Below, piece by piece: positions 1-64,000 of a DNA stretch of 64,000 bases. The position numbers and the translations under genes are program-made. The stretch is from Methylobacterium sp. PvR107 (GTDB lineage: Bacteria; Pseudomonadota; Alphaproteobacteria; Rhizobiales; Beijerinckiaceae), in the NCBI RefSeq assembly GCF_017833295.1, contig NZ_JAFIBW010000001.1:2298501-2362500 (forward strand), written 5' to 3'. Every line of letters begins with the position of its first letter. Positions within the stretch are counted from its first letter, which is position 1. Below the pieces are notes generated by a model. That model was not told the DNA's origin, did no database searches, and worked only from the letters and a program-made list of their open reading frames with translations.

Positions 1-850
1 TGGCGGCCGGGGACGCGGGCGCTGTGGGCTCGGCGGGGATCAGGCTCGACGGCGTTCCCTGCTGGTCGCCGTCATGGGCGCTGGCCGGGGGCGACGGCGC
101 GTTCCGGTCACTCGATTCACTCGGCGCGCGCGGGCTGCCGGGGGACTTCTCCTCCACCGGCTTGGCCGTGCTGGTGTCGGCCGGCTTGGCCGGGCTCTCC
201 TTGCCCTCGGACGGCTTCGATGCGGCCGGCTTTGCGGCGGACGGCTTGTCGGCAGCAGGCTTGTCCTCGGGCTTCGCCGCCGCCGGCTCGGCCGCAGGCG
301 GCGCGTCGCTCTTCTCGACGGCGGGCAGCGGCTTGGGATCATCCGCGTTCGAACGCAGATAGGCGATCACGTTCGCGCGCTCCTGCGGCGAGGCGATGCC
401 GGCGAAGGCCATCTTGGTGCCTTTCGCGTACCCCTTCGGATTGGTCAGGAAGGCGTCGAGATCCGCGTAGGTCCAGGTGCCGCCCTTCTCCTTCAGGGCC
501 GCCGAGTACTCGAAGCCAGGATGGGCGCCCTTCGGCCGCTCCACGACGCCGTAGAGATCCGGGCCGACCTTGTTCGGGCCGCCCTTCTCGAAATTGTGGC
601 AGGCGTGGCAGGCCTTGGTGCCAGCCTCGCCCTTCTCGGCGTTGGCGCTTGCGAGCCGGACCGCAATCGGCTCCACCTTGGCCTCCGGCGCCGCGGCAGC
701 GGCCTGCGGCTCCGGCTCGGGCAGATCGTAGCCGGCTTTGCCAGCCGGCTTCGGATGGTAGATCAATTCGGCGACGAAACCCGATCCGGCCGCGAACAGC
801 AGGGCGCCAAGGACGGCCCCCAGGACTTTGTTCACCTCGAACGAGTTCAT
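1..850 (-). CDS. Membrane-anchored class I cytochrome c, C-terminus cut by window edge
   Basis: Reads from ATG at 850 toward position 1 with no stop, so at least 283 residues are visible and the C-terminus lies outside. An N-terminal hydrophobic anchor (about residues 8-30) precedes a single cytochrome c domain with the haem motif CHACH (bases about 600-614) and a distal Met ligand in GTKMAFAG. The layout resembles CycM-type membrane cytochrome c, which carries electrons to terminal oxidases on the periplasmic face. After the domain there is an unusual tail of more than 100 residues rich in Ala, Pro, Lys and Glu that is still open at the window edge. It is divergent from kdsB. The family call is firm; the electron partner is inferred. 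Confidence 0.88.
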   Translation of the reverse strand, partial: MNSFEVNKVLGAVLGALLFAAGSGFVAELIYHPKPAGKAGYDLPEPEPQAAAAAPEAKVEPIAVRLASANAEKGEAGTKACHACHNFEKGGPNKVGPDLYGVVERPKGAHPGFEYSAALKEKGGTWTYADLDAFLTNPKGYAKGTKMAFAGIASPQERANVIAYLRSNADDPKPLPAVEKSDAPPAAEPAAAKPEDKPAADKPSAAKPAASKPSEGKESPAKPADTSTAKPVEEKSPGSPRAPSESSDRNAPSPPASAHDGDQQGTPSSLIPAEPTAPASPAA

Positions 851-1172
851 GCTCTTCTCGCGACTCGGCCCGGACCGATCGCACGCCTGGTTCGGGCGAG
901 CAGGCACGGACACCGGACATTGGAAGATTTCGCGGTTGCCTTAGCCGTTCCGGACCGCTCCTGACAATGCCGCCGGGGCCATCCGCGGCGCTCCGGCGCA
1001 GGATTGTTCCACCGAATTGTCCAGCTTGTCACCCGGCGGCCTCGTTGCGGCATCTTTTCTCTACGTGCGCCGTCCGCCGGTCCCGGGGGACGACAACCGG
1101 GGACGGGCCTGTTAAGCAGCCGGCCGATTCCCGGCGCGGGCAGCACGTGCCCGCGCCCAGGTCCGATTTCGC
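851..1172. other. Divergent intergenic region, cytochrome c / kdsB
   Basis: This 322-base stretch between divergent genes holds no convincing gene. It should contain the promoters for both genes. The only clear structure is the GC-rich hairpin at 1134-1156, listed separately. Confidence 0.6.
1134..1156 (+). promoter_or_regulatory. Hairpin just upstream of the kdsB start
   Basis: GCGCGGGCA pairs perfectly with TGCCCGCGC around a five-base loop. The stem ends 16 bases before the kdsB ATG and abuts its weak AGG ribosome-binding site. It could limit ribosome access or mark the 5' end of the message. Function is inferred from position only. Confidence 0.35.
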
Positions 1173-1916
1173 ATGTCCGATCCCCTGGTCCTGATCCCGG
1201 CCCGCCTCGCGGCGACCCGCCTGCCGAACAAGCCGCTGGCCGACATCGCCGGCGAGGCCATGATCGTCCATGTCTGGCGCCGGGCCGTCGAGGCCGGGAT
1301 CGGCCCCGTTGTGGTCGCCACCGACACGGCCGAGATCGCCCGGACCGTGGAGGCGGCGGGCGGGCTCGCGGTGATGACCCGGGCCGACCACCCGTCGGGC
1401 TCCGACCGGCTCGCGGAGGCGCTGGAGATCGTCGATCCGGAGGGGCGCCACGACGTGGTGGTGAACGTGCAGGGCGACCTGCCGACCATCGATCCGGCGA
1501 TCATCGGCGCGGCCGTCCTGCCGCTCGCCGACCGGACGGTCGACATCGTCACCCTCTGCGCCCCAATCGTTGATCCGCACGAAGCCGACAACCCGAACGT
1601 GGTCAAGCTGGTCGGCCACCAGGTCGGCCCCGGCCGCCTGCGCGCGCTCTACTTCACCCGCGCCCGCGCCCCCTGGGGCGACGGGCCGCTCTGGCACCAT
1701 ATCGGCCTCTACGCCTACCGGCGCACCGCCCTGACCCGCTTCGTGGCCCTGCCCCCGGGTGAGCTGGAGGTTCGCGAGAAGCTGGAGCAGCTGCGGGCGC
1801 TCGAGGCCGGCATGCGCATCGACGCCGCCATCGTCGACGATCTGCCCCTCGGCGTCGACACCCCCGCCGACCTGGAGCGCGCCCGCGCCCTGCTCCAGGC
1901 CCGGCGCCTCAACTGA
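1173..1916 (+). CDS. kdsB: 3-deoxy-manno-octulosonate cytidylyltransferase
   Basis: 247 residues, normal for KdsB. It activates Kdo with CTP to CMP-Kdo in the cytoplasm for the lipopolysaccharide inner core. Visible family motifs are [15 protein letters not shown] at the N-terminus (nucleotide-binding loop), [24 protein letters not shown], the [10 protein letters not shown] helix and GVDTPADL near the C-terminus. ATG at 1173 is the natural start because the IPAR motif follows at once. pheA follows 24 bases downstream on the same strand, so the two are probably co-transcribed, although they belong to different pathways. Confidence 0.96.
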
Positions 1917-1940
1917 ACGCGCGTTCGAAACCTCGCCGCC

Positions 1941-2798
1941 ATGACAGACCGCATTATCGCCTACCAGGGTGAGCCCGGGGCCAACTCGCACATCATCTGC
2001 GCGGAAGCCTTTCCGGACTGGACGTCCCTACCCTGCGCCACCTTCGAGGACGCGTTCGCGGCCGTCACGGAAGGCCGCGCGCAGCGGGCGATGATCCCGA
2101 TCGAGAACTCGATTGCCGGCCGCGTCGCCGACATCCACCACCTGATCCCGACCTCGCCGCTGCACATCGTGGCCGAGCACTTCCTGCCGATCCACTTCCA
2201 GCTCATGGTCCTTCCGGGCACGCCGATCGAGTCGATCCGGACGGTCCACAGCCACGTCCACGCGCTGGGCCAGTGCCGCCGAATCGTCCGTCGCCTGGGC
2301 GTCAAGGCCGTGGTGGCCGGCGACACTGCCGGAGCCGCGCGCGAGATCGCCGAGATCGGCGACCCGAGCCGGGCGGCCCTGGCGCCGGCGCTCGCCGCCG
2401 AGGTCTACGGGCTCGACATCGTGGAGCGCGACGTCGAGGACGAGGCGCATAACACCACCCGCTTCGTGGTGTTCTCCCCCGAGGCCGAGCCGGTCGCGCC
2501 CGGGACCGAGCCCTGCGTGACGAGCTTCGTGTTCCGCGTCCGCAACATCCCGGCCGCCCTGTACAAGGCGCTCGGCGGCTTCGCGACGAACGGCGTCAAC
2601 ATGTCGAAGCTCGAGAGCTACATGTTGGACGGCGAATTCACCGCCACGCAATTCTACGCGGAGGTGGACGGCCATCCGGAAGATTCGGGCCTCGCCCGCG
2701 CCCTCGACGAACTCGGCTTCTTCTCGCGCGAGCTGCGGCTGGTCGGCACCTACCCGGCCCACCCGTTCCGCGAGGCGGCGCGGCCGGCGGCGGAGTAG
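1941..2798 (+). CDS. pheA: Prephenate dehydratase
   Basis: 285 residues: a prephenate dehydratase domain (about 1-185) followed by an ACT regulatory domain (about 195-270). It converts prephenate to phenylpyruvate in phenylalanine synthesis. The catalytic TRF motif is in HNTTRFVVFSPE. The ACT part contains KLESYMLDGEF, matching the ESRP-type region that binds phenylalanine, so feedback inhibition is expected. There is no chorismate mutase domain, so this is the stand-alone form typical of alphaproteobacteria. It lies 24 bases after kdsB and converges with the phosphatase gene. Confidence 0.96.
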   Translation: MTDRIIAYQGEPGANSHIICAEAFPDWTSLPCATFEDAFAAVTEGRAQRAMIPIENSIAGRVADIHHLIPTSPLHIVAEHFLPIHFQLMVLPGTPIESIRTVHSHVHALGQCRRIVRRLGVKAVVAGDTAGAAREIAEIGDPSRAALAPALAAEVYGLDIVERDVEDEAHNTTRFVVFSPEAEPVAPGTEPCVTSFVFRVRNIPAALYKALGGFATNGVNMSKLESYMLDGEFTATQFYAEVDGHPEDSGLARALDELGFFSRELRLVGTYPAHPFREAARPAAE

Positions 2799-2806
2799 CG
2801 CCCGGC

Positions 2807-3532
2807 CTATTCCCGGCGAAGCACCCGGTCCACCGCCAGATCCGACCAGAACCCGGGCCGGAAATCCCGCTTGAGCGCTTCGGGATCGTAAATCGTCTCG
2901 ACCCAGGTCAGGAAGTCGATCCCCCTGGCCTCGCCCTCCAGGCGGTAGCGGGCGAAGAACGCGTCCAGGATTCCGGTCTTGGCGAAGCGGAGATGGCCGT
3001 AGCGGGCCGAAAGCTGTCGGGCGGCCTCGGCGACCGGCCGGCCCTCGTGCAGGATCAGGTACAGGGCCGAGGCGAGACCGGCCCGGTCGGCGCCCGATTT
3101 GCAGTGCATCACCGCCGGGTACTGGACGCTCGCGAAGAACGCCTTGGCACCCAGGATGGTCTCCCGGTCCGGCGCCTCCCGGGAGCGCAGCACGAATTCC
3201 CGCAGGATCAGGCCGTGGCGCTCGCAGGCCTCGCGCTGCAGCGGCCAAGACCCGTGCTCGCGGCCGCCGCGCAGGGAGATGATCGTGCGCACGCCCTCGG
3301 CCCGGAAGCGGGCGAGCTGGTGGGGCCCGGGCTGCGCCGATCGCCAGAGCGCACCCGTGCCGACCCGATGGCGGTTGAGGTAGGCGAGGCGGAACACGCC
3401 GTGATCCATTAGCAGCATGTTGGCCCAGGCCCTCAGCCGGTCGCCGGGGCCGGCGATCGGCCGCTCGAAGCGGGCGATGCGGGCCATGCGTCGCGCGTAG
3501 CGCGTCTCGGGCTTGAGGAAGCGGTTGAACAA
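2807..3532 (-). CDS. Tyrosine/dual-specificity phosphatase family protein
   Basis: 241 residues from a TTG at 3532; an internal ATG at 3487 is a possible start. The P-loop CKSGADRAG near residue 143 fits the CX5R signature of cysteine phosphatases, with a candidate general acid upstream. The fold resembles bacterial tyrosine or dual-specificity phosphatases of the DSP/PTP-like group. The N-terminus is basic, with no signal peptide, so it should be cytosolic. The substrate is unknown, and the neighbours (pheA convergent, a GNAT gene divergent) give no clue. The family is fairly sure; the start is uncertain. Confidence 0.8.
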   Translation of the reverse strand: MFNRFLKPETRYARRMARIARFERPIAGPGDRLRAWANMLLMDHGVFRLAYLNRHRVGTGALWRSAQPGPHQLARFRAEGVRTIISLRGGREHGSWPLQREACERHGLILREFVLRSREAPDRETILGAKAFFASVQYPAVMHCKSGADRAGLASALYLILHEGRPVAEAARQLSARYGHLRFAKTGILDAFFARYRLEGEARGIDFLTWVETIYDPEALKRDFRPGFWSDLAVDRVLRRE

Positions 3533-3727
3533 GGCCGTACTGCCGGAGGAAACGAGCGCGGGCTCTACCAGCCGCCCGATGGGCGGGCAATTCGCGCGTC
3601 CTGCCGCCGTCGCGGGCGAGCGCCGGAAACCGGCGCCGTTCTTGCCTTCACTCCGCCAGGATCGGCATCGAACCTGCGGCGACCGCGCGGGTTATCCGCC
3701 GGTCGGACGAGGGGAGGCCGGAATCCC

Positions 3728-4234
3728 ATGACCACGCGCACCACGAGCATTCGCCGGGCCCGCGAGGCCGATCTCGGCAGCTTGTCCAAGGTGTTCGATG
3801 TGTCGTGGCGTGAGGCCTATCGCGGGATCATTCCGGGACTGCCCCTGGAGCGCCTGATTGCAAGCCGCGACCGGACGTGGTGGCGCGGCGCCCTGCGCCG
3901 TGGCCGGCCGATCGCCGTCGTCGAGACCGGTGATCGGGTGGTCGGCTACGCCGCCTACGGCCGCACCCGCAGCCGGGCCCTCGGCACGGAAGCCGAGATC
4001 GACGAGCTTTACCTCCTGCCGGAATACCAGGGCGTCGGCCTCGGACGCCGCCTGTTCCGCGCGGTGCGCAACGACCTCGCGGATCATGGCCTGACCCAGC
4101 TCGGCGTCTGGAGCCTGGAGGACAATACCCGGGCCGGAGCGTTCTACGAGGGGCTCGGCGGCAAGGCCGGCCCGCGCGTGCTGGACCGCGTGGCGGGCGT
4201 CCCCCTGCCCAAGGTCGGCTACCTGTTCGGCTGA
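3728..4234 (+). CDS. GNAT-family N-acetyltransferase
   Basis: 168 residues, one GNAT domain. Motif A (acetyl-CoA pyrophosphate loop) is visible as PEYQGVGLGRRL, preceded by the strand EIDELYLL. The N-terminal IRRAREADLGSLSKVF segment is the usual first strand and helix. It transfers an acetyl group to an amine, but the acceptor cannot be predicted. GGGAGG lies about 10 bases before the ATG. It is followed by ppa after 111 bases. Confidence 0.85.
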   Translation: MTTRTTSIRRAREADLGSLSKVFDVSWREAYRGIIPGLPLERLIASRDRTWWRGALRRGRPIAVVETGDRVVGYAAYGRTRSRALGTEAEIDELYLLPEYQGVGLGRRLFRAVRNDLADHGLTQLGVWSLEDNTRAGAFYEGLGGKAGPRVLDRVAGVPLPKVGYLFG

Positions 4235-4345
4235 CGTTTTCCGGCGCCCGTTGCCCAGCGGCAACCCTTCCAGATTTGCATTGGCATTGCGCGTCTCTAA
4301 GAGGTCTGGGAAGCGAAACAGTCCGCATCCCGGAAGCGAAACGCC

Positions 4346-4879
4346 ATGAAAATTGACGCCATCCCGCTCGGCAAGAAGCCGCCGCACGACATCAACGTGA
4401 TCGTCGAGGTGCCGCTCGGCGGCGAGCCGATCAAGTACGAGATGGACAAGGATTCCGGCGCGCTGGTCGTCGACCGGTTCCTCTACACGCCGATGTTCTA
4501 CCCGGGCAATTACGGCTTCATCCCCCACACCCTGTCGGGCGACGGCGATCCCTGCGACGTGCTGGTGGCCAATACCCGCGCGGTCTTGCCGGGCGCGATC
4601 ATCAGCGCCCGCCCGGTGGGCGTGATGGTGATGCAGGACGAGGGCGGCGAGGACGAGAAGATCATCGCGGTGCCCTCGCGCCACCTGACCAAGCGCTACG
4701 ACCGGGTCGAGAACTACACCGACCTGCCCGAGATCACGATCCACCAGATCCAGCACTTCTTCGAGCACTACAAGGACTTGGAGCCCGGCAAGTGGGTCAA
4801 GTTCGTCCGCTGGGGCGACAAGGAGGAGGCCCACCGGTTGATCGAGGAGGCGATCGAGCGGGGCAAGGCCAAGAAGTAG
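4346..4879 (+). CDS. ppa: Inorganic pyrophosphatase, family I
   Basis: 177 residues, the usual bacterial length. It hydrolyses pyrophosphate to two phosphates in the cytoplasm with Mg2+. The family signature DGDPCDVLV with three metal-binding aspartates is intact, as are YGFIPHT and FFEHYKDLE. Upstream, the sequence GGAAGCGAAAC occurs twice within the last 40 bases before the ATG, the second copy overlapping the ribosome-binding site. The gene ends in a strong hairpin shared with the convergent carbonic-anhydrase-like gene. Confidence 0.97.
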
Positions 4880-4887
4880 CGGTTCCG

Positions 4888-4917
4888 GCGGCCGCACCCG
4901 CGGAGGGGTGCGGCCGC
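4888..4917. terminator. Hairpin between convergent ppa and gamma-CA genes
   Basis: A perfect 11-bp stem (GCGGCCGCACC / GGTGCGGCCGC) with an eight-base loop sits between two convergent stop codons. It could act in both directions. There is no run of T on either side, so Rho-independent termination is plausible but not certain. Confidence 0.6.
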
Positions 4918-4923
4918 TCGCGT

Positions 4924-5457
4924 TCAGCCGTCGATGCGGCGCAGCCCGGCCCGGTAGCGCCGGGCATTCTCCACGTAGCGCAGGGCGGCCTGCCGCAGGC
5001 CCTCGATGGCCGCCTCGTCGAGGGTGCGGACCGCCTTGGCCGGCGCGCCGACGATCAGGCTGTGATCCGGGAAGGTCTTGCCCTCGGTCACCAGCGCGTT
5101 GGCGCCGATTAGGCAGCCGCGGCCGATGACGGCGCCGTTCAGGACCGTGGCCCCCATGCCAATCAGGCTGCCGTCCCCGATCGTGCAGCCGTGAACGATG
5201 GCCCCGTGACCGATGGTGACATCGGTCCCGATGCTGAGCGGAAAGCCGGGATCGACGTGCATGATCACGCCTTCCTGGACGTTGGTGCGGTCGCCGATGC
5301 GGATCGGCTCGTTGTCGCCGCGCAGGGCCGCCCCGAACCAGATCCCGACATCGAGGCCGAGATGGACCCGGCCGATCACCTGCGCGTCGGGGGCGATCCA
5401 GACCCGGTCGGGATCGGCGAGGTCCGGCACGTGATTGTCGAGGGCGTAGAGGGGCAT
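4924..5457 (-). CDS. Gamma-carbonic-anhydrase-like hexapeptide-repeat protein
   Basis: 177 residues made of left-handed beta-helix hexapeptide repeats (for example VTIGHGAIVHGCTIGDG), followed by a C-terminal helix. The spaced histidines of the zinc site are present (MHVDPG, IGHGAIVHG). It belongs to the YrdA/PaaY/CaiE-like gamma-carbonic anhydrase family, where activity varies between members. It should be cytosolic. It is a monocistronic gene converging on ppa. The exact reaction is not certain from sequence. Confidence 0.88.
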   Translation of the reverse strand: MPLYALDNHVPDLADPDRVWIAPDAQVIGRVHLGLDVGIWFGAALRGDNEPIRIGDRTNVQEGVIMHVDPGFPLSIGTDVTIGHGAIVHGCTIGDGSLIGMGATVLNGAVIGRGCLIGANALVTEGKTFPDHSLIVGAPAKAVRTLDEAAIEGLRQAALRYVENARRYRAGLRRIDG

Positions 5458-5623
5458 GGCGGCCTTTCAGCGAGGCGTCGTCCGCAGAACGGTGCTACCC
5501 CGGCAGCCGGCACGGGCCGTGACCGGAGACGACCGTCGTCTGTCGCGGGAATGGCACGGTCCGAACGGGCTGCCAATGCTAGTCAGGGCGCTCGGGTAGG
5601 CGAGACGCGGATTGGGCTCACGG

Positions 5624-5902
5624 ATGGCGCGGATCTCAGGATGGATCGGGCTCGCGGGGCTCCTCGCGATCCAGGGCGCGTCGGCGGCGGATCTGCGTCA
5701 GGCCGCACCGCGGAACGGGTTTCTGGCAACCTGCGAGGATCTCGGGACATTCTGCTTCGCCGATGCCTGTGGACTCGACCAGATCGAGGCGGCCCAGAGA
5801 TGTCGGGCTCGCTGCCCGAGCGCCGCGGTCATGAGTGTTGTTCCGGCAGCCTGCCCGGCACGCGACACGAATTCGACGATCGTTCTTCGGCGTCGCGGCT
5901 GA
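5624..5902 (+). CDS. Small secreted cysteine-containing protein, unknown
   Basis: 92 residues from the ATG at 5624. The N-terminus is a clear signal peptide (ARISGWIGLAGLLAIQGASA, cleavage likely after ASA). The mature part of about 70 residues has six cysteines, which could form disulphides in the periplasm. I do not recognise a family. A longer frame from TTG at 5612 is possible but would only add residues before the signal peptide. Confidence 0.5.
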   Translation: MARISGWIGLAGLLAIQGASAADLRQAAPRNGFLATCEDLGTFCFADACGLDQIEAAQRCRARCPSAAVMSVVPAACPARDTNSTIVLRRRG

Positions 5903-6288
5903 GATCACCGCGCCCTTTGCAACACACCGGAATCGTTTTCAGTTCTGCCCAGGAAAGATTCCCGCCGGCCTCGGCAACAAAACCCGGCATACAGGATTGA
6001 GTCTTCGCGAAGCACCGAATGATAGCTACGAGGACGCGGAGAGATGCCGGCGAATGCGCGTCAGGCTCGCAGGCAGACCCTGCTCGCAAGTGACCTTCAA
6101 CCACCCCGGTCCGGGCTGCAGGCCGACCCTGTCCTCTACGGTGTCGCCGCAGGGCTCGCGTCGCTGTTTCCGCCCGTGGCGGCAAACGTCCAGGCCCCAA
6201 GCAGGATCAGAGAGCCCGTGACCATCGAGGGCGTGCGCGACCGGATCGACACGAAATAATCAGATTCCGCCGCGCCGGGCCCCGCGGC
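5903..6288. other. Intergenic region with one weak small ORF
   Basis: A 386-base region between the secreted protein and the small membrane protein. A 71-codon frame at 6044-6259 (+) has a mildly hydrophobic middle (VLYGVAAGLASLFPPVAANV) but no well-placed ribosome-binding site. I see no other structure. Confidence 0.4.
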
Positions 6289-6453
6289 TCAGCTCGCGAG
6301 GCGGACGATCAGGAGCAATGTCGCCAGGGTCGGAATGGCGGCGGCCAGCCACAGGGCTCCGAGATGGAAACTCTCTGGCCCTGTGAAGCGCAGCGTCCGC
6401 GTCGTTCCGGAGCGCGGACGATCTCCGCGCCCGATCCCGAGTCCCACCGGCAT
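6289..6453 (-). CDS. Small single-pass membrane protein, unknown
   Basis: 54 residues, starting at ATG 6453. The choice rests on an excellent ribosome-binding site, GGAGGAGG, six bases upstream on the minus strand, and on a C-terminal transmembrane helix (LGALWLAAAIPTLATLLLIV). The first 28 residues are basic and Gly/Arg-rich. It lies about 95 bases downstream of the META-domain gene on the same strand and could be co-transcribed with it. Function unknown. Confidence 0.5.
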   Translation of the reverse strand: MPVGLGIGRGDRPRSGTTRTLRFTGPESFHLGALWLAAAIPTLATLLLIVRLAS

Positions 6454-6548
6454 CCGCAGCCTCCTCCGATACCGGAGGAATAAGGCCCGCGGCCTCTCAA
6501 GGCCTTCTGAATCGGCCGTCGTCTTCGCGTGGCGTGGTGAACCGGCCG

Positions 6549-7067
6549 TTAAAGGGCGCGGTCGAACTTCAGCTCGCCATTCGGGCTCTTGAGCACCAGC
6601 TGCGAGCCCACAAGATCCCACACCGCCGAGGTGCGCAGGGCGACGAAGTACGCCTGCTCGGAAGCGGCAAGGCCCTTGTCGCAGCTCTTCTTGGTTAGCG
6701 CCAGCGGACCCACCGCGATGTGCTGCTCCTTGAGGGGGAAGGCCGTGGCCGCGAAGGTGTTGCAGCCGCCATAGCCGCGGGCCCGGTACTGCTTGTCGAT
6801 GATGAAGCTCGGGCGGTCGCCACCGGTGAAGGGCTTTCCGTTGAGGCTCACCGCGGTCCAAGTCGAGTCGAGCGGGAAGATCTTCTCGCTGGCCTTGGCC
6901 CCCGGCACGTACTGAGGCTTCTTCTCGTCTTCGCCGCCCGGACGGCGGTTGCCCTTGCCGAAGCCGGTCGGGGATCCGCCGCCCATCTGGGCCTGCGCCT
7001 GCGTCGCCGCAGACAGGTCTATGGCCAGCACGGCGCAGGCCAAGGTCGCGATCAGCACCCCTCTCAT
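6549..7067 (-). CDS. Exported META-domain (HslJ-like) protein
   Basis: 172 residues. An N-terminal signal peptide (about 1-26, ending ATQAQAQ) is followed by a Gly-rich linker and one META domain. Domain hallmarks are STWTAVSLNGKPF, the turn GYGGCNTFAATAF and the LALTKKSCD strand. META domains occur in HslJ, a heat-shock lipoprotein linked to novobiocin resistance, and in other envelope proteins, but the biochemical role is unknown. It should be periplasmic. Confidence 0.8.
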   Translation of the reverse strand: MRGVLIATLACAVLAIDLSAATQAQAQMGGGSPTGFGKGNRRPGGEDEKKPQYVPGAKASEKIFPLDSTWTAVSLNGKPFTGGDRPSFIIDKQYRARGYGGCNTFAATAFPLKEQHIAVGPLALTKKSCDKGLAASEQAYFVALRTSAVWDLVGSQLVLKSPNGELKFDRAL

Positions 7068-7302
7068 CGTCCAGTCCCCATCTCGCGCGCTCCGCGCTCA
7101 GGTCATCCCCGATCCGGAGAGCGCGGCGTCTGCCGCGCGGGCCAGCCCCCTGAAGGGCCGCTCCGAATCTATGCGGCTCGCGGGATGCGCCAGGATTTCA
7201 GCGCAATTATGGTCGTGCTTCCCCGTGTGCGCTCGGAAACGATCGGGGACGGCCGCCGTTGTTGATTATCGCGGATGATCATCGCGGAGCGGGAGAGAGA
7301 CT

Positions 7303-7626
7303 TTGGCCGGATCGGACGAAGGTGCGCAGAGCGGCACCCGAGCGCGGGTGATGAGCCCGGCGCAATCGCGGGCGGCCCGGGGCCTGCTCGGCTGGTCGGA
7401 AGCGGATCTCGCCGCCAAGGTCGGCCTCGACGCGCGGCTCGTGCACGACTTCGAGGGCGGTTATGGCGATCCGCCCAGCGGGCAGATCGAGGCCCTGCGG
7501 AGCGCGCTCTCTGCGGCCGGCGCGGTCTTCACCGACACGCCGACGCAAGGCGTCCACCTCGCAGACCGACCCAACCCTGATGAAGGCACACGCCTCGACG
7601 CGCTCACGACCGAGAACGATCGGTAG
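7303..7626 (+). CDS. XRE-like helix-turn-helix DNA-binding protein
   Basis: 107 residues from TTG at 7303, chosen because GGGAGAGAG sits about five bases upstream. ATG at 7351 would still keep the whole domain. Residues about 18-75 form an XRE-type helix-turn-helix (AARGLLGWSEADLAAKVGLDARLVHDFE). The rest is short and polar. It is probably a small transcription regulator. It lies 170 bases upstream of the PIG-L operon on the same strand, so local control of that operon is a reasonable guess but unproven. Confidence 0.72.
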   Translation: MAGSDEGAQSGTRARVMSPAQSRAARGLLGWSEADLAAKVGLDARLVHDFEGGYGDPPSGQIEALRSALSAAGAVFTDTPTQGVHLADRPNPDEGTRLDALTTENDR

Positions 7627-7796
7627 CGGCGTCCCGACCCCGAATGCGCCGCTCATGGCGCGTTCAGGCGCCCGGGACGATAGCGGGAAATCCGCCGCTC
7701 AACGACCCTGGAGCGATCTGTGACCGATCTGATCCGTCGCCCGTCCCGGACCTGCGCGTGCCACGCATCGGTCGCAGATGCGAAGGTGATCCGCTG

Positions 7797-8534
7797 ATGC
7801 GCGCCGACGCGTTCCTGGTCGCGGCCGACGCCTTGCCCCTCGCGAGCCTCGACGCTCTGGTCGGGACAGGCGGCCTCGTGGTCGTCGCCCCGCATCCCGA
7901 CGACGAGAGCCTGGGCTGCGGGGGCCTGATCGCCGCCGCGCGGGCCGCCGGACGGCGCGTGCACCTCGTGGTGATCAGCGACGGATGCGGCTCGCACACC
8001 CATTCAGACCTGTATCCGCCCGAGAAGCTGCGGACCCTGCGCGAGGTCGAGACCGTGCGGGCGGCGACACTCCTCGGGCTCAGCGCGGACGCCGTGACGT
8101 TCCTGCGCCTGCCCGACGCCCATGTCCCGAGCGACGGACCGGACGCCGAAGCCGCGGCGCGCGCCGTGGAGCTGGCAGCGACGGCCTGCGGCGCCAGCGC
8201 GGTCTTCGTGACGTGGCGTCACGACCCGCATTGCGACCACAAGGCCGCCGCCGCGATCGTCGCCCTGGCGCGCCCGCGGATGCAGGGCGTTCGGGTCTAC
8301 GAGTATCCGGTCTGGGGCTGGACCCTGCCGCCCGAGACCGAGGTCGGCCCGGAGCCGACAGGCCTGCGCCTCGACGTCTCCGCCTTCCGCGCCACCAAGG
8401 CCCACGCCGTGGCCGCCCACGAATCGCAGACCACCGACCTGATCTCGGACGACCCCGGCGGCTTCCGGCTGGAGCCGGCGATGATCGAGCGGCTGTGCGG
8501 CCCCTTCGAACGCTTCGTCGCGGTCCCGGCATGA
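7797..8534 (+). CDS. PIG-L/LmbE-family deacetylase
   Basis: 245 residues from ATG 7797. The zinc-binding AHPDDE-type motif is APHPDDESLGCGG near the N-terminus, with the later histidine motif in WRHDPHCDHKAAA. This family removes acetyl groups from N-acetylglucosamine-type sugars, as in GPI anchors, mycothiol (MshB) and bacillithiol (BshB). It is the first gene of a three-gene operon: its stop overlaps the methyltransferase start (ATGA), whose stop overlaps the glycosyltransferase start (GTGA). The target is probably an amino-sugar conjugate (inference). Confidence 0.88.
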   Translation: MRADAFLVAADALPLASLDALVGTGGLVVVAPHPDDESLGCGGLIAAARAAGRRVHLVVISDGCGSHTHSDLYPPEKLRTLREVETVRAATLLGLSADAVTFLRLPDAHVPSDGPDAEAAARAVELAATACGASAVFVTWRHDPHCDHKAAAAIVALARPRMQGVRVYEYPVWGWTLPPETEVGPEPTGLRLDVSAFRATKAHAVAAHESQTTDLISDDPGGFRLEPAMIERLCGPFERFVAVPA

Positions 8535-9124
8535 CCCGGCATACGCAGACGCTTCCGGACGCGTATTTCGTCGGCATCTACGCCGACAACCCAGATCCCT
8601 GGGGCTTCACGTCGTCGGCCTACGAGCGCGACAAGTACGGGGCGACGCTGGCGAGCCTGCCGCGGGTGCGCTACCGTTCGGCCTTCGAGCCGGCCTGCTC
8701 GATCGGGGTCTTCACCCGCGCCCTGTCCGAGCGCTGCGACAGGCTGGTCGCGATGGATCTGGTCGCCGCCGCCGTGGAGGCTGCGCGCGGCCGCTGCGCG
8801 GACCGGCCCCACGTGGAGATCCGGGAGGGCGCCATGCCGGGCGACTGGCCCGACGGTCGGTTCGACCTGATCGTCCTGTCCGAGTTCCTGTACTTCCTGG
8901 CACCGGCGGAATTCTCCGACTTGGTGCGCCGCGCCGGCGAGACGATCGAGCCGGGGGGCGACCTCGTCCTGGTGCACTGGCTCGGCGAGACGGACTACCC
9001 GCTCTCGGGCGACGCCGCGGCCGAGGGTTTCATCCGGTCCGCCGCGCCTTTCGCCAAGGTCCTCCACCAGTCCCGGACGGCGGAATACCGGATCGATGTC
9101 CTGCGGGCCGGGATCGGCGCGTGA
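8531..9124 (+). CDS. SAM-dependent methyltransferase, NodS-like
   Basis: 197 residues, class I methyltransferase. The SAM-binding strand and loop are visible as AFEPACSIGVFTRALSERC followed by the acidic VAMDLVAAAV; the fourth strand is FDLIVLSEFLYFL. The opening segment DNPDPWGFTSSAYERDKY is typical of the NodS-like group, whose founding member N-methylates a deacetylated chitooligosaccharide. That fits a role after the neighbouring deacetylase. It is translationally coupled to both neighbours by 4-base overlaps. The acceptor is unknown. Confidence 0.87.
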   Translation: MTRHTQTLPDAYFVGIYADNPDPWGFTSSAYERDKYGATLASLPRVRYRSAFEPACSIGVFTRALSERCDRLVAMDLVAAAVEAARGRCADRPHVEIREGAMPGDWPDGRFDLIVLSEFLYFLAPAEFSDLVRRAGETIEPGGDLVLVHWLGETDYPLSGDAAAEGFIRSAAPFAKVLHQSRTAEYRIDVLRAGIGA

Positions 9125-9972
9125 GCACGGCCGTCATCACCCTCAACAAGGGTCGGCGCCCGCACCTGACCCGCCTGCTCGAGGGTCTCGCACGCGGGAC
9201 TGCGCCGGATGCCTGCATCGTCGTGGAGATCGGCGATGACGAGGCCCCCTTCCCGCCCCTGCCGTTTGCGGTCACGCGCGTCCCGTTCCCGCGGGCCGGC
9301 CTGCCGCTCGCGGCGGCGCGCAATGCCGGTCGCCGGGCGGCCGGGGCCGACACGCTGATCTTCCTCGACGTGGACTGCATCCCCTCGGCGGGGCTCGTCG
9401 CCGGCCTGTCGCGGGCGGTGGCCGAGCACGACGGCTTGGTGTGCTGCGAGATCGGCTACCTGCCGGCCGGGGCCGTCGCAGATGACTGGGACGCGGCCGG
9501 TCTGGAGCGGCTCGGGCAGCCGCACCCGGTGCGGGCCTTCCCGCCCGCCGGCGCGGTTGCGCCGGCGCCGCAGCCCGGCCTGTTCTGGTCTCTGGCCTTC
9601 GCGGTCCGCGCCACGACGTATGATCGGCTCGGCGGCTTCGACGAGGCGTTTTCCGGCTACGGGGCGGAGGATACCGACCTCGCCTTCCGTGCCGACAGGG
9701 CCGGCGTGCCGATCCTGTTCCTCGGCGGACCGCGGGCCTATCACCAGCACCACCCGGCCTATGACCCGCCGCTGCAGCATTTCCGCGATATCGTGGCCAA
9801 CGCCGCGCGGTTTCACGGCCGCCACGGGCTCTGGCCGATGGACGGCTGGCTCGACGGGTTCGCGCGCCTGGGTCTGATCGCGGCGGACCGGTCGGAGGGC
9901 ATCAAGATCCACCGCGATCCGACGCCGGACGAGATGGCGGCCGCGCGGCTCCCGGACGATCGGCCGTTCTGA
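9121..9972 (+). CDS. Glycosyltransferase family 2-like protein
   Basis: 283 residues from a GTG overlapping the previous stop. GT-A fold: N-terminal STAVITLNKGR, nucleotide-sugar Asp motif in FLDVDCIPS (about 80-88) and a late GGFDEAFSGYGAEDTDLAFR motif typical of galactosyltransferase-like GT2/GT27 proteins. No membrane segments, so it is cytosolic. It closes the deacetylase-methyltransferase-glycosyltransferase operon and probably acts on the same small glycan or glycolipid. Downstream is a copy of the dispersed repeat. The sugar donor is not predictable. Confidence 0.87.
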   Translation: MSTAVITLNKGRRPHLTRLLEGLARGTAPDACIVVEIGDDEAPFPPLPFAVTRVPFPRAGLPLAAARNAGRRAAGADTLIFLDVDCIPSAGLVAGLSRAVAEHDGLVCCEIGYLPAGAVADDWDAAGLERLGQPHPVRAFPPAGAVAPAPQPGLFWSLAFAVRATTYDRLGGFDEAFSGYGAEDTDLAFRADRAGVPILFLGGPRAYHQHHPAYDPPLQHFRDIVANAARFHGRHGLWPMDGWLDGFARLGLIAADRSEGIKIHRDPTPDEMAAARLPDDRPF

Positions 9973-10024
9973 GGCACGAACGCCTGCGGCCGTTTCGACC
10001 GGGCTGCACCTCGAAAAGACAATC

Positions 10025-10143
10025 CCATCGGTCCGGGACTGCGCAGCAGGGCCCGGAATCCGGAACCGTGTCCGCTGCCCGGCACGGCTCCGTCGGCGGG
10101 ACCCGGTTCCGGGCTCGCCTGCGGCGCCCCGGAACGACGGCGG
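10025..10143. repeat. Dispersed inverted-repeat element, family A, copy 1
   Basis: The left arm carries GGACTGCGCAGCAGGGCCCG and the right arm TTCCGGGCTCGCCTGCGGCG followed by CCCCGGAACGACGG. The arms are near inverse complements separated by a variable centre. The same arms recur at 16699, 18431 and 29724. It lies between the convergent glycosyltransferase and mcl genes. Confidence 0.8.
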
Positions 10144-10270
10144 CCGATACGGCAGCCGGCGGTACTCAAACACGTGCGGCGTCTTCATCCGATGCCGAGC
10201 CCCGTGCCGCTCGACCGGGCGCCGACGGATCCCGGGATCGTCCCAGGACCCGCCGACGTTGAGGCCCCGC

Positions 10271-11242
10271 TTACGCCTTCATCGCATTCGCCTTCTCGAT
10301 CAGCGCCTCGGCCATGCGGATCGAGGCGATGTCGATGAGGCGGCCGTCCAGCGAGACGGCGCCGCGGCCGGCCTTGGCGGCCTCTTCCATGGCCTCCAGG
10401 ATGCGGCGGGCCTTGGTGACCTCGGCCTCCGACGGGGTGAATACCTCGTTGGCGAGATCGATCTGGCTCGGATGGATCGCCCACTTGCCCTCGAAGCCCA
10501 GGGCTGCGCAGCGCCGGGCCGCCGAGCGGTAGCCGTCCGGATCCGAGAAGTCGCCGAACGGTCCGTCGATCGGGCGCAGGCCGTAGGCCCGGCAGGCCAC
10601 CAGCATGCGGTTCTGGGCGAACAGCCACGGATCCTGCCAGTGGGTCTGGCGGTTGCCGGCCTCGTCCTTGTCGGTGAGCACCGAGAAGTCGGGGTTCACG
10701 CCGCCGATCACCGTGGAGCGGGCGCGGGTCGAGGCGGCGTAATCGGCCACACCGAACGACATCGCCTCCAGGCGCTTCGACGACTGGGCGATCGCCTCGA
10801 CATTGGCCATGCCGAGGGCCGTCTCGATCAGCACCTCGAAGCCGATCTGCTTGTCGCGCTTCTTGGCCTGCTCGATCTGGGTGACCAGCACGTCGATGGC
10901 GTAGACGTCGGCCGGCACGCCGACCTTCGGGATCAGCACCATGTCGAGACGCGGGCAGGCTTCGACGATGTCGACCACGTCGCGGTACATGTAGTGGGTG
11001 TCGAGACCATTGATGCGGATCATCATGGTCTTGTTGCCCCAATCCAGGTCGTTCAGCGCCTGGATGATGTTGGTGCGGGCCTTCTCCTTGTCGTCAGGCG
11101 CGACCGCGTCTTCGAGATCGAGGAAGATCACGTCGGCCGCCGAGGAGGCCGACTTCTCCATGAAGGTCGGGTTGGAGCCGGGGACGGCGAGTTCGGAGCG
11201 GTGCAGGCGCGGCTTGGCCTGCTGGATCAGGGTGAAGCTCAT
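10271..11242 (-). CDS. mcl: L-malyl-CoA / beta-methylmalyl-CoA lyase
   Basis: 323 residues, matching methylotroph malyl-CoA lyase length. It splits malyl-CoA into acetyl-CoA and glyoxylate, the last step of the serine cycle. The CitE/HpcH-HpaI TIM-barrel motifs are clear: LAVPGSNPTFMEKSASSAADVIFLDLEDAV at the N-terminus, the metal ligands in EVLIETALG and GVADYAAS, and GKWAIHPSQIDLANEVF near the C-terminus. GAGAGGAA lies six bases before the ATG. It is last in the serine-cycle run, 162 bases after ppc. Confidence 0.96.
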   Translation of the reverse strand: MSFTLIQQAKPRLHRSELAVPGSNPTFMEKSASSAADVIFLDLEDAVAPDDKEKARTNIIQALNDLDWGNKTMMIRINGLDTHYMYRDVVDIVEACPRLDMVLIPKVGVPADVYAIDVLVTQIEQAKKRDKQIGFEVLIETALGMANVEAIAQSSKRLEAMSFGVADYAASTRARSTVIGGVNPDFSVLTDKDEAGNRQTHWQDPWLFAQNRMLVACRAYGLRPIDGPFGDFSDPDGYRSAARRCAALGFEGKWAIHPSQIDLANEVFTPSEAEVTKARRILEAMEEAAKAGRGAVSLDGRLIDIASIRMAEALIEKANAMKA

Positions 11243-11363
11243 GGGTGTTCCTCTCTCGGTGACGGTTCTGATGCCGGTGCGGGGGTGAGACCCCGCCTGG
11301 CGGTGAAGATGGCGCTCGTCGGGCTCGGCGACAGAGCATGGCTCATTGTCGGGGGCGCATCCC

Positions 11364-11385
11364 CCTTCCCCGCAGAGGGGGAAGG
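11364..11385. repeat. C/G-rich hairpin, family B, between ppc and mcl
   Basis: CCTTCCCC pairs with GGGGAAGG around GCAGAG, about 20 bases after the ppc stop. Very similar CCCC...GCAGAGGGGG hairpins occur at 51778 and, in diverged form, at 14199-14365. It may end or process the message inside the operon. There is no T run. Confidence 0.5.
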
Positions 11386-11404
11386 AGAAACGCGCGCGTG
11401 ATCC

Positions 11405-14155
11405 TCATCCCGTCGCCCCGAAGCCGACCGCGATGCAGTTGATCGACAGGAGCAGGGCGGACTTCACCGCCTCGCGCCGGTCCTCGTCGGTCTCGGCGCG
11501 GTAGCGGGCGAGCAGCTCGACCTGCTCGCGGCCGACCTGATTGATGGTCGGCAGCCGCCCCTTCAGGCGGTCGCGGAACAGCGGGAAGCGCTCGGCGAGG
11601 TCCGATCCGCCGCTGACCCGCAGGACCATCTCGCGGGTCAGCGCGTACTCGGCCTCGATCATCGCGAAGATCCGGTCGCGGATGCCCGCTTCGGGGACGA
11701 GGCCCGCATAGGCGCGGGCGATGTCGAGATCGACCATCATCAACGTCTTCTCGACCTCGTCGAGGACGAGGCGCAGCACGCGGGACTCCTGGAACAGGCG
11801 CTTGAGGGTCGCCTCGCCGTCCCGGCCGCGCACGTCGATGAAGCTCGCGAGCCCCGAGCCGACCCCGTACCAGCCGGTGATCACATGCCGGTTCTGCGAC
11901 CAGGCGAACACCCAGGGGATCGCCCGCAGATCCGAGAGCGAGCGGGCCCCGAACCGGCGCGCCGGGCGCGAACCGATGTTGAGGAGCGAAATCTCGTCCA
12001 GCGGGCTCGCGGCCTGGAAATAATCGACGAGGCCGTCGGTCTGGAGAAGCTGCACGTAGGCCGCCCGCGAGGCGCCGGCCAGCGCCTCCAGGGCGTCGTC
12101 GTGACCCGGTCCGGCCCGCTCGCCCTCGCCGGCCAGCGCGTGCTCGAACACCGAGGCCGCCAGCAGCTCCATCTGATAGGCGGCGGTACCGCGGTTGGCA
12201 TACTTGAACGAGACCACCTCGCCCTGCTCGGTGGTGCGGAACCGGCCGCGGATCGAGCCCGGCGGCTGGGCCATGATGCCCCGGTGGGTCGGCACGCCGC
12301 CGCGGCTCACCGAGCCGCCGCGCCCGTGGAAGAACGCGATGCCGACGCCGAGCTCGCAGCCGAGCCGCGTCAGCTTGCTCTGCGCCTTGTACAGCTCCCA
12401 GTTGGCGGCGACGAAGCCGCCGTCCTTGTTGGAATCGGAGTAGCCGATCATCACCTCCTGCACGCCGCCCTGCCAGCGGGTGGAGCGGCGGACCACCGGC
12501 ACGGCGAGCAGGGCCCGCATGATCGCCGGGCCGGCGCGCAGGTCGTCGATGGTCTCGAACAGGGGCACGATCGGCAGCGGGCAGATCTCGGTGCCGGCCG
12601 CGTCGAGGAACACCCCCGCCTCCTTGGCGAGCAGGTAGGCGCCGAGCACGTCCTCCACCGAGCGGGTCATCGACAGCACGAAGGCGCCGAACGCCTCGCG
12701 GTCGAGGGCCTCGCGCATCTCGGCGACGAGGGCGAAGGTGGCCAGCGTCTCGCGGGCAGCGTCGGGCAGGTCCTCGAAGGACCGCTCGGGATCGCGCGGC
12801 CGGGCGAGTTCCGTGTCGAGCCACTGGCGCCACGCGGCCGAGCCCAGGGCCGGCGGTTCGCCCTCGCCGTTGCGCTGGTGCCAGAGGGCGTGGAGCGTGT
12901 CGGTGGTCCGGGTAGTGTTCTCGCGCAGGTCGAGCCGGACCGTCGAGAACCGGAAGATCTCCACCATCCGCCGCACCGGGCGGACGAGATCCCGCGCCAA
13001 GGCCCCGCACTTGGCCTCGGTCAGGCCGCGTTCCAGGACGCGCAGGTCCTCGATCAGCCCGTCGGCGCTGGCATAATCGGGGCCGGACGGGTGCTCGCCC
13101 TCGTTGCGGGCGATGGTCGCCTCGATCTTGCGCGAGACGCAGGAGAGGTACTGGCGGTAGGGCTCGCCGGGATTGCGGCGGGTGATCGCCCGGGCCTGGC
13201 CGCTCTCGGCGAGCTGCCGGTCGAGCTCGGCGCGGAAGCCCTCGGGCAGCGGCAGCGACCGCTCGGTCAGCGACAGGGTCCGCCCCAGCTCGCGCACGCC
13301 GTCGCGGTAGCGGGTGAGCGAGGCGAGCGCGTTGCGGTGCAGGGTCTGCCGGGTGACGGCCGCCGTGACGTAGGGGTTGCCGTCCCGGTCGCCGCCGATC
13401 CACGAGCCGAACTGGAAGAATGGCGGCACCTTGAAATCCGTGCCCGGATAGGTCTCGGCGAGCGTCTCCTCGAGGGTCTCCAGGGTCTCGGGCAGCATCT
13501 CGAACAGGGTCTCGTCGAAGAAGTGCAGCCCCCAGGCCACCTCGCGCTCGACCGTCGCCTTCTCCAGGTGCAGCTCGCCCGTCATCCAGACCAGCTCGAT
13601 CTGGTCGCGCAGCTCGTTCATGAGCCCGTTGCGCTCGCGATCGGTCCAGCGCGGCATCTCCAGCTCGCGCAGCACGAGATAGATCCGGCGGAACTTCTCC
13701 AGCACCGTGACCCGCTTGCCCTCGGTCGGGTGCGCGGTCAGCGTCGGGCGGATCCGCAGCTCGCTGAGCAGCGCCTGGATCTTGTCCGCGGGGACGCCCT
13801 GGGCGCGCGCGTCGGAGAAGACCTTGGCGAAGGAGCCGCCGAGCGCGGCGCGGCCTTCCGTGCGCTCCACATGACGGCGGCGGCGCATCGCGGCGTTCTG
13901 CTCGGCGATGGAGATCAGCTGGAACCAGATGCCCTGAACCTGCAGCGCCCGCGCCAGCATCTGCGGGGAGAAGCGCGAGATGTCGGCCGTGCCGTGCAGA
14001 ACGGCTTCGAGGTCGGGGTCGTGCCGGCGGGCGACGTCGAGCAGCGCCTGGAACAGAATGTCCAGCGCCTGCTCCGACGAGGTGCCGGTGATCACCGGCG
14101 GCGCGAAGGCCGTGGCATCGACGAGACCGGGGGTTGCGTGAAGGGTACGGGTCAT
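11405..14155 (-). CDS. ppc: Phosphoenolpyruvate carboxylase
   Basis: 916 residues, full length. It carboxylates PEP to oxaloacetate and is the CO2-fixing step of the serine cycle. The catalytic histidine motif is TLTAHPTEGKR (residues about 155-165) and the Gly-rich active-site loop is FFHGRGGSVSRGGVPTHRG. The loop differs from the enteric FFHGRGGTVGRGGGPTH and is followed by VVSFKYANRGTA instead of the usual QGEVI...FG pattern. The C-terminus ends CIAVGFGATG, not the common MQNTG. These divergent features suit the methylotroph branch of Ppc. It lies between mtkB and mcl, transcribed with them. Confidence 0.96.
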   Translation of the reverse strand: MTRTLHATPGLVDATAFAPPVITGTSSEQALDILFQALLDVARRHDPDLEAVLHGTADISRFSPQMLARALQVQGIWFQLISIAEQNAAMRRRRHVERTEGRAALGGSFAKVFSDARAQGVPADKIQALLSELRIRPTLTAHPTEGKRVTVLEKFRRIYLVLRELEMPRWTDRERNGLMNELRDQIELVWMTGELHLEKATVEREVAWGLHFFDETLFEMLPETLETLEETLAETYPGTDFKVPPFFQFGSWIGGDRDGNPYVTAAVTRQTLHRNALASLTRYRDGVRELGRTLSLTERSLPLPEGFRAELDRQLAESGQARAITRRNPGEPYRQYLSCVSRKIEATIARNEGEHPSGPDYASADGLIEDLRVLERGLTEAKCGALARDLVRPVRRMVEIFRFSTVRLDLRENTTRTTDTLHALWHQRNGEGEPPALGSAAWRQWLDTELARPRDPERSFEDLPDAARETLATFALVAEMREALDREAFGAFVLSMTRSVEDVLGAYLLAKEAGVFLDAAGTEICPLPIVPLFETIDDLRAGPAIMRALLAVPVVRRSTRWQGGVQEVMIGYSDSNKDGGFVAANWELYKAQSKLTRLGCELGVGIAFFHGRGGSVSRGGVPTHRGIMAQPPGSIRGRFRTTEQGEVVSFKYANRGTAAYQMELLAASVFEHALAGEGERAGPGHDDALEALAGASRAAYVQLLQTDGLVDYFQAASPLDEISLLNIGSRPARRFGARSLSDLRAIPWVFAWSQNRHVITGWYGVGSGLASFIDVRGRDGEATLKRLFQESRVLRLVLDEVEKTLMMVDLDIARAYAGLVPEAGIRDRIFAMIEAEYALTREMVLRVSGGSDLAERFPLFRDRLKGRLPTINQVGREQVELLARYRAETDEDRREAVKSALLLSINCIAVGFGATG

Positions 14156-14198
14156 GGGGCCACCTCGTGGCGCAGGTTTTCGATCAAGCGCGACGCGT

Positions 14199-14365
14199 CC
14201 CCTCCCCCCTCTGCGCGGGAGGGGGCCCCCGCGTCAGCGGGGGTCGGCGAAAGGGAGCGCCCTTTCCGGAGAGGTCGCGACGGGAGCTGAAGCCCGCACC
14301 GTCGCGCTGCCCCTCTCCCGCCCCGCATCCGCGGGGCACCCTCCCCCGCGGAGGGGGGAAGGGTT
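14199..14365. repeat. C/G-rich repeat pair, family B, between ppc and mtkB
   Basis: Two C-tract/G-tract hairpin units flank a variable centre: CCCTCCCCCCTCTGCGCGGG through GCGGGGGTCGG, and CCCCTCTCCCGCCCC through CCCCCGCGGAGGGGGGAAGGG. The unit is related to the hairpins at 11364 and 51778. It fills most of the 219 bases separating mtkB and ppc. Confidence 0.6.
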
Positions 14366-14374
14366 GAGGCGCGG

Positions 14375-15265
14375 TTACGCCGCCCGGGCGAGCACGTCGG
14401 CAACCGTCTGGCCGAAGGAGCCCGGATCCGGCGCCACGGTCAGGCCGTAGGAGCGCATGATCTCGGCCTTCTCGGCGGCGCTGTCGCCGGCTGCCGAGAT
14501 GATCGCGCCGGCATGACCCATCCGCCGGCCCTTCGGCGCCGTGAGCCCCGCCACGAACCCGATCACCGGCTTCGACATGTTCTCGCGGATCCAGGCCGAG
14601 GCCTCGGCCTCCTGCGGGCCGCCGATCTCGCCGATCATCAGCACCGCATCCGTATCCGGATCGGTCTCGAACAGGGCGAGGTGGTCGAGGAACGACGAGC
14701 CGTTGATCGGGTCGCCGCCGATGCCCACCGAGGTCGAGATCCCGAGCCCGAGCTCCTTGAGCTGAGAGGCGGCCTCGTAGCCGAGCGTGCCCGAGCGGGA
14801 GATGACCCCGACATTGCCCGGGAGGTAGATGTGGCCGGGCATGATGCCGAGCATGGCCTTGCCGGGCGAGATGATGCCGGCGCAGTTCGGGCCGACCACC
14901 ATGGTCCGCTTTTCCTTGGGATAGCGGTACAGGTAGCGCTTCACCCGCATCATGTCCTGGGCCGGGATGCCGTCGGTGATCGAGCAGACCAGCCGCAGGC
15001 CGGCATCGGCCGCCTCCATGATGGCGTCGGCCGCGAAGGGCGGCGCCACGAAGGTGATCGACGTGGTGGCGCCGGTGGCCGCCACCGCTTCCTTGACGGT
15101 GTTGAACACCGGCAGGCCGAGATGGGTGCGCCCGCCCTTGCCGGGCGTGACGCCGCCGACGACGTTGGTGCCGTAATCCAGCATCTCCTTGGCGTGGAAG
15201 GTGCCCTTGTCGCCCGTAATGCCCTGGACGATGATCGGGGTGGTCTCGTCGATGAGGATGCTCAT
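14375..15265 (-). CDS. mtkB: Malate-CoA ligase (malate thiokinase) alpha subunit
   Basis: 296 residues from ATG 15265, preceded by GAGGGGAG. SucD-like: CoA-binding Rossmann domain (about 1-130) with IVQGITGDKGTFHAKEML, then the CoA-ligase domain with the phospho-histidine in GRRMGHAGAIIS. With MtkA it makes malyl-CoA from malate, CoA and ATP. The serine-cycle context, rather than a TCA context with sucAB or mdh, supports malate over succinate as substrate. The gap to mtkA is 14 bases. Confidence 0.95.
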   Translation of the reverse strand: MSILIDETTPIIVQGITGDKGTFHAKEMLDYGTNVVGGVTPGKGGRTHLGLPVFNTVKEAVAATGATTSITFVAPPFAADAIMEAADAGLRLVCSITDGIPAQDMMRVKRYLYRYPKEKRTMVVGPNCAGIISPGKAMLGIMPGHIYLPGNVGVISRSGTLGYEAASQLKELGLGISTSVGIGGDPINGSSFLDHLALFETDPDTDAVLMIGEIGGPQEAEASAWIRENMSKPVIGFVAGLTAPKGRRMGHAGAIISAAGDSAAEKAEIMRSYGLTVAPDPGSFGQTVADVLARAA

Positions 15266-15279
15266 GGCGCGGTCTCCCC

Positions 15280-16473
15280 TCAGTGCTTCGTCTGGTCTTG
15301 GTGACCCTTGGCGGCGGCGCAGGCGTCGACCGCCTTCTTCGCCGCTTCCGCCAGGGTGTCGGCGGTGATGAGGTCGAGGCCGCTCTCGGCCAGGATCTTC
15401 TTGCCGGCCTCCACGTTCGTGCCGGCGAGCCGGACCACCAGCGGCACGTCGATCTTCACCTCGCGGGCGGCCTGGACGACGCCCTCGGCGACCCAGTCGC
15501 AGCGGTTGATGCCGGCGAAGATGTTGACCAGGATCGCCTTCACGTTGCGGTCCGAGAGGACCAGCCGAAAGGCCGTGGCGACGCGCTCCGGGGAAGCGCC
15601 ACCACCGACATCCAGGAAGTTCGCCGGCTCGCCGCCCGCGTGCTTGATCATGTCCATCGTGGCCATGGCGAGGCCCGCGCCGTTGACGATGCAGCCGATC
15701 TCGCCCTCCAGGCCTATGTAGCTGAGGTTGTGCTCGGCGGCCTGGGCCTCGCGGGGATCGCCCTGCGAGGGGTCGTGCATGTCGGCGATGCCCGGGCGGC
15801 GGAACAGGGCGTTGTCGTCGAACGACATCTTGGCATCGAGCGCGAGCACCCGGTCGTCCTTGGTGACGACCAGCGGGTTGATCTCCAGCATGGTGCCGTC
15901 GCAGTCGCGGAACGCCCGGTAGGCGTTCATGATGGTCTTCACCGCGGCCGAGACCTGCTTGATGTTGAGCCCGAGCTGGAAGGCGATCTCCCGCGCCTGG
16001 AACTGCTGCAGGCCGACCGCCGGCTCGACGACCACCTGGATGAGCGAATCGGGCTCCTTGGCGGCGATCTCCTCGATGTCCATGCCGCCGCGCTGGCTGG
16101 CGATGACCCGAACGCGCTCGGCCTTCCGGTCCAGCACGTAGCCGAGATAGAGCTCGCGCTCGAACGGGTCGGCGGTCTCGACGTAGACCCGCTGCACCGG
16201 CTTGCCCTCGGGGCCGGTCTGGTGCGTGACGAGGCGCTTGCCGAGGAGATCCTTGGCGGCATCGCGAACCTCGTTGTAGGTCCGGCACAGCTTGATGCCA
16301 CCGGCCTTGCCGCGGGCACCCGCGTGGATCTGCGCCTTGACGGCCCAGAACGAGCCGCCGAGCTCGGTGGCCGCATAGACCGCTTGGTCCGGGCTGAATG
16401 CGATGGCGCCTTTCGGGACGGCCACACCGAAGCTCGCGAGCAGCTCCTTGGCCTGATACTCGTGAACGTCCAT
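15280..16473 (-). CDS. mtkA: Malate-CoA ligase (malate thiokinase) beta subunit
   Basis: 397 residues from ATG 16473 ([12 protein letters not shown], the invariant SucC-like start), with AGAGGAGG seven bases upstream. An upstream in-frame ATG at 16518 would add 15 poorly conserved residues. ATP-grasp domain in the first half, ligase domain in the second, with [15 protein letters not shown] and [13 protein letters not shown]. It forms the nucleotide-binding half of malate thiokinase. It is separated from fch by 392 bases holding a family A repeat. Confidence 0.95.
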
Positions 16474-16865
16474 TCGGCGCCTCCTCTGCGGTTCGTTGCC
16501 GCCGTTGATGCGCTTCACTTTAGTTGAGTCGAAAGATTACGCCCGTCAAATTTTTTGATCCGTGGCTTCAGGGGGCCTTTTTCGCAGTCGCAACACGAAT
16601 TCTGCGAGATTTTGCGATGCAACATACAGAAAAACAATGAGGCCGGGGGCAAGATGCACCCGACCTCGACTGTAGATCCGCAACCGAAGTGCCTTGCGCC
16701 GTCATCCCGGGGCCGCGCAGCGGAGCCCGGGATCCGGAACCGCCGACGCGCCAAGGTCTTGCGCCAGCAGCGGTTATGGGTTCCGGGCTCGCCTTCGGCG
16801 CCCCGGAATGACGGGCGGGTCGTCGCGGCCGAAACGGGTCCGGTCGCGAGAGTCGTGCGCCCGGC
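16474..16865. other. Large gap inside the serine-cycle run
   Basis: 392 bases between fch and mtkA with no convincing gene. The half next to mtkA (16510-16660) is AT-richer than its surroundings and may hold a secondary promoter reading into mtkA. The other half is a family A repeat (16699-16815). Confidence 0.5.
16699..16815. repeat. Dispersed inverted-repeat element, family A, copy 2
   Basis: The left arm begins CGTCATCCCGGGGCCGCGCA and the right arm ends CGGCGCCCCGGAATGACGGG, near-perfect inverse complements. The 50-base centre differs from the other copies. It lies within the serine-cycle run between fch and mtkA. Confidence 0.85.
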
Positions 16866-17507
16866 TCAGTTCACCTTGGCTTTCACGACCGCGTAGATCT
16901 TCTCGGTGAGCGCGCCGGCGTCCGAGAGCAGTTCCTCCAGCTCCTTGAGGCGCTCGTCGGCGAAGTCCCGGTCCTCGAGCCCCTTGGCGTTGACGTAGAC
17001 GTTGAGCGCCGCGCTGCGCAGGCCGGCATAGGCCGAGAGCACCGCCACACCGGCATCCGACACGACGTTGAGGTTGCCCTTGTCGGCGGTGATCGCCGCG
17101 AGGTCGATCACCGCGCGGCAGGCCCGGCAACAGGCAAGCGGCACGTCGCAGGCGATCTTGAGCGCCGCCTGGATCTTCTCGGCGCGGGCCGCCTTCTCGT
17201 CGTCGGTGGCCTTCGGCAGGCCGTAGGCGCCCATCACCGCGTCGAAGGCCTGGACGTCCTCGCCGATCATGCCGGTGAGGACGACCCGCAGACCCTCCGA
17301 CTTGGCGAGCACGTCCTTCAGCTCCGCCTCGACCTCGACGTACTTCTTCTTGCCGATGGTGAGGTTGCAGACCATCGACACCAGGGCCGCGCCCATGGCG
17401 CCGGAGATCGCCGCCGCGCCGCCGCCCCCGGGGGTCGGGGCGGCGCTCGCCAGCTCGGTCAGGAACTTTTCGATGCTGTCGGTCTCGGGGCGATGCGTCT
17501 CGGTCAC
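16866..17507 (-). CDS. fch: Methenyltetrahydrofolate cyclohydrolase
   Basis: 213 residues, the FTCD-C/cyclodeaminase fold typical of methylotroph Fch. It converts methenyl-H4F to formyl-H4F and back in C1 assimilation. Visible features are the Gly-rich TPGGGGAAAISGAMGAALVSMVCNLTIGKKKY at the N-terminus and the helical cyclodeaminase core. It starts with GTG at 17507; GAGGAGG overlaps the mtdA stop codon, so translation is coupled to mtdA, 10 bases upstream. Confidence 0.96.
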   Translation of the reverse strand: MTETHRPETDSIEKFLTELASAAPTPGGGGAAAISGAMGAALVSMVCNLTIGKKKYVEVEAELKDVLAKSEGLRVVLTGMIGEDVQAFDAVMGAYGLPKATDDEKAARAEKIQAALKIACDVPLACCRACRAVIDLAAITADKGNLNVVSDAGVAVLSAYAGLRSAALNVYVNAKGLEDRDFADERLKELEELLSDAGALTEKIYAVVKAKVN

Positions 17508-17517
17508 CGGCGCCTCC

Positions 17518-18381
17518 TCAGGCCATCGTCTTGGCGAGGGCGTAGATCTCCTCGGCGTCGAGCACCTTGTCGGTGCTCTCGAAGAGCTGGCCGACGCAGG
17601 CGCGGTGCAGCTTGAGCTTCAGGCCGCCGATGCCCAGCGCCCCGAAGGCCTTCTTGCCGTTGCGGTCTTTGGCCTTGTCCATCACGTCGATGCCACCGAT
17701 GCCCGTCGGAGGCTGGGCGTTGTAGTCGGCGACGAACTCGATGGACGATTCCTGCGCCCAGGCGGCCTCCGGCAGCAGCTCGACGCCGATGGCGCCGGCC
17801 GTGAACACGAGGTTCGTGCCCTTCACCAGGGCGATGCGCGAGGCCTCGTCGGGGGTCGCGGCCGCCTTCACGTTGACCTTGAAGCGCGTGTTGATCTGGT
17901 CGGCGGCGGCCTGTGTCTTGTCGAGGGCCCGGCCCGCGATGGTGACCTCGGCGCCCTCGCCGGCGAGCAACGCGGCCGAGCGCATGCCGACCGGGCCGGT
18001 GCCCGCCAGCACGACAGCCTTCTTGCCCTGGAGCGAACCCGCGGCCTTGGCCACCAGGGCGACGCCCGCGGCGGCCGTGGTGTTGGAGCCGTTGGAATCG
18101 AGCATCACCGAGACCCGGAACGGGCCGAAGAAGCGCTTCTTGACGGCGGTGAACAGCGCCTCGCCGGCCGCCATGCTGCCGCCGCCGACGAAGATCGCGG
18201 TCGACTTCTTCTCGGAGCCGCCGCGGGTATAGATCGTGCCATCCACCAGCGCGCCGACATTGTCGGGGTTCACGCCGCCGTAGCCGGTGATGTGGTCGGC
18301 GCCGCCGTCGTAGCCGACGACCGTGTCGAACACGTTCGGCACGGCATCGGTGTCGAACAGGAACAGCAGCTTCTTCGTCAT
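17518..18381 (-). CDS. mtdA: NADP-dependent methylene-H4MPT/methylene-H4F dehydrogenase
   Basis: 287 residues, one less than the well-studied MtdA. It oxidises methylene-tetrahydrofolate (or the methanopterin analogue) with NADP, joining formaldehyde oxidation to assimilation. The N-terminal MtdA signature KKLLFLFDTD and the NADP-binding loop VVLAGTGPVGMRSAALLAGEGAEVTIAGR are present. Ribosome-binding site GAGGTTAAG is eight bases before the ATG. It sits between hprA and fch, as in other serine-cycle methylotrophs. Confidence 0.97.
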   Translation of the reverse strand: MTKKLLFLFDTDAVPNVFDTVVGYDGGADHITGYGGVNPDNVGALVDGTIYTRGGSEKKSTAIFVGGGSMAAGEALFTAVKKRFFGPFRVSVMLDSNGSNTTAAAGVALVAKAAGSLQGKKAVVLAGTGPVGMRSAALLAGEGAEVTIAGRALDKTQAAADQINTRFKVNVKAAATPDEASRIALVKGTNLVFTAGAIGVELLPEAAWAQESSIEFVADYNAQPPTGIGGIDVMDKAKDRNGKKAFGALGIGGLKLKLHRACVGQLFESTDKVLDAEEIYALAKTMA

Positions 18382-18430
18382 GTCTTAACCTCGGCCCGCA
18401 TCGGGCATGATCGATTCAGGTACACCCACC

Positions 18431-18546
18431 CGGTCATTCCGGGGCCGCGGAGCGGAGCCTGGAATCCAGACACTCGGGCGGTTCTCGTTCTGCACCGTCG
18501 GCGGCGATGGATTCCGGGCTCGCCGGCGGCGCCCCGGAAAGACGAC
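18431..18546. repeat. Dispersed inverted-repeat element, family A, copy 3
   Basis: The left arm begins CGGTCATTCCGGGGCCGCGG and the right arm ends GGCGGCGCCCCGGAAAGACG. The centre is variable. It fills most of the 178-base gap between hprA and mtdA. Confidence 0.85.
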
Positions 18547-18559
18547 GGCGGTCTGCGGC

Positions 18560-19504
18560 TCAGCTCTCGACCACGTTCTGCGGCTTGCCCGCCACGAAGG
18601 CCTCGACGTTGTCGACGAGCTGGTCGGCCAGGATCTGCATCGCCTCCTTGCTGGCCCAGGCGACGTGCGGCGTCACGATCAGGTTCGGCAGGTCGGCCTC
18701 GCACAGGATGTTGCCGTCCTTGGGCGGCTCCTGCGCAACGACGTCGAAGCCGGCGCCCGCGATGGTGCCGTCCTTCAGCGCTTCGAGCAGGGCCGCCTCG
18801 TCCACCAGCCCGCCCCGGGCGGTGTTGATGAGGATGGCGCTTGTCTTCATCTTCTTCAGCTCGGCGGCGCCGATCATGCCCTTCGTGTCCGGGGTGAGCG
18901 GCACGTGCAGCGTGATCACGTCGGACTGCGTGAGGATCGTCTCGAAATCGACCAGCCCGTCCTGCGGGAACACGTCGAAGGCCAGAACCTTCATGCCGAG
19001 CGCCTCGGCGCGCTTGGCGATCGACTTGCCCAGCGCCCCGTAGCCGACGATGCCGAGCGTCGAGCCCGCGATGTCGTAGATCGGGTAGTCAAAGTAGCAG
19101 AACTGCTTGGACTTCGCCCAATCGCCGCGCCGCACCGAATTGGCGTAGGGCACGATCGCCCGGCGCAAGGCGAACATCAGCCCGACCACGTGCTCCGGCA
19201 CGGTGTTGAACGCGTAGTTGCGGATGTTGACGACCGTGACACCCTGGGCTTTGGCCTGGGCCTTGTCGACCACGTCGGTGCCGGTGGCGGCGACCGCGAT
19301 CAGCTTCAGGTCGGGGAGCTGCTTCAGCGTCTCGGCCCGCATCGGGACCTTGTTGATCAGCGCGATCTCCGCCCCCTGGAGGCGGGAGACGATCTCTTCC
19401 GGCGTCCAGGTCGACTCGTGCTCGACGTATTCGTGCGGGAAGTTGAACGGCCGGACCCGGGCATCGAGGGATTCACGGTCCAGGAATACGATCTTCTTGG
19501 TCAT
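18560..19504 (-). CDS. hprA: Hydroxypyruvate reductase (NADH)
   Basis: 314 residues from ATG 19504, the exact length of the known methylotroph enzyme. It reduces hydroxypyruvate to D-glycerate in the serine cycle. D-2-hydroxyacid dehydrogenase features: NAD-binding GIVGYGALGKSIAKRAEALG, substrate Arg in INTARGGLVDE, and the catalytic His in VTPHVAWAS. A longer frame upstream lacks family similarity. sga precedes it by 95 bases. Confidence 0.97.
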   Translation of the reverse strand: MTKKIVFLDRESLDARVRPFNFPHEYVEHESTWTPEEIVSRLQGAEIALINKVPMRAETLKQLPDLKLIAVAATGTDVVDKAQAKAQGVTVVNIRNYAFNTVPEHVVGLMFALRRAIVPYANSVRRGDWAKSKQFCYFDYPIYDIAGSTLGIVGYGALGKSIAKRAEALGMKVLAFDVFPQDGLVDFETILTQSDVITLHVPLTPDTKGMIGAAELKKMKTSAILINTARGGLVDEAALLEALKDGTIAGAGFDVVAQEPPKDGNILCEADLPNLIVTPHVAWASKEAMQILADQLVDNVEAFVAGKPQNVVES

Positions 19505-19599
19505 GGATCCTTCTCGGCCGGTTTCCTCTGGAGTGTTCTTCTTACTTGCGCGCCGGGGCGGGCCCGGCAACCCGGTCCCGCCCCGAACGCGTGCGCCGA

Positions 19600-20808
19600 T
19601 CACGCCTTATGCAGCGGATTCTCGCGCAGGTAGCTGGAGGCCGCGGCGACGCCCGAGCCCGGCGTGACCTTGATGCCGCAATCGATCATGGCCATCTCGG
19701 CGCCCGCGATGGCGCCCAGCAGCGACAGCTCGTTCAGGTCGCCCAGGTGACCGATCCGGAACACCTTACCGGCGACTTTGGACAGGCCGGCGCCCAGCGA
19801 GAGGTTGTAGCGCTCGTAGGCGTGGGTGATCACCTTGGCGGCGTCGGCGCCTTCCGGCACCACGATCGCCGTGACCGTGTCGGAGTTCCACTTGGGCTCC
19901 TTGGCGCAGGGCTTGAGGCCCCAGGCCGCGACCGCCTGGCGGGTCGCCTCGCCGAGGACGTGGTGGCGGTGGTAGACGTTCTCCAGCCCCTCCTCCTTCA
20001 CGATCTGCAGGGCCTCGCGCAGGCCGTAGAGCAGCGGCAGGACGGGCGTGTAGGGGAAGTAGCCGGTCGCGTTGGCGGCCAGCTGGTCCTTCCAAGCGAA
20101 GTAGGCGTGGCCGAGCCGGTCGTTGCGGCCGGTGCCGCCCTCGGCGATCTTGAGCGCCTTCGGGCTGATGCAGATCAGGCCGAGGCCGGCCGGCAGCATG
20201 AAGCCCTTCTGCGAGCCCGCGATGGCGCAATCGACCTTCCAGTCGTCCATGTAGAACGGCAGCGAGCCGATCGACGAGATGCCGTCCACGAACAGCAGCG
20301 CCGGGTGGCCGGCGGCGTCGATCGCCTTGCGCACCGCGCCGATGTCGCTGGTGACGCCGGTGGCGGTCTCGTTGTGGACGACCATGACGGCCTTGATCTT
20401 ATGGTCCTTGTCGGCGCGCAGGGCCTCCTCGATCTTCTGCGGATCGGCGCCGGTGCCCCACTCCTCCTCTTGGACGACCACGTCGAGGCCGAGGCGCTGG
20501 GCCATGTCGACCCAGAGGTGGCTGAACTGGCCGTAGCGCGAGGTCAGCACCGTGTCGCCGCGGCACAGCGTGTTGGACAGGGCCGATTCCCAGATGCCGG
20601 TGCCCGAGGACGGGAACAGGATCACCGTCCCGGCGGTCGAGCCGAACACCATCTTGGAATCCTGCAGGAGCGGCTTCACCAGCTCGGGGAAACTCGGCGA
20701 GCGGTGATCCTCGGACGGCACGTGCATGGCGCGCAGCACCCGGTCCGGGATGTTGGTGGGGCCGGGGATGAAGAGGTGGTTGCGACCGGGACGCCGGGTT
20801 GCGGCCAT
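19600..20808 (-). CDS. sga: Serine-glyoxylate aminotransferase
   Basis: 402 residues from ATG 20808, with GGAGGAAA seven bases upstream. A class V PLP aminotransferase that moves the amino group of serine to glyoxylate, giving hydroxypyruvate and glycine. Visible are the N-terminal LFIPGPTNIPDRVLRAM and the PLP lysine in AIAGSQKGFMLPAG. It is the first gene of the serine-cycle run, with a 517-base regulatory-looking region upstream. In M. extorquens the LysR-type QscR controls this operon. Confidence 0.97.
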   Translation of the reverse strand: MAATRRPGRNHLFIPGPTNIPDRVLRAMHVPSEDHRSPSFPELVKPLLQDSKMVFGSTAGTVILFPSSGTGIWESALSNTLCRGDTVLTSRYGQFSHLWVDMAQRLGLDVVVQEEEWGTGADPQKIEEALRADKDHKIKAVMVVHNETATGVTSDIGAVRKAIDAAGHPALLFVDGISSIGSLPFYMDDWKVDCAIAGSQKGFMLPAGLGLICISPKALKIAEGGTGRNDRLGHAYFAWKDQLAANATGYFPYTPVLPLLYGLREALQIVKEEGLENVYHRHHVLGEATRQAVAAWGLKPCAKEPKWNSDTVTAIVVPEGADAAKVITHAYERYNLSLGAGLSKVAGKVFRIGHLGDLNELSLLGAIAGAEMAMIDCGIKVTPGSGVAAASSYLRENPLHKA

Positions 20809-21325
20809 GATGTTTCCTCCGAAAAGTTCATTGCACGCGAGCGTGAGCCCGCGCCGGGTTGTCCAAGCGTCGTCAGGGAGTCGGTCCGGCGCCGTCGAAA
20901 GCGGCTCGCGCCACATCCTCTCGAACGCCATCCTCTGCCGTGATCGGGGGGCGTCAGCGGAGCGGCAGGCGGCCTCACGCCGCTCGCGTCGCGGCACGCC
21001 CCCGCGCGCCGGTCGCCTCCGAAATGCCGTCCCGTCCAACGGCCTCAGGGCCGTCCTCGCCGCCTTCCTGTCAAGGTCCGGTCGCGCTCGTGCCGAGCCG
21101 CCGGTTCCTGGCATTATGAGACGGCGGGGCCGGAAAGGAAAACCGGAAAAACTTCCGGAACTTGGCAAAAAAATTTTTTGTGCGGCGCAACGAAGACGAT
21201 CTCCGGTTGAGAGGCTTCGCCGCGCTGCACCAGCTCCGGCTGCGCCTGCCGGAGCCCGCGTCATCAAACTGAGATGCGATCGCGCTCTGGATCCCGGCAC
21301 CGTACAGCCGCCGGGAGAGGGTGCC
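20809..21325. promoter_or_regulatory. Divergent regulatory region upstream of the serine-cycle operon
   Basis: 517 bases between sga (minus) and a phosphoesterase gene (plus) with no convincing gene. An AT-rich block at 21130-21180 contains a perfect inverted repeat CCGGAA-N4-TTCCGG (21143-21158) and the tract A7T6 (21167-21179). CATAAT reading toward sga at 21118-21113 could be a -10 element, giving a leader near 300 bases. Known biology is QscR (LysR type) binding upstream of sga in M. extorquens; the assignment of these motifs to QscR is inference. Confidence 0.4.
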
Positions 21326-22141
21326 GTGGCCGAGGTTGAGGAGATGCCGGTCCGGGTTCGGACACTGTTCCTGTCCGACCTGCATCTCGGCACACGCGGC
21401 TGCCAGGCCGGGTTGCTGCTGTCGTTCCTGAAGGATTACGACGCCGATACGATCTACCTCGTCGGCGACATCGTGGATGGCTGGCAGCTGCGCTCCGGAT
21501 GGTATTGGCCGCAGGAGCACAACGACGTCGTGCAGAAGCTGCTGCGCAAGGTCCGCAAGGGCACCCGCATCGTCTACCTGCCGGGCAACCACGACGAGTT
21601 CCTGCGCGACTATGTCGGCACGAATTTCGGCGGGATCGAGCTGGCCGAGACCGCGATCCACGCGGCGGCCGACGGCCGGCGTTACCTCGTGATCCACGGC
21701 GACCAGTTCGACATGGTGGTGCGCCACTCGCGCTGGCTCGCCCATCTCGGCGACGGCGCCTACACGCTGGCTTTGTCCCTCAACACCGTGATCAACAAGG
21801 CGCGGCGGCGCCTCGGCCTGTCCTACTGGTCGCTCTCCGCCTGGGCGAAGCTGCGCGTGAAGAACGCCGTCAGCTTCATCGGCCGCTTCGAGACGATCCT
21901 GGCCGAGGAGGCGCGCCGGCAGGGCGCCGACGGCGTGATCTGCGGCCACATCCACCACGCGGCCGACCGGCCGATCGGCGATCTGCGCTATCTCAACACC
22001 GGCGATTGGGTCGAATCCTGCACAGGGCTGGTCGAGCACTACGACGGCCGCATCGAGGTGCTGCACTATCCGAGCGTCCTGCGGGCCCGCGTCGCCGAGA
22101 GCGTGCCGGAAGCGCTGCCGGGCCGGCGCGCGGTGGCGTGA
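21326..22141 (+). CDS. UDP-2,3-diacylglucosamine diphosphatase-like metallophosphoesterase
   Basis: 271 residues from GTG 21326 (GGGAGAGG six bases upstream); ATG 21344 is an alternative. Calcineurin-like motifs in order: LFLSDLHLGTRG, VGDIVDGW, LPGNHDEFLRD, VIHGDQFD and CGHIHHA. The family is COG2908, the LpxH type that hydrolyses UDP-diacylglucosamine in lipid A synthesis. Many alphaproteobacteria carry such a gene paired with a glycosyltransferase, as here, and use LpxI for lipid A, so the substrate may be another lipid or nucleotide diphosphate. It is followed by the glycosyltransferase after 11 bases. Confidence 0.82.
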   Translation: MAEVEEMPVRVRTLFLSDLHLGTRGCQAGLLLSFLKDYDADTIYLVGDIVDGWQLRSGWYWPQEHNDVVQKLLRKVRKGTRIVYLPGNHDEFLRDYVGTNFGGIELAETAIHAAADGRRYLVIHGDQFDMVVRHSRWLAHLGDGAYTLALSLNTVINKARRRLGLSYWSLSAWAKLRVKNAVSFIGRFETILAEEARRQGADGVICGHIHHAADRPIGDLRYLNTGDWVESCTGLVEHYDGRIEVLHYPSVLRARVAESVPEALPGRRAVA

Positions 22142-22152
22142 GGTCACCGCCC

Positions 22153-23199
22153 GTGAAGCTCCTCATCGCCAGCGATGCCTGGCACCCGCAGGTGAACGGC
22201 GTGGTGCGCTCCCTGGAGCAGATGGTGTGGCGCGCCCCGGAGCACGGCTTCGAGACCGCCCTCCTGACGGTGGCGGATTTCCGCTCGCTGCCCCTGCCGG
22301 GCTATCCAGAGATTCGTCTCGCCTATGCCGGGCGGGAGCGGGTCGCGGCGCGCTGGAACGCGGAGCGGCCGACCCATGTCCATATCGCGACCGAAGGGCC
22401 GGTGGGCTTGGCGGCGCGGCGCTACTGCCTCGCTCACGCCCTGCCCTTCACCACAAGCTACCACACGCGCTTCCCCGAATACCTCGCCGCCCGGGCCCCG
22501 GTACCGGAGGCTTGGTCCTACGCCTATCTGCGCCGCTTCCACGGGGCCGCGCGGGGTACGATGGTCAGCACCGCCTCGCTGCAGGGCGAGCTGGCGGCGA
22601 GGGGATTCGGCCGGCTGATGCGCTGGACCCGCGGCGTCGACACCACGCGGTTCCGCCCCGCCGAGCCCGGCGCACCGATGCCGGCGGACCTCGCCGGACT
22701 GCCCCGGCCGCTGTTCCTCTATGTCGGGCGGCTCGCTGTGGAGAAGAACGTCTCGGCCTTCCTGAGCCTCGATCTGCCGGGCACCCGGATCGTCGTCGGC
22801 GACGGCCCGGACCGGGCGCGGCTCCAGGCGCTGGCACCCGGAGCGATTTTTCTCGGCACCCGGACCGGCGCGGCTCTGTCGGCGGTCTACGCGGCCTGCG
22901 ACGTCTTCGTGTTCCCGAGCCTCACCGATACGTTCGGCATCGTGCTTCTCGAGGCCCTGGCCAGCGGGCTGCCGGTGGCGGCCTTCCCGGTCCCGGGCCC
23001 GATCGACGTCGTCGGCAGCACCCGCGTCGGGGTGCTCGACCGGGACCTGCGGGCCGCCGCGCTCGCCGCCCTCGACCTGTCGCGCGCCGAATGCCGGGCC
23101 GAGGCCCTGCGCTGCGGCTGGGACGTGAGCGCGCGCCAGTTCTTCGGCAACATCGTCGAGGCACATGGCGACGCGCGGGGCACCCGGGACGCCGCCTGA
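22153..23199 (+). CDS. Glycosyltransferase family 4-type protein
   Basis: 348 residues from GTG 22153; a GTG at 22138 overlapping the previous stop would add five residues. GT-B fold: N-terminal KLLIASDAWHPQVNGVVRSLEQM and the donor-binding C-terminal PSLTDTFGIVLLEALASGLPVAAFP. Proteins of this kind include plant and bacterial sulfolipid or digalactosyl lipid synthases and mannosyltransferases. Pairing with the phosphoesterase upstream suggests a glycolipid step. Cytosolic or membrane-associated. The acceptor is unknown. Confidence 0.85.
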   Translation: MKLLIASDAWHPQVNGVVRSLEQMVWRAPEHGFETALLTVADFRSLPLPGYPEIRLAYAGRERVAARWNAERPTHVHIATEGPVGLAARRYCLAHALPFTTSYHTRFPEYLAARAPVPEAWSYAYLRRFHGAARGTMVSTASLQGELAARGFGRLMRWTRGVDTTRFRPAEPGAPMPADLAGLPRPLFLYVGRLAVEKNVSAFLSLDLPGTRIVVGDGPDRARLQALAPGAIFLGTRTGAALSAVYAACDVFVFPSLTDTFGIVLLEALASGLPVAAFPVPGPIDVVGSTRVGVLDRDLRAAALAALDLSRAECRAEALRCGWDVSARQFFGNIVEAHGDARGTRDAA

Positions 23200-23237
23200 C
23201 CGGTGACGGCGCCCGCGCGGGATGGCAGGAGGGTGCC

Positions 23238-23879
23238 ATGCCCCTTGCCCGGATGCCCCCTGCCCGGAAGCCGCCTGCCGCGACGATGCCGTTCGATCCG
23301 GCCCGCGCGGTCGATTACCCCGCCGTCATCGGATGCGACGAAGTCGGGCGCGGCGCGCTGTGCGGGCCCGTGGTGGTGGCGGCGGTCTGGTTCGACCCCG
23401 CGGCGCTGCCGCCGGCCCTGCTCGCCGCCCTCGACGACAGCAAGCGCGTCCCCGAACCGGTCCGCGCGCGGCTGGCGCCGCTGATCCGCGCCCAGGGGCG
23501 CGTCGCGGTGGCGGCGGGCTCCCGGGCGCTGATCGACCGGATCAACATCCGGGCCGCCACCCTCGACGCGATGGCGCGCGCGGTGGCCCGCCTCGGGCTC
23601 GACGCGCCGGTCCTGGTCGACGGACGCGATGCCCTGCCCGGCCTGCCAGGCCGCGCGGTGGTCGGCGGCGACAGGCTGGTGCCGCAGATCGCCGCCGCCT
23701 CGATCGTCGCCAAGGTGTTTCGCGACGACCTGATGCGGCGCTTGGCCGAGCGCCATCCCGGCTACGGCTGGGAGCGCAACGTCGGCTACGGCACCGCCGT
23801 CCACCGCGCCGGCCTGACGAAGCTCGGCCGGAGCCCGCATCACCGGCTCAGCTTCACACGGGGATTTGACCAGGCCTGA
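23238..23879 (+). CDS. rnhB: Ribonuclease HII
   Basis: 213 residues from ATG 23238 with AGGAGG just upstream; ATG 23286 is a shorter alternative that keeps the domain. It nicks RNA in RNA-DNA hybrids, including single ribonucleotides in DNA. Signatures: GCDEVGRGALCGPVVVAAV, LDDSKRV, GGDRLVPQIAAASIVAKVFRD and YGTAVHRAGLTKLGRSPHHR. The acidic catalytic residues (DE in the first motif, D in the later ones) are in place. It converges on the chemoreceptor gene. Confidence 0.95.
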   Translation: MPLARMPPARKPPAATMPFDPARAVDYPAVIGCDEVGRGALCGPVVVAAVWFDPAALPPALLAALDDSKRVPEPVRARLAPLIRAQGRVAVAAGSRALIDRINIRAATLDAMARAVARLGLDAPVLVDGRDALPGLPGRAVVGGDRLVPQIAAASIVAKVFRDDLMRRLAERHPGYGWERNVGYGTAVHRAGLTKLGRSPHHRLSFTRGFDQA

Positions 23880-23888
23880 GAGGTCGGG

Positions 23889-26006
23889 TCACGCGGCCCG
23901 GATTCCCGCCAGGAAGTGATCGACCTCGGCCGCGAGCTGCTCGGATTGGCGCGACAGCGCGGTCGCAGCGGTGAGCACGTGATCGGCCGCGCGGCCCGTC
24001 TGGTCGGCCGCGTTAGCAACGCCGGAGATGTTGCCGGTCACCTCCTGCGTCCCCGCATTGGCCTGGGTGATGTTGCGGACGATCTCCTGCGTGGCGGCCC
24101 CCTGCTGCTCCACCGCCGCCGCAATCGCCGCCGCCACGGCGCTGATCTCCCCGATCCGGCCGGTGATCGTGCCGATCGCATCCACCGCTTGGCCGGTCAC
24201 GCTGCGGATCTCGCCGATCTGCCGGCCGATCTCCTCGGTGGCTTGGCCGGTCTGCGCGGCGAGCGCCTTCACTTCGGTGGCGACCACCGCGAAACCCCGT
24301 CCCGCCTCGCCCGCCCGCGCCGCCTCGATCGTCGCATTGAGCGCCAGGAGATTGGTCTGCGCGGCGATCCCGGCGATCAGCTCGATCACGGCACCGACCC
24401 GGGCGGCCGCCGCGTTGAGCGCGGCCACGAGCGTGGCGGTCTGATCGGCCTCATCGACCGCGGTCCGGGCGAGCTCGGATGAGCCCTGAACCTGACGCCC
24501 GATCTCCTGGACGGAGGTCCCGAGTTCCTCGACGGCGGCGGCCACCGTTCTGACGCTGGCGGACGCCTCCTCGGCGGCGGCGGCCACGGCATTGGACTGG
24601 CTGGCGGTGTGCTGCGCCGTCGTGGTCATCTGCCAGGCCGTGGTCTGCAGCTCGGCAGCGGAACTGGAGACCTGAGCGACGATGCCGGACACGGCCTGCT
24701 CGAAACCCTGCGCCAGCGCGTCGGTGGCCGACCGGCGCTGCGCCTCCGCGGCGAGACGGGCCGCGGCGGCCTCGGCTTCCAGCGCCCGGGTGCGGATCAG
24801 GTTGTCCTTGAACACCCGGACGGCCGCTGCCATCGCGCCGATCTCGTCCCGTCGCTCCTGTATCGGGATCGCCGCGGTGGCATCTCCGGCCGCGAGCGCG
24901 CCCATGGCCTGGATCATGGCCCGGATCGGCCGCAGGATGCGGCGGTCGACGAGCACCATACCGCCGACCGTCAGCAGCAGGCAGCTGGCCAGAAGCGCGA
25001 GGGCAACCAGAAACGAACGCTGCGCCTCGCCGGCCAGCACCTCGGCGCGCGCGATCATCGCATCGAGGGCCGCGTCGGCCAGGGCCACGAGCGTGGCCCC
25101 ATCGGCGATGTCGCGCGCGCGCAGGTCCCGCGCCCCGATGCCGGGCGGCCGGCTCTGGCTCAGCGCGTTCGTCAGGGCGATGCGCCGCGCCGCCGATTCA
25201 CCCTCGAAATTGCTGTCGCGGGCCTTCCTGAAGGCCGCGCGAATCGTCTCCGGCAAGTCGTCAACGATCGTATCGACGACCTCGGCCCAAGCGGCGAAGA
25301 GGCGTGCCCGCTCCTCGGCGGCCGCGATCATCTCGGCCTGCGACCACCCCGCCCCGGCTGCAACCGCGGTCTCGATCCGGACCCATGAGATCCCGAACGC
25401 GATCCGTGTCGCCCACGCGGCGCGCTTGATCTCGAGGTATCGCTCGATGGCCGCATCCTCCCTGGGGATGGCGGCATCCACGGCCTTGTTGGTCGCCGCG
25501 TAGGCCTGGAGCAGCGCCGCAATGACCGTATCGACGGTCTGTCTGAGCGCGGCCGGGCGCTCCCGTTTCGGCACGGCCGCGGCGGCCTCGACCTGCGGCC
25601 GCTGGGCGGTCAGCGCCGCCTGAGCCCGGCGAAGTGGCTCCAGGGTCGCCTGGACCGAAGGCACGTCGAGGTCGCGCGCGATCGCCCAGAACGCCGCCTC
25701 GCTGTCGATCCGAGCCCTTTCGTCCACCTCCAGGGCCGCCTTGCCGGATGCGGAGACGGGGTCCTCGTCGGCCAGGATCTTCAGGCCCGTCCCACGCGCC
25801 GTACGCGTCGCGATCACGGAATGGAGCAGGGCGCGGCTCGCCTGCGACAGGGCGACGACGCCTTGACCCCGCAGCGTCTCCTCATGCGCTCCAAACAGGG
25901 TCGTGGCGCGCGCTGCCAGCAGCAGGACGCTCATGGCGCATAGAATGGCGCCGAAAATAGTGCCGATAGACAAATTTGTAATTTTATGAACAACCAAAGT
26001 CCTCAT
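23889..26006 (-). CDS. Methyl-accepting chemotaxis protein
   Basis: 705 residues. N-terminal transmembrane helix (about 12-35), a large helical periplasmic sensor region (about 36-330), a second helix ([21 protein letters not shown]), HAMP linker ([14 protein letters not shown]), then the signalling domain with the highly conserved hairpin tip [26 protein letters not shown]. The sensor is all-helical and reminiscent of four-helix-bundle ligand domains. The N-terminal codons and upstream DNA (25960-26060) are clearly AT-richer than neighbours. No che genes are nearby. The ligand is unknown. Confidence 0.93.
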
Positions 26007-26314
26007 TGCTCAAAATTCCCGTCCTTACATGCAGTTCCGAAGCAATGCGTAAGTCAAACCTGGAATCAATGCCTAACGGATTTGCATCCTCAGCGCTCCG
26101 AATGTCAACCTTGTGTTGCCAGAAAAATCGCAGACGCGATTCGTGAGACGCGACGACGTGCGGCGCAATTCAATTGATATCCTCAATCGGACATCCGGCA
26201 CTGCATTACTCTTGCACAGAGCCTGCTGTCACAGATCTCGTGGTCGTTGGTTTGAGCCGCGCAACCGGCCGGACGCCTGGTTCTCCCGCGTGTCGCTTCG
26301 CCCCGTGCCGGCCG
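26007..26314. other. AT-rich intergenic stretch upstream of the chemoreceptor
   Basis: 308 bases between the chemoreceptor start and the end of the radical SAM gene. Roughly 26007-26180 is lower in GC than its surroundings and probably holds the chemoreceptor promoter on the minus strand. No gene or repeat is seen. Confidence 0.45.
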
Positions 26315-27430
26315 TCAGAACAGTGCCAGTTGCGCCCCCGGCTTGCGGAAGGCGTCGCGGTCCAGCGCCATCCGGCCGAAGGCGAAGCCGAGCCGCGTCC
26401 CCGCCAGCCGCACCCGCTGGCCGATCATCGCCGCGTAGGCGCCCTCGCCGCGGAAGCGATGGCCGAAGCGCGGATCGTTCTCGCGGCCGCCTCGGGCCTG
26501 CGTCAACAGCCCGAAGGTCCGGTCCTTCCGCTCGGGGTAATGCGCGGCGAACCAGTCGGCCACGAGGTCGGCGACCTCACCCGGCAGCCGGAGCAGCGCG
26601 TGGCCGATGCGGCTCGCGCCGTTCTCCCGGGCCCGGGCGAGGATCGTCTCGATCTCGGGATCCGTGAGCCCCGGGATGATCGGCGAGACATTGACCATCA
26701 CGGGCACACCCGCCGCGCTCAAGGCGCGCATTGCGGCCAGCCGCTTCTCCGGCCGCGGGGCGCGGGGATCGAGGCGTCGAGCGAGGCCCGGGTCGAGGGT
26801 CGGCAGCGACAGGGCGACCAGGATCAGGTTCTGCGCGGCCATCTCGGCCAGGATGTCGAGGTCTCGCAGGATGAGGTCGGATTTGGTGGTGATGCTGACC
26901 GGGTGCCGGGTCTCCCGCAGCACCTCCAAAACCGCGCGGGTGATGCGGTGCTCGCGCTCCAGCGGCTGGTAGGGATCCGTGGCCGTCCCGAGGGCAATCG
27001 TCTCGGGGCGATAGCCCGGTGCCGCAAGCTCCCGGGCGAGGAGGCGGGCGGCCTCGGGCTTGGTGAAGATCCGCGATTCGAAGTCGAGCCCCGGCGACAG
27101 GCCGAGCCAGGCGTGGGTCGGCCGCGCGTAGCAGTAGATGCAGCCGTGCTCGCAGCCCCGATAGGGATTGATCGACCGGTCGAACGGAACGTCGGGCGAC
27201 GTGTTGCGGGCGATGATGCGGGCCGTACGCTCCGGCGTGACCTGCGTGCGCAAGGGAGCCGGCTCGTCCGCCCCCCAGTCGGAATCGTAGAACAGCTCGC
27301 GCCGCGCCGCCTCGAAACGGCTCGTGGGATTGGCGGTGGCACCGCGCCCGCGCCGGGCGCTCTCGGGCGGCGTGCTGTGCCCGAGCCGGATTGCAGCGCC
27401 CTTGCCCGACCCACTCCCTGTCCGTGTCAT
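26315..27430 (-). CDS. Radical SAM protein, PA0069/SplB-like
   Basis: 371 residues. The iron-sulphur cluster motif CX3CX2C is visible as RGCEHGCIYCYARP near residue 100. The downstream VSITTKSDLILRDLDIL segment and two further beta/alpha repeats fit the PA0069 family, related to spore photoproduct lyase, with unknown substrate. It is basic at the N-terminus and cytosolic. The upstream end carries the parS site 15 bases before the ATG. Confidence 0.88.
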   Translation of the reverse strand: MTRTGSGSGKGAAIRLGHSTPPESARRGRGATANPTSRFEAARRELFYDSDWGADEPAPLRTQVTPERTARIIARNTSPDVPFDRSINPYRGCEHGCIYCYARPTHAWLGLSPGLDFESRIFTKPEAARLLARELAAPGYRPETIALGTATDPYQPLEREHRITRAVLEVLRETRHPVSITTKSDLILRDLDILAEMAAQNLILVALSLPTLDPGLARRLDPRAPRPEKRLAAMRALSAAGVPVMVNVSPIIPGLTDPEIETILARARENGASRIGHALLRLPGEVADLVADWFAAHYPERKDRTFGLLTQARGGRENDPRFGHRFRGEGAYAAMIGQRVRLAGTRLGFAFGRMALDRDAFRKPGAQLALF

Positions 27431-27445
27431 GCCGAGTCGCTCCCG

Positions 27446-27461
27446 TGTTTCACGTGGAACA
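27446..27461. promoter_or_regulatory. parS: parS centromere-like ParB-binding site
   Basis: TGTTTCACGTGGAACA fits the chromosomal parS consensus TGTTNCACGTGNAACA at every specified base, and 14 of its 16 bases are palindromic. ParB binds such sites to organise and partition the origin region. It is in the intergenic gap upstream of the radical SAM gene. parA and parB are not in the window. I noticed no other full match, but the window was not searched computationally. Confidence 0.82.
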
Positions 27462-27595
27462 TAACGCGAACAGACTGGAAGGCGGCGCCTTATTTTCAGG
27501 CAAATCCCCGCGCGGCGCGTCGCACGGTCGCGCTGGCGCCTTCCGGAGGCCGATCAATAGTTTACGGCGGCGCAGAATCGTCTAAGGGCGCGCTC

Positions 27596-28114
27596 ATGCT
27601 CTCTGCGGTGACCTTCCTGGCCGACCCGGCCGCTCCCGATGCGATCGATCGCCTGGCCGACACGCTCAGCGTGCTGGTCTCGGGTGTCGCAGGAGGCCTG
27701 ATCGGCGACGCCGTGATCGTTACCGGAGGCAGCAGCGAGGCCGTGGCGGCCGTCGCGGAGGCGACGGGCGCGACGCTGGTCCTGCACCGGGACGGCAATC
27801 CCTACGCGGCGGGCGCAGCCGCGGCGCGTCGGGACTGGATCCTGTGCCTCGAGGCCGGGGACGTCCCGGCCGAGGGCTGGATCCGGACCCTCGACCGCTT
27901 CGTCGGCACCGCCCGGCCCGAGACCGGGCTCGGCCGGCTCCAGCGCCCCGCAGCCGGATGGGCCGCCCGCCTCGCCGGCCGGATCGAGATCGTGGCCGGC
28001 GCCCGGCAGGCCCGGGCCGGGGATGTCGTCCGGCGGGAATCCCTGCGCGCCGGGGCGGTGTTCGCGCCGCGCCTCAAGGTCCGCCCGCTGATCGCGCGGA
28101 TCGACCGGGCCTGA
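27596..28114 (+). CDS. Small glycosyltransferase-like protein
   Basis: 172 residues from ATG 27596. The first half resembles a truncated GT-A glycosyltransferase: AVTFLADP, SVLVSG, an Ala-rich helix and WILCLEAGDVPAEGWI, which takes the place of the usual Asp-rich donor motif. The length is well below the 230-300 residues of complete GT2 enzymes and no second catalytic Asp is obvious, so activity is doubtful. It is a conserved-looking small protein of unknown role between the parS site and the permease. Confidence 0.6.
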   Translation: MLSAVTFLADPAAPDAIDRLADTLSVLVSGVAGGLIGDAVIVTGGSSEAVAAVAEATGATLVLHRDGNPYAAGAAAARRDWILCLEAGDVPAEGWIRTLDRFVGTARPETGLGRLQRPAAGWAARLAGRIEIVAGARQARAGDVVRRESLRAGAVFAPRLKVRPLIARIDRA

Positions 28115-28246
28115 AGAAGAATCTTGCGCAGCGCCACGTTGTTGTCGGTCACGCCTCCTCTACAACACCCTGAACGGTGTGAAGGATTTGCCGTCTCCGC
28201 ACCGCACGAGAACGCTGACCCGCTTCCGCCCTGAAAGGATGGTGCC

Positions 28247-29695
28247 ATGGATTCGTCGGGCCTGATGGGACGCAAATCGGTCGACGACATCCTCGAGAGT
28301 GGCGAAGGCGAACAGCAGCTCTCGAAAACGCTGGGCGCCCTCTCGATCACCGCGATGGGCATCGGCGCGATCATCGGCGCCGGCATCTTCGTGCTCACCG
28401 GCACGGCCGCCGCGCAATATGCCGGGCCGGGGATCATGCTCTCCTTCGTCCTCGGCGGGATCGCCTGCGCCTTCGTGGGCCTGTGCTACTCCGAGATGGC
28501 GGCGCTGATCCCGGTGGCGGGGTCGAGCTACACATACACCTACGCGACGCTGGGCGAGTTCTTCGCGTGGCTGATCGGCTGGGATCTGATCCTCGAATAC
28601 GCCATGGGGGCCGCCACCGTGGCGGTCGGCTGGTCGGGCTACGTGACGAGCATCCTCAAGGATGTCGGGATCGCGATCCCGGCGCAGTTCGCCCACGCCC
28701 CCGGCACGCCGATCGGAGGCGGCGGCACCGCCCTGTTCAACCTGCCGGCGGTGCTGATCGTGGCGCTGATCACGATCCTGCTGATGCGCGGCACCAAGGA
28801 ATCGGCGCGCTTCAACAACGTCATGGTGGCGGTGAAGCTGACCGTCGTGGTGGCGTTCATCGCGCTGGGCTGGGGCCATGTCGACACGGCGCATTGGAGC
28901 CCGCTGATCCCCGACAACGACGGCAGCTTCGGGCATTACGGCTACAGTGGCATCCTGCGCGGCGCGGGCGTCGTGTTCTTCGCCTTCATCGGCTTCGACG
29001 CGGTCTCGACCGCGGCCCAGGAGGCGCGGCGGCCGCAGAAGGACATGCCGATCGGCATCCTGGGCTCGCTCGCCGTCTGCACCATCCTGTACGTGCTGGT
29101 GGCGGCCGTGCTGACCGGGCTCGTGCCCTACAAGGATCTGAACGTCCCCGACCCGATCGCCAAGGGGGTCGACGTGATCGGCATCGGCTGGTTCGCCATT
29201 TTGATCAAGCTCGGGGCGCTGACCGGCCTGACGACCGTGATCCTCGTGCTGCTCTACGGCCAGAGCCGGATCTTCTTCACCATGGCCCAGGACGGCCTGC
29301 TGCCGAAGATGTTCTCCCACGTCCACCCGACCTACCAGACGCCCTATCGCAGCCAGGCGCTGATCGGGGCCGCGGTCGCGCTCGTCGCCGCCCTGGTGCC
29401 GATCAACATCCTGGGCGAGATGGTCAGCATCGGGACGCTCGCCGCGTTCATCCTGGTCTGCGGCTCGGTGATCTACCTGCGGCGGACCGACCGCCACATG
29501 AAGCGTCCGTTCCGGGTGCCCGCGGTGCCGGTGGTGCCGATCCTCGGCATCCTGTTCTGCCTGCTGCTGATGGTCGGCCTGCCGCTCGACACGTGGCTGC
29601 GGCTGGTCATCTGGATGGCGATCGGGCTCGTCATCTACTTCTTCTACGGCCGGAAGCACTCGGTGCTGCGCCGCAAGGAGGGGAACGCGGCGTAG
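28247..29695 (+). CDS. APC-family amino acid permease
   Basis: 482 residues with about 12 transmembrane helices. The APC consensus in the first helix is GIGAIIGAGIFVLTGTAAAQYAGPG, followed by SYTYTYATLGEFFAWLIGWDL and the conserved FFAFIGFDAVSTAAQEA region. This YhdG/cationic-amino-acid-transporter-like group imports amino acids with protons across the inner membrane. A polar N-terminus of about 30 residues is cytosolic. Substrate unknown. A family A repeat follows the stop. Confidence 0.93.
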   Translation: MDSSGLMGRKSVDDILESGEGEQQLSKTLGALSITAMGIGAIIGAGIFVLTGTAAAQYAGPGIMLSFVLGGIACAFVGLCYSEMAALIPVAGSSYTYTYATLGEFFAWLIGWDLILEYAMGAATVAVGWSGYVTSILKDVGIAIPAQFAHAPGTPIGGGGTALFNLPAVLIVALITILLMRGTKESARFNNVMVAVKLTVVVAFIALGWGHVDTAHWSPLIPDNDGSFGHYGYSGILRGAGVVFFAFIGFDAVSTAAQEARRPQKDMPIGILGSLAVCTILYVLVAAVLTGLVPYKDLNVPDPIAKGVDVIGIGWFAILIKLGALTGLTTVILVLLYGQSRIFFTMAQDGLLPKMFSHVHPTYQTPYRSQALIGAAVALVAALVPINILGEMVSIGTLAAFILVCGSVIYLRRTDRHMKRPFRVPAVPVVPILGILFCLLLMVGLPLDTWLRLVIWMAIGLVIYFFYGRKHSVLRRKEGNAA

Positions 29696-29723
29696 CGCAA
29701 CGGGCTGGTTCCGCAGCACAGCC

Positions 29724-29837
29724 CCGTCTTTCCGGAGCCGCGGAGGGGAGCCGGGAATCCATGGCCGCGCCCTGCCAGTATCTGTACGCCCTCCGGTTCC
29801 GGATTCCGGGCTCGCCTCCGGCGCCCCGGAAAGACGG
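29724..29837. repeat. Dispersed inverted-repeat element, family A, copy 4
   Basis: The left arm begins CCGTCTTTCCGGAGCCGCGG and the right arm ends CCGGCGCCCCGGAAAGACGG, inverse complements with few mismatches. It lies between the convergent permease and moaB genes and could terminate both. Confidence 0.85.
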
Positions 29838-29843
29838 TTCGTG

Positions 29844-30401
29844 TCACACCGTCAGACTCGCCCCGCGCCGCAGGTGCTCGTCGAGCCGGGGCATGATCTC
29901 CACGAAGTTGCAGGGCCGATGGCGGTAGTCGAGCTGCTGGGCCAGGATCCCGTCCCAGGCATCCCGACAGGCGCCCGGCGAACCCGGCAGGACGAAGACG
30001 TAGGTCGCCCGCGCCACCCCGGCGGTCGCCCGGGATTGCAGGGTCGAGGTGCCGATCTTGTCGTACGAGATCCGGTGGAACACCGCCGAGAAGCCGTCCA
30101 TCCGCTTCTCGAACAGCGGCTCCAGCGCCTCCGGGGTCACGTCGCGGCCGGTGAAGCCGGTGCCTCCGGTGCTGATCACCACGTCGATCCCCGGATCGCG
30201 CAGCCAGCCCTCCACCTGCTGGCGGATCGCCGGGATCTCGTCGGGCACGATCGCGCGGCCGGCCAGCCGGTGCCCGGCCTCCGTGAGGCGCTGGGTCAGC
30301 GTTTCGCCGGAGCGGTCGTCCTCCGGTCGGCGCGTATCCGAGACGGTGAGCACCGCGATGTTGAGCGGGATGAAGCGGCGGGGGTCGGGCTGGTCGGCCA
30401 T
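29844..30401 (-). CDS. moaB: Molybdopterin adenylyltransferase-like protein MoaB
   Basis: 185 residues from ATG 30401, GGAGAG eight bases upstream. MoaB/MogA fold: IAVLTVSDTR at the start, VVISTGGTGFTGRDVTPEAL in the middle and VFVLPGSPGACRDAWDGIL late. It adenylylates molybdopterin before molybdate insertion, or binds the pterin. It is distant from the other molybdenum genes of this window (48.8-51.5 kb). It is divergent from the isomerase gene. Confidence 0.94.
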   Translation of the reverse strand: MADQPDPRRFIPLNIAVLTVSDTRRPEDDRSGETLTQRLTEAGHRLAGRAIVPDEIPAIRQQVEGWLRDPGIDVVISTGGTGFTGRDVTPEALEPLFEKRMDGFSAVFHRISYDKIGTSTLQSRATAGVARATYVFVLPGSPGACRDAWDGILAQQLDYRHRPCNFVEIMPRLDEHLRRGASLTV

Positions 30402-30542
30402 GGCGGGGTCTCTCCGGGACAGGCCCCGATATGGGCCGCCCCGGCCCGGTTGTCGCCCCCGGCCCACCGCGTCCGTCCCGGCCCTTGCCGTGGGGCGAAA
30501 ACTCGGCTGTGCTCTCCCGGCCCTGTCGGAGATCCTGTCCCC

Positions 30543-31190
30543 ATGCACATGTACGGCAACTGGCGCTCGGCCGCCGCCTTCCGGGTGCGGATCGCGCTCA
30601 AGCTGAAGGGCATCGCCTACGAGGAGACCTTCATCGATCTCGACGCGGGCGATCAGCACAAGCCGGAATTCCGGAGGATCAACCCGCAGGGGGCGGTCCC
30701 GGCCCTGTTCGACGGCGAGGGTCCGCCCCTCACCCAGTCCCTGGCCATCCTCGACTACCTGGAGGAGACGAAGGGCGGCGTGCGGCTCCTGCCCGAGGAG
30801 CCGCGGGCGCGGGCGCGGGCGCGCTCCCTGGCGCAGGTCGTCGCCTGCGACACCCACCCGCTCTACGTGCCGCGGGTGCGCACCTTCCTGATGGAGCATT
30901 ACGGCCTGCCCCGGGAGCGGATGCTCGACTTCCTGCGCAATGCCTTCGAGACCGGCCTCAGGACCCTGGAGACGCGGCTCGGCACCGAGCCCGGGACCGG
31001 CCGGTTCTGCCAGGGCGACGCGGTGAGCCACGCCGATCTCTGCCTCGTCAGCCTCTGGGTCGGGACCGGCATCTTCGGCATCGACACGGCGCCCTACCCG
31101 ATTGTGGCACGGATCGCCGAGGCCTGCCTCGCCCTGCCGGAGGTCGCCGCGGCACATCCCCTGCGTCAGCCCGGCGCGCCCGGCGCGTGA
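30543..31190 (+). CDS. maiA: Maleylacetoacetate isomerase, GST zeta class
   Basis: 215 residues from ATG 30543; ATG 30549 is equally possible. Zeta-class glutathione S-transferase fold with the N-terminal thioredoxin-like domain (NWRSAAAFRVRIALKLKGI, NPQGAVPALFDG, LTQSLAILDYLEE) and an all-helical C-terminal domain. The family isomerises maleylacetoacetate to fumarylacetoacetate in tyrosine breakdown. The other genes of that pathway are not adjacent, so another glutathione-dependent isomerase role is possible. Cytosolic. Confidence 0.85.
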   Translation: MHMYGNWRSAAAFRVRIALKLKGIAYEETFIDLDAGDQHKPEFRRINPQGAVPALFDGEGPPLTQSLAILDYLEETKGGVRLLPEEPRARARARSLAQVVACDTHPLYVPRVRTFLMEHYGLPRERMLDFLRNAFETGLRTLETRLGTEPGTGRFCQGDAVSHADLCLVSLWVGTGIFGIDTAPYPIVARIAEACLALPEVAAAHPLRQPGAPGA

Positions 31191-31301
31191 TCCGCCGCGC
31201 GCGCACTGGTCACGCGGGCCGGCGGCAGGCAGATGTGGCAATCCGTTAGGCAGGACGTGTAAGCAGGCCGGCGATTTAATCCCGGTTCGGGGGAAGAAAG
31301 A

Positions 31302-32639
31302 GTGTCGATGGCATCCGTCGAGAACGAATCCGGCCTGCATCGCGTCGTCGTGGTCGGCGGCGGCGCGGCCGGATTGCAGCTTGTGACGAAGCTCGGCGAC
31401 AAGCTCGGTCGCGGCAAGCGCGCGCATGTCACGCTCGTCGACCGCGCCCGCACGCATATCTGGAAGCCGCTGCTCCACGAGGTCGCGGCGGGTAGCCTCG
31501 ATGTCGGCCACCATGCAGTCGATTACCTGCATCACGCGCACATGCACGGGTTCCGCTACCGGATCGGACAGATGACCGGCCTCGACCGGGAGGCGCGCAC
31601 GATCCAGCTCGCGGCGAGCCACGATTCCGAGGGGCGCGAGGTCACGCCGGAGCGCGCAGTGCCTTACGACACCCTCGTGATGGCGGTGGGGTCCACGACC
31701 AACGATTTCGGCACGCGCGGGGTCGCCGAGCACGCCATCGCCCTCGACACCCAGGATCAGGCGGTGCGCTTCCACCAGCGCCTCGTGAACGCCTCCCTGC
31801 GGGCGCACACGCAGGTCGGCCCGGTCCGTCCCGGCCAGCTTCACGTGACGGTGATCGGCGCCGGCGCCACCGGGACCGAGCTCGCAGCCGAGCTGCACCG
31901 GACCCTCCGCCACGTGGTCTCCACGGGCCTCGACAGGATCGACCCGGGCAAGGACATCCGCATCACCCTCGTCGAGGCCGCCGACCGGATCCTGCCGGCA
32001 GTGCCGCAGCGCCTCTCGGCGGAGGTGATGCAGCTCCTCAACAAGATCGGCGTGGATGTCCGCGTGAAGGCGCGGGTGACCGAGGTGCGGGCCGACGGCG
32101 TCCAGCTCGCCGACGGCACCTTCATCCCGTCGGAGCTGGTGGTCTGGGCGGCCGGCGTGAAGGCCCCGCCCTTCCTGCAGGGAATCGGCGGGCTGGAGAC
32201 CACGCGGACCAACCAGCTCGTCGTCACCCCGACGCTGCAGACGACCCGCGACCCCGACATCTTCGCGATGGGCGATTGCGCCTACCTGGTGGAGGCCGGC
32301 TCGGACACGCCAGTGCCGCCGCGCGCCCAGGCGGCGCACCAGCAGGCAAGCCACCTCATCGGCCAGATCCAGGCCAAGATCGACGGCAAGCCGCTGAAAC
32401 CCTTCAAGTACAAGGATTTCGGCTCGCTGGTGTCGCTCGGCGAGTATTCGACCGTGGGCAGCCTGATGGGCTTCGTGCGCGGCAAGAACATGCTGATCGC
32501 CGGTCTGTTCGCCCGGATGATGTACCGCTCGCTCTACAAGATGCACGAGCGGGCGCTCCACGGCACCGCCAAGACGGTGCTCGACACCCTCGCGCGCGCG
32601 CTTACCCGCCGTACCGAGCCGCGCGTGAAGCTGCACTAG
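31302..32639 (+). CDS. ndh: Type II NADH dehydrogenase (NDH-2)-like FAD oxidoreductase
   Basis: 445 residues from GTG 31302; ATG 31308 is also possible. Two nucleotide-binding folds: FAD site VVVVGGGAAGLQLVTKL at the N-terminus and NADH site VTVIGAGATGTELAAEL in the middle, plus the second FAD contact DIFAMGDCAY. The C-terminal LIAGLFARMMYRSLYKMHERALHG could be an amphipathic membrane anchor. It passes electrons from NADH to quinone without proton pumping. Monocistronic, followed by the EthD gene after 54 bases. Confidence 0.92.
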   Translation: MSMASVENESGLHRVVVVGGGAAGLQLVTKLGDKLGRGKRAHVTLVDRARTHIWKPLLHEVAAGSLDVGHHAVDYLHHAHMHGFRYRIGQMTGLDREARTIQLAASHDSEGREVTPERAVPYDTLVMAVGSTTNDFGTRGVAEHAIALDTQDQAVRFHQRLVNASLRAHTQVGPVRPGQLHVTVIGAGATGTELAAELHRTLRHVVSTGLDRIDPGKDIRITLVEAADRILPAVPQRLSAEVMQLLNKIGVDVRVKARVTEVRADGVQLADGTFIPSELVVWAAGVKAPPFLQGIGGLETTRTNQLVVTPTLQTTRDPDIFAMGDCAYLVEAGSDTPVPPRAQAAHQQASHLIGQIQAKIDGKPLKPFKYKDFGSLVSLGEYSTVGSLMGFVRGKNMLIAGLFARMMYRSLYKMHERALHGTAKTVLDTLARALTRRTEPRVKLH

Positions 32640-32693
32640 CTTGAGCTACGAGCCCGGGAGATCCGAGCCGTTTTCAAAGGGAGGATGAACTCG

Positions 32694-33005
32694 ATGATCC
32701 TGGTAAGCGTCATGTACCCGACCGGCCCGAGCTTCGACATGGGCTATTATCTCGGCCACCACATGCCGCTGGTGCGCGAGCGCTGGTCGTCGCTCGGCCT
32801 CCACGAGGCGAAGGTGGTCAAGGGCGCCGGCACGCCTGACGGCGGCGCCGCCCCGTTCCAGGTCATGGCCCTTCTGACCTTCGAGTCGACCGAGGCGTTC
32901 AAGAAGGCCGTGGCCGCCCATGGCGAGGAGATCTTCGCCGACATCCCGAACTTCACCCCGGCGCAGGCCCAGGTGCAGATCAACGACTTCGCGGAGAGCC
33001 CGTGA
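32694..33005 (+). CDS. EthD-domain protein
   Basis: 103 residues from ATG 32694, chosen because GGGAGG is nine bases upstream; the ATG at 32685 abuts that site. The whole protein is one ferredoxin-like EthD domain: ILVSVMYPTGPSFDMGYYLGHHMPLV at the start and an AQVQINDF end. The family is named for a gene in ethyl tert-butyl ether degradation but has many members of unknown role, some acting as small dimeric enzymes. Its stop overlaps the start of the next gene by four bases. Confidence 0.85.
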   Translation: MILVSVMYPTGPSFDMGYYLGHHMPLVRERWSSLGLHEAKVVKGAGTPDGGAAPFQVMALLTFESTEAFKKAVAAHGEEIFADIPNFTPAQAQVQINDFAESP

Positions 33006-33313
33006 TCGACATCGTCAAGGCGGTGCAGGCGGCCGATCCGAGCCTCGGCACCTACGTCATCGTTCTGCGAAACGACTCGCGGGCTCTCGACGGGCCGGAG
33101 CGCTTCACGCCGGACGCGCAGGCCTGGCTCGCCGCCAACGCCCCCGGTGGCCGCCTTGCCCGGGTGACGATCCAGCTCGCCCCCTACCCGGGGGCGGCGC
33201 CGGCCGAGCGCGCCGTGAGCGTTGCGGCCTTCGCGGAGGCCCGGGAACTCGCTGCCTTCGCCACGACCTGGACCGGGGATCCGCTGCCGGACGAGTCCGA
33301 GGATCCGATCTGA
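33002..33313 (+). CDS. Hypothetical protein coupled to the EthD gene
   Basis: 103 residues from a GTG overlapping the EthD stop (GTGA), with GGAGAG upstream. No known domain. It is soluble and acidic at the C-terminus, with an Ala-rich middle. The overlap suggests that the two products are made in proportion and work together. Confidence 0.6.
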   Translation: MIDIVKAVQAADPSLGTYVIVLRNDSRALDGPERFTPDAQAWLAANAPGGRLARVTIQLAPYPGAAPAERAVSVAAFAEARELAAFATTWTGDPLPDESEDPI

Positions 33314-33340
33314 ACCGGGTTCGCCCGGTCTCGGGTTCGC

Positions 33341-33440
33341 GCCGTCGTCACGAGCGCAGCGACGTGATCCAGGGCAACGCGACCTCGGAGCGCTTGGCGT
33401 CACCCTGGATCGCTTCGCACCGCTCGCAAACACGGCGGCG
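33341..33440. repeat. Inverted repeat, family C
   Basis: CGTCACGAGCGCAGCGACGTGATCCAGGG faces CCCTGGATCGCTTCG through GCTCGCAAACACGG around a short centre. A degenerate half-copy is at 55292-55324. It lies between the hypothetical gene and convergent hpnG. The type resembles the 'GATCCAGGG...CCCTGGAT' repeats common in Rhizobiales. Confidence 0.65.
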
Positions 33441-33465
33441 CTGAACGCGACAATCAGGGCTGGTC

Positions 33466-34164
33466 TCAGCCCAGGTCCGCCGGGATCCCGAGCGCCGGCC
33501 CGAGGCGCGCCCGGCACCGGCCGAGCGCCGCGAAGGCGGCGTTCGAGTCGCGGGCGAGCCGCATCAGGTCTCCCAGCCGCGCCCGGCCGCGGGCGAAGGC
33601 GAAGAACACCGCGGCGATGTCGGGCTCGCCATCCGCCGTGAGCGCCTGCGCGGCGAAGGCCGGCAGCGCCTGCCCGGCCGGATCGCAGATCACCCGCAGC
33701 GCCGCGAAGGGCAGGCCGTGCCGCCCGGCGAAAGCCGCAGCCACGTGCGATTCCATGTCGACGGCCGCCGCGCCGGTCGCGGCACGAAGCTCCGTCTTGC
33801 CGTCGACCGACAGGACGGCCGTATCGACGCCGGCGAGATCCGCCGGGATCACTCGAGGGCCGACATCCGACAGGGCGTTGAGGAGCAGGGCCGACAGGTC
33901 GAGATCGGCGGCGCGCCGCCCCTCCTCACCGACGACGCCGGTGCCGACCACCACGTCGCCCGGCTTGAGCGACGGGTCGAGGCCGCCGGCGATCCCGAAG
34001 CTCACCACGGCCCGGCAGCCGGGCGGCACGCGGGCATCGAGGAGTTGGCGCAGCCGGTGCGGATTGCCGCCGGCGCCCACCGCTTCGACCCCCTCCCCGG
34101 CCGCCATGCGGCGCTCGCGGGCGAGGCCGGTGACGGCCAGGACGGGTGCGGTGGGGTCGATCAT
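33466..34164 (-). CDS. hpnG: Adenosylhopane nucleosidase/phosphorylase HpnG
   Basis: 232 residues from ATG 34164. MTA/SAH-nucleosidase-like fold (LAVTGLARERRM, SFGIAGGLDPSLKPGDVVVG, AAAVDMESHVAAAFAGRHGLPFAALRVICDPA). HpnG removes adenine from adenosylhopane to give ribosylhopane on the way to bacteriohopanetetrol. It is last in the hopanoid run, 224 bases after shc. The radical SAM partner HpnH, which makes adenosylhopane, is not in the window. Confidence 0.9.
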   Translation of the reverse strand: MIDPTAPVLAVTGLARERRMAAGEGVEAVGAGGNPHRLRQLLDARVPPGCRAVVSFGIAGGLDPSLKPGDVVVGTGVVGEEGRRAADLDLSALLLNALSDVGPRVIPADLAGVDTAVLSVDGKTELRAATGAAAVDMESHVAAAFAGRHGLPFAALRVICDPAGQALPAFAAQALTADGEPDIAAVFFAFARGRARLGDLMRLARDSNAAFAALGRCRARLGPALGIPADLG

Positions 34165-34357
34165 GGTCCGCTGGTGGACCAGTCCGGCAAGGTCCGCAAG
34201 CAGGCGCGAACGCCGGGGGGCCGCAGGCGGTTGATCCGGCACGGGGCGGGATTCACCCGGTCCCGGGGGATCGCTGTCTGAAGGGGCCACGTGTCGGTTA
34301 CCGGGGCTCGCGGGTCGGTCACCCGGACGGCCGAACGCGCCGCATTCCGGTTCGGGC

Positions 34358-34382
34358 GGAGCCGGCCCCTCGGGCCGGCTCC
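34358..34382 (-). terminator. Strong hairpin immediately after shc
   Basis: GGAGCCGGCCC and GGGCCGGCTCC form a perfect 11-bp stem with a three-base loop, seven bases beyond the shc stop. There is no T run in the direction of transcription. It may partly separate hpnG from the rest of the operon, or protect the 3' end. Confidence 0.55.
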
Positions 34383-34388
34383 AACGCA

Positions 34389-36386
34389 TCACATGCCGAA
34401 CTGGACGCGCCGGCTGTTGGTGCGCTTCAGGTTGCGGAAGCGCGCCATCGCCCAGAGCGGGAAGAACTTCGGGTAACCATGATACCGCAGGTAGAACACC
34501 CGCGGGAAGCCCGTGGCCGTGTAGCGCTCCTCCTTCCAGAACCCGTCCGTGCCCTGCGTGCGGGTGAGGAAGTTGATGCCCCGGGTCACGGCCGGATCGT
34601 CGACGGCGCCGGCCGCCATCAGGGCGAGCAGCGCCCAGGCGGTCTGGGACGCGGTGGACGAGCCCGCCTCGAAGGCCGGGTCGATCTTGTAGGAATTGGC
34701 ATCCTCGCCCCAGCCGCCATCCGGATTCTGGATGCGGATCAGCCACGAGACCGCCCGCTGGATCCGCGGATCGGCCGGGTCGACACCCGCGGCGTTGAGG
34801 GCGCAGAGCACCGACCACGTGCCGTAGATGAAGTTCATGCCCCAGCGGCCGTACCAGGAGCCGTCCTCCTCCTGGTCGTTGAGGAGGTAGTTCACGCCGC
34901 GGTCGAGGGCGCGGGAGGTCTCGCGGGTCTCGCCGAGCTGCGCCAGCATCCCGACCACGCGGGCGGTCACGTCCGCGGTCGGCGGATCGAGCAGCGCGCC
35001 GTGATCCGAGAACGGGATGTGGTTGAGGTACATGTGGTTGTTGTCGGCGTCGAACGCCGCCCAACCGCCATCCTCCGACTGCAGCCCCTCGACCCATTCG
35101 CGGGCGCGGGCGATGGAGGCCTTGTAGTCCGGCATGCCGACGACGAGGCCGTGCTGGTGCATGGCCCGGTCCATGGCCATCACCACCACGGCGGTGTCGT
35201 CGAGGTCGGGGTAATGGGCGTTGGCGTACTGGAACGCCCAGCCGCCCGGTCGGACCTTCGGCTTGCGCGCAGCCCAGTCGCCGACGATGTCGAGCACCTG
35301 CCGGGGCTTCAGCCAGTCGAGGCCGGCGCGGGCCTGGGCCTCCGCCTCGGGGCCGCCGGCCTCCAGCAGCGCGTGGCTCGCGAGCGCCGTGTCCCAGACC
35401 GGCGAGACGCAGGGCTGGACATAGGCCTCGTCGGCCTTCTCCACGACGAGCTTCTCGATGGCGTCGCAGGCGACGCGGACCTGCGGGTGATCGGGGCGAT
35501 AGCCCATCACCTCGTACATCAGCACCGAGTTGACCATGGCGGGAAAGATCGCCCCCAGGCCGTCCTCGCCGTTCAGGCGCTCGCTGACCCAGGCGCGGGC
35601 CTTCTCCATGGCGCGCTGCCGGCCCTTGCGCGGCAGGTGGTTCTCGACGCGCTGCAGCACCCGGTCGATGAAGCCGAAGATCGGCGTCCACGGCCACGTG
35701 GCGTGCGGGGAGCCGGGCCAGGAGCGGACGCTCTCGGGCGGCGTCACGAACAGCTCCTGCACGCTGATTCCGCGCGGGTTCCGGGCCCGCGGCTTGGTCG
35801 CCTGGAGCACGAACAGCGGCACCACGGTGGTGCGCGCCCAGTAGCTGATCTTGTCGAGGTGGAAGGGGAACCACTTCGGCAGGAACATCACCTCGACCGG
35901 CATGACCGGCACGGCGCGCCACGGCACCTCGCCGTAGAGCGCCAGCATGAAGCGGGTGAAGACGTTGGCGTTGGCGGCGCCGCCGCGGGACAGGATGCCC
36001 TCGCGCGCCCGGCGCATGTGCGGCGCCTCGATGTCGTCGCCGATCATCTTGAGCGCGAAATACGCCTTGACCGTGCAGCTCATGTCGAATGGCCCCTCGT
36101 GGACGAGGGCCCAGCCGCCATGCCGGCCTTGCGTGCGGCGCAGGTAGTTGCCGATCTTGGCCTCGAGGCCGTCGGCGACCTGCGTGCCACGGAAATGGTG
36201 GAACAGCACGTACTCGGACGGGATCGTCGCATCCGCCTCGAGCTCGAAGCAGATATGCCCGTCGTCATGCGCCAGGGCGGCCAGCGCGCGCGTTGCATGC
36301 GCCACGCCGCGCTCGACATCGTCGAGCGAGATCCCCTGCGTCTTCGAGCGCTGCAGCGCCTCGACCTTGCTTACGGCCTCTCTCAT
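34389..36386 (-). CDS. shc: Squalene-hopene cyclase
   Basis: 665 residues from ATG 36386. It cyclises squalene to hopene and hopanol in the inner membrane. The catalytic DXDD motif is in YPDLDDTAVVV (middle of the protein). Several QW repeats are visible, for example EDGSWYGRWG, NPDGGWGEDANSY and GTDGFWKEERY. The conserved PRVFYLRYHGYPKFFPLWA end is intact. The gap to hpnE is 43 bases. A longer upstream frame lacks family similarity. Confidence 0.97.
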   Translation of the reverse strand: MREAVSKVEALQRSKTQGISLDDVERGVAHATRALAALAHDDGHICFELEADATIPSEYVLFHHFRGTQVADGLEAKIGNYLRRTQGRHGGWALVHEGPFDMSCTVKAYFALKMIGDDIEAPHMRRAREGILSRGGAANANVFTRFMLALYGEVPWRAVPVMPVEVMFLPKWFPFHLDKISYWARTTVVPLFVLQATKPRARNPRGISVQELFVTPPESVRSWPGSPHATWPWTPIFGFIDRVLQRVENHLPRKGRQRAMEKARAWVSERLNGEDGLGAIFPAMVNSVLMYEVMGYRPDHPQVRVACDAIEKLVVEKADEAYVQPCVSPVWDTALASHALLEAGGPEAEAQARAGLDWLKPRQVLDIVGDWAARKPKVRPGGWAFQYANAHYPDLDDTAVVVMAMDRAMHQHGLVVGMPDYKASIARAREWVEGLQSEDGGWAAFDADNNHMYLNHIPFSDHGALLDPPTADVTARVVGMLAQLGETRETSRALDRGVNYLLNDQEEDGSWYGRWGMNFIYGTWSVLCALNAAGVDPADPRIQRAVSWLIRIQNPDGGWGEDANSYKIDPAFEAGSSTASQTAWALLALMAAGAVDDPAVTRGINFLTRTQGTDGFWKEERYTATGFPRVFYLRYHGYPKFFPLWAMARFRNLKRTNSRRVQFGM

Positions 36387-36429
36387 AATCCTCGCCTCGA
36401 GCGGCCGCCTCGCGGCGGACGCGCATGCC

Positions 36430-37731
36430 TCAAGCTGCGCCGCGCATGCCGCTTCCGGCACGCACGACAAAACCCGCGCGCAGGGCACGCGCGGCCGTCT
36501 TGCCCGAGCGAATCGCTCCCTCGATCGTCGACGGCAGGCCTGTGGCTGTCCAATCGCCTGCCAGGACGAGATTGTCGTAGGCGGTTTCGGCCCCCGAGCG
36601 CCGCGCGGCTTCCGCCGGCGTCGCCGCGAAGGTCGCACGCTTCTCTTTTACGATCTGCCAGCTGGGCAGTTCCGGTGCAAGTTTGCACAAGTGTGCGATC
36701 TCGGCCCAGATCTGGCGCGCAAGGTCTTCCCGGGGCACGTCGAGCAGCCGGTCTGCACCGCTGATCGTTACCGAATAGCGGTCCGGATAAGCGAAAAGCC
36801 ACTCCGTGAGGGCGTTGACGACGCCGAGAACGAGCGGGCTGCCGGGCTTCGGCGCGAGCGCGAAATGCGCGTTCACGATGGAGCGGAATTCCACCGGGGC
36901 GAGGAGACCGGGCAACACCTCGCGGGCGACCCAGGGCGGCAGCGCGAGCACGATCCCGTCTTCCGGTCCGATCGCCTCGGCGCCGTCGGAGAACTGGAGC
37001 TGCGCGACGCGGCCGTCGGCGATGTCGAGGCCGCGCAGGCGCCGGCCCAGGCGCATCTGGCAGCCGCGGGCCGAGAGGTAGCGCACGGCCGGATCGACGA
37101 ACGCGTACGACAGGCCCTCCACCGCCACCAGGGGACGGCACGCCTTGCCGCCCGCGCCGAGGGTCTCGCGCAGGATCCGGGCGGCCAGCCCGACATCGCT
37201 GTCCCGCGGCTCGGTGTTGAGCGCGGCGAGCAGCACCGGGTGCCACAGCCGGCGGTAGAGGTCGCCCTCGCAGGCCATGTGGGCGCCGATCGTGCCGCCC
37301 GCGCCCTCCGGCTTGCCGGAGGCGGCGCGCAGGATCCCGAGCGGGGCGAGGTAGTCGCGCGCCCGGGTTCCGGGAACGCGGCGCGACGGGCTCATCACCC
37401 ACCAGGGCAGCCGTCCGGCATTGGGGCGCAGGCGCCAGCGCTCGCCGGTCTTCAGGTCGGCGAAGTCGAACTCCGCCGCGTCCGGGCCGACGAGGGCGTC
37501 GGCGGGCGCGCCGATTGTCTTGAGGAAGCCCAGCGCGTCGGCATTGCCGGAGAGCAGCAGGTGGTTGCCGTTGTCGATCGTCAGGCCGAGTGCCGGATCG
37601 TAGTACGAGCGGCAGCGCCCGCCGGCCTGCTTGGCGGCCTCGTGCAGCACGACCTGGGCGCCGGACTCGGCCAGCGCGACAGCGGCGGACAGGCCGGCCA
37701 AGCCGGCGCCGACGACGTGGACGGTTCCCAT
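36430..37731 (-). CDS. hpnE: Hydroxysqualene dehydroxylase HpnE
   Basis: 433 residues, start overlapping the hpnD stop by one base (TGATG). FAD-dependent amine-oxidase-type fold with VHVVGAGLAGLSAAVALAESGAQVVLHEA at the N-terminus and a C-terminal FAD contact LAGDWTATGLPSTIEGAIRSG. It reduces hydroxysqualene to squalene, the last of the three HpnCDE steps. Membrane-associated. Confidence 0.94.
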   Translation of the reverse strand: MGTVHVVGAGLAGLSAAVALAESGAQVVLHEAAKQAGGRCRSYYDPALGLTIDNGNHLLLSGNADALGFLKTIGAPADALVGPDAAEFDFADLKTGERWRLRPNAGRLPWWVMSPSRRVPGTRARDYLAPLGILRAASGKPEGAGGTIGAHMACEGDLYRRLWHPVLLAALNTEPRDSDVGLAARILRETLGAGGKACRPLVAVEGLSYAFVDPAVRYLSARGCQMRLGRRLRGLDIADGRVAQLQFSDGAEAIGPEDGIVLALPPWVAREVLPGLLAPVEFRSIVNAHFALAPKPGSPLVLGVVNALTEWLFAYPDRYSVTISGADRLLDVPREDLARQIWAEIAHLCKLAPELPSWQIVKEKRATFAATPAEAARRSGAETAYDNLVLAGDWTATGLPSTIEGAIRSGKTAARALRAGFVVRAGSGMRGAA

Positions 37732-38582
37732 CAGATCAGGCCATGCCGGAGGACGACGCCGAGGAGCGCCAGCTTGCCGGGTTTGACCCGGGCGCGGGGC
37801 ATCGCCCAGCCGCGTTCGAGGACCGCCTTGAGGTAGAGGTGATAGGCTGCCGCCATCAGCCGCGCGGCCTTGGTCGCCTTGCGCGGGCTGCGCCGGATGA
37901 TCTCCCAGGTCGCCTGGTAATGCTCCTCGGCCTCGCGGGCGAGGGAGAGGCAGACCTCGCCGATGCGCGGGTGGCGGATCGCCTCGACCGGGGTCGGGTC
38001 GGCGAGCCCGATCGCCTGGAGCTTCTCGCGGGGCAGGTAGAGGCGGCCGCGCTCGGCATCCTCGTCGATATCCCGGAGGATGTTGGTGAGCTGGAGCGCC
38101 CGGCCCTGGTGCCAGGCGAGCCGGATGCCGTCCGCCTCCGGCATGCCGAAGATCCGCACCGACAGCCGGCCGACCGCGCTGGCGACCCGGTCGCAATAGA
38201 GGTCGAGGGTGTCGGCGTCGGGGGCGACGATGTCCTCCACGGCGTCCATGGCCATGCCGTCGATGACCGCCTGGAAATCCTCGCGCTTCAGGCCGAAGCG
38301 GCGCACCGGCTCGACGAGGTCGCGGACCCGTGGCGCCGGCCGGCCGGCATAGAGCGCGTCGATGTCGGCCCGCCAGCGGTCGAGCTCGACCTGCCGGACG
38401 GCGCGGGTGCCGCCATCATCGGCGACGTCGTCGACGGCACGGCAGAAGGCGTAGACGGCGTACATCGCCTCCCGCCGCTCCTTCGGCAGCAGGCGCATGG
38501 CCGTGTAGAAGGAGGAGCCGGCGGCCGGGAGCGCCGGGGCGGCGCCCTGCTCGGCGGGCGCGGGAGTCGCGGTGGCGCTCAC
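37731..38582 (-). CDS. hpnD: Presqualene diphosphate synthase HpnD
   Basis: 283 residues from a GTG that overlaps the hpnC stop (GTGA). Squalene/phytoene synthase fold with both Asp-rich motifs: AFCRAVDDVADDGG and NILRDIDEDAERGRLYLP. It condenses two farnesyl diphosphates to presqualene diphosphate. An internal ATG in GSSFYTAMRLLP exists but starting there would remove family sequence. Confidence 0.93.
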   Translation of the reverse strand: MSATATPAPAEQGAAPALPAAGSSFYTAMRLLPKERREAMYAVYAFCRAVDDVADDGGTRAVRQVELDRWRADIDALYAGRPAPRVRDLVEPVRRFGLKREDFQAVIDGMAMDAVEDIVAPDADTLDLYCDRVASAVGRLSVRIFGMPEADGIRLAWHQGRALQLTNILRDIDEDAERGRLYLPREKLQAIGLADPTPVEAIRHPRIGEVCLSLAREAEEHYQATWEIIRRSPRKATKAARLMAAAYHLYLKAVLERGWAMPRARVKPGKLALLGVVLRHGLI

Positions 38583-39475
38583 GAACGGCTTCCTTGAGCG
38601 GCGGCCCGGACAATCCGACCCCGGAAGGGCCGGCGGGCCAGGGTGGCGGCGACGCCGCCGAGCGCCGTGAGGGCGAAGGCGGCCTTGCCGTGATGGACTG
38701 TCTCGGAGAGCGGGTCGCGCTCGGTCAGGCCCTTGGCCAGCACCACGGCGAGCCGGTGGATCGCGGCGATCTCCAGGGACAGGCGCAAATCGTCGATCAG
38801 GTCCGGCAGGACCGCGCCCTCGTCGAGGAGGTCCAGGCATTTCTGCGCCAGCTCCCGGATCACGGCCCGCAGCTGCGGCGGCGCCTCGGCCTCGCCGAGC
38901 ATCGCGATCGTGGCGCCGTGGCGGTCGAGGGCGTCCTGCGGGATGTAGACCCGGTCGAGACCGGCGAAATCCTTGCCGCAATCCTGCAGGTGATTGATGA
39001 TCTGGAGCGCCGCGCAGATCGCGTCGGACGGCCCCCAGACCCGGGCCGGGTCCTCGCCGTGGATGTCGAGGACGAAGCGGCCGACCGGCATGGCCGAGTA
39101 ACGGCAATAGTGGATCAGCGCATCCCAGTCGGCATAGCGGCTCTTGCGCGCATCCATCCGGAACGCGTCGAGCAGCTCCAGGGCATGGCGCGGGGGCAGT
39201 TTCCGAGCGGCGAGCTCGCGCTTCAGCGGCTCCGCCTCGGGATCGGACGGGCCGGCGCCGGTGAGCGAATCGGCGAGGCGATCCAGCATCTCGATCTTGC
39301 GCTCGGGCGACAGCGCGGCATGGTCGGCGACGTCGTCGCCGGCGCGGACGAAGTTGTAGAACGCCAGGATCGCGCCCCGGTGGCGGGGATGGATCAGGTG
39401 CGAGGCGACGGGAAAGTTCTCGTCGCGGTGGCCCTTGCCGGAACGCGTCGCGGTCGCGGAATCGAGGCTGCTCAT
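38579..39475 (-). CDS. hpnC: Hydroxysqualene synthase HpnC
   Basis: 298 residues from ATG 39475, overlapping the hpnA stop (ATGA). Squalene/phytoene synthase family with NFVRAGDDVADHAAL and INHLQDCGKDFAGLDRVYIP. It converts presqualene diphosphate to hydroxysqualene. The N-terminal HRDENFPVASHLI is characteristic of HpnC. Confidence 0.94.
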   Translation of the reverse strand: MSSLDSATATRSGKGHRDENFPVASHLIHPRHRGAILAFYNFVRAGDDVADHAALSPERKIEMLDRLADSLTGAGPSDPEAEPLKRELAARKLPPRHALELLDAFRMDARKSRYADWDALIHYCRYSAMPVGRFVLDIHGEDPARVWGPSDAICAALQIINHLQDCGKDFAGLDRVYIPQDALDRHGATIAMLGEAEAPPQLRAVIRELAQKCLDLLDEGAVLPDLIDDLRLSLEIAAIHRLAVVLAKGLTERDPLSETVHHGKAAFALTALGGVAATLARRPFRGRIVRAAAQGSRS

Positions 39476-40500
39476 GCGAGGTATCCCGCTTCGCGGAACC
39501 ACGTGATCGCGTCGGACAGCCCCTCGCGGTAGGGCCGTGCCGTGTAGCCGAGTTCGGCGCGCGCCTTCCTGTCCGAGAAAAACATCCGGTAGCGCGACAT
39601 GCGGATCCCGTCGATCGTCGCGAAGGGCTGCTTGCCGGTGACCCGGGCGGCGAGCTGCGCGAAGAACGCCACCGGGTAGACCGCCGCCCGGGGCAGGTTC
39701 ACGGTCGGCGGCTTGCGGCCGACCATGCCGGCGATGTCGGCGAGCATCTGCGACAGGAACACGTCCTCGCCACCGAGGATGTAGCGCTCGCCGATCCGCC
39801 CGTTGCGGAGCGCCAGCAGGTGGCCGTGGGCCACGTCGTCGACATGAGCGAGGTTGAGCCCGGTATCGACGAAAGCCGGCATCTTGCCGAGCGCGGCCTC
39901 CTGGATGATCCGACCGGTGGGCGTCGGCTTGACGTCGCGGGGGCCGATCGGCGTCGACGGGTTGACGATCACCGCCTTGAGACCGTCCCGGGCGACCATC
40001 TCCTCGACCACGCGCTCGGCCACGACCTTGCTGCGCTTGTAGGCGCCGATGGCGGTCTCGGGCGTCAGCGGCATGGTCTCGTCGGAGGGCGTGACGCCGT
40101 CGGCCGGCGGCTTGATGGTCGCGACGCTCGACGTGTAGACGACCCGCTCCACCCCGGCGTCGAGGGCCGCCCGCATCATCAGGCGCGTGCCGTCGCGGTT
40201 GGTGCGAACGATCTCTTCCATGTCCGGCGCCCAGAGCCGGTAATCGGCCGCGGCGTGGATCAGGTAGCGCTGGCCGCGCATCGCCGCCGCCACGGCGGCC
40301 GGGTCGCGCATGTCGCCCTCGGCGATCTCGACATCGGTCCAGGTGAGGTTCCGGCGCGGGCTCGAGGCGCGCACGAGGATGCGCACCGGGAAGCCGGCCC
40401 GGCGGAACACGTCGACCAGGGCGGATCCGAGAAAGCCGCTCGCGCCGGTGATCAGCACGGGTCCGACCTCGGAAGAGCCGGGGGTTGTGGCCTCTGCCAT
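39472..40500 (-). CDS. hpnA: Hopanoid-associated sugar epimerase HpnA
   Basis: 342 residues from ATG 40500 (a GTG directly before it is possible). Extended short-chain dehydrogenase fold: GASGFLGSALVDVFRRAGFPVRILVR for NAD(P), VYTSSVATI, and the catalytic YKRSK motif. HpnA is conserved in hopanoid clusters, probably in forming or modifying the sugar-like side chain, though its reaction is not well defined. First hpn gene after dxs (130-base gap). Confidence 0.92.
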   Translation of the reverse strand: MAEATTPGSSEVGPVLITGASGFLGSALVDVFRRAGFPVRILVRASSPRRNLTWTDVEIAEGDMRDPAAVAAAMRGQRYLIHAAADYRLWAPDMEEIVRTNRDGTRLMMRAALDAGVERVVYTSSVATIKPPADGVTPSDETMPLTPETAIGAYKRSKVVAERVVEEMVARDGLKAVIVNPSTPIGPRDVKPTPTGRIIQEAALGKMPAFVDTGLNLAHVDDVAHGHLLALRNGRIGERYILGGEDVFLSQMLADIAGMVGRKPPTVNLPRAAVYPVAFFAQLAARVTGKQPFATIDGIRMSRYRMFFSDRKARAELGYTARPYREGLSDAITWFREAGYLA

Positions 40501-40630
40501 CACGGATCTGGAGGATTACCGAAAACCAGTGCGGCCGGGGATCCCCAGCCGCGCCGCGCTTGTGTCATCGAACCGCCGGGGCGGCAAGCGATGCGGCGGC
40601 ATGCCCGCACCGCGTGGCTGATGCCGGGTT

Positions 40631-42610
40631 TCAGGCCAGCCGCAGGCGCGAACGGCTGTCCTTGCGCTCCGGCAGGGTGTCGAGGGCGGTCCGGACGATG
40701 GTCTGCGCGTCGAGGCCGGCCTCGGCGTACATCTTCTCCGGGCTGTCGTGGTCCTGGTAGCTGTCCGGCAGCGTCATCGTCCGCACCCGGACCCGGCCCG
40801 CATCCAGCGCGCCCCGCTCCGAGAGGAGATGCAGCACCATCGCGCCGAACCCGCCCCGCGAGCCCTCCTCGATCGTGATCAGGACCTCGTGGTCCCGCGC
40901 CAGCTCCAGGATCAGCGCCGCGTCCAGCGGCTTGGCGAAGCGCGCATCCGCCACCGTCACGGCAACGCCCTGCTCGGACAGCGTGTCCGCCGCCTTCAGC
41001 GCCTCCGCCAGACGCGTGCCGAGCGACAGGATCGCCACCCGCGCCTCCGCGTCCCGGCGCACCACCCGGCCCTTGCCGACGGCCAGGACCTCGCCCCGCT
41101 CCGGAAGCTCGATGCCGACCCCCTCGCCGCGCGGGTAGCGCAGCGCGATCGGCCCCGAATCATGCGCGTGCGCGGTGGCCACCATGTGGACCAGCTCGGC
41201 CTCGTCGGACGCCGCCATCACGGTCATGTTCGGCAGGCAGCACAGGTAGGCGAGGTCGAACGCGCCCGCATGCGTCGCCCCGTCGGCGCCGACCAGGCCC
41301 GCCCGGTCCATGCAGAACCGCACGGGCAGGTTCTGCAGCGCCACGTCGTGCACGACCTGATCGTAGGCCCGCTGCAGGAAGGTCGAGTAGATCGCCACGA
41401 ACGGCCGGTAGCCCTCCGTCGCCAGGCCGCCCGCGAACGTCACCGCGTGCTGCTCGGCGATGCCGACGTCGAAGGTCTTGTCCGGATGCGCCTTGCCGAA
41501 CAGGTCGATGCCGGTCCCGCCCGGCATCGCCGCGGTGATCGCCACGACCTTGTCGTCGGCATCGGCCGCCTTGATCAGGCTCTCGCCGAACACCCGCGTG
41601 TAGGCCGGCGCGTTCGGCTTGGCCTTGGCCTGGACCCCCGAGACCACGTCGAACTTGACCACGCCGTGGTAGCGGTCGGCGCTGGCCTCGGCCGGGGCGT
41701 AGCCCTTGCCCTTGCGGGTGACCACGTGCAGCAGGATCGGGCCGTGCTCGGCGTCGCGGACGTTCTTGAGCACCGGCAGCAGGTGGTCGAGGTTGTGCCC
41801 GTCGACCGGGCCGACATAGTGGAAGCCCATCTCCTCGAACATGGTGCCGCCGCCCACCACCAGGGAGCGGGCATATTCCTCGGCCGCGGCCGCGCGCTGG
41901 TAGAGCGCCTTGGGCAGGAGCTTGCCGAGCTGCTTGGCGGTCTCGCGCAGGGACTGGTAGGCGCCGCCCGAGGCGAGCCGGGCGAGGTAGGCCGACATGG
42001 CGCCGACGGGGGGCGCGATCGACATGTCGTTGTCGTTGAGGATGACGATCAGGCGCGAGTGCAGGGCGCCGGCGTTGTTGAGCGCCTCGTAGGCCATGCC
42101 GGCCGACATCGAGCCGTCGCCGATCACCGCGATGGCGTTGCGGCGCTTCAGGGCGCCGCCCTTCTGCTTGGCGGTGGCGTTGTCGAGGTCGCGGGCGACC
42201 GCCATGCCGAGCGCGGCCGAGATCGACGTCGAGGAATGCGCCGCGCCGAAGGGGTCGTAGACGCTCTCGGACCGCTTGGTGAAGCCCGACAGGCCGCCGC
42301 CCTGGCGCAGCGTACGGATGCGGTCGCGGCGCTCGGTGAGGATCTTGTGCGGGTAGCACTGGTGGCCGACGTCCCAGACGATGCGGTCGTCGGGCGTGTC
42401 GAACACGTGGTGCAGCGCGACGGTGAGCTCGACCACGCCGAGCCCCGAGCCGAGATGCCCGCCGGTGATCGACACCGCGTCGATCATCTCGGCGCGCACC
42501 GCGTCCGCCACAGCCGGCAGATCCGATTCCGGAAGCCCGCGCAACGCCGCAGGATTCGGGACACGATCCAGCAACGCCGATTGCTCAGGTGATATCGCCA
42601 ATGGTCGCAT
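40631..42610 (-). CDS. dxs: 1-deoxy-D-xylulose-5-phosphate synthase
   Basis: 659 residues, full length. The thiamine-diphosphate enzyme that opens the MEP pathway by joining pyruvate and glyceraldehyde-3-phosphate. Motifs: [29 protein letters not shown] with the GDG...N thiamine site, and [21 protein letters not shown]. Its place upstream of hpnA links isoprenoid supply with hopanoid use. It is divergent from the small exported ORF at 42.8 kb. Confidence 0.97.
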
Positions 42611-42811
42611 CCGCTCGTTCGAGTGTGGCGACGGCCCCGTCGCGAGCCCGAGGCAACCGCGACGCCAGCACGCGGGGGTACGCGTTCATGCTAGAACCCA
42701 CCCGTCCGTCGCTGTCATGATAGTGCCAGTTACGGATGATTGGCGGCGCGATCAATGTCGGGCCGGCGTTTTTTCCAGTCACGTGCCCTTACCGCCACAA
42801 GAGGTCCGCCT

Positions 42812-43066
42812 TTGAGCCCGGCTCGTCTGTGCACAATCCTGCTCACGCTCGCGATTACCGGAAGCAGCCAAGCTTACGCCGAGCCGCGGCCCCCGGACGG
42901 CAATCTCGACTTCCTGTGCAACTTCCTGGGCGATTGTCCGACGCGGGCGGCCCCAGGAGGCCCGGACCGCGATGCGCGACCCTTCGTCGGCAACCTGGGC
43001 CGCCCCTGCGCGTGGCGGTATCGCCCGACCCCGGAGGGATCGCGCCGGGTGCGGGTATGCTGGTGA
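42812..43066 (+). CDS. Small secreted protein overlapping the nuclease start
   Basis: 84 residues from TTG 42812, with AGAGG upstream. A signal peptide (LCTILLTLAITGSSQAYA) is followed by a mature part of about 60 residues with three cysteines, ending PCAWRYRPTPEGSRRVRVCW. It runs 10 bases into the downstream nuclease gene, so translation may be coupled. I do not recognise a family. The unusual start lowers confidence. Confidence 0.5.
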   Translation: MSPARLCTILLTLAITGSSQAYAEPRPPDGNLDFLCNFLGDCPTRAAPGGPDRDARPFVGNLGRPCAWRYRPTPEGSRRVRVCW

Positions 43067-43950
43067 GGCGGCGCAGGGTATTCTGTGCCGCGATCGTGGC
43101 TGTGGCGGCCCTCGGCGCCGCGCCGGCCCCCGCCGACGAGGCCTGCCCGGGGCTTTTCGCCGATGGCCGGGCGCCCGTGCTCACCAATCCGAAGCTCGCC
43201 GCGCAGACGGTGCCCCTGTGCTTCGAGGCGTTCGCGGTGCTCCATTCCGGGATGGCGCGCACGCCGCTCTATTCGGCCGAGCATCTCACCCGCGCGAGCG
43301 TGGCGGAAGCGCGGACGGTGGTGCGGGACGATTCCTTCCACGAGGAGGCACGGCTTCCGGAGAACCAGCGGGCGTCGCTGGAGGATTACGTCCGCAGCGG
43401 CTTCGACCGGGGCCATCTGGCGCCGGCGGGCGACATGCCGACCCTGCGGGCCCAGGCCGAATCGTTCAGCCTCGCCAATATCGTGCCCCAGAACCGGATG
43501 CTGAACCGCGGCCTCTGGGCCGACATCGAGGAGAGCGTCCGTCGCGTGGCGAGCCGGCGCGGGTCGATCTTCGTGGTGACCGGCGTGATCTTCTCCGGCG
43601 ACGCGGTGCAGCAGATCAGGGGCGGCGTGCTGGTTCCGACCCGGCTGTTCAAGGCGCTCTACGATCCGGCGAGCGGGCAGGCCGGGGCCTACCTCGCGCC
43701 CAACGACGCGTCGAAGGATTGGGGCGCGGTCTCGATCGACGAACTGAACCGGGACTCGGGGATCGACGTGTTCCCGAGCCTTCCGGCCGCGGTCCGGACT
43801 ACCGCGATGATCCTGCCCGATCCCCACGCCAGCGCCCGCTCGGACGAGCACCGCCCGCGACGGGAGGAGACGTGGCCGGACTGGCTCCGGCGCGAGGGCT
43901 ATCGCGTGCTGCGCAGGCTCGTGCACGATCTCCTGCGCGCGATCTTCTGA
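43057..43950 (+). CDS. Exported DNA/RNA non-specific endonuclease
   Basis: 297 residues from ATG 43057. A signal peptide (VFCAAIVAVAALGAAPAPA) precedes a NUC1/EndoG-type beta-beta-alpha-metal nuclease domain. The active site DRGH is in GFDRGHLAPAGDM and the metal-binding Asn in LANIVPQNRMLNRGLW. It degrades DNA and RNA in the periplasm or outside the cell. The C-terminus is basic. It overlaps the small secreted ORF upstream by 10 bases. Confidence 0.9.
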   Translation: MLVRRRRVFCAAIVAVAALGAAPAPADEACPGLFADGRAPVLTNPKLAAQTVPLCFEAFAVLHSGMARTPLYSAEHLTRASVAEARTVVRDDSFHEEARLPENQRASLEDYVRSGFDRGHLAPAGDMPTLRAQAESFSLANIVPQNRMLNRGLWADIEESVRRVASRRGSIFVVTGVIFSGDAVQQIRGGVLVPTRLFKALYDPASGQAGAYLAPNDASKDWGAVSIDELNRDSGIDVFPSLPAAVRTTAMILPDPHASARSDEHRPRREETWPDWLRREGYRVLRRLVHDLLRAIF

Positions 43951-43961
43951 CGGGAGCATCC

Positions 43962-44267
43962 ATGGCACAGGACAGGCACGGCAGCCGGCCCGAAACCGGC
44001 GACAGCGGCCAGGACAGGTTCGAGCCCTTCGCCGACGACGCCACCGTGCGCAGCGTCGGCGCCCTGTCGTTCGAGAACGGCAAAGATCGAATCGCCGTGC
44101 ACGGATCGATCGACCTCACGCGGGACAAGGCGGGCCTCGCGCAGGCCAAGCACCTGAGGGAGACCCTGGCGGCGATCGTGAAGGCGCTGGAAACCGGCGA
44201 CCTGCCGGAGGCGGTCGCGGACAGCCCCGACGCGGCGCCGACATCGGTCCGCAATCCGTTCGCCTGA
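43962..44267 (+). CDS. Conserved-looking hypothetical protein after the nuclease
   Basis: 101 residues from ATG 43962, 11 bases after the nuclease stop, with GGGAG upstream. No signal peptide. A central strand-helix part (GALSFENGKDRIAVHGSIDL, then a helix with KAGLAQAKHLRETLAAIVKALE) looks like a small folded domain, with acidic, flexible ends. Family not recognised. A short GC hairpin (44291-44308) follows. Confidence 0.6.
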   Translation: MAQDRHGSRPETGDSGQDRFEPFADDATVRSVGALSFENGKDRIAVHGSIDLTRDKAGLAQAKHLRETLAAIVKALETGDLPEAVADSPDAAPTSVRNPFA

Positions 44268-44450
44268 CCATCCCAATCGAGGAGCCTTCCAGCGGCAACC
44301 TTGCCGCTGCCCGGCGGGGCTGATACTCGGGCAGCGTCATTCTATATCTTGGAGAACGCGCGTACAGGACGGGTGCAGACGCCCCGCACCTGGCCCGTGC
44401 CGCTGGCACGCATTGCGCATTCCCGCACACCACGCCGAGGACGGTCCGCG

Positions 44451-46103
<1,653 letters not shown>

Positions 46104-46114
46104 GCGCCGCCGGA

Positions 46115-46150
46115 ACCCGCTCCCGCCCGCAGGGCCGCGCGGGAGCGGGT
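46115..46150. terminator. Hairpin after ettA
   Basis: ACCCGCTCCCGC pairs with GCGGGAGCGGGT (12 bp) around a 12-base loop, 12 bases past the ettA stop and ahead of the convergent epimerase stop. Probably a shared terminator, though without a long T run. Confidence 0.65.
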
Positions 46151-46177
46151 CGCACGGCCTCCTTCATCCGGGCGTGA

Positions 46178-47125
46178 TCAGTCGAGGCGTGATCGCGCTT
46201 CGGCCAGCATCACCGCGAGGCTTTGTGTGAGCGGAAGAGCGGGCCGCCATCCGGTGAGCCGCGCGAACGCCGTGGGGTCGCAGCCCTCGCTGCGCACGCC
46301 CTGCGGCCGGACCCGATCGGGCGTTGCCCGGACCGTGAAGGTCGCCTCCGTCATCGTGCGGAGCGCGTCGAGGATCTCGGCGACCGACGTGATCACCCCC
46401 GATCCGACGTTGAAGATGGCGCCTTCGGGCAGGTCGTCGATCCGCTCGATGACCCGCAGGCACGCCGCAGCGAAGTCGGCGATGTCGAAGAAGTCCCGCG
46501 CGGCCGAGAGGTCGCCGACGTCCAGGCTCGCCTCCGCCAGCCCCCGCTCGATGCGGGCGATCTGCGCGGCGAAGGACGCCACCACGAAGGTCTCGCTCTG
46601 ACCGGGGCCGATATAGTTCGACGGCCGCAGCACGAGATGCTTCACGCCGGCACGGGCGAGCACGTCGCGCAGGATGTACTCGCACGCGTTCTTGGTCCGC
46701 CCGGAGATGGTGTCGGGCCTTGGCGTCACGCCCTCGTCCGGGCGCGGATGGATCCGGAACGCCTCCCCGTAGACCACGGTCGAGCTCAGGAACACGAGGG
46801 CCGCATTGGTCCGGGCCACCGCCTCGGCGAGGTTCAAGGTCCCGAGCAGATCCGCCCGCCAGGCATAGGACGGCGTCTCGCTCGACTGCGCCACCGAGGC
46901 CAGGGCCGCGAGATGGAAGACGATGTCCGGATCGAAGGCTGCAACCGCCTGCGTGAGCCGGCTGGCCTCGAACGGGTCGACCTCCAAAAAGGTCACGCCG
47001 TCGAGCGGCGGCTGTGCGGCCCGGTCGATCCCGAGGATCGGGCTGCCGGCCGGCAGCCCCAGCCGCAGCGCTTCGAGCAGGCGGCGGCCGAGATAATCTC
47101 CGGCTCCGGTGACGAGGACGCGCAT
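46178..47125 (-). CDS. NAD-dependent epimerase/dehydratase with altered active site
   Basis: 315 residues from ATG 47125. Extended short-chain dehydrogenase: GxxGxxG loop in VTGAGDYLGRRLLEALRLG, FHLAALASVAQSSETP, and VFLSSTVVYGE. The usual catalytic YxxxK is replaced by SGRTK (from DTISGRTKNACEYIL), so the tyrosine is a serine. The remainder (LRPSNYIGPGQ, FNVGSG) is intact. It resembles nucleotide-sugar epimerases. The missing tyrosine leaves catalytic competence open; the sugar is unknown. Confidence 0.85.
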   Translation of the reverse strand: MRVLVTGAGDYLGRRLLEALRLGLPAGSPILGIDRAAQPPLDGVTFLEVDPFEASRLTQAVAAFDPDIVFHLAALASVAQSSETPSYAWRADLLGTLNLAEAVARTNAALVFLSSTVVYGEAFRIHPRPDEGVTPRPDTISGRTKNACEYILRDVLARAGVKHLVLRPSNYIGPGQSETFVVASFAAQIARIERGLAEASLDVGDLSAARDFFDIADFAAACLRVIERIDDLPEGAIFNVGSGVITSVAEILDALRTMTEATFTVRATPDRVRPQGVRSEGCDPTAFARLTGWRPALPLTQSLAVMLAEARSRLD

Positions 47126-47436
47126 GGATCCGGCCCCTGGACGGCGTGGACGACCCAAGCCCGGATCGGTCCGCCGCCTCTATAGCGGGTGCGGACGTGA
47201 TGCGAGAGCGGATGCGGCGAGCGGTCGATCGCCGCCGCCCAGCTTCGCGCCGCCCTGCCACACACGCAGATCGGGCTGTTACACTGCGGAGCCGCGCTCG
47301 CGGTCGGCCGGGCTGTTGTCCCTAACGGAACAAAGACGCGTGATCGGCGCAGTCTCGTGCAGCGGTTGCGCGTGTACGCGCTATGTTGCAGTGCGGCCGG
47401 CGAGAACTGACGCCGGCCGGCGAATTCGGCGCGAAG

Positions 47437-48612
47437 ATGGGCCGCGTGGCAATCACCGACGATCTTGAGCGGCCAGCCGCCGCCGAACGGCCCAGAACCG
47501 GACCGCGACCCGCCAAGCCGGCCCGCGACGCGCGGGTCGACGTGGTGCGCGGTCTCGCGCTGCTGACGATCTTCCTCGACCACATTCCGCGCAACGCGCC
47601 GGCCCTGTTCACGCTGCACAATTTCGGCTTCTCGGATGCCGCCGAGATCTTCGTGCTCCTGGCCGGCTACTCCTCGATGATCGCCTATGGCGGGTTGTTC
47701 CGCCGCGCCGGCATCCGGACGACGGTCGCGCGCATCCTGCGGCGCTGCCTCCGCATCTACCTGTTCCAGGCGGGGCTCCTGCTCGCGACGCTCGTGATCG
47801 TCCGGATCTGGATGGACCTCACCGGCCTGACGCCGCGATTCGGCGTCGCGCCGCTGCTTCAGATGGGGCTCCTGCCGGGCCTGCTGCGCGGTCTCATGCT
47901 GAACGCGCTGCCGAATTACCTCGACATCCTGCCGCTCTACATCCTGCTGCTGGCTCTGTTCCCGCTGATCTATCTCGGGATGCGGCACGCGGTCTGGGGT
48001 GTCCTGGCGCTGTCGGGCGCCCTGTGGCTCGCCGCCAACCTCGATCACCAGCTGAACCTGCCGAACGCCGCAGCCGATGACGGATGGTATTTCAACCCGT
48101 TCGCATGGCAGTTCCTTTTCGTGATCGGGGCTGCCCTGGCCCTTGCTGTCCGCGCCCGCGACGGCCTGCTGCCCTGGCGGGGCTGGGCCGCTTCCGCAGC
48201 CTGTGCCTATCTGGTCTTTGCCCTGTTCCAGGGAGGGTCGTGGATCGATTGGGGCCTGCCGGACCTGAGGCCGCTGGCGATCGACGCGCCGGACAAGAGC
48301 CATGTCGGCCCCTTGCGCCTGCTCAACATCCTGGCGCTCAGCTACCTGCTGTTCAGCGCCCCTGCCGCGCTGCGCGCCAGCCGGTGGCGCCACTTCCGGC
48401 TGATCGATGCCTGCGGCCGGCATTCGCTGGAGGTCTTCGCGGCCGGCTGCCTGGCGGCGCTCATCGGCCGCATCCTGTACCGCACCTTCGACGCCACATG
48501 GCCGCTGCAGGTCGCCGTCAATCTCGGCGGGCTGGCACTCATGCTGGGCTTGGCGAGCTTCCTGGATGCCCGGCTCCGCAGATCGGCGGATTCGAAGCCG
48601 CCCCGTCGGTAA
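47437..48612 (+). CDS. OpgC-like integral membrane acyltransferase
   Basis: 391 residues from ATG 47437 (ATG 47383 adds 18 more); both lack a good ribosome-binding site. About ten transmembrane helices follow the conserved start RDARVDVVRGLALLTIFLDHIPRNAP. This is the OpgC family, which adds succinyl or other acyl groups to osmoregulated periplasmic glucans. It is an inner-membrane protein. No other glucan genes (opgG, opgH or cgs) are adjacent. DUF2256 follows 33 bases later. Confidence 0.88.
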   Translation: MGRVAITDDLERPAAAERPRTGPRPAKPARDARVDVVRGLALLTIFLDHIPRNAPALFTLHNFGFSDAAEIFVLLAGYSSMIAYGGLFRRAGIRTTVARILRRCLRIYLFQAGLLLATLVIVRIWMDLTGLTPRFGVAPLLQMGLLPGLLRGLMLNALPNYLDILPLYILLLALFPLIYLGMRHAVWGVLALSGALWLAANLDHQLNLPNAAADDGWYFNPFAWQFLFVIGAALALAVRARDGLLPWRGWAASAACAYLVFALFQGGSWIDWGLPDLRPLAIDAPDKSHVGPLRLLNILALSYLLFSAPAALRASRWRHFRLIDACGRHSLEVFAAGCLAALIGRILYRTFDATWPLQVAVNLGGLALMLGLASFLDARLRRSADSKPPRR

Positions 48613-48645
48613 GGGCCGGCAGGACCCAGGCCCGGAGGAGCAACG

Positions 48646-48819
48646 ATGCCGCCAATGCGCCGCAAGGGCGACCTCCCGGAAAAGGTCTGCGCGCAATGCG
48701 GCCGGCCCTTCGCGTGGCGCAAGAAATGGGAGCGCGTCTGGGACGAAGTCCGCTACTGCTCCGACCGATGCCGGGCCGAGGCCAGGACGGCGCGCAAGCG
48801 CGACGCGGCGGAAGGGTGA
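48646..48819 (+). CDS. DUF2256 zinc-finger-like protein
   Basis: 57 residues from ATG 48646 with GGAGGAG upstream. It is shorter than many genes but has the full DUF2256 pattern: [31 protein letters not shown], with four cysteines that could bind zinc. Function unknown. Its stop lies five bases from the convergent mocA-like stop. Confidence 0.85.
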
Positions 48820-48823
48820 CGGC

Positions 48824-49429
48824 TCAACCGCCCCGCAGGGCGCTGAGCCCCGAGGGCGTGTCGATGTCGAGGGCGGTGCCCGGGTCGCCGGGGATCTCCA
48901 GCACGTCGGTCCGCCCCTTCAGGAGCGGCCCGGCGCCATGGTCGCCGACGAGGCGGGTGATCGCGGGACCGAGCCGGCGCAGGTTGAGAAGCACTGGATT
49001 GCCGCGCCGTCCGCCCTGGACCGGGACCACGGCGGCCGGCTCGTCCCGGGCGCCCGTGAAGGCCGCCGCGAGGCGGTCGATATGGGCAGCGGTGACGCGG
49101 GGCATGTCGCCCAGCACCACCACGGCGGCGGTACAGGTCCCCGGCAAAGCCGCGAGACCGGCCCGCAGCGAGCTGGCGAGACCGGCGCGGTAATCCGGAT
49201 TCTCGATGCCGATCAGGTCGAGCCCGTCGAGGGCGGCCCGCACGGCCTCCGCGTGCGCGCCCAGCACGACCACCACCGGACGCGGCCGGGCCCCCAGGGC
49301 GGCCTCGGCCGCATGGCGCACCAGCGGCTTGCCGTCGAGGGGCGCGAGCAGCTTCGGCTCCGGGCCGAAGCGGCTGCCGAGACCCGCGGCGAGCAGGACC
49401 GTGCCGATCTCAGCGCCGATCTCACTCAT
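48824..49429 (-). CDS. Molybdenum cofactor cytidylyltransferase (MocA-like)
   Basis: 201 residues. Nucleotidyltransferase fold with VLLAAGLGSRFGPEPKLLAPLDGKPLVRH at the N-terminus and VVVLGDMPRVTAAHI later. The MocA family transfers CMP to molybdopterin to make the MCD cofactor of xanthine-dehydrogenase-type enzymes. It is the last gene of the four-gene maturation operon, overlapping its neighbour by eight bases. Confidence 0.88.
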   Translation of the reverse strand: MSEIGAEIGTVLLAAGLGSRFGPEPKLLAPLDGKPLVRHAAEAALGARPRPVVVVLGAHAEAVRAALDGLDLIGIENPDYRAGLASSLRAGLAALPGTCTAAVVVLGDMPRVTAAHIDRLAAAFTGARDEPAAVVPVQGGRRGNPVLLNLRRLGPAITRLVGDHGAGPLLKGRTDVLEIPGDPGTALDIDTPSGLSALRGG

Positions 49430-50471
49430 GCACGGCCGGATCCACTTCCGCCTCCTCTCCGGCGGTCTCGCCGCCGGCGCGGGGTTGCGGGCGCGAGACG
49501 ATCTCCATGAGAAGCCCGCCGACCCCGAGCGCGACGATGTCGGCGCGGCTGACGGGCAAGTCGGCCAGCAGGCGGTGCAGGATCCAGTCGAAGCCGTTCT
49601 CCTTGGGCGAGCGCGCGCAGCCCGGCGCGCCGATCATCGGCACGTCGCCCCGGCGGCCGATCAGGAGCAGGTTGCCCGGATCGACCGGCATCCCGAGATG
49701 CTCGACCCGGCCGCCCGCCGCCGCGATCCCGGTCGGGATGACGTCGCGCCGGTCGGCGATGGCCGAGGCGCCGAACACCACCACGAGGTCGGCCCCGGCG
49801 CGATCGATCGCTTCCGCAAGTGATGCGGCGACGGCCTCGGCCGCGTGCGGCACCCGGGTCTCGGTGACGATCTCGGCTCCTGCCGGGACGAGGCGCTCGG
49901 CCAGCACCCGGAGGGTCTTGTCGATCGTCGTCTCCTTGAGGCTGGGCAGGCGGGTCGAGACCACGCCCACGCGCCGCCGGCGATAGGGCGCGACCGCCAA
50001 CGCGCCGCCCGCGGCCGCCGCGCCGACGCGATCCAGCACCGCGCCCGGCACCGCGTAGGGGATGATCTTCACGGTCGCGATCATCTCGCCGGCGACGACC
50101 GGCTTGAAGCGCGGCAGTGTCGCCACCGTGACGGCCTCGTCCACCGCGTTCACGGCGTCGATCTGCGCGGGATCCAGGATCAGCACCCCGGCGGTCTCGG
50201 CGAAGAGGTTGCAGCGGCCGGTGAAGGGCGGCTCGACGCGCAGATTCGCACCCGCGAGATGCGTGGCCAGACGGGCGGCGGCCGCGTCCTCCCCGACATC
50301 GCCGGGCTCCAGGGTAGCCGCGACGATCTCCGACAGGCCGGCCCGCGCCAGGGACGCCGCCGTATCGGAGGCGATCACCGCCCCCTTGCGCAGGGTGATG
50401 CCCTCGCGCCGGACGGAATGGGCGCTGATCAGCCCGGCCGCCTCCGCGACCGGGACCGGACCGAACCTCAC
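49422..50471 (-). CDS. Molybdopterin-binding protein of the MoeA/CinA superfamily
   Basis: 349 residues from a GTG overlapping the XdhC-C stop. MoeA-like N-terminal region (ISAHSVRREGITLRKGAVI) and a MoCF-binding C-terminal domain with VVVFGASAIADRRDVIPTGI and IGAPGCARSPKENGFDWIL. It sits next to XdhC and MocA-like genes in many molybdo-hydroxylase clusters, probably holding the pterin before CMP transfer. The precise step is unknown. Confidence 0.85.
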   Translation of the reverse strand: MRFGPVPVAEAAGLISAHSVRREGITLRKGAVIASDTAASLARAGLSEIVAATLEPGDVGEDAAAARLATHLAGANLRVEPPFTGRCNLFAETAGVLILDPAQIDAVNAVDEAVTVATLPRFKPVVAGEMIATVKIIPYAVPGAVLDRVGAAAAGGALAVAPYRRRRVGVVSTRLPSLKETTIDKTLRVLAERLVPAGAEIVTETRVPHAAEAVAASLAEAIDRAGADLVVVFGASAIADRRDVIPTGIAAAGGRVEHLGMPVDPGNLLLIGRRGDVPMIGAPGCARSPKENGFDWILHRLLADLPVSRADIVALGVGGLLMEIVSRPQPRAGGETAGEEAEVDPAVHE

Positions 50472-51169
50472 GCAGCCTCCGGTCGGGGTGCGCGGCGCAG
50501 GGCCGCCACGATCTCGGCCAGCACGGCGAGCGCGATCTCGGCGGGGCTGACCGCTCCGAGCGGGAGACCGATCGGCGCCCGGATCCGGCCGATCTGCTCG
50601 GGCGAGAACCCGGCTTCGGTGAGCCGCGCGACGCGGGCCGCATGGGTCTTCCGCGAGCCGAGCGCGCCCACGTAGAAGCACTCGGCCATCAGCGCCGCCT
50701 TCAGGGCCGGATCGTCGATCTTGGGGTCGTGGGTGAGGGCCGCGAGCGCGCTGTAGCGGTCGAGCGGTGGCACGCTCTGCCCGAACGCGGCATCCGGCCA
50801 CTCGGCCACGAGCGCGATCCCCGGGAAGCGCTCGGGCGTCGCGAAGGCCGTGCGTGGGTCGATCACCGTGAGCGCGAGGTCCAGGCCCGCTGCCATCGGC
50901 GCCATCGCCTGCGAGATGTGGACGGCGCCGACCACCACGAGCCGCACCGGCGGAACCTGCACAGTGAGGAACAAAGTCCGTCCGTCGGCTTCGACGAGGC
51001 CGCTCTTTCCGGAGGCGAGATGCTTGGCCAGCACCGCGCCGAGCGGATCGGCGGCGACCTGTTCCTCGCGCACGAGGCGCTGCGCGCCATCGGCGATGTC
51101 GGTGACGAGGATCGCGGCCCGGCGTGCCGCCCGCTCGGCGTTGAGCTCGGACAGGAGATCGCTGCGCAT
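50468..51169 (-). CDS. XdhC-family protein, Rossmann C-terminal part
   Basis: 233 residues from ATG 51169. A short N-terminal XdhC segment is followed by the XdhC Rossmann domain (VRLVVVGAVHISQAMAPMAAGLDLALTVIDPRTAFATPERFPG, and ECFYVGALGSRKTHAARVARL). XdhC-type chaperones insert the sulfurated molybdenum cofactor into xanthine-dehydrogenase-type enzymes. Here the XdhC domains are split over two adjoining genes, this one and 51169-51492. Confidence 0.88.
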   Translation of the reverse strand: MRSDLLSELNAERAARRAAILVTDIADGAQRLVREEQVAADPLGAVLAKHLASGKSGLVEADGRTLFLTVQVPPVRLVVVGAVHISQAMAPMAAGLDLALTVIDPRTAFATPERFPGIALVAEWPDAAFGQSVPPLDRYSALAALTHDPKIDDPALKAALMAECFYVGALGSRKTHAARVARLTEAGFSPEQIGRIRAPIGLPLGAVSPAEIALAVLAEIVAALRRAPRPEAA

Positions 51170-51492
51170 CAGTCGATCCGCTCGACAAAGACCCGGATCC
51201 GGCCGCCGCAGGACAGGCCGGCCCGCCACGCGGTCTCGTCGGCGACGCCGAATTCCAGGACGCGCGGCGCCCCGGCCTCGATCACCTCGATCGCCTCGGT
51301 GATGACCGCGCCCTCGACGCAGCCGCCCGAGACGGAACCCAGGAAATTGCCTTCGCCATCGACCACGAGGTGGCTGCCTACGGGCCGCGGGGCCGAGCCC
51401 CAGGTTTCGATGACGGTGGCCAGCGCCACGGCGCGGCCGTCGCGCCGCCAGGAATCGGCGGCGGTGAGGATGTCGGTATCGGTGCTGAGCAT
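51169..51492 (-). CDS. XdhC-family N-terminal domain protein
   Basis: 107 residues from ATG 51492. The whole gene is the XdhC/CoxI N-terminal domain: VALATVIETWGSAPRPVGSHLVV and GSVSGGCVEGAVITEA. The conserved Cys in GGCVEGA is present, as is the late SCGG motif. Its stop overlaps the start of the second XdhC gene (TGATG). It is first in the maturation operon. Confidence 0.87.
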   Translation of the reverse strand: MLSTDTDILTAADSWRRDGRAVALATVIETWGSAPRPVGSHLVVDGEGNFLGSVSGGCVEGAVITEAIEVIEAGAPRVLEFGVADETAWRAGLSCGGRIRVFVERID

Positions 51493-51889
51493 GGCCTCGA
51501 AGACCTTCGGCCGGCGGGCGCCCCCCGCACCCCTCAGGTATGGCCCGGGCGCCGCCGCGCAAGAAGCCCGCCTGCGAAAGCGCGTGTCAGGAAATGATGG
51601 CGGACGGCGGCGCGCGGCCATACTCTGACGCCACAACCTTTCGCGCAGGTGGTATCCCGAGACGTGTTCGGCCTATCCAACCCAAGCCACCGGATCGGGA
51701 CGACGGCGTATGGCTTCGCCATGGCGCGACCGCAGCCCGTGGGCCGCGGCAAGACAAGCCGTGCCGGAGGCTGCGAGATCCCCCTCCCCCGCAGAGGGGG
51801 CAGGGGGATGCGCGGATCTCGTCGCTTCGTCTAAACAAGAGATCCGTGATCATTATAGCCTCACCGCCGGACCCCCACCGCCCAGTTCC
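51493..51889. other. Intergenic region, xdhC operon / EnvZ-like kinase
   Basis: 397 bases between divergent genes. I see no gene. It must hold promoters for both directions. The only clear structure is the C/G-rich hairpin at 51778-51809. Confidence 0.5.
51778..51809. repeat. C/G-rich hairpin, family B
   Basis: ATCCCCCTCCCCC faces GGGGGCAGGGGGAT around GCAGA with one bulged base. The loop and stem match the hairpin at 11364 closely. It is 80 bases upstream of the kinase ATG. Confidence 0.55.
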
Positions 51890-53284
51890 ATGAACGCCCC
51901 CGATCCCGCCCTCGCGCGCGCAGTGCGGAAGGATCCCCCGCGCTCAGGCCCGCACCGGCTCTGGAAGCGCCTCAGCCGGGCGATCGGCGACGTGTTGCCG
52001 AAGGGTCTCTACGCCCGCTCGCTGATCATCATCATCGCGCCCGTCGTCCTGCTCCAGTCGGTGATCGCCTACACCTTCATGGAGCGGCACTGGCAGCTGG
52101 TCACCAAGCGCCTGTCCGCGGCCGTGACCGCGGACGTCGCCGCGCTGATCGACATCTACGAGAGCTATCCGCAGGACAAGGATGCCGACACCCTCTCGCG
52201 GATCGCGGGCGAGCGGCTGAACCTCGACCTCGACATCCTCAAGGGCGCCAAGCTGCCGCCGCCGGGCCCGCGGCCGTTCTTCTCGATCCTGGACGAGGCG
52301 CTGTCCGACGAGATCAAGCGTCAGATCCGGCGCCCGTTCTGGATCGACACGGTCGGCCGCTCGAACTTGATCGAGATCCGGGTGGCGATCCCCGACGGGG
52401 TGATGCGCATCACGGCCCGGCGCAGCCAGGCCTACGCGTCGAATTCGCATATCTTCCTCGTGTGGATGATCGGCTCCTCGCTGGTCCTGCTCGGCGTCGC
52501 GATCCTGTTCCTGCGCAACCAGATCAAGCCGATCCTACGGCTGGCCGCCGTGGCGGAGGGCTTCGGCAAGGGCCGGGAGATCGAGTTCCGGCCGCGCGGC
52601 GCCCGCGAGGTGCGTCAGGCCGGCCACGCCTTCATCGAGATGAAACGGCGCATCGAGCGGGCGATGGAACAGCGCACCACGATGCTGAACGGCGTCAGCC
52701 ACGACCTGCGCACCATCCTGACGCGGTTCCGCCTCTCCCTGGCGCTGTTCGAGCAGTCCAGCGAGATCGAGGATCTCAGCCGCGACGTCGACGAGATGAG
52801 CCGGATGCTGGAGGGCTATCTCGCCTTCGCGCGGGGCGATTCGGCCGAACCCGCGACGCCCACCGACATGCGCGCCCTGCTGGAGGATCTGCGGTCCGAC
52901 GTGGAGCGCCTCGGCGCGCACGTGTCCGCCGTCGATCTCATCGGGGCGCCCGAGATCACCGTGCGGGCGGGCGCCTTCCGGCGTTGCCTGTTCAACCTCG
53001 CGGCCAACGCGGCCCGCTATGCCGAGACGGTGGCGATCTCCGGACGCCTGGAGGCGCGCGCCTTCTTCGTCTCGATCGACGATGACGGACCGGGCATCCC
53101 GCCCGAGAGCCGCGAGGCGGTGTTCAAGCCGTTCGTGCGGCTCGACGATGCCCGCCAGGATGCCGGCGGGTCCGGACTCGGGCTGGCCATCGCCCGCGAC
53201 ATCGCCCGCGCCCATGGCGGCGACATCACCCTGCAGGACAGCCCGCTCGGCGGCCTGCGGGCCACCGTCCGGGTCCCGGCCTGA
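51890..53284 (+). CDS. EnvZ-like sensor histidine kinase
   Basis: 464 residues from ATG 51890. Two transmembrane helices (SLIIIIAPVVLLQSVIAY and LVWMIGSSLVLLGVAILFL) enclose a periplasmic region of about 120 residues. HAMP, the His phosphorylation motif SHDLRTILTRFRLSL and an intact ATPase domain (NLAANAARYAE, DDGPGIP, GSGLGLAIARD) follow. This HDLRTILTR form is usual in alphaproteobacterial EnvZ relatives. No response-regulator gene is adjacent, so its OmpR partner must be elsewhere or the pair is split. The signal is unknown. Confidence 0.92.
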   Translation: MNAPDPALARAVRKDPPRSGPHRLWKRLSRAIGDVLPKGLYARSLIIIIAPVVLLQSVIAYTFMERHWQLVTKRLSAAVTADVAALIDIYESYPQDKDADTLSRIAGERLNLDLDILKGAKLPPPGPRPFFSILDEALSDEIKRQIRRPFWIDTVGRSNLIEIRVAIPDGVMRITARRSQAYASNSHIFLVWMIGSSLVLLGVAILFLRNQIKPILRLAAVAEGFGKGREIEFRPRGAREVRQAGHAFIEMKRRIERAMEQRTTMLNGVSHDLRTILTRFRLSLALFEQSSEIEDLSRDVDEMSRMLEGYLAFARGDSAEPATPTDMRALLEDLRSDVERLGAHVSAVDLIGAPEITVRAGAFRRCLFNLAANAARYAETVAISGRLEARAFFVSIDDDGPGIPPESREAVFKPFVRLDDARQDAGGSGLGLAIARDIARAHGGDITLQDSPLGGLRATVRVPA

Positions 53285-53290
53285 GCCGGT

Positions 53291-53581
53291 TCAGGCGTCG
53301 GCGGGCCGGCGCAGGCGCAGGAACTCGTCCTGGACGTTCCGGAGGAGATGGTCGAGGCTCGCCTGGTCGAGGGCGGCGTGACGCAGACGCACGCGGAGGG
53401 CCGCCTCGCCGTTCCAGTCGTAGCCCGAACCGTGCGGCAGGTGGCGCAGCAGCAGCGGACTGACGATGCTCGCGCGTCGGTAGGCCGGATGACGCAGGAG
53501 CTTGCCGATGTGGAGCGCGAGAAGGTCCACCGGGGCCGTCTCGGGTCCCTTCCCGTTCCAAGTAACCGAAGACCTGCCCAT
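53291..53581 (-). CDS. Small hypothetical protein
   Basis: 96 residues from ATG 53581, with GAGAGG ten bases upstream on the minus strand. A cytosolic, Leu/Arg-rich helical protein, with core LLRHPAYRRASIVSPLLLRHL. Family not recognised. Supported by the ribosome-binding site and by lack of a competing frame. Confidence 0.55.
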   Translation of the reverse strand: MGRSSVTWNGKGPETAPVDLLALHIGKLLRHPAYRRASIVSPLLLRHLPHGSGYDWNGEAALRVRLRHAALDQASLDHLLRNVQDEFLRLRRPADA

Positions 53582-53757
53582 ACGGTTTTTTCCTCTCGGA
53601 TAGGCAGTATCAGGCCGAATGATTGCGTATCGGTTTGCGTCCGGCCGGTCCGGAGAAAAACTGCGGCCTGTGGGGTCCCAAGCTGCGCGGCGGGGTGATA
53701 TGCAGGCGCGCTGCCTATGAGCCGCGGATCACCGCGCGCCGGATCTGAGTGTCGAAC

Positions 53758-53949
53758 ATGAACCCGCTCGTCCCCCTCTTCATCCTGCTCTCCCTGCCGC
53801 TCGCCGCGATCGGCCTCGTGCTCTACACGGATGAGGGCATCAATCCGGACCTGTTCTACGCGTCGGTGAAGACCTTCGTGATCCTCGGCGCGATCGCGGG
53901 GGCGATGTCGTTCGGCGCGATGAAGCTGTCCGAGCGCGCCAAGCACTGA
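53758..53949 (+). CDS. Small two-helix membrane protein
   Basis: 63 residues from ATG 53758 (GTG 53749 adds three residues). Two hydrophobic segments (LFILLSLPLAAIGLVLY and TFVILGAIAGAMSFGAM) joined by a polar loop suggest a hairpin in the inner membrane. Family not recognised. It is 23 bases before the aminotransferase gene on the same strand. Confidence 0.6.
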   Translation: MNPLVPLFILLSLPLAAIGLVLYTDEGINPDLFYASVKTFVILGAIAGAMSFGAMKLSERAKH

Positions 53950-53972
53950 TCTTACCCGGCCCGGAGGGCGCG

Positions 53973-55154
53973 ATGCTGCACGTGGTCCCGGCCTTCTCGC
54001 GCATCGGCGAGGAGAATGCCTTCGCGGTGCTCGCCCGCGCACAGGCCCTGGCGTCCCAGGGCCGCGACGTGATCAATCTCGGCATCGGCCAGCCGGACAT
54101 GCCGACGCCCGCCCACGTGGTCGAGGCCGGCATCAAGGCCCTGCGCGACGGCCACCACGGCTACACGCCGGCGGTGGGCATTCCGGGCTTGCGCGAGGCG
54201 GTGGCCCGCGACATCCACCGGCGCCACGACGTCGAAGTCTCGCCGGATTCCGTGATGATCGTGCCGGGCGGCAAGGTCACCATGTTCATGGCGATCCTGA
54301 TGTTCGGCGCGCCGGGGACCGAGATCCTGTATCCGGACCCCGGATTCCCGATCTACCGCTCGATGATCGAGTTCACCGGCGCGACCCCGGTCCCGGTGCC
54401 GATCCGAGAGGAGAACGGCTTCGCCTTCTCGGCGGCCGAGACCCTGGCGCTGATTACGCCGAAGACCCGCCTGCTGATCGTCAACTCACCCGCCAACCCC
54501 ACCGGCGGCGTGACTCCGAAGGCCGAGATCGATGCCCTGGTGAAGGGTCTGGCCGATCACCCCGACGTGGCGGTGCTGTCGGACGAGATCTACGGCACGA
54601 TGACGTATGACGGCGCGCAGCATCACTCGCTGCTGAAGTACGAAGAGATCCGCGACCGGCTGATCTATCTCGACGGGGCGTCGAAGACCTACGCGATGAC
54701 CGGCTGGCGGCTCGGCTGGTCCGTCTGGCCGAAGCCGCTCTACGACGCCGCGCGCAAGCTTGCGGTCAACGCGCATTCCTGCGTGAACGCGGCGACGCAG
54801 TGGGCTGGGATCGCCGCGCTCGACGGACCGCAGGATTGCGTGGCCGCGATGGTCGCCGAGTTCGACCGGCGCCGGGCGATCGTGGTGGACGGCCTGAACG
54901 GCCTGCCGGACGTGTCGTGCATCGCCCCGAAGGGTGCGTTCTACGCCTTCCCGAACATCTCCCGGACCGGCTGGAAGGCGAAGGCCCTGGCCTCGACCCT
55001 GCTGGAGGAGGCGGGCGTCGCCGTGATCGGCGGCCCGGATTTCGGCGTCCACGGCGAAGGCCATATCCGCCTGTCCTACGCCAACTCGGCGGAGAACATC
55101 CGCCGCGCGCTGGAGCGGATGGGCACGTTCCTCAGCGCGCGCAAGCCGGGCTGA
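53973..55154 (+). CDS. PLP-dependent class I/II aminotransferase
   Basis: 393 residues. The PLP lysine is in YLDGASKTYAMTGWRLGW. Other class I features are NLGIGQPDMPTPAHVVEAGI, NSPANPTGGV and the late GEGHIRLSYANS with the substrate arginine. It resembles aspartate/aromatic-type aminotransferases of the COG0436 group. The exact substrate cannot be told. Cytosolic. Confidence 0.93.
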   Translation: MLHVVPAFSRIGEENAFAVLARAQALASQGRDVINLGIGQPDMPTPAHVVEAGIKALRDGHHGYTPAVGIPGLREAVARDIHRRHDVEVSPDSVMIVPGGKVTMFMAILMFGAPGTEILYPDPGFPIYRSMIEFTGATPVPVPIREENGFAFSAAETLALITPKTRLLIVNSPANPTGGVTPKAEIDALVKGLADHPDVAVLSDEIYGTMTYDGAQHHSLLKYEEIRDRLIYLDGASKTYAMTGWRLGWSVWPKPLYDAARKLAVNAHSCVNAATQWAGIAALDGPQDCVAAMVAEFDRRRAIVVDGLNGLPDVSCIAPKGAFYAFPNISRTGWKAKALASTLLEEAGVAVIGGPDFGVHGEGHIRLSYANSAENIRRALERMGTFLSARKPG

Positions 55155-55291
55155 GAGGACACCCCCCCGTCACCGACCATCGGCTGAGGCGCGTGGAGAT
55201 CGTCCCGGCTGTTGGTATCGACGCGGCCGTCCTTGCGTGCGCAGAGACGCAATCCAGTCAGCGCGCCGACCGCCGATCTCGGTCTACCCCG

Positions 55292-55324
55292 GGTGACTTC
55301 GCTTCGCTCGTGGTGACGACGAGG
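55292..55324. repeat. Family C repeat, degenerate half-copy
   Basis: GGTGACTTCGCTTCGCTCGTGGTGACGACG resembles one arm of the repeat at 33341-33440. It lies in the 232-base gap between the aminotransferase and convergent hydrolase genes. Confidence 0.4.
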
Positions 55325-55386
55325 GATGCGTCGATCGAAGCTTTCAGACGGACGCCGGTGCGGTCAGCGCGGCCGGTTTGCGCCCC

Positions 55387-56451
55387 TCACGACTTGCCCG
55401 GCGCGCGCTTGTCGATCCAGCCGGAGAGCCAGTCGGCGATGTCCAGGCTGTTCTTGTCCTGCATCAGCATGTGCGAATTGCCGTGGATGCCGATCTCCGG
55501 CAGCAGGATCAGCTCGGCCCGGCCGCCGGCCGCGTTCGCCGCAGCCACGAAGCCGCGACACTGCTTGAGTCGGGGCGCCCAGCGCGGCGAAGCATCGACG
55601 TAGTCGCCGAACAGGACGAGGATCGGCAGATCCTTGTAGGGGGCCAAGTCGTCCTTGGCCGGGTCCGGGCACGCCGCGGGCTCGATGGCCACGAGGGCGC
55701 GGATCCCGGAGCGGTCGAGGGCGGCGGTCTGGAACGGGTAGATCCCCGACTGCGAGTGCGAGATTAGCACTGCGCCCTTGAGGCGCTTGGCGAGTTCCGA
55801 GAGGGCCGGAACGGTCGGGTTCGGCACCGGCAGCGCCGCCGACCAATCGGGGACCATCTGCTTCCAGAACTCGCCCTGCGCCTCCAGGGGGAATTGCATG
55901 TCCGGGAACACCTTCGGGTATTCCGGACCGAACCGGAAGATCGCCCAAGCCGGTTCGCGCCCGGCCGAGAAGACGGTGGGCAGGGCATTCGGATCGGCCC
56001 GGCCGGTCTTCACCGCGTTGATCTGCACCGGGCTCGCTGCCGAGCGCCCGCGCCACGCCTGATCGATCACGTAGGTCGGGAAACCGTGCCGGACGAAGAA
56101 CTCGTCCCAGCCCATGCGCCCGTCCGGCGTCGTCTCCCAGGTCTTGCCGGTGAGGCAGCAGCCATGGATCAGGACCAGCGGCGGCCGACCCGCGCCCACC
56201 GGGATCTGATAGCGGACATAGATCTGGTCGACGCTGATCGTGCCCGAGGGCGCGTAGGCCGGCAGCGTCGAGAGCGTGTCCGCTTGGACGTCGCGGCCGC
56301 CGACGAAGAAGCTGCCCTGCTCGGCGATCGTGAGCGGCCCCGGCGTGGGATCAGCCGCCCGGGCGGGTCCGCCCGCGATCAGCATGGCAGCGACCAGCGC
56401 GCCGGCGATCCGCCGAGCGCGCACCAGCGCGGGCACTGACAGTCCTGACAT
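55387..56451 (-). CDS. Exported alpha/beta hydrolase
   Basis: 354 residues from ATG 56451 (GGGAGACGGGAC upstream). A signal peptide (AGALVAAMLIAGGPARA) is followed by an alpha/beta-hydrolase domain: oxyanion-region LIHGCCLTGKTW, nucleophile Ser in LISHSQSGIYP (SxSxG), Asp in LFGDYVDASPRW and His in GIHGNSHMLMQD. Substrate unknown; such proteins include esterases and lipases. It is periplasmic. Confidence 0.88.
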   Translation of the reverse strand: MSGLSVPALVRARRIAGALVAAMLIAGGPARAADPTPGPLTIAEQGSFFVGGRDVQADTLSTLPAYAPSGTISVDQIYVRYQIPVGAGRPPLVLIHGCCLTGKTWETTPDGRMGWDEFFVRHGFPTYVIDQAWRGRSAASPVQINAVKTGRADPNALPTVFSAGREPAWAIFRFGPEYPKVFPDMQFPLEAQGEFWKQMVPDWSAALPVPNPTVPALSELAKRLKGAVLISHSQSGIYPFQTAALDRSGIRALVAIEPAACPDPAKDDLAPYKDLPILVLFGDYVDASPRWAPRLKQCRGFVAAANAAGGRAELILLPEIGIHGNSHMLMQDKNSLDIADWLSGWIDKRAPGKS

Positions 56452-56558
56452 GAAATGTCCCGTCTCCCCGCGCGCAGTCCGCCCGCACCCCATCACGACC
56501 GCATGCCTAGCACAAAGCTCGGCCGTCATGGGAGGGCTGCCGGCTCAACGGCTTGCCG

Positions 56559-57080
56559 TCAGGCTGCGATGTCGCGCTCGACCTGTGCGGTGGCGTCCGC
56601 CGGAAGGTCCAGGGCCTCGGCGAGCATCTTCAGGAATTGTCGCTCCTGGATCGTGTCGGGATCGATCGCGAGCCGCGCCGCCGCATAGATCCGCGCCGCT
56701 GCGTCCGGTCCCGCGACGCGGTCAGCGATCTCGTCGAGGTCGGCCGGGCTCTCGAGCTCGCGATCAAGCCAGGCCCGTCCATCGGCATCGAGGCCGGCTT
56801 CGGCCACGGCCGCGTCGAGGCGCTTGCGCTCCGCGGCGTCGACCAGGCCATCGGCGGTGGTCGCCGCCACCATGGCCCGCAGCATAAGCCGGGCCTCGTC
56901 CTCGTCGACATTCGTGAAATCGGGCCCACCCGTCTCCGGCGGAGCCGATCCCCGCAGGGCCCGGAAGGCGAGGCTGCCGATGAGCGCGAGCCCGCCGAGC
57001 GCCGCGCCCGTCGCGAGCCCGCCGCGCCTGGCGCGCCTGGCGCGCACCAGCGCGTCGACGATTCGCCTGCTGTCAGCCAT
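56559..57080 (-). CDS. DUF533/TerB-like inner-membrane protein (YebE-like)
   Basis: 173 residues. A short basic N-terminus and one hydrophobic helix (GLATGAALGGLALIGSLAF) precede a TerB-like helical domain (RAMVAATTADGLVDAAERKRLDAAVAEAGLDADGRAWLDREL). DUF533 proteins such as YebE are inner-membrane proteins of unknown function. Monocistronic. Confidence 0.8.
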   Translation of the reverse strand: MADSRRIVDALVRARRARRGGLATGAALGGLALIGSLAFRALRGSAPPETGGPDFTNVDEDEARLMLRAMVAATTADGLVDAAERKRLDAAVAEAGLDADGRAWLDRELESPADLDEIADRVAGPDAAARIYAAARLAIDPDTIQERQFLKMLAEALDLPADATAQVERDIAA

Positions 57081-57150
57081 GCCGTCCTCCCGGTCGTGAT
57101 ATCCGAATCCGATCGGAAACCACCCGGGAGGCCCTCGGGTTCAGCCGCGC

Positions 57151-57492
57151 TCAGGCGTCGGCTTCATCCTCGTCCTCGTCCTCGTCGATATCCACCAGGA
57201 AGACGATGTCGGCCTCGTCCTCGTCGTCCGACTCGGCGTCGGCGTGGCGGGCGTCGTCGGTGAATTCTCCCTCCCCGTCATCCTCCGCCAGGGCGTCCTC
57301 GAAGATCTCGATCTCGTCCTCGGTGGCAGCCCGGACCTTGAGCGCGGATGTGCCGTTCCAGAGCGGCTTGCCCTCGCTCGTCATGGTCCGGATGTCTTCC
57401 TTGAAGCCCTCACAGGTGAACAGGTCCTTGGCGGACGCCTCGTCGCTGTTGATCACCGCAACGGCGGTGCCGTCGATCTCGAGCGTGAACAT
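57151..57492 (-). CDS. Small protein with very acidic C-terminal tail
   Basis: 113 residues from ATG 57492; GAGAGGG sits eight bases upstream, which favours this start over ATG 57501. The first 70 residues look folded (MFTLEIDGTAVAVINSDEASAKDLFTCEGFKEDI). The last 40 are almost all Asp and Glu with a short VFLVDID island. I do not recognise a domain. Acidic tails of this type occur in histone-like decoys and chaperone-like proteins. Confidence 0.65.
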   Translation of the reverse strand: MFTLEIDGTAVAVINSDEASAKDLFTCEGFKEDIRTMTSEGKPLWNGTSALKVRAATEDEIEIFEDALAEDDGEGEFTDDARHADAESDDEDEADIVFLVDIDEDEDEDEADA

Positions 57493-57730
57493 GGCCGGCA
57501 TCCCTCTCGTAACCGTCCTCAGGCGCGCCCGATCGACGGGATCGCGCGGGTGCGACGCCGGGCCCCGGTCGAAACCCATGGGTTTCGACCGGCGGTCATG
57601 AGCGCCGCGCGCGGGATGCTGTAGGGGTGAAGCGGCCGGGCGCCAAGTCCGCCACCGCGGTGGCGGCACGATTTGGCGCCGCACCTCCGGCCTGGACGGC
57701 CAGCATCGGATCATGGAAGGATTCCCGCGC

Positions 57731-58615
57731 ATGCGGATCAGGCTCGGCTGCGAGATGCGCTACGCCTTTCCCTATCCGGTGCCCATGGTGGTGATGCTCA
57801 ACGTGCATCCCTCCCGGGCCGGCGCCCTCGAAGAACCCGACGCGCTCCGCACCGAGCCGCCCGTGCCCGTGGAGACCTATCGGGACGGCTTCGGCAATCT
57901 GTGCGGCCGCCTGACCGCGCCGGCCGGCAGCTTCACCATCGGCACCGACGCGGTGATCCGCGATGACGGTCAGCCGGATTCGGCGCATCCGGACGCCGCG
58001 CAGCACGCCGTGGAGGCGCTACCGCCGGAGACCATCGTGTTCCTGCTGCCGAGCCGCTACTGCGAATCGGATCTCCTGGCCGACACGGCGTGGCAGCTGT
58101 TCGGGGGAACTGCGCCCGGCTGGGAGCGGGTGCAGGCGGTCTGCGACTTCGTCCATGGCCACATCGCGTTCGGCTACGAGTTCGCGCATCGGGACCGGAC
58201 GGCCGTCGACGCCTATGCGGGCGGCCGCGGCGTCTGCCGGGATTACACGCACTTGGCGGTGGCGTTCTGCCGCGCCCTCAATATCCCGACGCGCTACTGC
58301 ACCGGCTATGTCAGCTTCATCGGCGAGCCCGAGCCGCACCCGGCCGGCGACTTCGCTGCCTGGATGGAGGTCTATCTCGGCGGCCGATGGCACGTGTTCG
58401 ACCCGCGCAACAACAGCCCGCGGATCGGGCGGGTGATGGTGGCCTACGGACGCGACGCCGCGGACGTGCCGCTGACACACACGTTCGGGCCCAATCCGCT
58501 CATCGGCTTCCGGGTCTGGGCCGACCGGGTCGACCAGCGCGAAAGGTCCGAGGTCGCAGCCCTCCCGCCGGAGGAGCCGCTTCCGCCACAGAGTATGGCG
58601 ACCCGGATGGGCTGA
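57731..58615 (+). CDS. Transglutaminase-like protein
   Basis: 294 residues from ATG 57731 (GGAAGG eight bases upstream; ATG 57713 is also in frame). An N-terminal beta domain is followed by the transglutaminase core with the nucleophile Cys in GGRGVCRDYTHLAVAFCRALNIPTRYCTGY. Where most members have a catalytic His-Ala-Trp there is AAW (DFAAWMEVYLGG), and WHVFDPRNN follows. The enzyme may thus be a protease-type variant or inactive. Cytosolic. Confidence 0.88.
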   Translation: MRIRLGCEMRYAFPYPVPMVVMLNVHPSRAGALEEPDALRTEPPVPVETYRDGFGNLCGRLTAPAGSFTIGTDAVIRDDGQPDSAHPDAAQHAVEALPPETIVFLLPSRYCESDLLADTAWQLFGGTAPGWERVQAVCDFVHGHIAFGYEFAHRDRTAVDAYAGGRGVCRDYTHLAVAFCRALNIPTRYCTGYVSFIGEPEPHPAGDFAAWMEVYLGGRWHVFDPRNNSPRIGRVMVAYGRDAADVPLTHTFGPNPLIGFRVWADRVDQRERSEVAALPPEEPLPPQSMATRMG

Positions 58616-58630
58616 GACCTCGCCGGGGCC

Positions 58631-59659
58631 TCAGACACCGGCGCCCCGAGCGATGGCACGCTTGACCACGCCCTGAACCTCGGGATTCGACAGGAACAGG
58701 TCGTGGTTGAGCAGGCCACCGCCGTAATCGGAGGCGTCCGCGACGCGGACACCGAGCGCCTCCAGCTTGGCGCGATCGACGGCACCGGCCCGGACGCCGC
58801 CCGCGATCGCGGCCGAGAGTTCGAGTGCGCGATCGTTGGTGGCGGAGATCACGGTGATCTTCGAGACATCGGGCCCCATCCGGGCGACGCCGTTGGAGAA
58901 CAGGTCGAAATCGATATCGGGCGCGGCGAGCACGACCGCGCCGATGCGCGCCATCGCCGCCTCGCCCGCCTCGGCGCGCAGCATGCGCAGGGTCTCCAGG
59001 GTCAGGAGCGTGCCCATCGAATGCGCGACGATGTTGATCCGGCCGCCGCTCGGCGAGGCGGCCAGGGCCTTGAGCAGGTCCTCGAAGGCGTCGCGCGACC
59101 ACAGGGCGCTTTCGCGGTCGTAGTTGTAATCAAGGGTTGCCGCCGCCGACGGCCACGTGAACAGGCCCGAGACGCCGCGGAAGCGGATCCCGTCGGAGAG
59201 CCGGGCGGCGCTGACAGCAGCCGATTCGAACGATTCGCGGTAGCCGTGGACGTAGATCAGCACGTCGCGGCCCAGGGCCGCCTGCGCGAAGGCGTCGGCG
59301 GCGCCCGCGCCCGTCTCGGTCTTCGGCACCGCCCCGATGGTCCAGTCGCCGGTGATCACGGCCGAGACCTTCCCCAGCAAGGAGCGGTCGGGCGGCGACA
59401 GGCGCACTTCGGCGAAGCTCAGGCCACGGCCGCGATCGCTGCTGAAATACGGCGGCCGCGGCGGGTTGCCCACGGGCTTGCGGGTGGTGGCCACCAGCAG
59501 CACCGGCATGACATCGAGCGCCGACTGCTTCTCGGGCAGCCCGGCTCCGGTTCCGAGGTCGTCGGTGACGCAGGCGCCGAGCGAAGGGGCGAGACCTGCG
59601 GCACCCGCGAGGGCGCCGAACCGGAGGAGAACGCGGCGTGAGACGATATGGCTCGGCAT
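58631..59659 (-). CDS. Exported lipoprotein of the DUF900 alpha/beta-hydrolase family
   Basis: 342 residues. The N-terminus has both a twin-arginine motif (VSRRVLLRFGALA) and a lipobox (LGAC), so it is probably a Tat-exported lipoprotein. The DUF900 domain contains the nucleophile Ser in IVAHSMGTLLTLETL and ILIYVHGYRESF-like oxyanion region. Substrate unknown. It is divergent from meaB. Confidence 0.88.
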   Translation of the reverse strand: MPSHIVSRRVLLRFGALAGAAGLAPSLGACVTDDLGTGAGLPEKQSALDVMPVLLVATTRKPVGNPPRPPYFSSDRGRGLSFAEVRLSPPDRSLLGKVSAVITGDWTIGAVPKTETGAGAADAFAQAALGRDVLIYVHGYRESFESAAVSAARLSDGIRFRGVSGLFTWPSAAATLDYNYDRESALWSRDAFEDLLKALAASPSGGRINIVAHSMGTLLTLETLRMLRAEAGEAAMARIGAVVLAAPDIDFDLFSNGVARMGPDVSKITVISATNDRALELSAAIAGGVRAGAVDRAKLEALGVRVADASDYGGGLLNHDLFLSNPEVQGVVKRAIARGAGV

Positions 59660-59850
59660 GATCCGGGGGCGCTCGGGCGGGGCGTCCTCCCTCGCCCAGG
59701 ATCATGACCGTGGCGGGGCACGATCGCCGCAGGCCGTTGTGAACGGCCGGTAAGGCCGCACTTGTGGCGTGCGGACCACAGCGGTTCCGTCCCCCGTCCC
59801 GACGGCCCAACCCCCTCGACGGCGGCTGCCGGCGCCGCCATGAAGAGACC

Positions 59851-60837
59851 ATGACGCCGTCCATCGACATCGAGAGCCTGCGCGAGCGCCTGCTGCGCGG
59901 CGACCGCGCCGCCCTGGCCCGGGCCATCACGCTGGCCGAGTCGAAGCGGACCGATCACCGGGCGCTCGCGTCCGACCTCATCGACTCCGTGCTGCCGCAG
60001 ACCGGGCGGGCGATCCGCGTCGGAATCACCGGCGTGCCCGGCGTCGGCAAGTCGACCACCATCGACGCCCTCGGCTCGAATCTCACGGAGGCCGGCCACA
60101 AGGTGGCGGTGCTGGCGGTCGACCCGTCCTCCTCACGCACCGGCGGCTCGATCCTGGGCGACAAGACCCGGATGGCGCGGCTCGCCCACGACCCGCGCGC
60201 GTTCATCCGCCCCTCCCCGTCATCCGGCACCCTGGGCGGCGTCGCGGCGAAGACCCGTGAGACCATGCTGCTCTGCGAGGCCGCGGGATTCGACGTCATC
60301 CTGGTCGAGACGGTGGGCGTCGGCCAGTCAGAGACGGCGGTTGCCGACCTGACCGACTTCTTCCTCGTGCTGATGCTGCCCGGGGCCGGCGACGAGTTGC
60401 AGGGCATCAAGAAGGGCATCCTGGAACTCGCCGACATGATCGCGGTCAACAAGGCCGACAGTGGCGAGGCCGAGCATCGGGCCAACGCCGCCGCCTCGGA
60501 ATACCGGGCGGCCCTGCACATCCTGACGCCGGCCTCCGCGACCTGGTCGCCGCCAGTGGTGACGATCTCGGGTTTCCACAACCTGCGGCTCGATGCCCTG
60601 TGGGCGAAGATCGTCGATCACCGGGAGAAGCTCACCGCCACCGGCGAGATCCAGGCGAAGCGCCGGACACAGGACGTGAAGTGGATGTGGGCGCTGGTGG
60701 ACGAGCGCCTGCACCAGCGTCTTGTCGGCTCGCCCGAGATCCGGCGCCGGACCGCCGAGGCGGAGGCGGGCGTCGCCCGGGGCGAGACCTCCCCTGCCGC
60801 GGGCGCCGCGGCCATCGCCACTCTGATCGGCCTCTGA
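59851..60837 (+). CDS. meaB: Methylmalonyl-CoA mutase-associated GTPase MeaB
   Basis: 328 residues from ATG 59851. G3E GTPase with Walker A GVPGVGKSTT, VDPSSSRTGGSILGDKTRM and the NKAD motif in MIAVNKADSG. MeaB guards and reloads the B12 cofactor of methylmalonyl-CoA or ethylmalonyl-CoA mutase, needed for glyoxylate regeneration on C1 and C2 substrates. No mutase gene is in the window. Confidence 0.95.
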   Translation: MTPSIDIESLRERLLRGDRAALARAITLAESKRTDHRALASDLIDSVLPQTGRAIRVGITGVPGVGKSTTIDALGSNLTEAGHKVAVLAVDPSSSRTGGSILGDKTRMARLAHDPRAFIRPSPSSGTLGGVAAKTRETMLLCEAAGFDVILVETVGVGQSETAVADLTDFFLVLMLPGAGDELQGIKKGILELADMIAVNKADSGEAEHRANAAASEYRAALHILTPASATWSPPVVTISGFHNLRLDALWAKIVDHREKLTATGEIQAKRRTQDVKWMWALVDERLHQRLVGSPEIRRRTAEAEAGVARGETSPAAGAAAIATLIGL

Positions 60838-60991
60838 CGGGTTTCGCGGCGCATCTCCTCCGTGGCGCCGGGCCGGGACGCACAAATTCACCGTTGCGGG
60901 GGGCACAAACGCCATCTCGCGCGTTCGGTGGACGACGGCGTAACGAACGGTGCCCCTGTCGCGGCGCCGCGCTCACGTCAAGGAGAGTGCC

Positions 60992-61369
60992 ATGGTGGAT
61001 ACGGATCGGATCGTCGGCGGCGCCAAGGAGGCTGTCGGCAAGGTTCAGGGGGCGGCCGGCGATTTCGTGGGCTCGAACCGTGACTCGGTCGAGGGGCGTT
61101 TCCGCGAGGCTCAGGGTCAAGCCCAGAACGTCTTCGGGCAGGTGAAGGACAAAGCGCGCGACCTCGCCGACCGCGCGAGCGACTACGCGAGCGACGCCTA
61201 TGATCGCGCCGGCGACGTGGCGGACGACGCCTATGGCCGAAGCGGCTCCTACCTGCGTGACGGTCGCGCCGCCGTGGGCGCCCGGGTGGAGGAGAATCCC
61301 CTGGTCGCGCTGCTGATCGCGGGCGCCGTCGGCTACGGCCTGGCTCTGCTGATCCACAGCCGCCGCTGA
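60992..61369 (+). CDS. CsbD/DUF883-like stress protein
   Basis: 125 residues from ATG 60992, AGGAGAG upstream. The N-terminal half has CsbD-like repeats (RIVGGAKEAVGKVQGAAGDFVGSNRDSVEGRFREAQGQAQ). A helical alanine-rich middle follows, and the C-terminus is a transmembrane helix ending ENPLVALLIAGAVGYGLALLIHSRR, like DUF883 proteins. It probably associates with the inner membrane and responds to stress. Exact role unknown. Confidence 0.85.
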   Translation: MVDTDRIVGGAKEAVGKVQGAAGDFVGSNRDSVEGRFREAQGQAQNVFGQVKDKARDLADRASDYASDAYDRAGDVADDAYGRSGSYLRDGRAAVGARVEENPLVALLIAGAVGYGLALLIHSRR

Positions 61370-61453
61370 GCCGAGATGGCCCCGCCCGTCACCGGGCGGG
61401 GCTGCTCCAGGACGTCCCGCGACAGGGCAGCGATCGGCCGGATTGGGACTCGG

Positions 61454-62239
61454 CTACTGCGCCGTCCAGCCGCCATCCATGCTGATATTGGCGCCGGTGA
61501 TCTGGCTCGCCGCGTCGGAGCACAGGAACACCGCGAGCGCGGCGACCTGATCGACCGTCACGAATTCCTTGGTCGGCTGTGCCTTCAGCAGCACGTCCTC
61601 GATCACCTGCTCCTTGGTCAGGCCGCGCGCCTTCATGGTGTCGGGGATCTGCGCCTCCACGAGCGGCGTCCAGACATATCCCGGCGAGATGCAGTTCACG
61701 GTGATCCTGTGCGGCGCGAGTTCCAGCGCCGCCGCCTTGCTGAGGCCTGCGATCCCATGCTTGGCCGCCACATAGGCCGACTTGAACGGTGAGGCGACCA
61801 GCGAATGCGCCGAGGCCGTGTTGACGATCCTGCCCCAGCCCCGCGCCTTCATCCCGGGAATTGCCGCGTGCATCGCGTGGAACGCCGAGGACAGGTTGAT
61901 CGCGATGATCTGCTCCCACTTCTCCGCCGGAAACTCCTCGATCGGCGAGACGAACTGGATGCCGGCATTGTTGACCAGCACGTCGACGGATCCGAACGCC
62001 TCTTCCGCCTCCCGGACCATGGCGGTGATCGCCGCCGGCTTGCTCATGTCGGCCGCCGAGTAACGGACCTTGACCCCGTAGGCGCTCTCGATCCCGGCCC
62101 GCGCCTCCTCGATGGCGTTGGCGTCTCCGAAGCCGTTCATCACAATGTTGGCGCCATCCGCGGCAAGCGCGCGGGCGATGGCGAGGCCGATCCCGCTGGT
62201 GGAGCCGGTGACGAGGGCGGTCTTGGTCTTGAGGGTCAT
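61454..62239 (-). CDS. 3-hydroxybutyrate dehydrogenase
   Basis: 261 residues from ATG 62239 (AGGAGG upstream). Classical short-chain dehydrogenase: TGSTSGIGLAIARALA, NNAGIQFVSPIEEFP, and the catalytic Ser with YVAAKHGI. The length and the late GYVWTPLVEAQIPD fit the BdhA family, which oxidises D-3-hydroxybutyrate to acetoacetate in PHB turnover. Another SDR substrate cannot be fully excluded. Confidence 0.88.
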   Translation of the reverse strand: MTLKTKTALVTGSTSGIGLAIARALAADGANIVMNGFGDANAIEEARAGIESAYGVKVRYSAADMSKPAAITAMVREAEEAFGSVDVLVNNAGIQFVSPIEEFPAEKWEQIIAINLSSAFHAMHAAIPGMKARGWGRIVNTASAHSLVASPFKSAYVAAKHGIAGLSKAAALELAPHRITVNCISPGYVWTPLVEAQIPDTMKARGLTKEQVIEDVLLKAQPTKEFVTVDQVAALAVFLCSDAASQITGANISMDGGWTAQ

Positions 62240-62309
62240 GGAGCCTCCTGGGACGCACGGCCGATCAGGTCCGCGGGTAGGGTGGCCGGGGCTGTGCCGG
62301 GTCGAAGAC

Positions 62310-63818
62310 CTACCTAGCGCGTGAGGACGGCACCGGCACAGGGCCGCCCGATGGCGGTGCATGCGGGATGTCACCCGTCTCCTCCCCCGCGCCCGTCTCG
62401 GCCGGGAAGCTGATCTCCACCCGCAGACCCGGTGCGTTGTCGGAGAGGCGCAGCGTCCCCTGGTGCAGGCGGACAACGGCGTTGACGAGGCTGAGGCCGA
62501 GCCCGAAGCCGGGCCGCGTGCGGGCGTCTTCCAGGCGTACGAAGCGATCGAGCACGCGGCCGCGCTCGGCCTCCGGGATGCCCGGCCCCGGGTCCGCGAC
62601 AGCCAAGCGGACGGACTCCCCCGCCCGCCATGCTTCGAGGGTGACGCGCGCCTCCGTGCCTTCCGCGGCGGCTCCGTATTTCAGGGCGTTGTCGATGAGA
62701 TTGGCCAGAGCCTGCCCGATCAGCTCCCGGTTGCCGGCGATCGTCAGGCCGTCCTCCGCGCGCACGTCGAGGACGAGGCCCTGATCTTCTGCGAGCGCCT
62801 CGTACAAGTCGCCGACGCCCCGAACCGCCTGTCCGAGATCCAGCGGCACCAGAACGTCCCGCGCGCTCCCGGCCTCCAGTCGGGCGATCATCAGGAGGGC
62901 GTTGAACACCCGGATGAGGCCGTCGCCCTCCTCGATGACGGCCTCGAGCGCCGCGCGCAGCTCCTCCGGGGACGAGGCGCGGCGCAGGGCCTCGTCGGCC
63001 CGGTTGCGCAGGCGGGTCAGTGGCGTCTTCAGGTCGTGGGCGATGTTGTCGGACACCTCGCGCATGCCGCGCATCAGCTCGCCGATGCGCTCCAGCATCA
63101 GGTTGAGGCTCGAGGCGAGGCGGTCGAGTTCGTCGCCGTTGCCGGCCACGTGGAGCCGGCCGTCGAGGTCGCCCGCCATGATCGCCCGGGTGGTCTGGGT
63201 CATGGCATCGACCCGGCGCAGGACCCGGCTGGCCGCGAGCCACCCGCCGATCACCCCCAGGATCACCACGGCGGCGAGCGCGGTGACGAAGGCCCGCCCG
63301 ATCACTGCGCGCAGCCGGTCGCGCTCCTCGGTGTCGCGCCCGACCAGGAGCCGGAATCCGCCCGGGAGGGTGAAGACCCGAACGATGGCCCGGTGCGCCT
63401 CGGCATCCGAGTCGTTGCGGCCGTAACGCGTCTCGCTCTGGCCGGGCGTCGCCAGCACGGCGGCGGGCACGTAGCCGACATTGCCGACGACGTGGTCGCC
63501 GCCAGCCGTCGTCACGAGGTAGAGGGAGGCGCCCGGCTCGCGCGAGCGCCGCTCAACCACGGTGATCAGCCGGCGCAGGCCGCCGGAATTATATTGTTCC
63601 GACAGGCCGTTGATCTCGGCATCGATGGTCGAGACGATCTGGTCGTCGAGCACCGCCCGGGCGTTCCACGCGACGTAGCCGAGCGCCAGGAAGGCGCACA
63701 GCGCGAAGATCGCGAGGTAGGCGAGCGACAGCTTGAACGCGGTCGTGCGGAACAGCTTCTGGAAACGCGCGCCGCGCGTCTCGGGCGCGAGGGGCTCGCC
63801 CGCCGGAGACCCGGTCAC
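62310..63818 (-). CDS. Sensor histidine kinase
   Basis: 502 residues from GTG 63818, overlapping the regulator stop (GTGA). Transmembrane helix (LSLAYLAIFALCAFLALGYVAW), periplasmic domain, second helix (FVTALAAVVILGVIGGWLAA), HAMP, DHp motif SDNIAHDLKTPLTRLRNR and ATPase domain with DNALKYG, GPGIPEAERG and FGLGLSLVNAV. Its partner is the OmpR-type regulator cut off at the window end. The signal is unknown. Confidence 0.94.
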   Translation of the reverse strand: MTGSPAGEPLAPETRGARFQKLFRTTAFKLSLAYLAIFALCAFLALGYVAWNARAVLDDQIVSTIDAEINGLSEQYNSGGLRRLITVVERRSREPGASLYLVTTAGGDHVVGNVGYVPAAVLATPGQSETRYGRNDSDAEAHRAIVRVFTLPGGFRLLVGRDTEERDRLRAVIGRAFVTALAAVVILGVIGGWLAASRVLRRVDAMTQTTRAIMAGDLDGRLHVAGNGDELDRLASSLNLMLERIGELMRGMREVSDNIAHDLKTPLTRLRNRADEALRRASSPEELRAALEAVIEEGDGLIRVFNALLMIARLEAGSARDVLVPLDLGQAVRGVGDLYEALAEDQGLVLDVRAEDGLTIAGNRELIGQALANLIDNALKYGAAAEGTEARVTLEAWRAGESVRLAVADPGPGIPEAERGRVLDRFVRLEDARTRPGFGLGLSLVNAVVRLHQGTLRLSDNAPGLRVEISFPAETGAGEETGDIPHAPPSGGPVPVPSSRAR

Positions 63819-64000
63819 CCGGGGCCGCTCTCGTCGACGCGCAGCACGTAGCCGGCCCCCCGCACCGTGTGGATGATCGGCGACGGGAAGCCCTTGTCGA
63901 GCTTGCCGCGCAGGCGCGACACGTGGACGTCGATCACGTTGGTTTGCGGGTCGAAGTGGTAGTCCCAGACGTGCTCGAGCAGCATGGTGCGGGTCACCAC
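63815..64000 (-). CDS. OmpR-family response regulator, C-terminal part
   Basis: 61 residues are visible; the N-terminal receiver domain lies beyond the window end. What is seen is the end of a winged-helix DNA-binding domain (TRTMLLEHVWDYHFDPQTNVIDVHVSRLRGKLDKG, then HTVRGAGYVLR), characteristic of OmpR/PhoB regulators. It is upstream of, and coupled to, the histidine kinase. The two form a two-component system. Confidence 0.9.
   Translation of the reverse strand: MVTRTMLLEHVWDYHFDPQTNVIDVHVSRLRGKLDKGFPSPIIHTVRGAGYVLRVDESGPG

Follow-up and report, generated by a model that had tools for sequence, protein, structure and literature searches.

The locus raises the question of whether a parS-like palindrome lying far from parB, in front of a radical SAM gene, is a genuine binding site of the chromosomal partition protein ParB, and what it might do there. 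The window, by which we mean the whole stretch of 64,000 nucleotides that was analysed, corresponds to bases 2,298,501-2,362,500 of a genome assembled as one contig of 6,358,934 bases. Four features are concerned:

27446..27461, strand (.), parS-like 16-mer TGTTTCACGTGGAACA (minus strand TGTTCCACGTGAAACA), by consensus match and conservation in relatives

27457..27471, minus strand, putative LexA (SOS) box GTTCGCGTTATGTTC of the form GTTCN7GTTC, by motif match and ortholog conservation

26315..27430, minus strand, PA0069-family radical SAM gene (NF033668, 485.4 bits versus a cut-off of 360; Radical_SAM PF04055)

27596..28114, plus strand, divergent conserved neighbour of 172 aa, aligned in 28 of 29 relatives

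The 16-mer TGTTTCACGTGGAACA shows no mismatch to the 16-bp parS palindrome TGTTNCACGTGNAACA, which bears out the first-pass annotation, where the sequence at 27446-27461 was said to fit the consensus at each specified base. It is the sole parS match in the window, even with 3 mismatches allowed; at this setting shuffled versions of the window gave a mean of 0.39 matches, and at least one match in 33 of 100 shuffles. Genome-wide, exact matches were found at 3 places versus 0.003 expected (none for the reversed-pattern control) and matches with at most one mismatch at 10 places versus 0.19 expected, the expected counts being computed from the base composition of 1.59 Mb of sampled sequence. The earlier opinion that a chance match is unlikely is in line with these counts. 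The class with two mismatches comprises 5 additional places, beside 6 for the reversed control at up to 2 mismatches, and resembles chance.

The sites with at most one mismatch are located at 2.326 (the window site), 2.642, 2.756, 2.793, 2.932, 3.234, 3.304, 3.386, 3.421 and 3.789 Mb. All ten surround parAB and the inferred oriC in an arc of some 1.5 Mb, 23% of the circle, and an empty arc as large as the remaining one has a P of 1.8e-5 for ten random points on a circle. A genome scan had been proposed beforehand, with unclustered scatter as the outcome that would speak against parS; the like sites cluster instead around parB and the inferred origin. The excess of exact and near-exact matches, together with this clustering, indicates that the window 16-mer belongs to a real chromosomal parS set. 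The genome has one ParB match (TIGR00180, over the cut-off), at 3.2317 Mb, in agreement, as far as parB is concerned, with the statement that the window holds no parAB. Beside parB are mnmG and a ParA-like gene, whose ParA matches are below the curated cut-offs. A class A beta-lactamase-like gene (L193:3603-4841) is present about 10 kb from parAB.

For the position of the origin, the polarity of GGGNAGGG, presumably the KOPS motif and also the most polar among the gapped 8-mers tried alongside, brackets the switch to about 3.2-3.9 Mb. The GC skew of 41 samples gave a signal too weak for origin placement. The hemE gene is a marker of oriC in alphaproteobacteria. Here, hemE is found at 3.280 Mb (tblastn with the E. 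coli protein, 49% over 147 aa), and after it come a stretch containing A-rich and DnaA-box-like words (TATCCACA, GTGGATAA) and a ppsR-family gene, an order that we take to be that of the Caulobacter oriC. We infer that the stretch adjacent to hemE is the oriC candidate. A stricter DnaA-box scan of 3.04-4.02 Mb gave one box only, not at the candidate, and a relaxed scan gave no cluster. As the scans revealed no dense DnaA-box cluster, it is gene order and polarity that support the candidate. The dnaA gene at 4.76 Mb (4764750-4766159) is separated from the hemE-linked oriC candidate by about 1.5 Mb and, being too distant, was dropped as an origin marker.

The window site is the outermost of the set, 955 kb from the oriC candidate (30% of the arm) and 906 kb from parB, with the other sites within 640 kb. 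It is thus not situated within the few hundred kb of oriC that are typical of parS without being part of its definition. From the absence of parAB, the first-pass annotation had deduced either origin-proximal chromosome or a large replicon with its own partition system. The main chromosome stands, but the immediate vicinity of the origin does not, given the 955 and 906 kb; a plasmid or second replicon was rejected in view of the single 6.36 Mb contig and the single ParB match. Within the set, the 2.642 Mb site may be due to chance, since it lies inside an open reading frame and none of the sites in the four other clade genomes is orthologous to it.

In an alignment with the solved ParB 6t1f, which we take to be the Caulobacter protein, the ParB of this genome retains the equivalents of R173 and G201, and its GERR motif is present. 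The numbering of these residues follows PMC7383237, in the portion available. The protein is predicted to be a parS-type ParB, encoded together with the ParA-like gene, and should load at the window palindrome. A Noc binding site is not what was found, the window site having a CACGTG core and the ParB keeping both contact residues.

The chromosomal parS suggested by the first-pass annotation is retained here, but its overlap with a LexA box had been overlooked. The final GTTC of the box (27457-27460) is inside the parS site, and the combined element is followed, after 15 bp, by the start codon of the radical SAM gene, whose strand reads GTTCGCGTTATGTTCCACGTGAAACA, 15 bp, ATG. The motif in this promoter region, GTTCN7GTTC, is the LexA box of Caulobacter (PMC12700426 and PMC9578287, in the parts consulted). 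In the genome, GTTCNNNNTWTGTTC matches at 13 places (control, 1). Frames after 6 of the 12 other boxes were scanned: radA and dnaB are over the cut-off, ImuA is weak (45.6 bits versus a cut-off of 150), one frame is glycosyltransferase-like below the cut-off and two are without an NCBIfam match. The same motif is thus present before SOS/repair genes of this genome (radA and dnaB, with ImuA as a weak case). Only the LexA box in the window, 1 of 13, carries the parS extension CACGTGAAACA. Directly upstream of this box, at 27484-27503, a GCCTGAAA...AGGCG element is present in most of the orthologs shown, possibly as a hairpin or part of the promoter.

The divergent neighbour had been described as truncated and glycosyltransferase-like. 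No Pfam or NCBIfam match was obtained at E 0.001, and the alignment extends over 165-173 columns in 27 relatives and 110 in one, where it is ended by a contig edge. It was missed in one relative (L178), whose upstream flank has only 235 bp. Being aligned near full length in relatives, the gene does not look truncated.

To what extent is the combined element conserved? The radical SAM gene is present in 57 of the 59 same-genus genomes drawn, and the best 30 of the 57 orthologs with their flanks, own genome included, were compared. A LexA box precedes all 30 (26 strict GTTCN7GTTC and 4 GTTCN7GTTT). The parS part, with at most one mismatch, is present in 11 of them, namely 10 of 16 in the clade of the window and 1 of 14 others, the latter with one mismatch. 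The 6 clade orthologs without the site differ from parS by 4 or more mismatches, with hardly any intermediate stages, and this absence from 6 of the 16 closest orthologs indicates that the site is dispensable. On the protein tree, its presence and absence require 6 changes, 4 of them forced by well-supported branches; the simplest reading would be an early origin at or near the base of the clade and several losses. In the 10 site-bearing clade orthologs CACGTGAAACA has a pairwise identity of 96%, a figure inflated by the choice of rows by site. In the same rows, the 11-bp stretch directly preceding the box reaches 35% and the following 11 bp 50%, while the counterpart of CACGTGAAACA in the 6 clade orthologs without the site is at 31%. 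At the shared base, where LexA has C and the perfect palindrome T, T is found in 4 of 11 orthologs with parS and in 0 of 19 without (Fisher p 0.016 for the first 28 rows with relatedness ignored, the tree showing two lineages). The palindrome of the T-bearers, TGTTTCACGTGAAACA, is also found near parB; it is perfect in these orthologs except for one (L168), which has an additional parS mismatch at the last base. A scan of related loci with the radical SAM gene returned 80 loci, none with a site of 2 mismatches or fewer (best identity 77%, others 50-57%). The fused parS/LexA element is kept in a number of related species. With its exact consensus, its like sites clustered around parB and oriC and its conservation at the same place in relatives, the putative parS at 27446-27461 is very probably a chromosomal one.

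The set as a whole was compared in 13 near-complete same-genus genomes, own included. Sites with at most one mismatch number 10 in our genome, 9 in G002, 11 in G007, 11 in G037 and 9 in G061, and 1-3 in each of the other 8; the reversed control gave 0 in 12 genomes and 1 in G047. In all five high-count genomes the main ParB is about 2 kb from an exact site. By flank similarity, the 50 sites of these five clade genomes form 11 groups and 3 singletons, with 5 groups in 5/5 genomes, 4 in 4/5 and 2 in 3/5; the radical SAM site is found in 3/5. These groups show that the sites are tied to places and not random, and the clade carries an expanded, largely place-bound parS set. The empty-arc P is 9e-7 in G002, 5e-7 in G007, 5e-6 in G061 and 0.012 in G037. 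The distance from the radical SAM site to parB is 906 kb in our genome, 775 kb in G007 and 1.03 Mb in G121. A near-terminus parS in G037, with the radical SAM site 3.29 Mb from parB, was considered and rejected: its GGGNAGGG polarity changes near 3.9 Mb, whereas its parB is at 1.1 Mb. G037:C1 is rearranged or misassembled, and because of this disagreement its distances were set aside. The commonest one-mismatch site of the clade, TGTTTCACGGGAAACA on either strand (L006, L008, L010 and orthologs), is conserved next to the same genes, a lysA-like decarboxylase and an M20 peptidase. One of its halves is presumably Noc-like (NBS letters). A CCC half may be accepted by ParB.

The exact match, the clustering, the intact ParB with its contact residues, the LexA box and the conservation of the fused element are read from the sequences; binding, repression and competition are predicted on this basis. 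We consider it likely that the window site is a genuine distal chromosomal parS nested in a LexA operator, where ParB would compete with LexA and RNA polymerase, resulting in double repression of the radical SAM gene. The parS would have arisen inside the LexA box of this gene, sharing TGTT(C) with it. LexA at the putative box would repress the gene, while chromosomal ParB would bind the window site, load as a clamp and spread locally. As the GTTC is shared and the element is 15 bp before the start codon, ParB, LexA and RNA polymerase could hardly be bound together; the 16 bp cover a LexA half-site and probably extend over the start region of the promoter, which would make the three mutually exclusive. 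Upon damage, removal of LexA would leave the site open to ParB or RNA polymerase. Help in segregation from so distal a site is doubtful, since extra parS are disfavoured at mid-arm in Caulobacter (PMC5815017, in the sections available), and yet the site is kept in several species.

The same anatomy could also go with a different function. The site could be a neutral leftover, that is, a working ParB site that is easily reached from a LexA half-site by intergenic drift and that has no SOS role and little role in segregation. We see this as a possibility to be kept in mind rather than a likely one. It would accord with the repeated losses within the clade, with the outermost position of the window site and with the TGTT of the LexA box, which supplies 4 of the 14 fixed parS letters free. 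It is less easily reconciled with the little intermediate decay among the 16 clade orthologs, which have either at most one mismatch or (6 of them) at least 4, with a site kept while its flanks diverged, and with 4 of 11 having the parS letter at the base common to both motifs.

It seems quite improbable to us that the palindrome is no more than an SOS operator with an extension, or a site for some other regulator, and that it resembles parS by accident. Such a reading would account for a site placed exactly on the LexA box just before the gene, the box supplying the left parS half, but the extension is found on 1 of the 13 strong LexA boxes of the genome, and four relatives of two lineages have T in place of the LexA C, giving the TGTTTCACGTGAAACA that is also near parB. 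The recurrence of the fusion speaks in both directions. With at most one mismatch, the fused pattern was detected at 43 places, distributed over 28 of the 111 same-genus genomes, and the reversed control gave none; a mismatch is present at 9 of these places, in 4 cases within the GTTC half. Among the 30 places inspected with their surroundings, the radical SAM gene accounts for 14, the vicinity of yidD for 10 and the region upstream of parC for 4, the remaining 2 being single (L321, with its mismatch in GTTC, and L305 in G034). The parC sites (topoisomerase IV subunit A; L295, L296, L303 and L308, in four same-genus genomes) are in favour of an operator, as more than one fused site is then upstream of a gene. 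The name parC is based on TIGR01062 over the cut-off in one of the four and on similarity in the other three; the parS part has one mismatch in 2 of 4, and the site in G070 is 327 kb from parB. The yidD site argues the other way. It is past the end of yidD, and pdxA converges on it in the two relatives where the far side is named (L268, L287), so that its LexA-like box (GTTCN7GTTT) does not evidently belong to a promoter. In 4/4 genomes (L002, L261, L268, L287), the exact parS that follows yidD has GTTC at the LexA spacing.

Also against an extended operator, 12 of the 14 site groups of the five clade genomes are without GTTC at the LexA spacing, the other two groups having 7 sites with it. 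Two more offsets match 2 groups each (2 and 3 sites), and one offset gives 5 sites in the parB group. A claim of enrichment from the fusion alone was dropped because other offsets give comparable group counts; GTTC at the LexA spacing could be explained by seeding from LexA half-sites. Order-wide, a match without mismatch is present in 5 of 397 genomes; 2 belong to the 9 genomes of the genus and 3 to the 388 others. In two of the outside matches, of which one (L333) is near a parA-like frame, the spacer differs from those of the genus boxes, and the third (L334:1501-1525, in G408) has a strict LexA box and an exact parS core before a 347-aa frame. The fusion appears rare outside the genus, where one case may be real. 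Finally, a functionless chance match is extremely improbable, considering the 3 exact matches genome-wide for 0.003 expected and the fact that 10 of the 16 clade members, counting our own genome, have the site at the orthologous position.

Returning to the parS nested in a LexA operator, it is tempting, although we consider it unlikely, to extend this arrangement to genus-wide sharing of operators by ParB and LexA (radical SAM gene, parC and the LexA-like yidD-pdxA site). Damage would then expose distal parS sites, and ParB, and via it SMC, would load at a great distance from the origin; as long as cells are undamaged, the repair gene would be kept off by either protein. If true, the SOS response and chromosome segregation would be directly linked through shared ParB/LexA operators.

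An overlap of parS with a LexA box was not found in the titles and abstract openings listed for papers on ParB, parS, SOS, Methylobacterium and PA0069-family radical SAM proteins, among which few subscription journals are represented. A clade whose conserved parS-like sites reach distances of about 1 Mb from parB, and in which some are built on SOS boxes, makes the function of distal parS testable, as well as their effects on promoters and the sharing of binding sites between segregation and DNA-damage response. The parS of Caulobacter crescentus resembles the present ones by its 16-bp palindrome with a GTGAAA half, its ParABS system and its origin-side sites (PMC5815017, in the sections available). 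It differs in that its sites are gathered in a few kb at about 8 kb from ori, compared with about ten sites over 1.5 Mb here, and the window site is moreover on a LexA box and about 955 kb from the oriC candidate. At this distance it is outside the zones tested elsewhere, according to the same sections of PMC5815017, i.e. a tolerant zone of about 500 kb in Caulobacter and 650 kb in P. aeruginosa. At the intergenic parS3 and parS4 of P. aeruginosa, ParB represses the adjoining promoters (PMC5521831, as far as its available text goes), a precedent for ParB as a local repressor at promoter-region parS near stress-linked genes, as here. These two sites are near oriC, unlike the window site, and no LexA overlap is described for them in that text. 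Noc and its NBS represent a related protein family (PMC7383237, portion available), and the recurrent TGTTTCACGGGAAACA of the clade has one Noc-like half; unlike in the Noc/NBS pair, the contact residues of this ParB are of the parS type, and neither half of the window site is Noc-like. The alphaproteobacterial LexA operator, GTTCN7GTTC, is identical in motif to the box described here, and the Caulobacter box GTTCttgttatGTTC also has TTAT before its second half-site (PMC12700426 and PMC9578287, parts consulted). Unlike in the Caulobacter operator quoted there, the second half-site here doubles as the left half of a parS.
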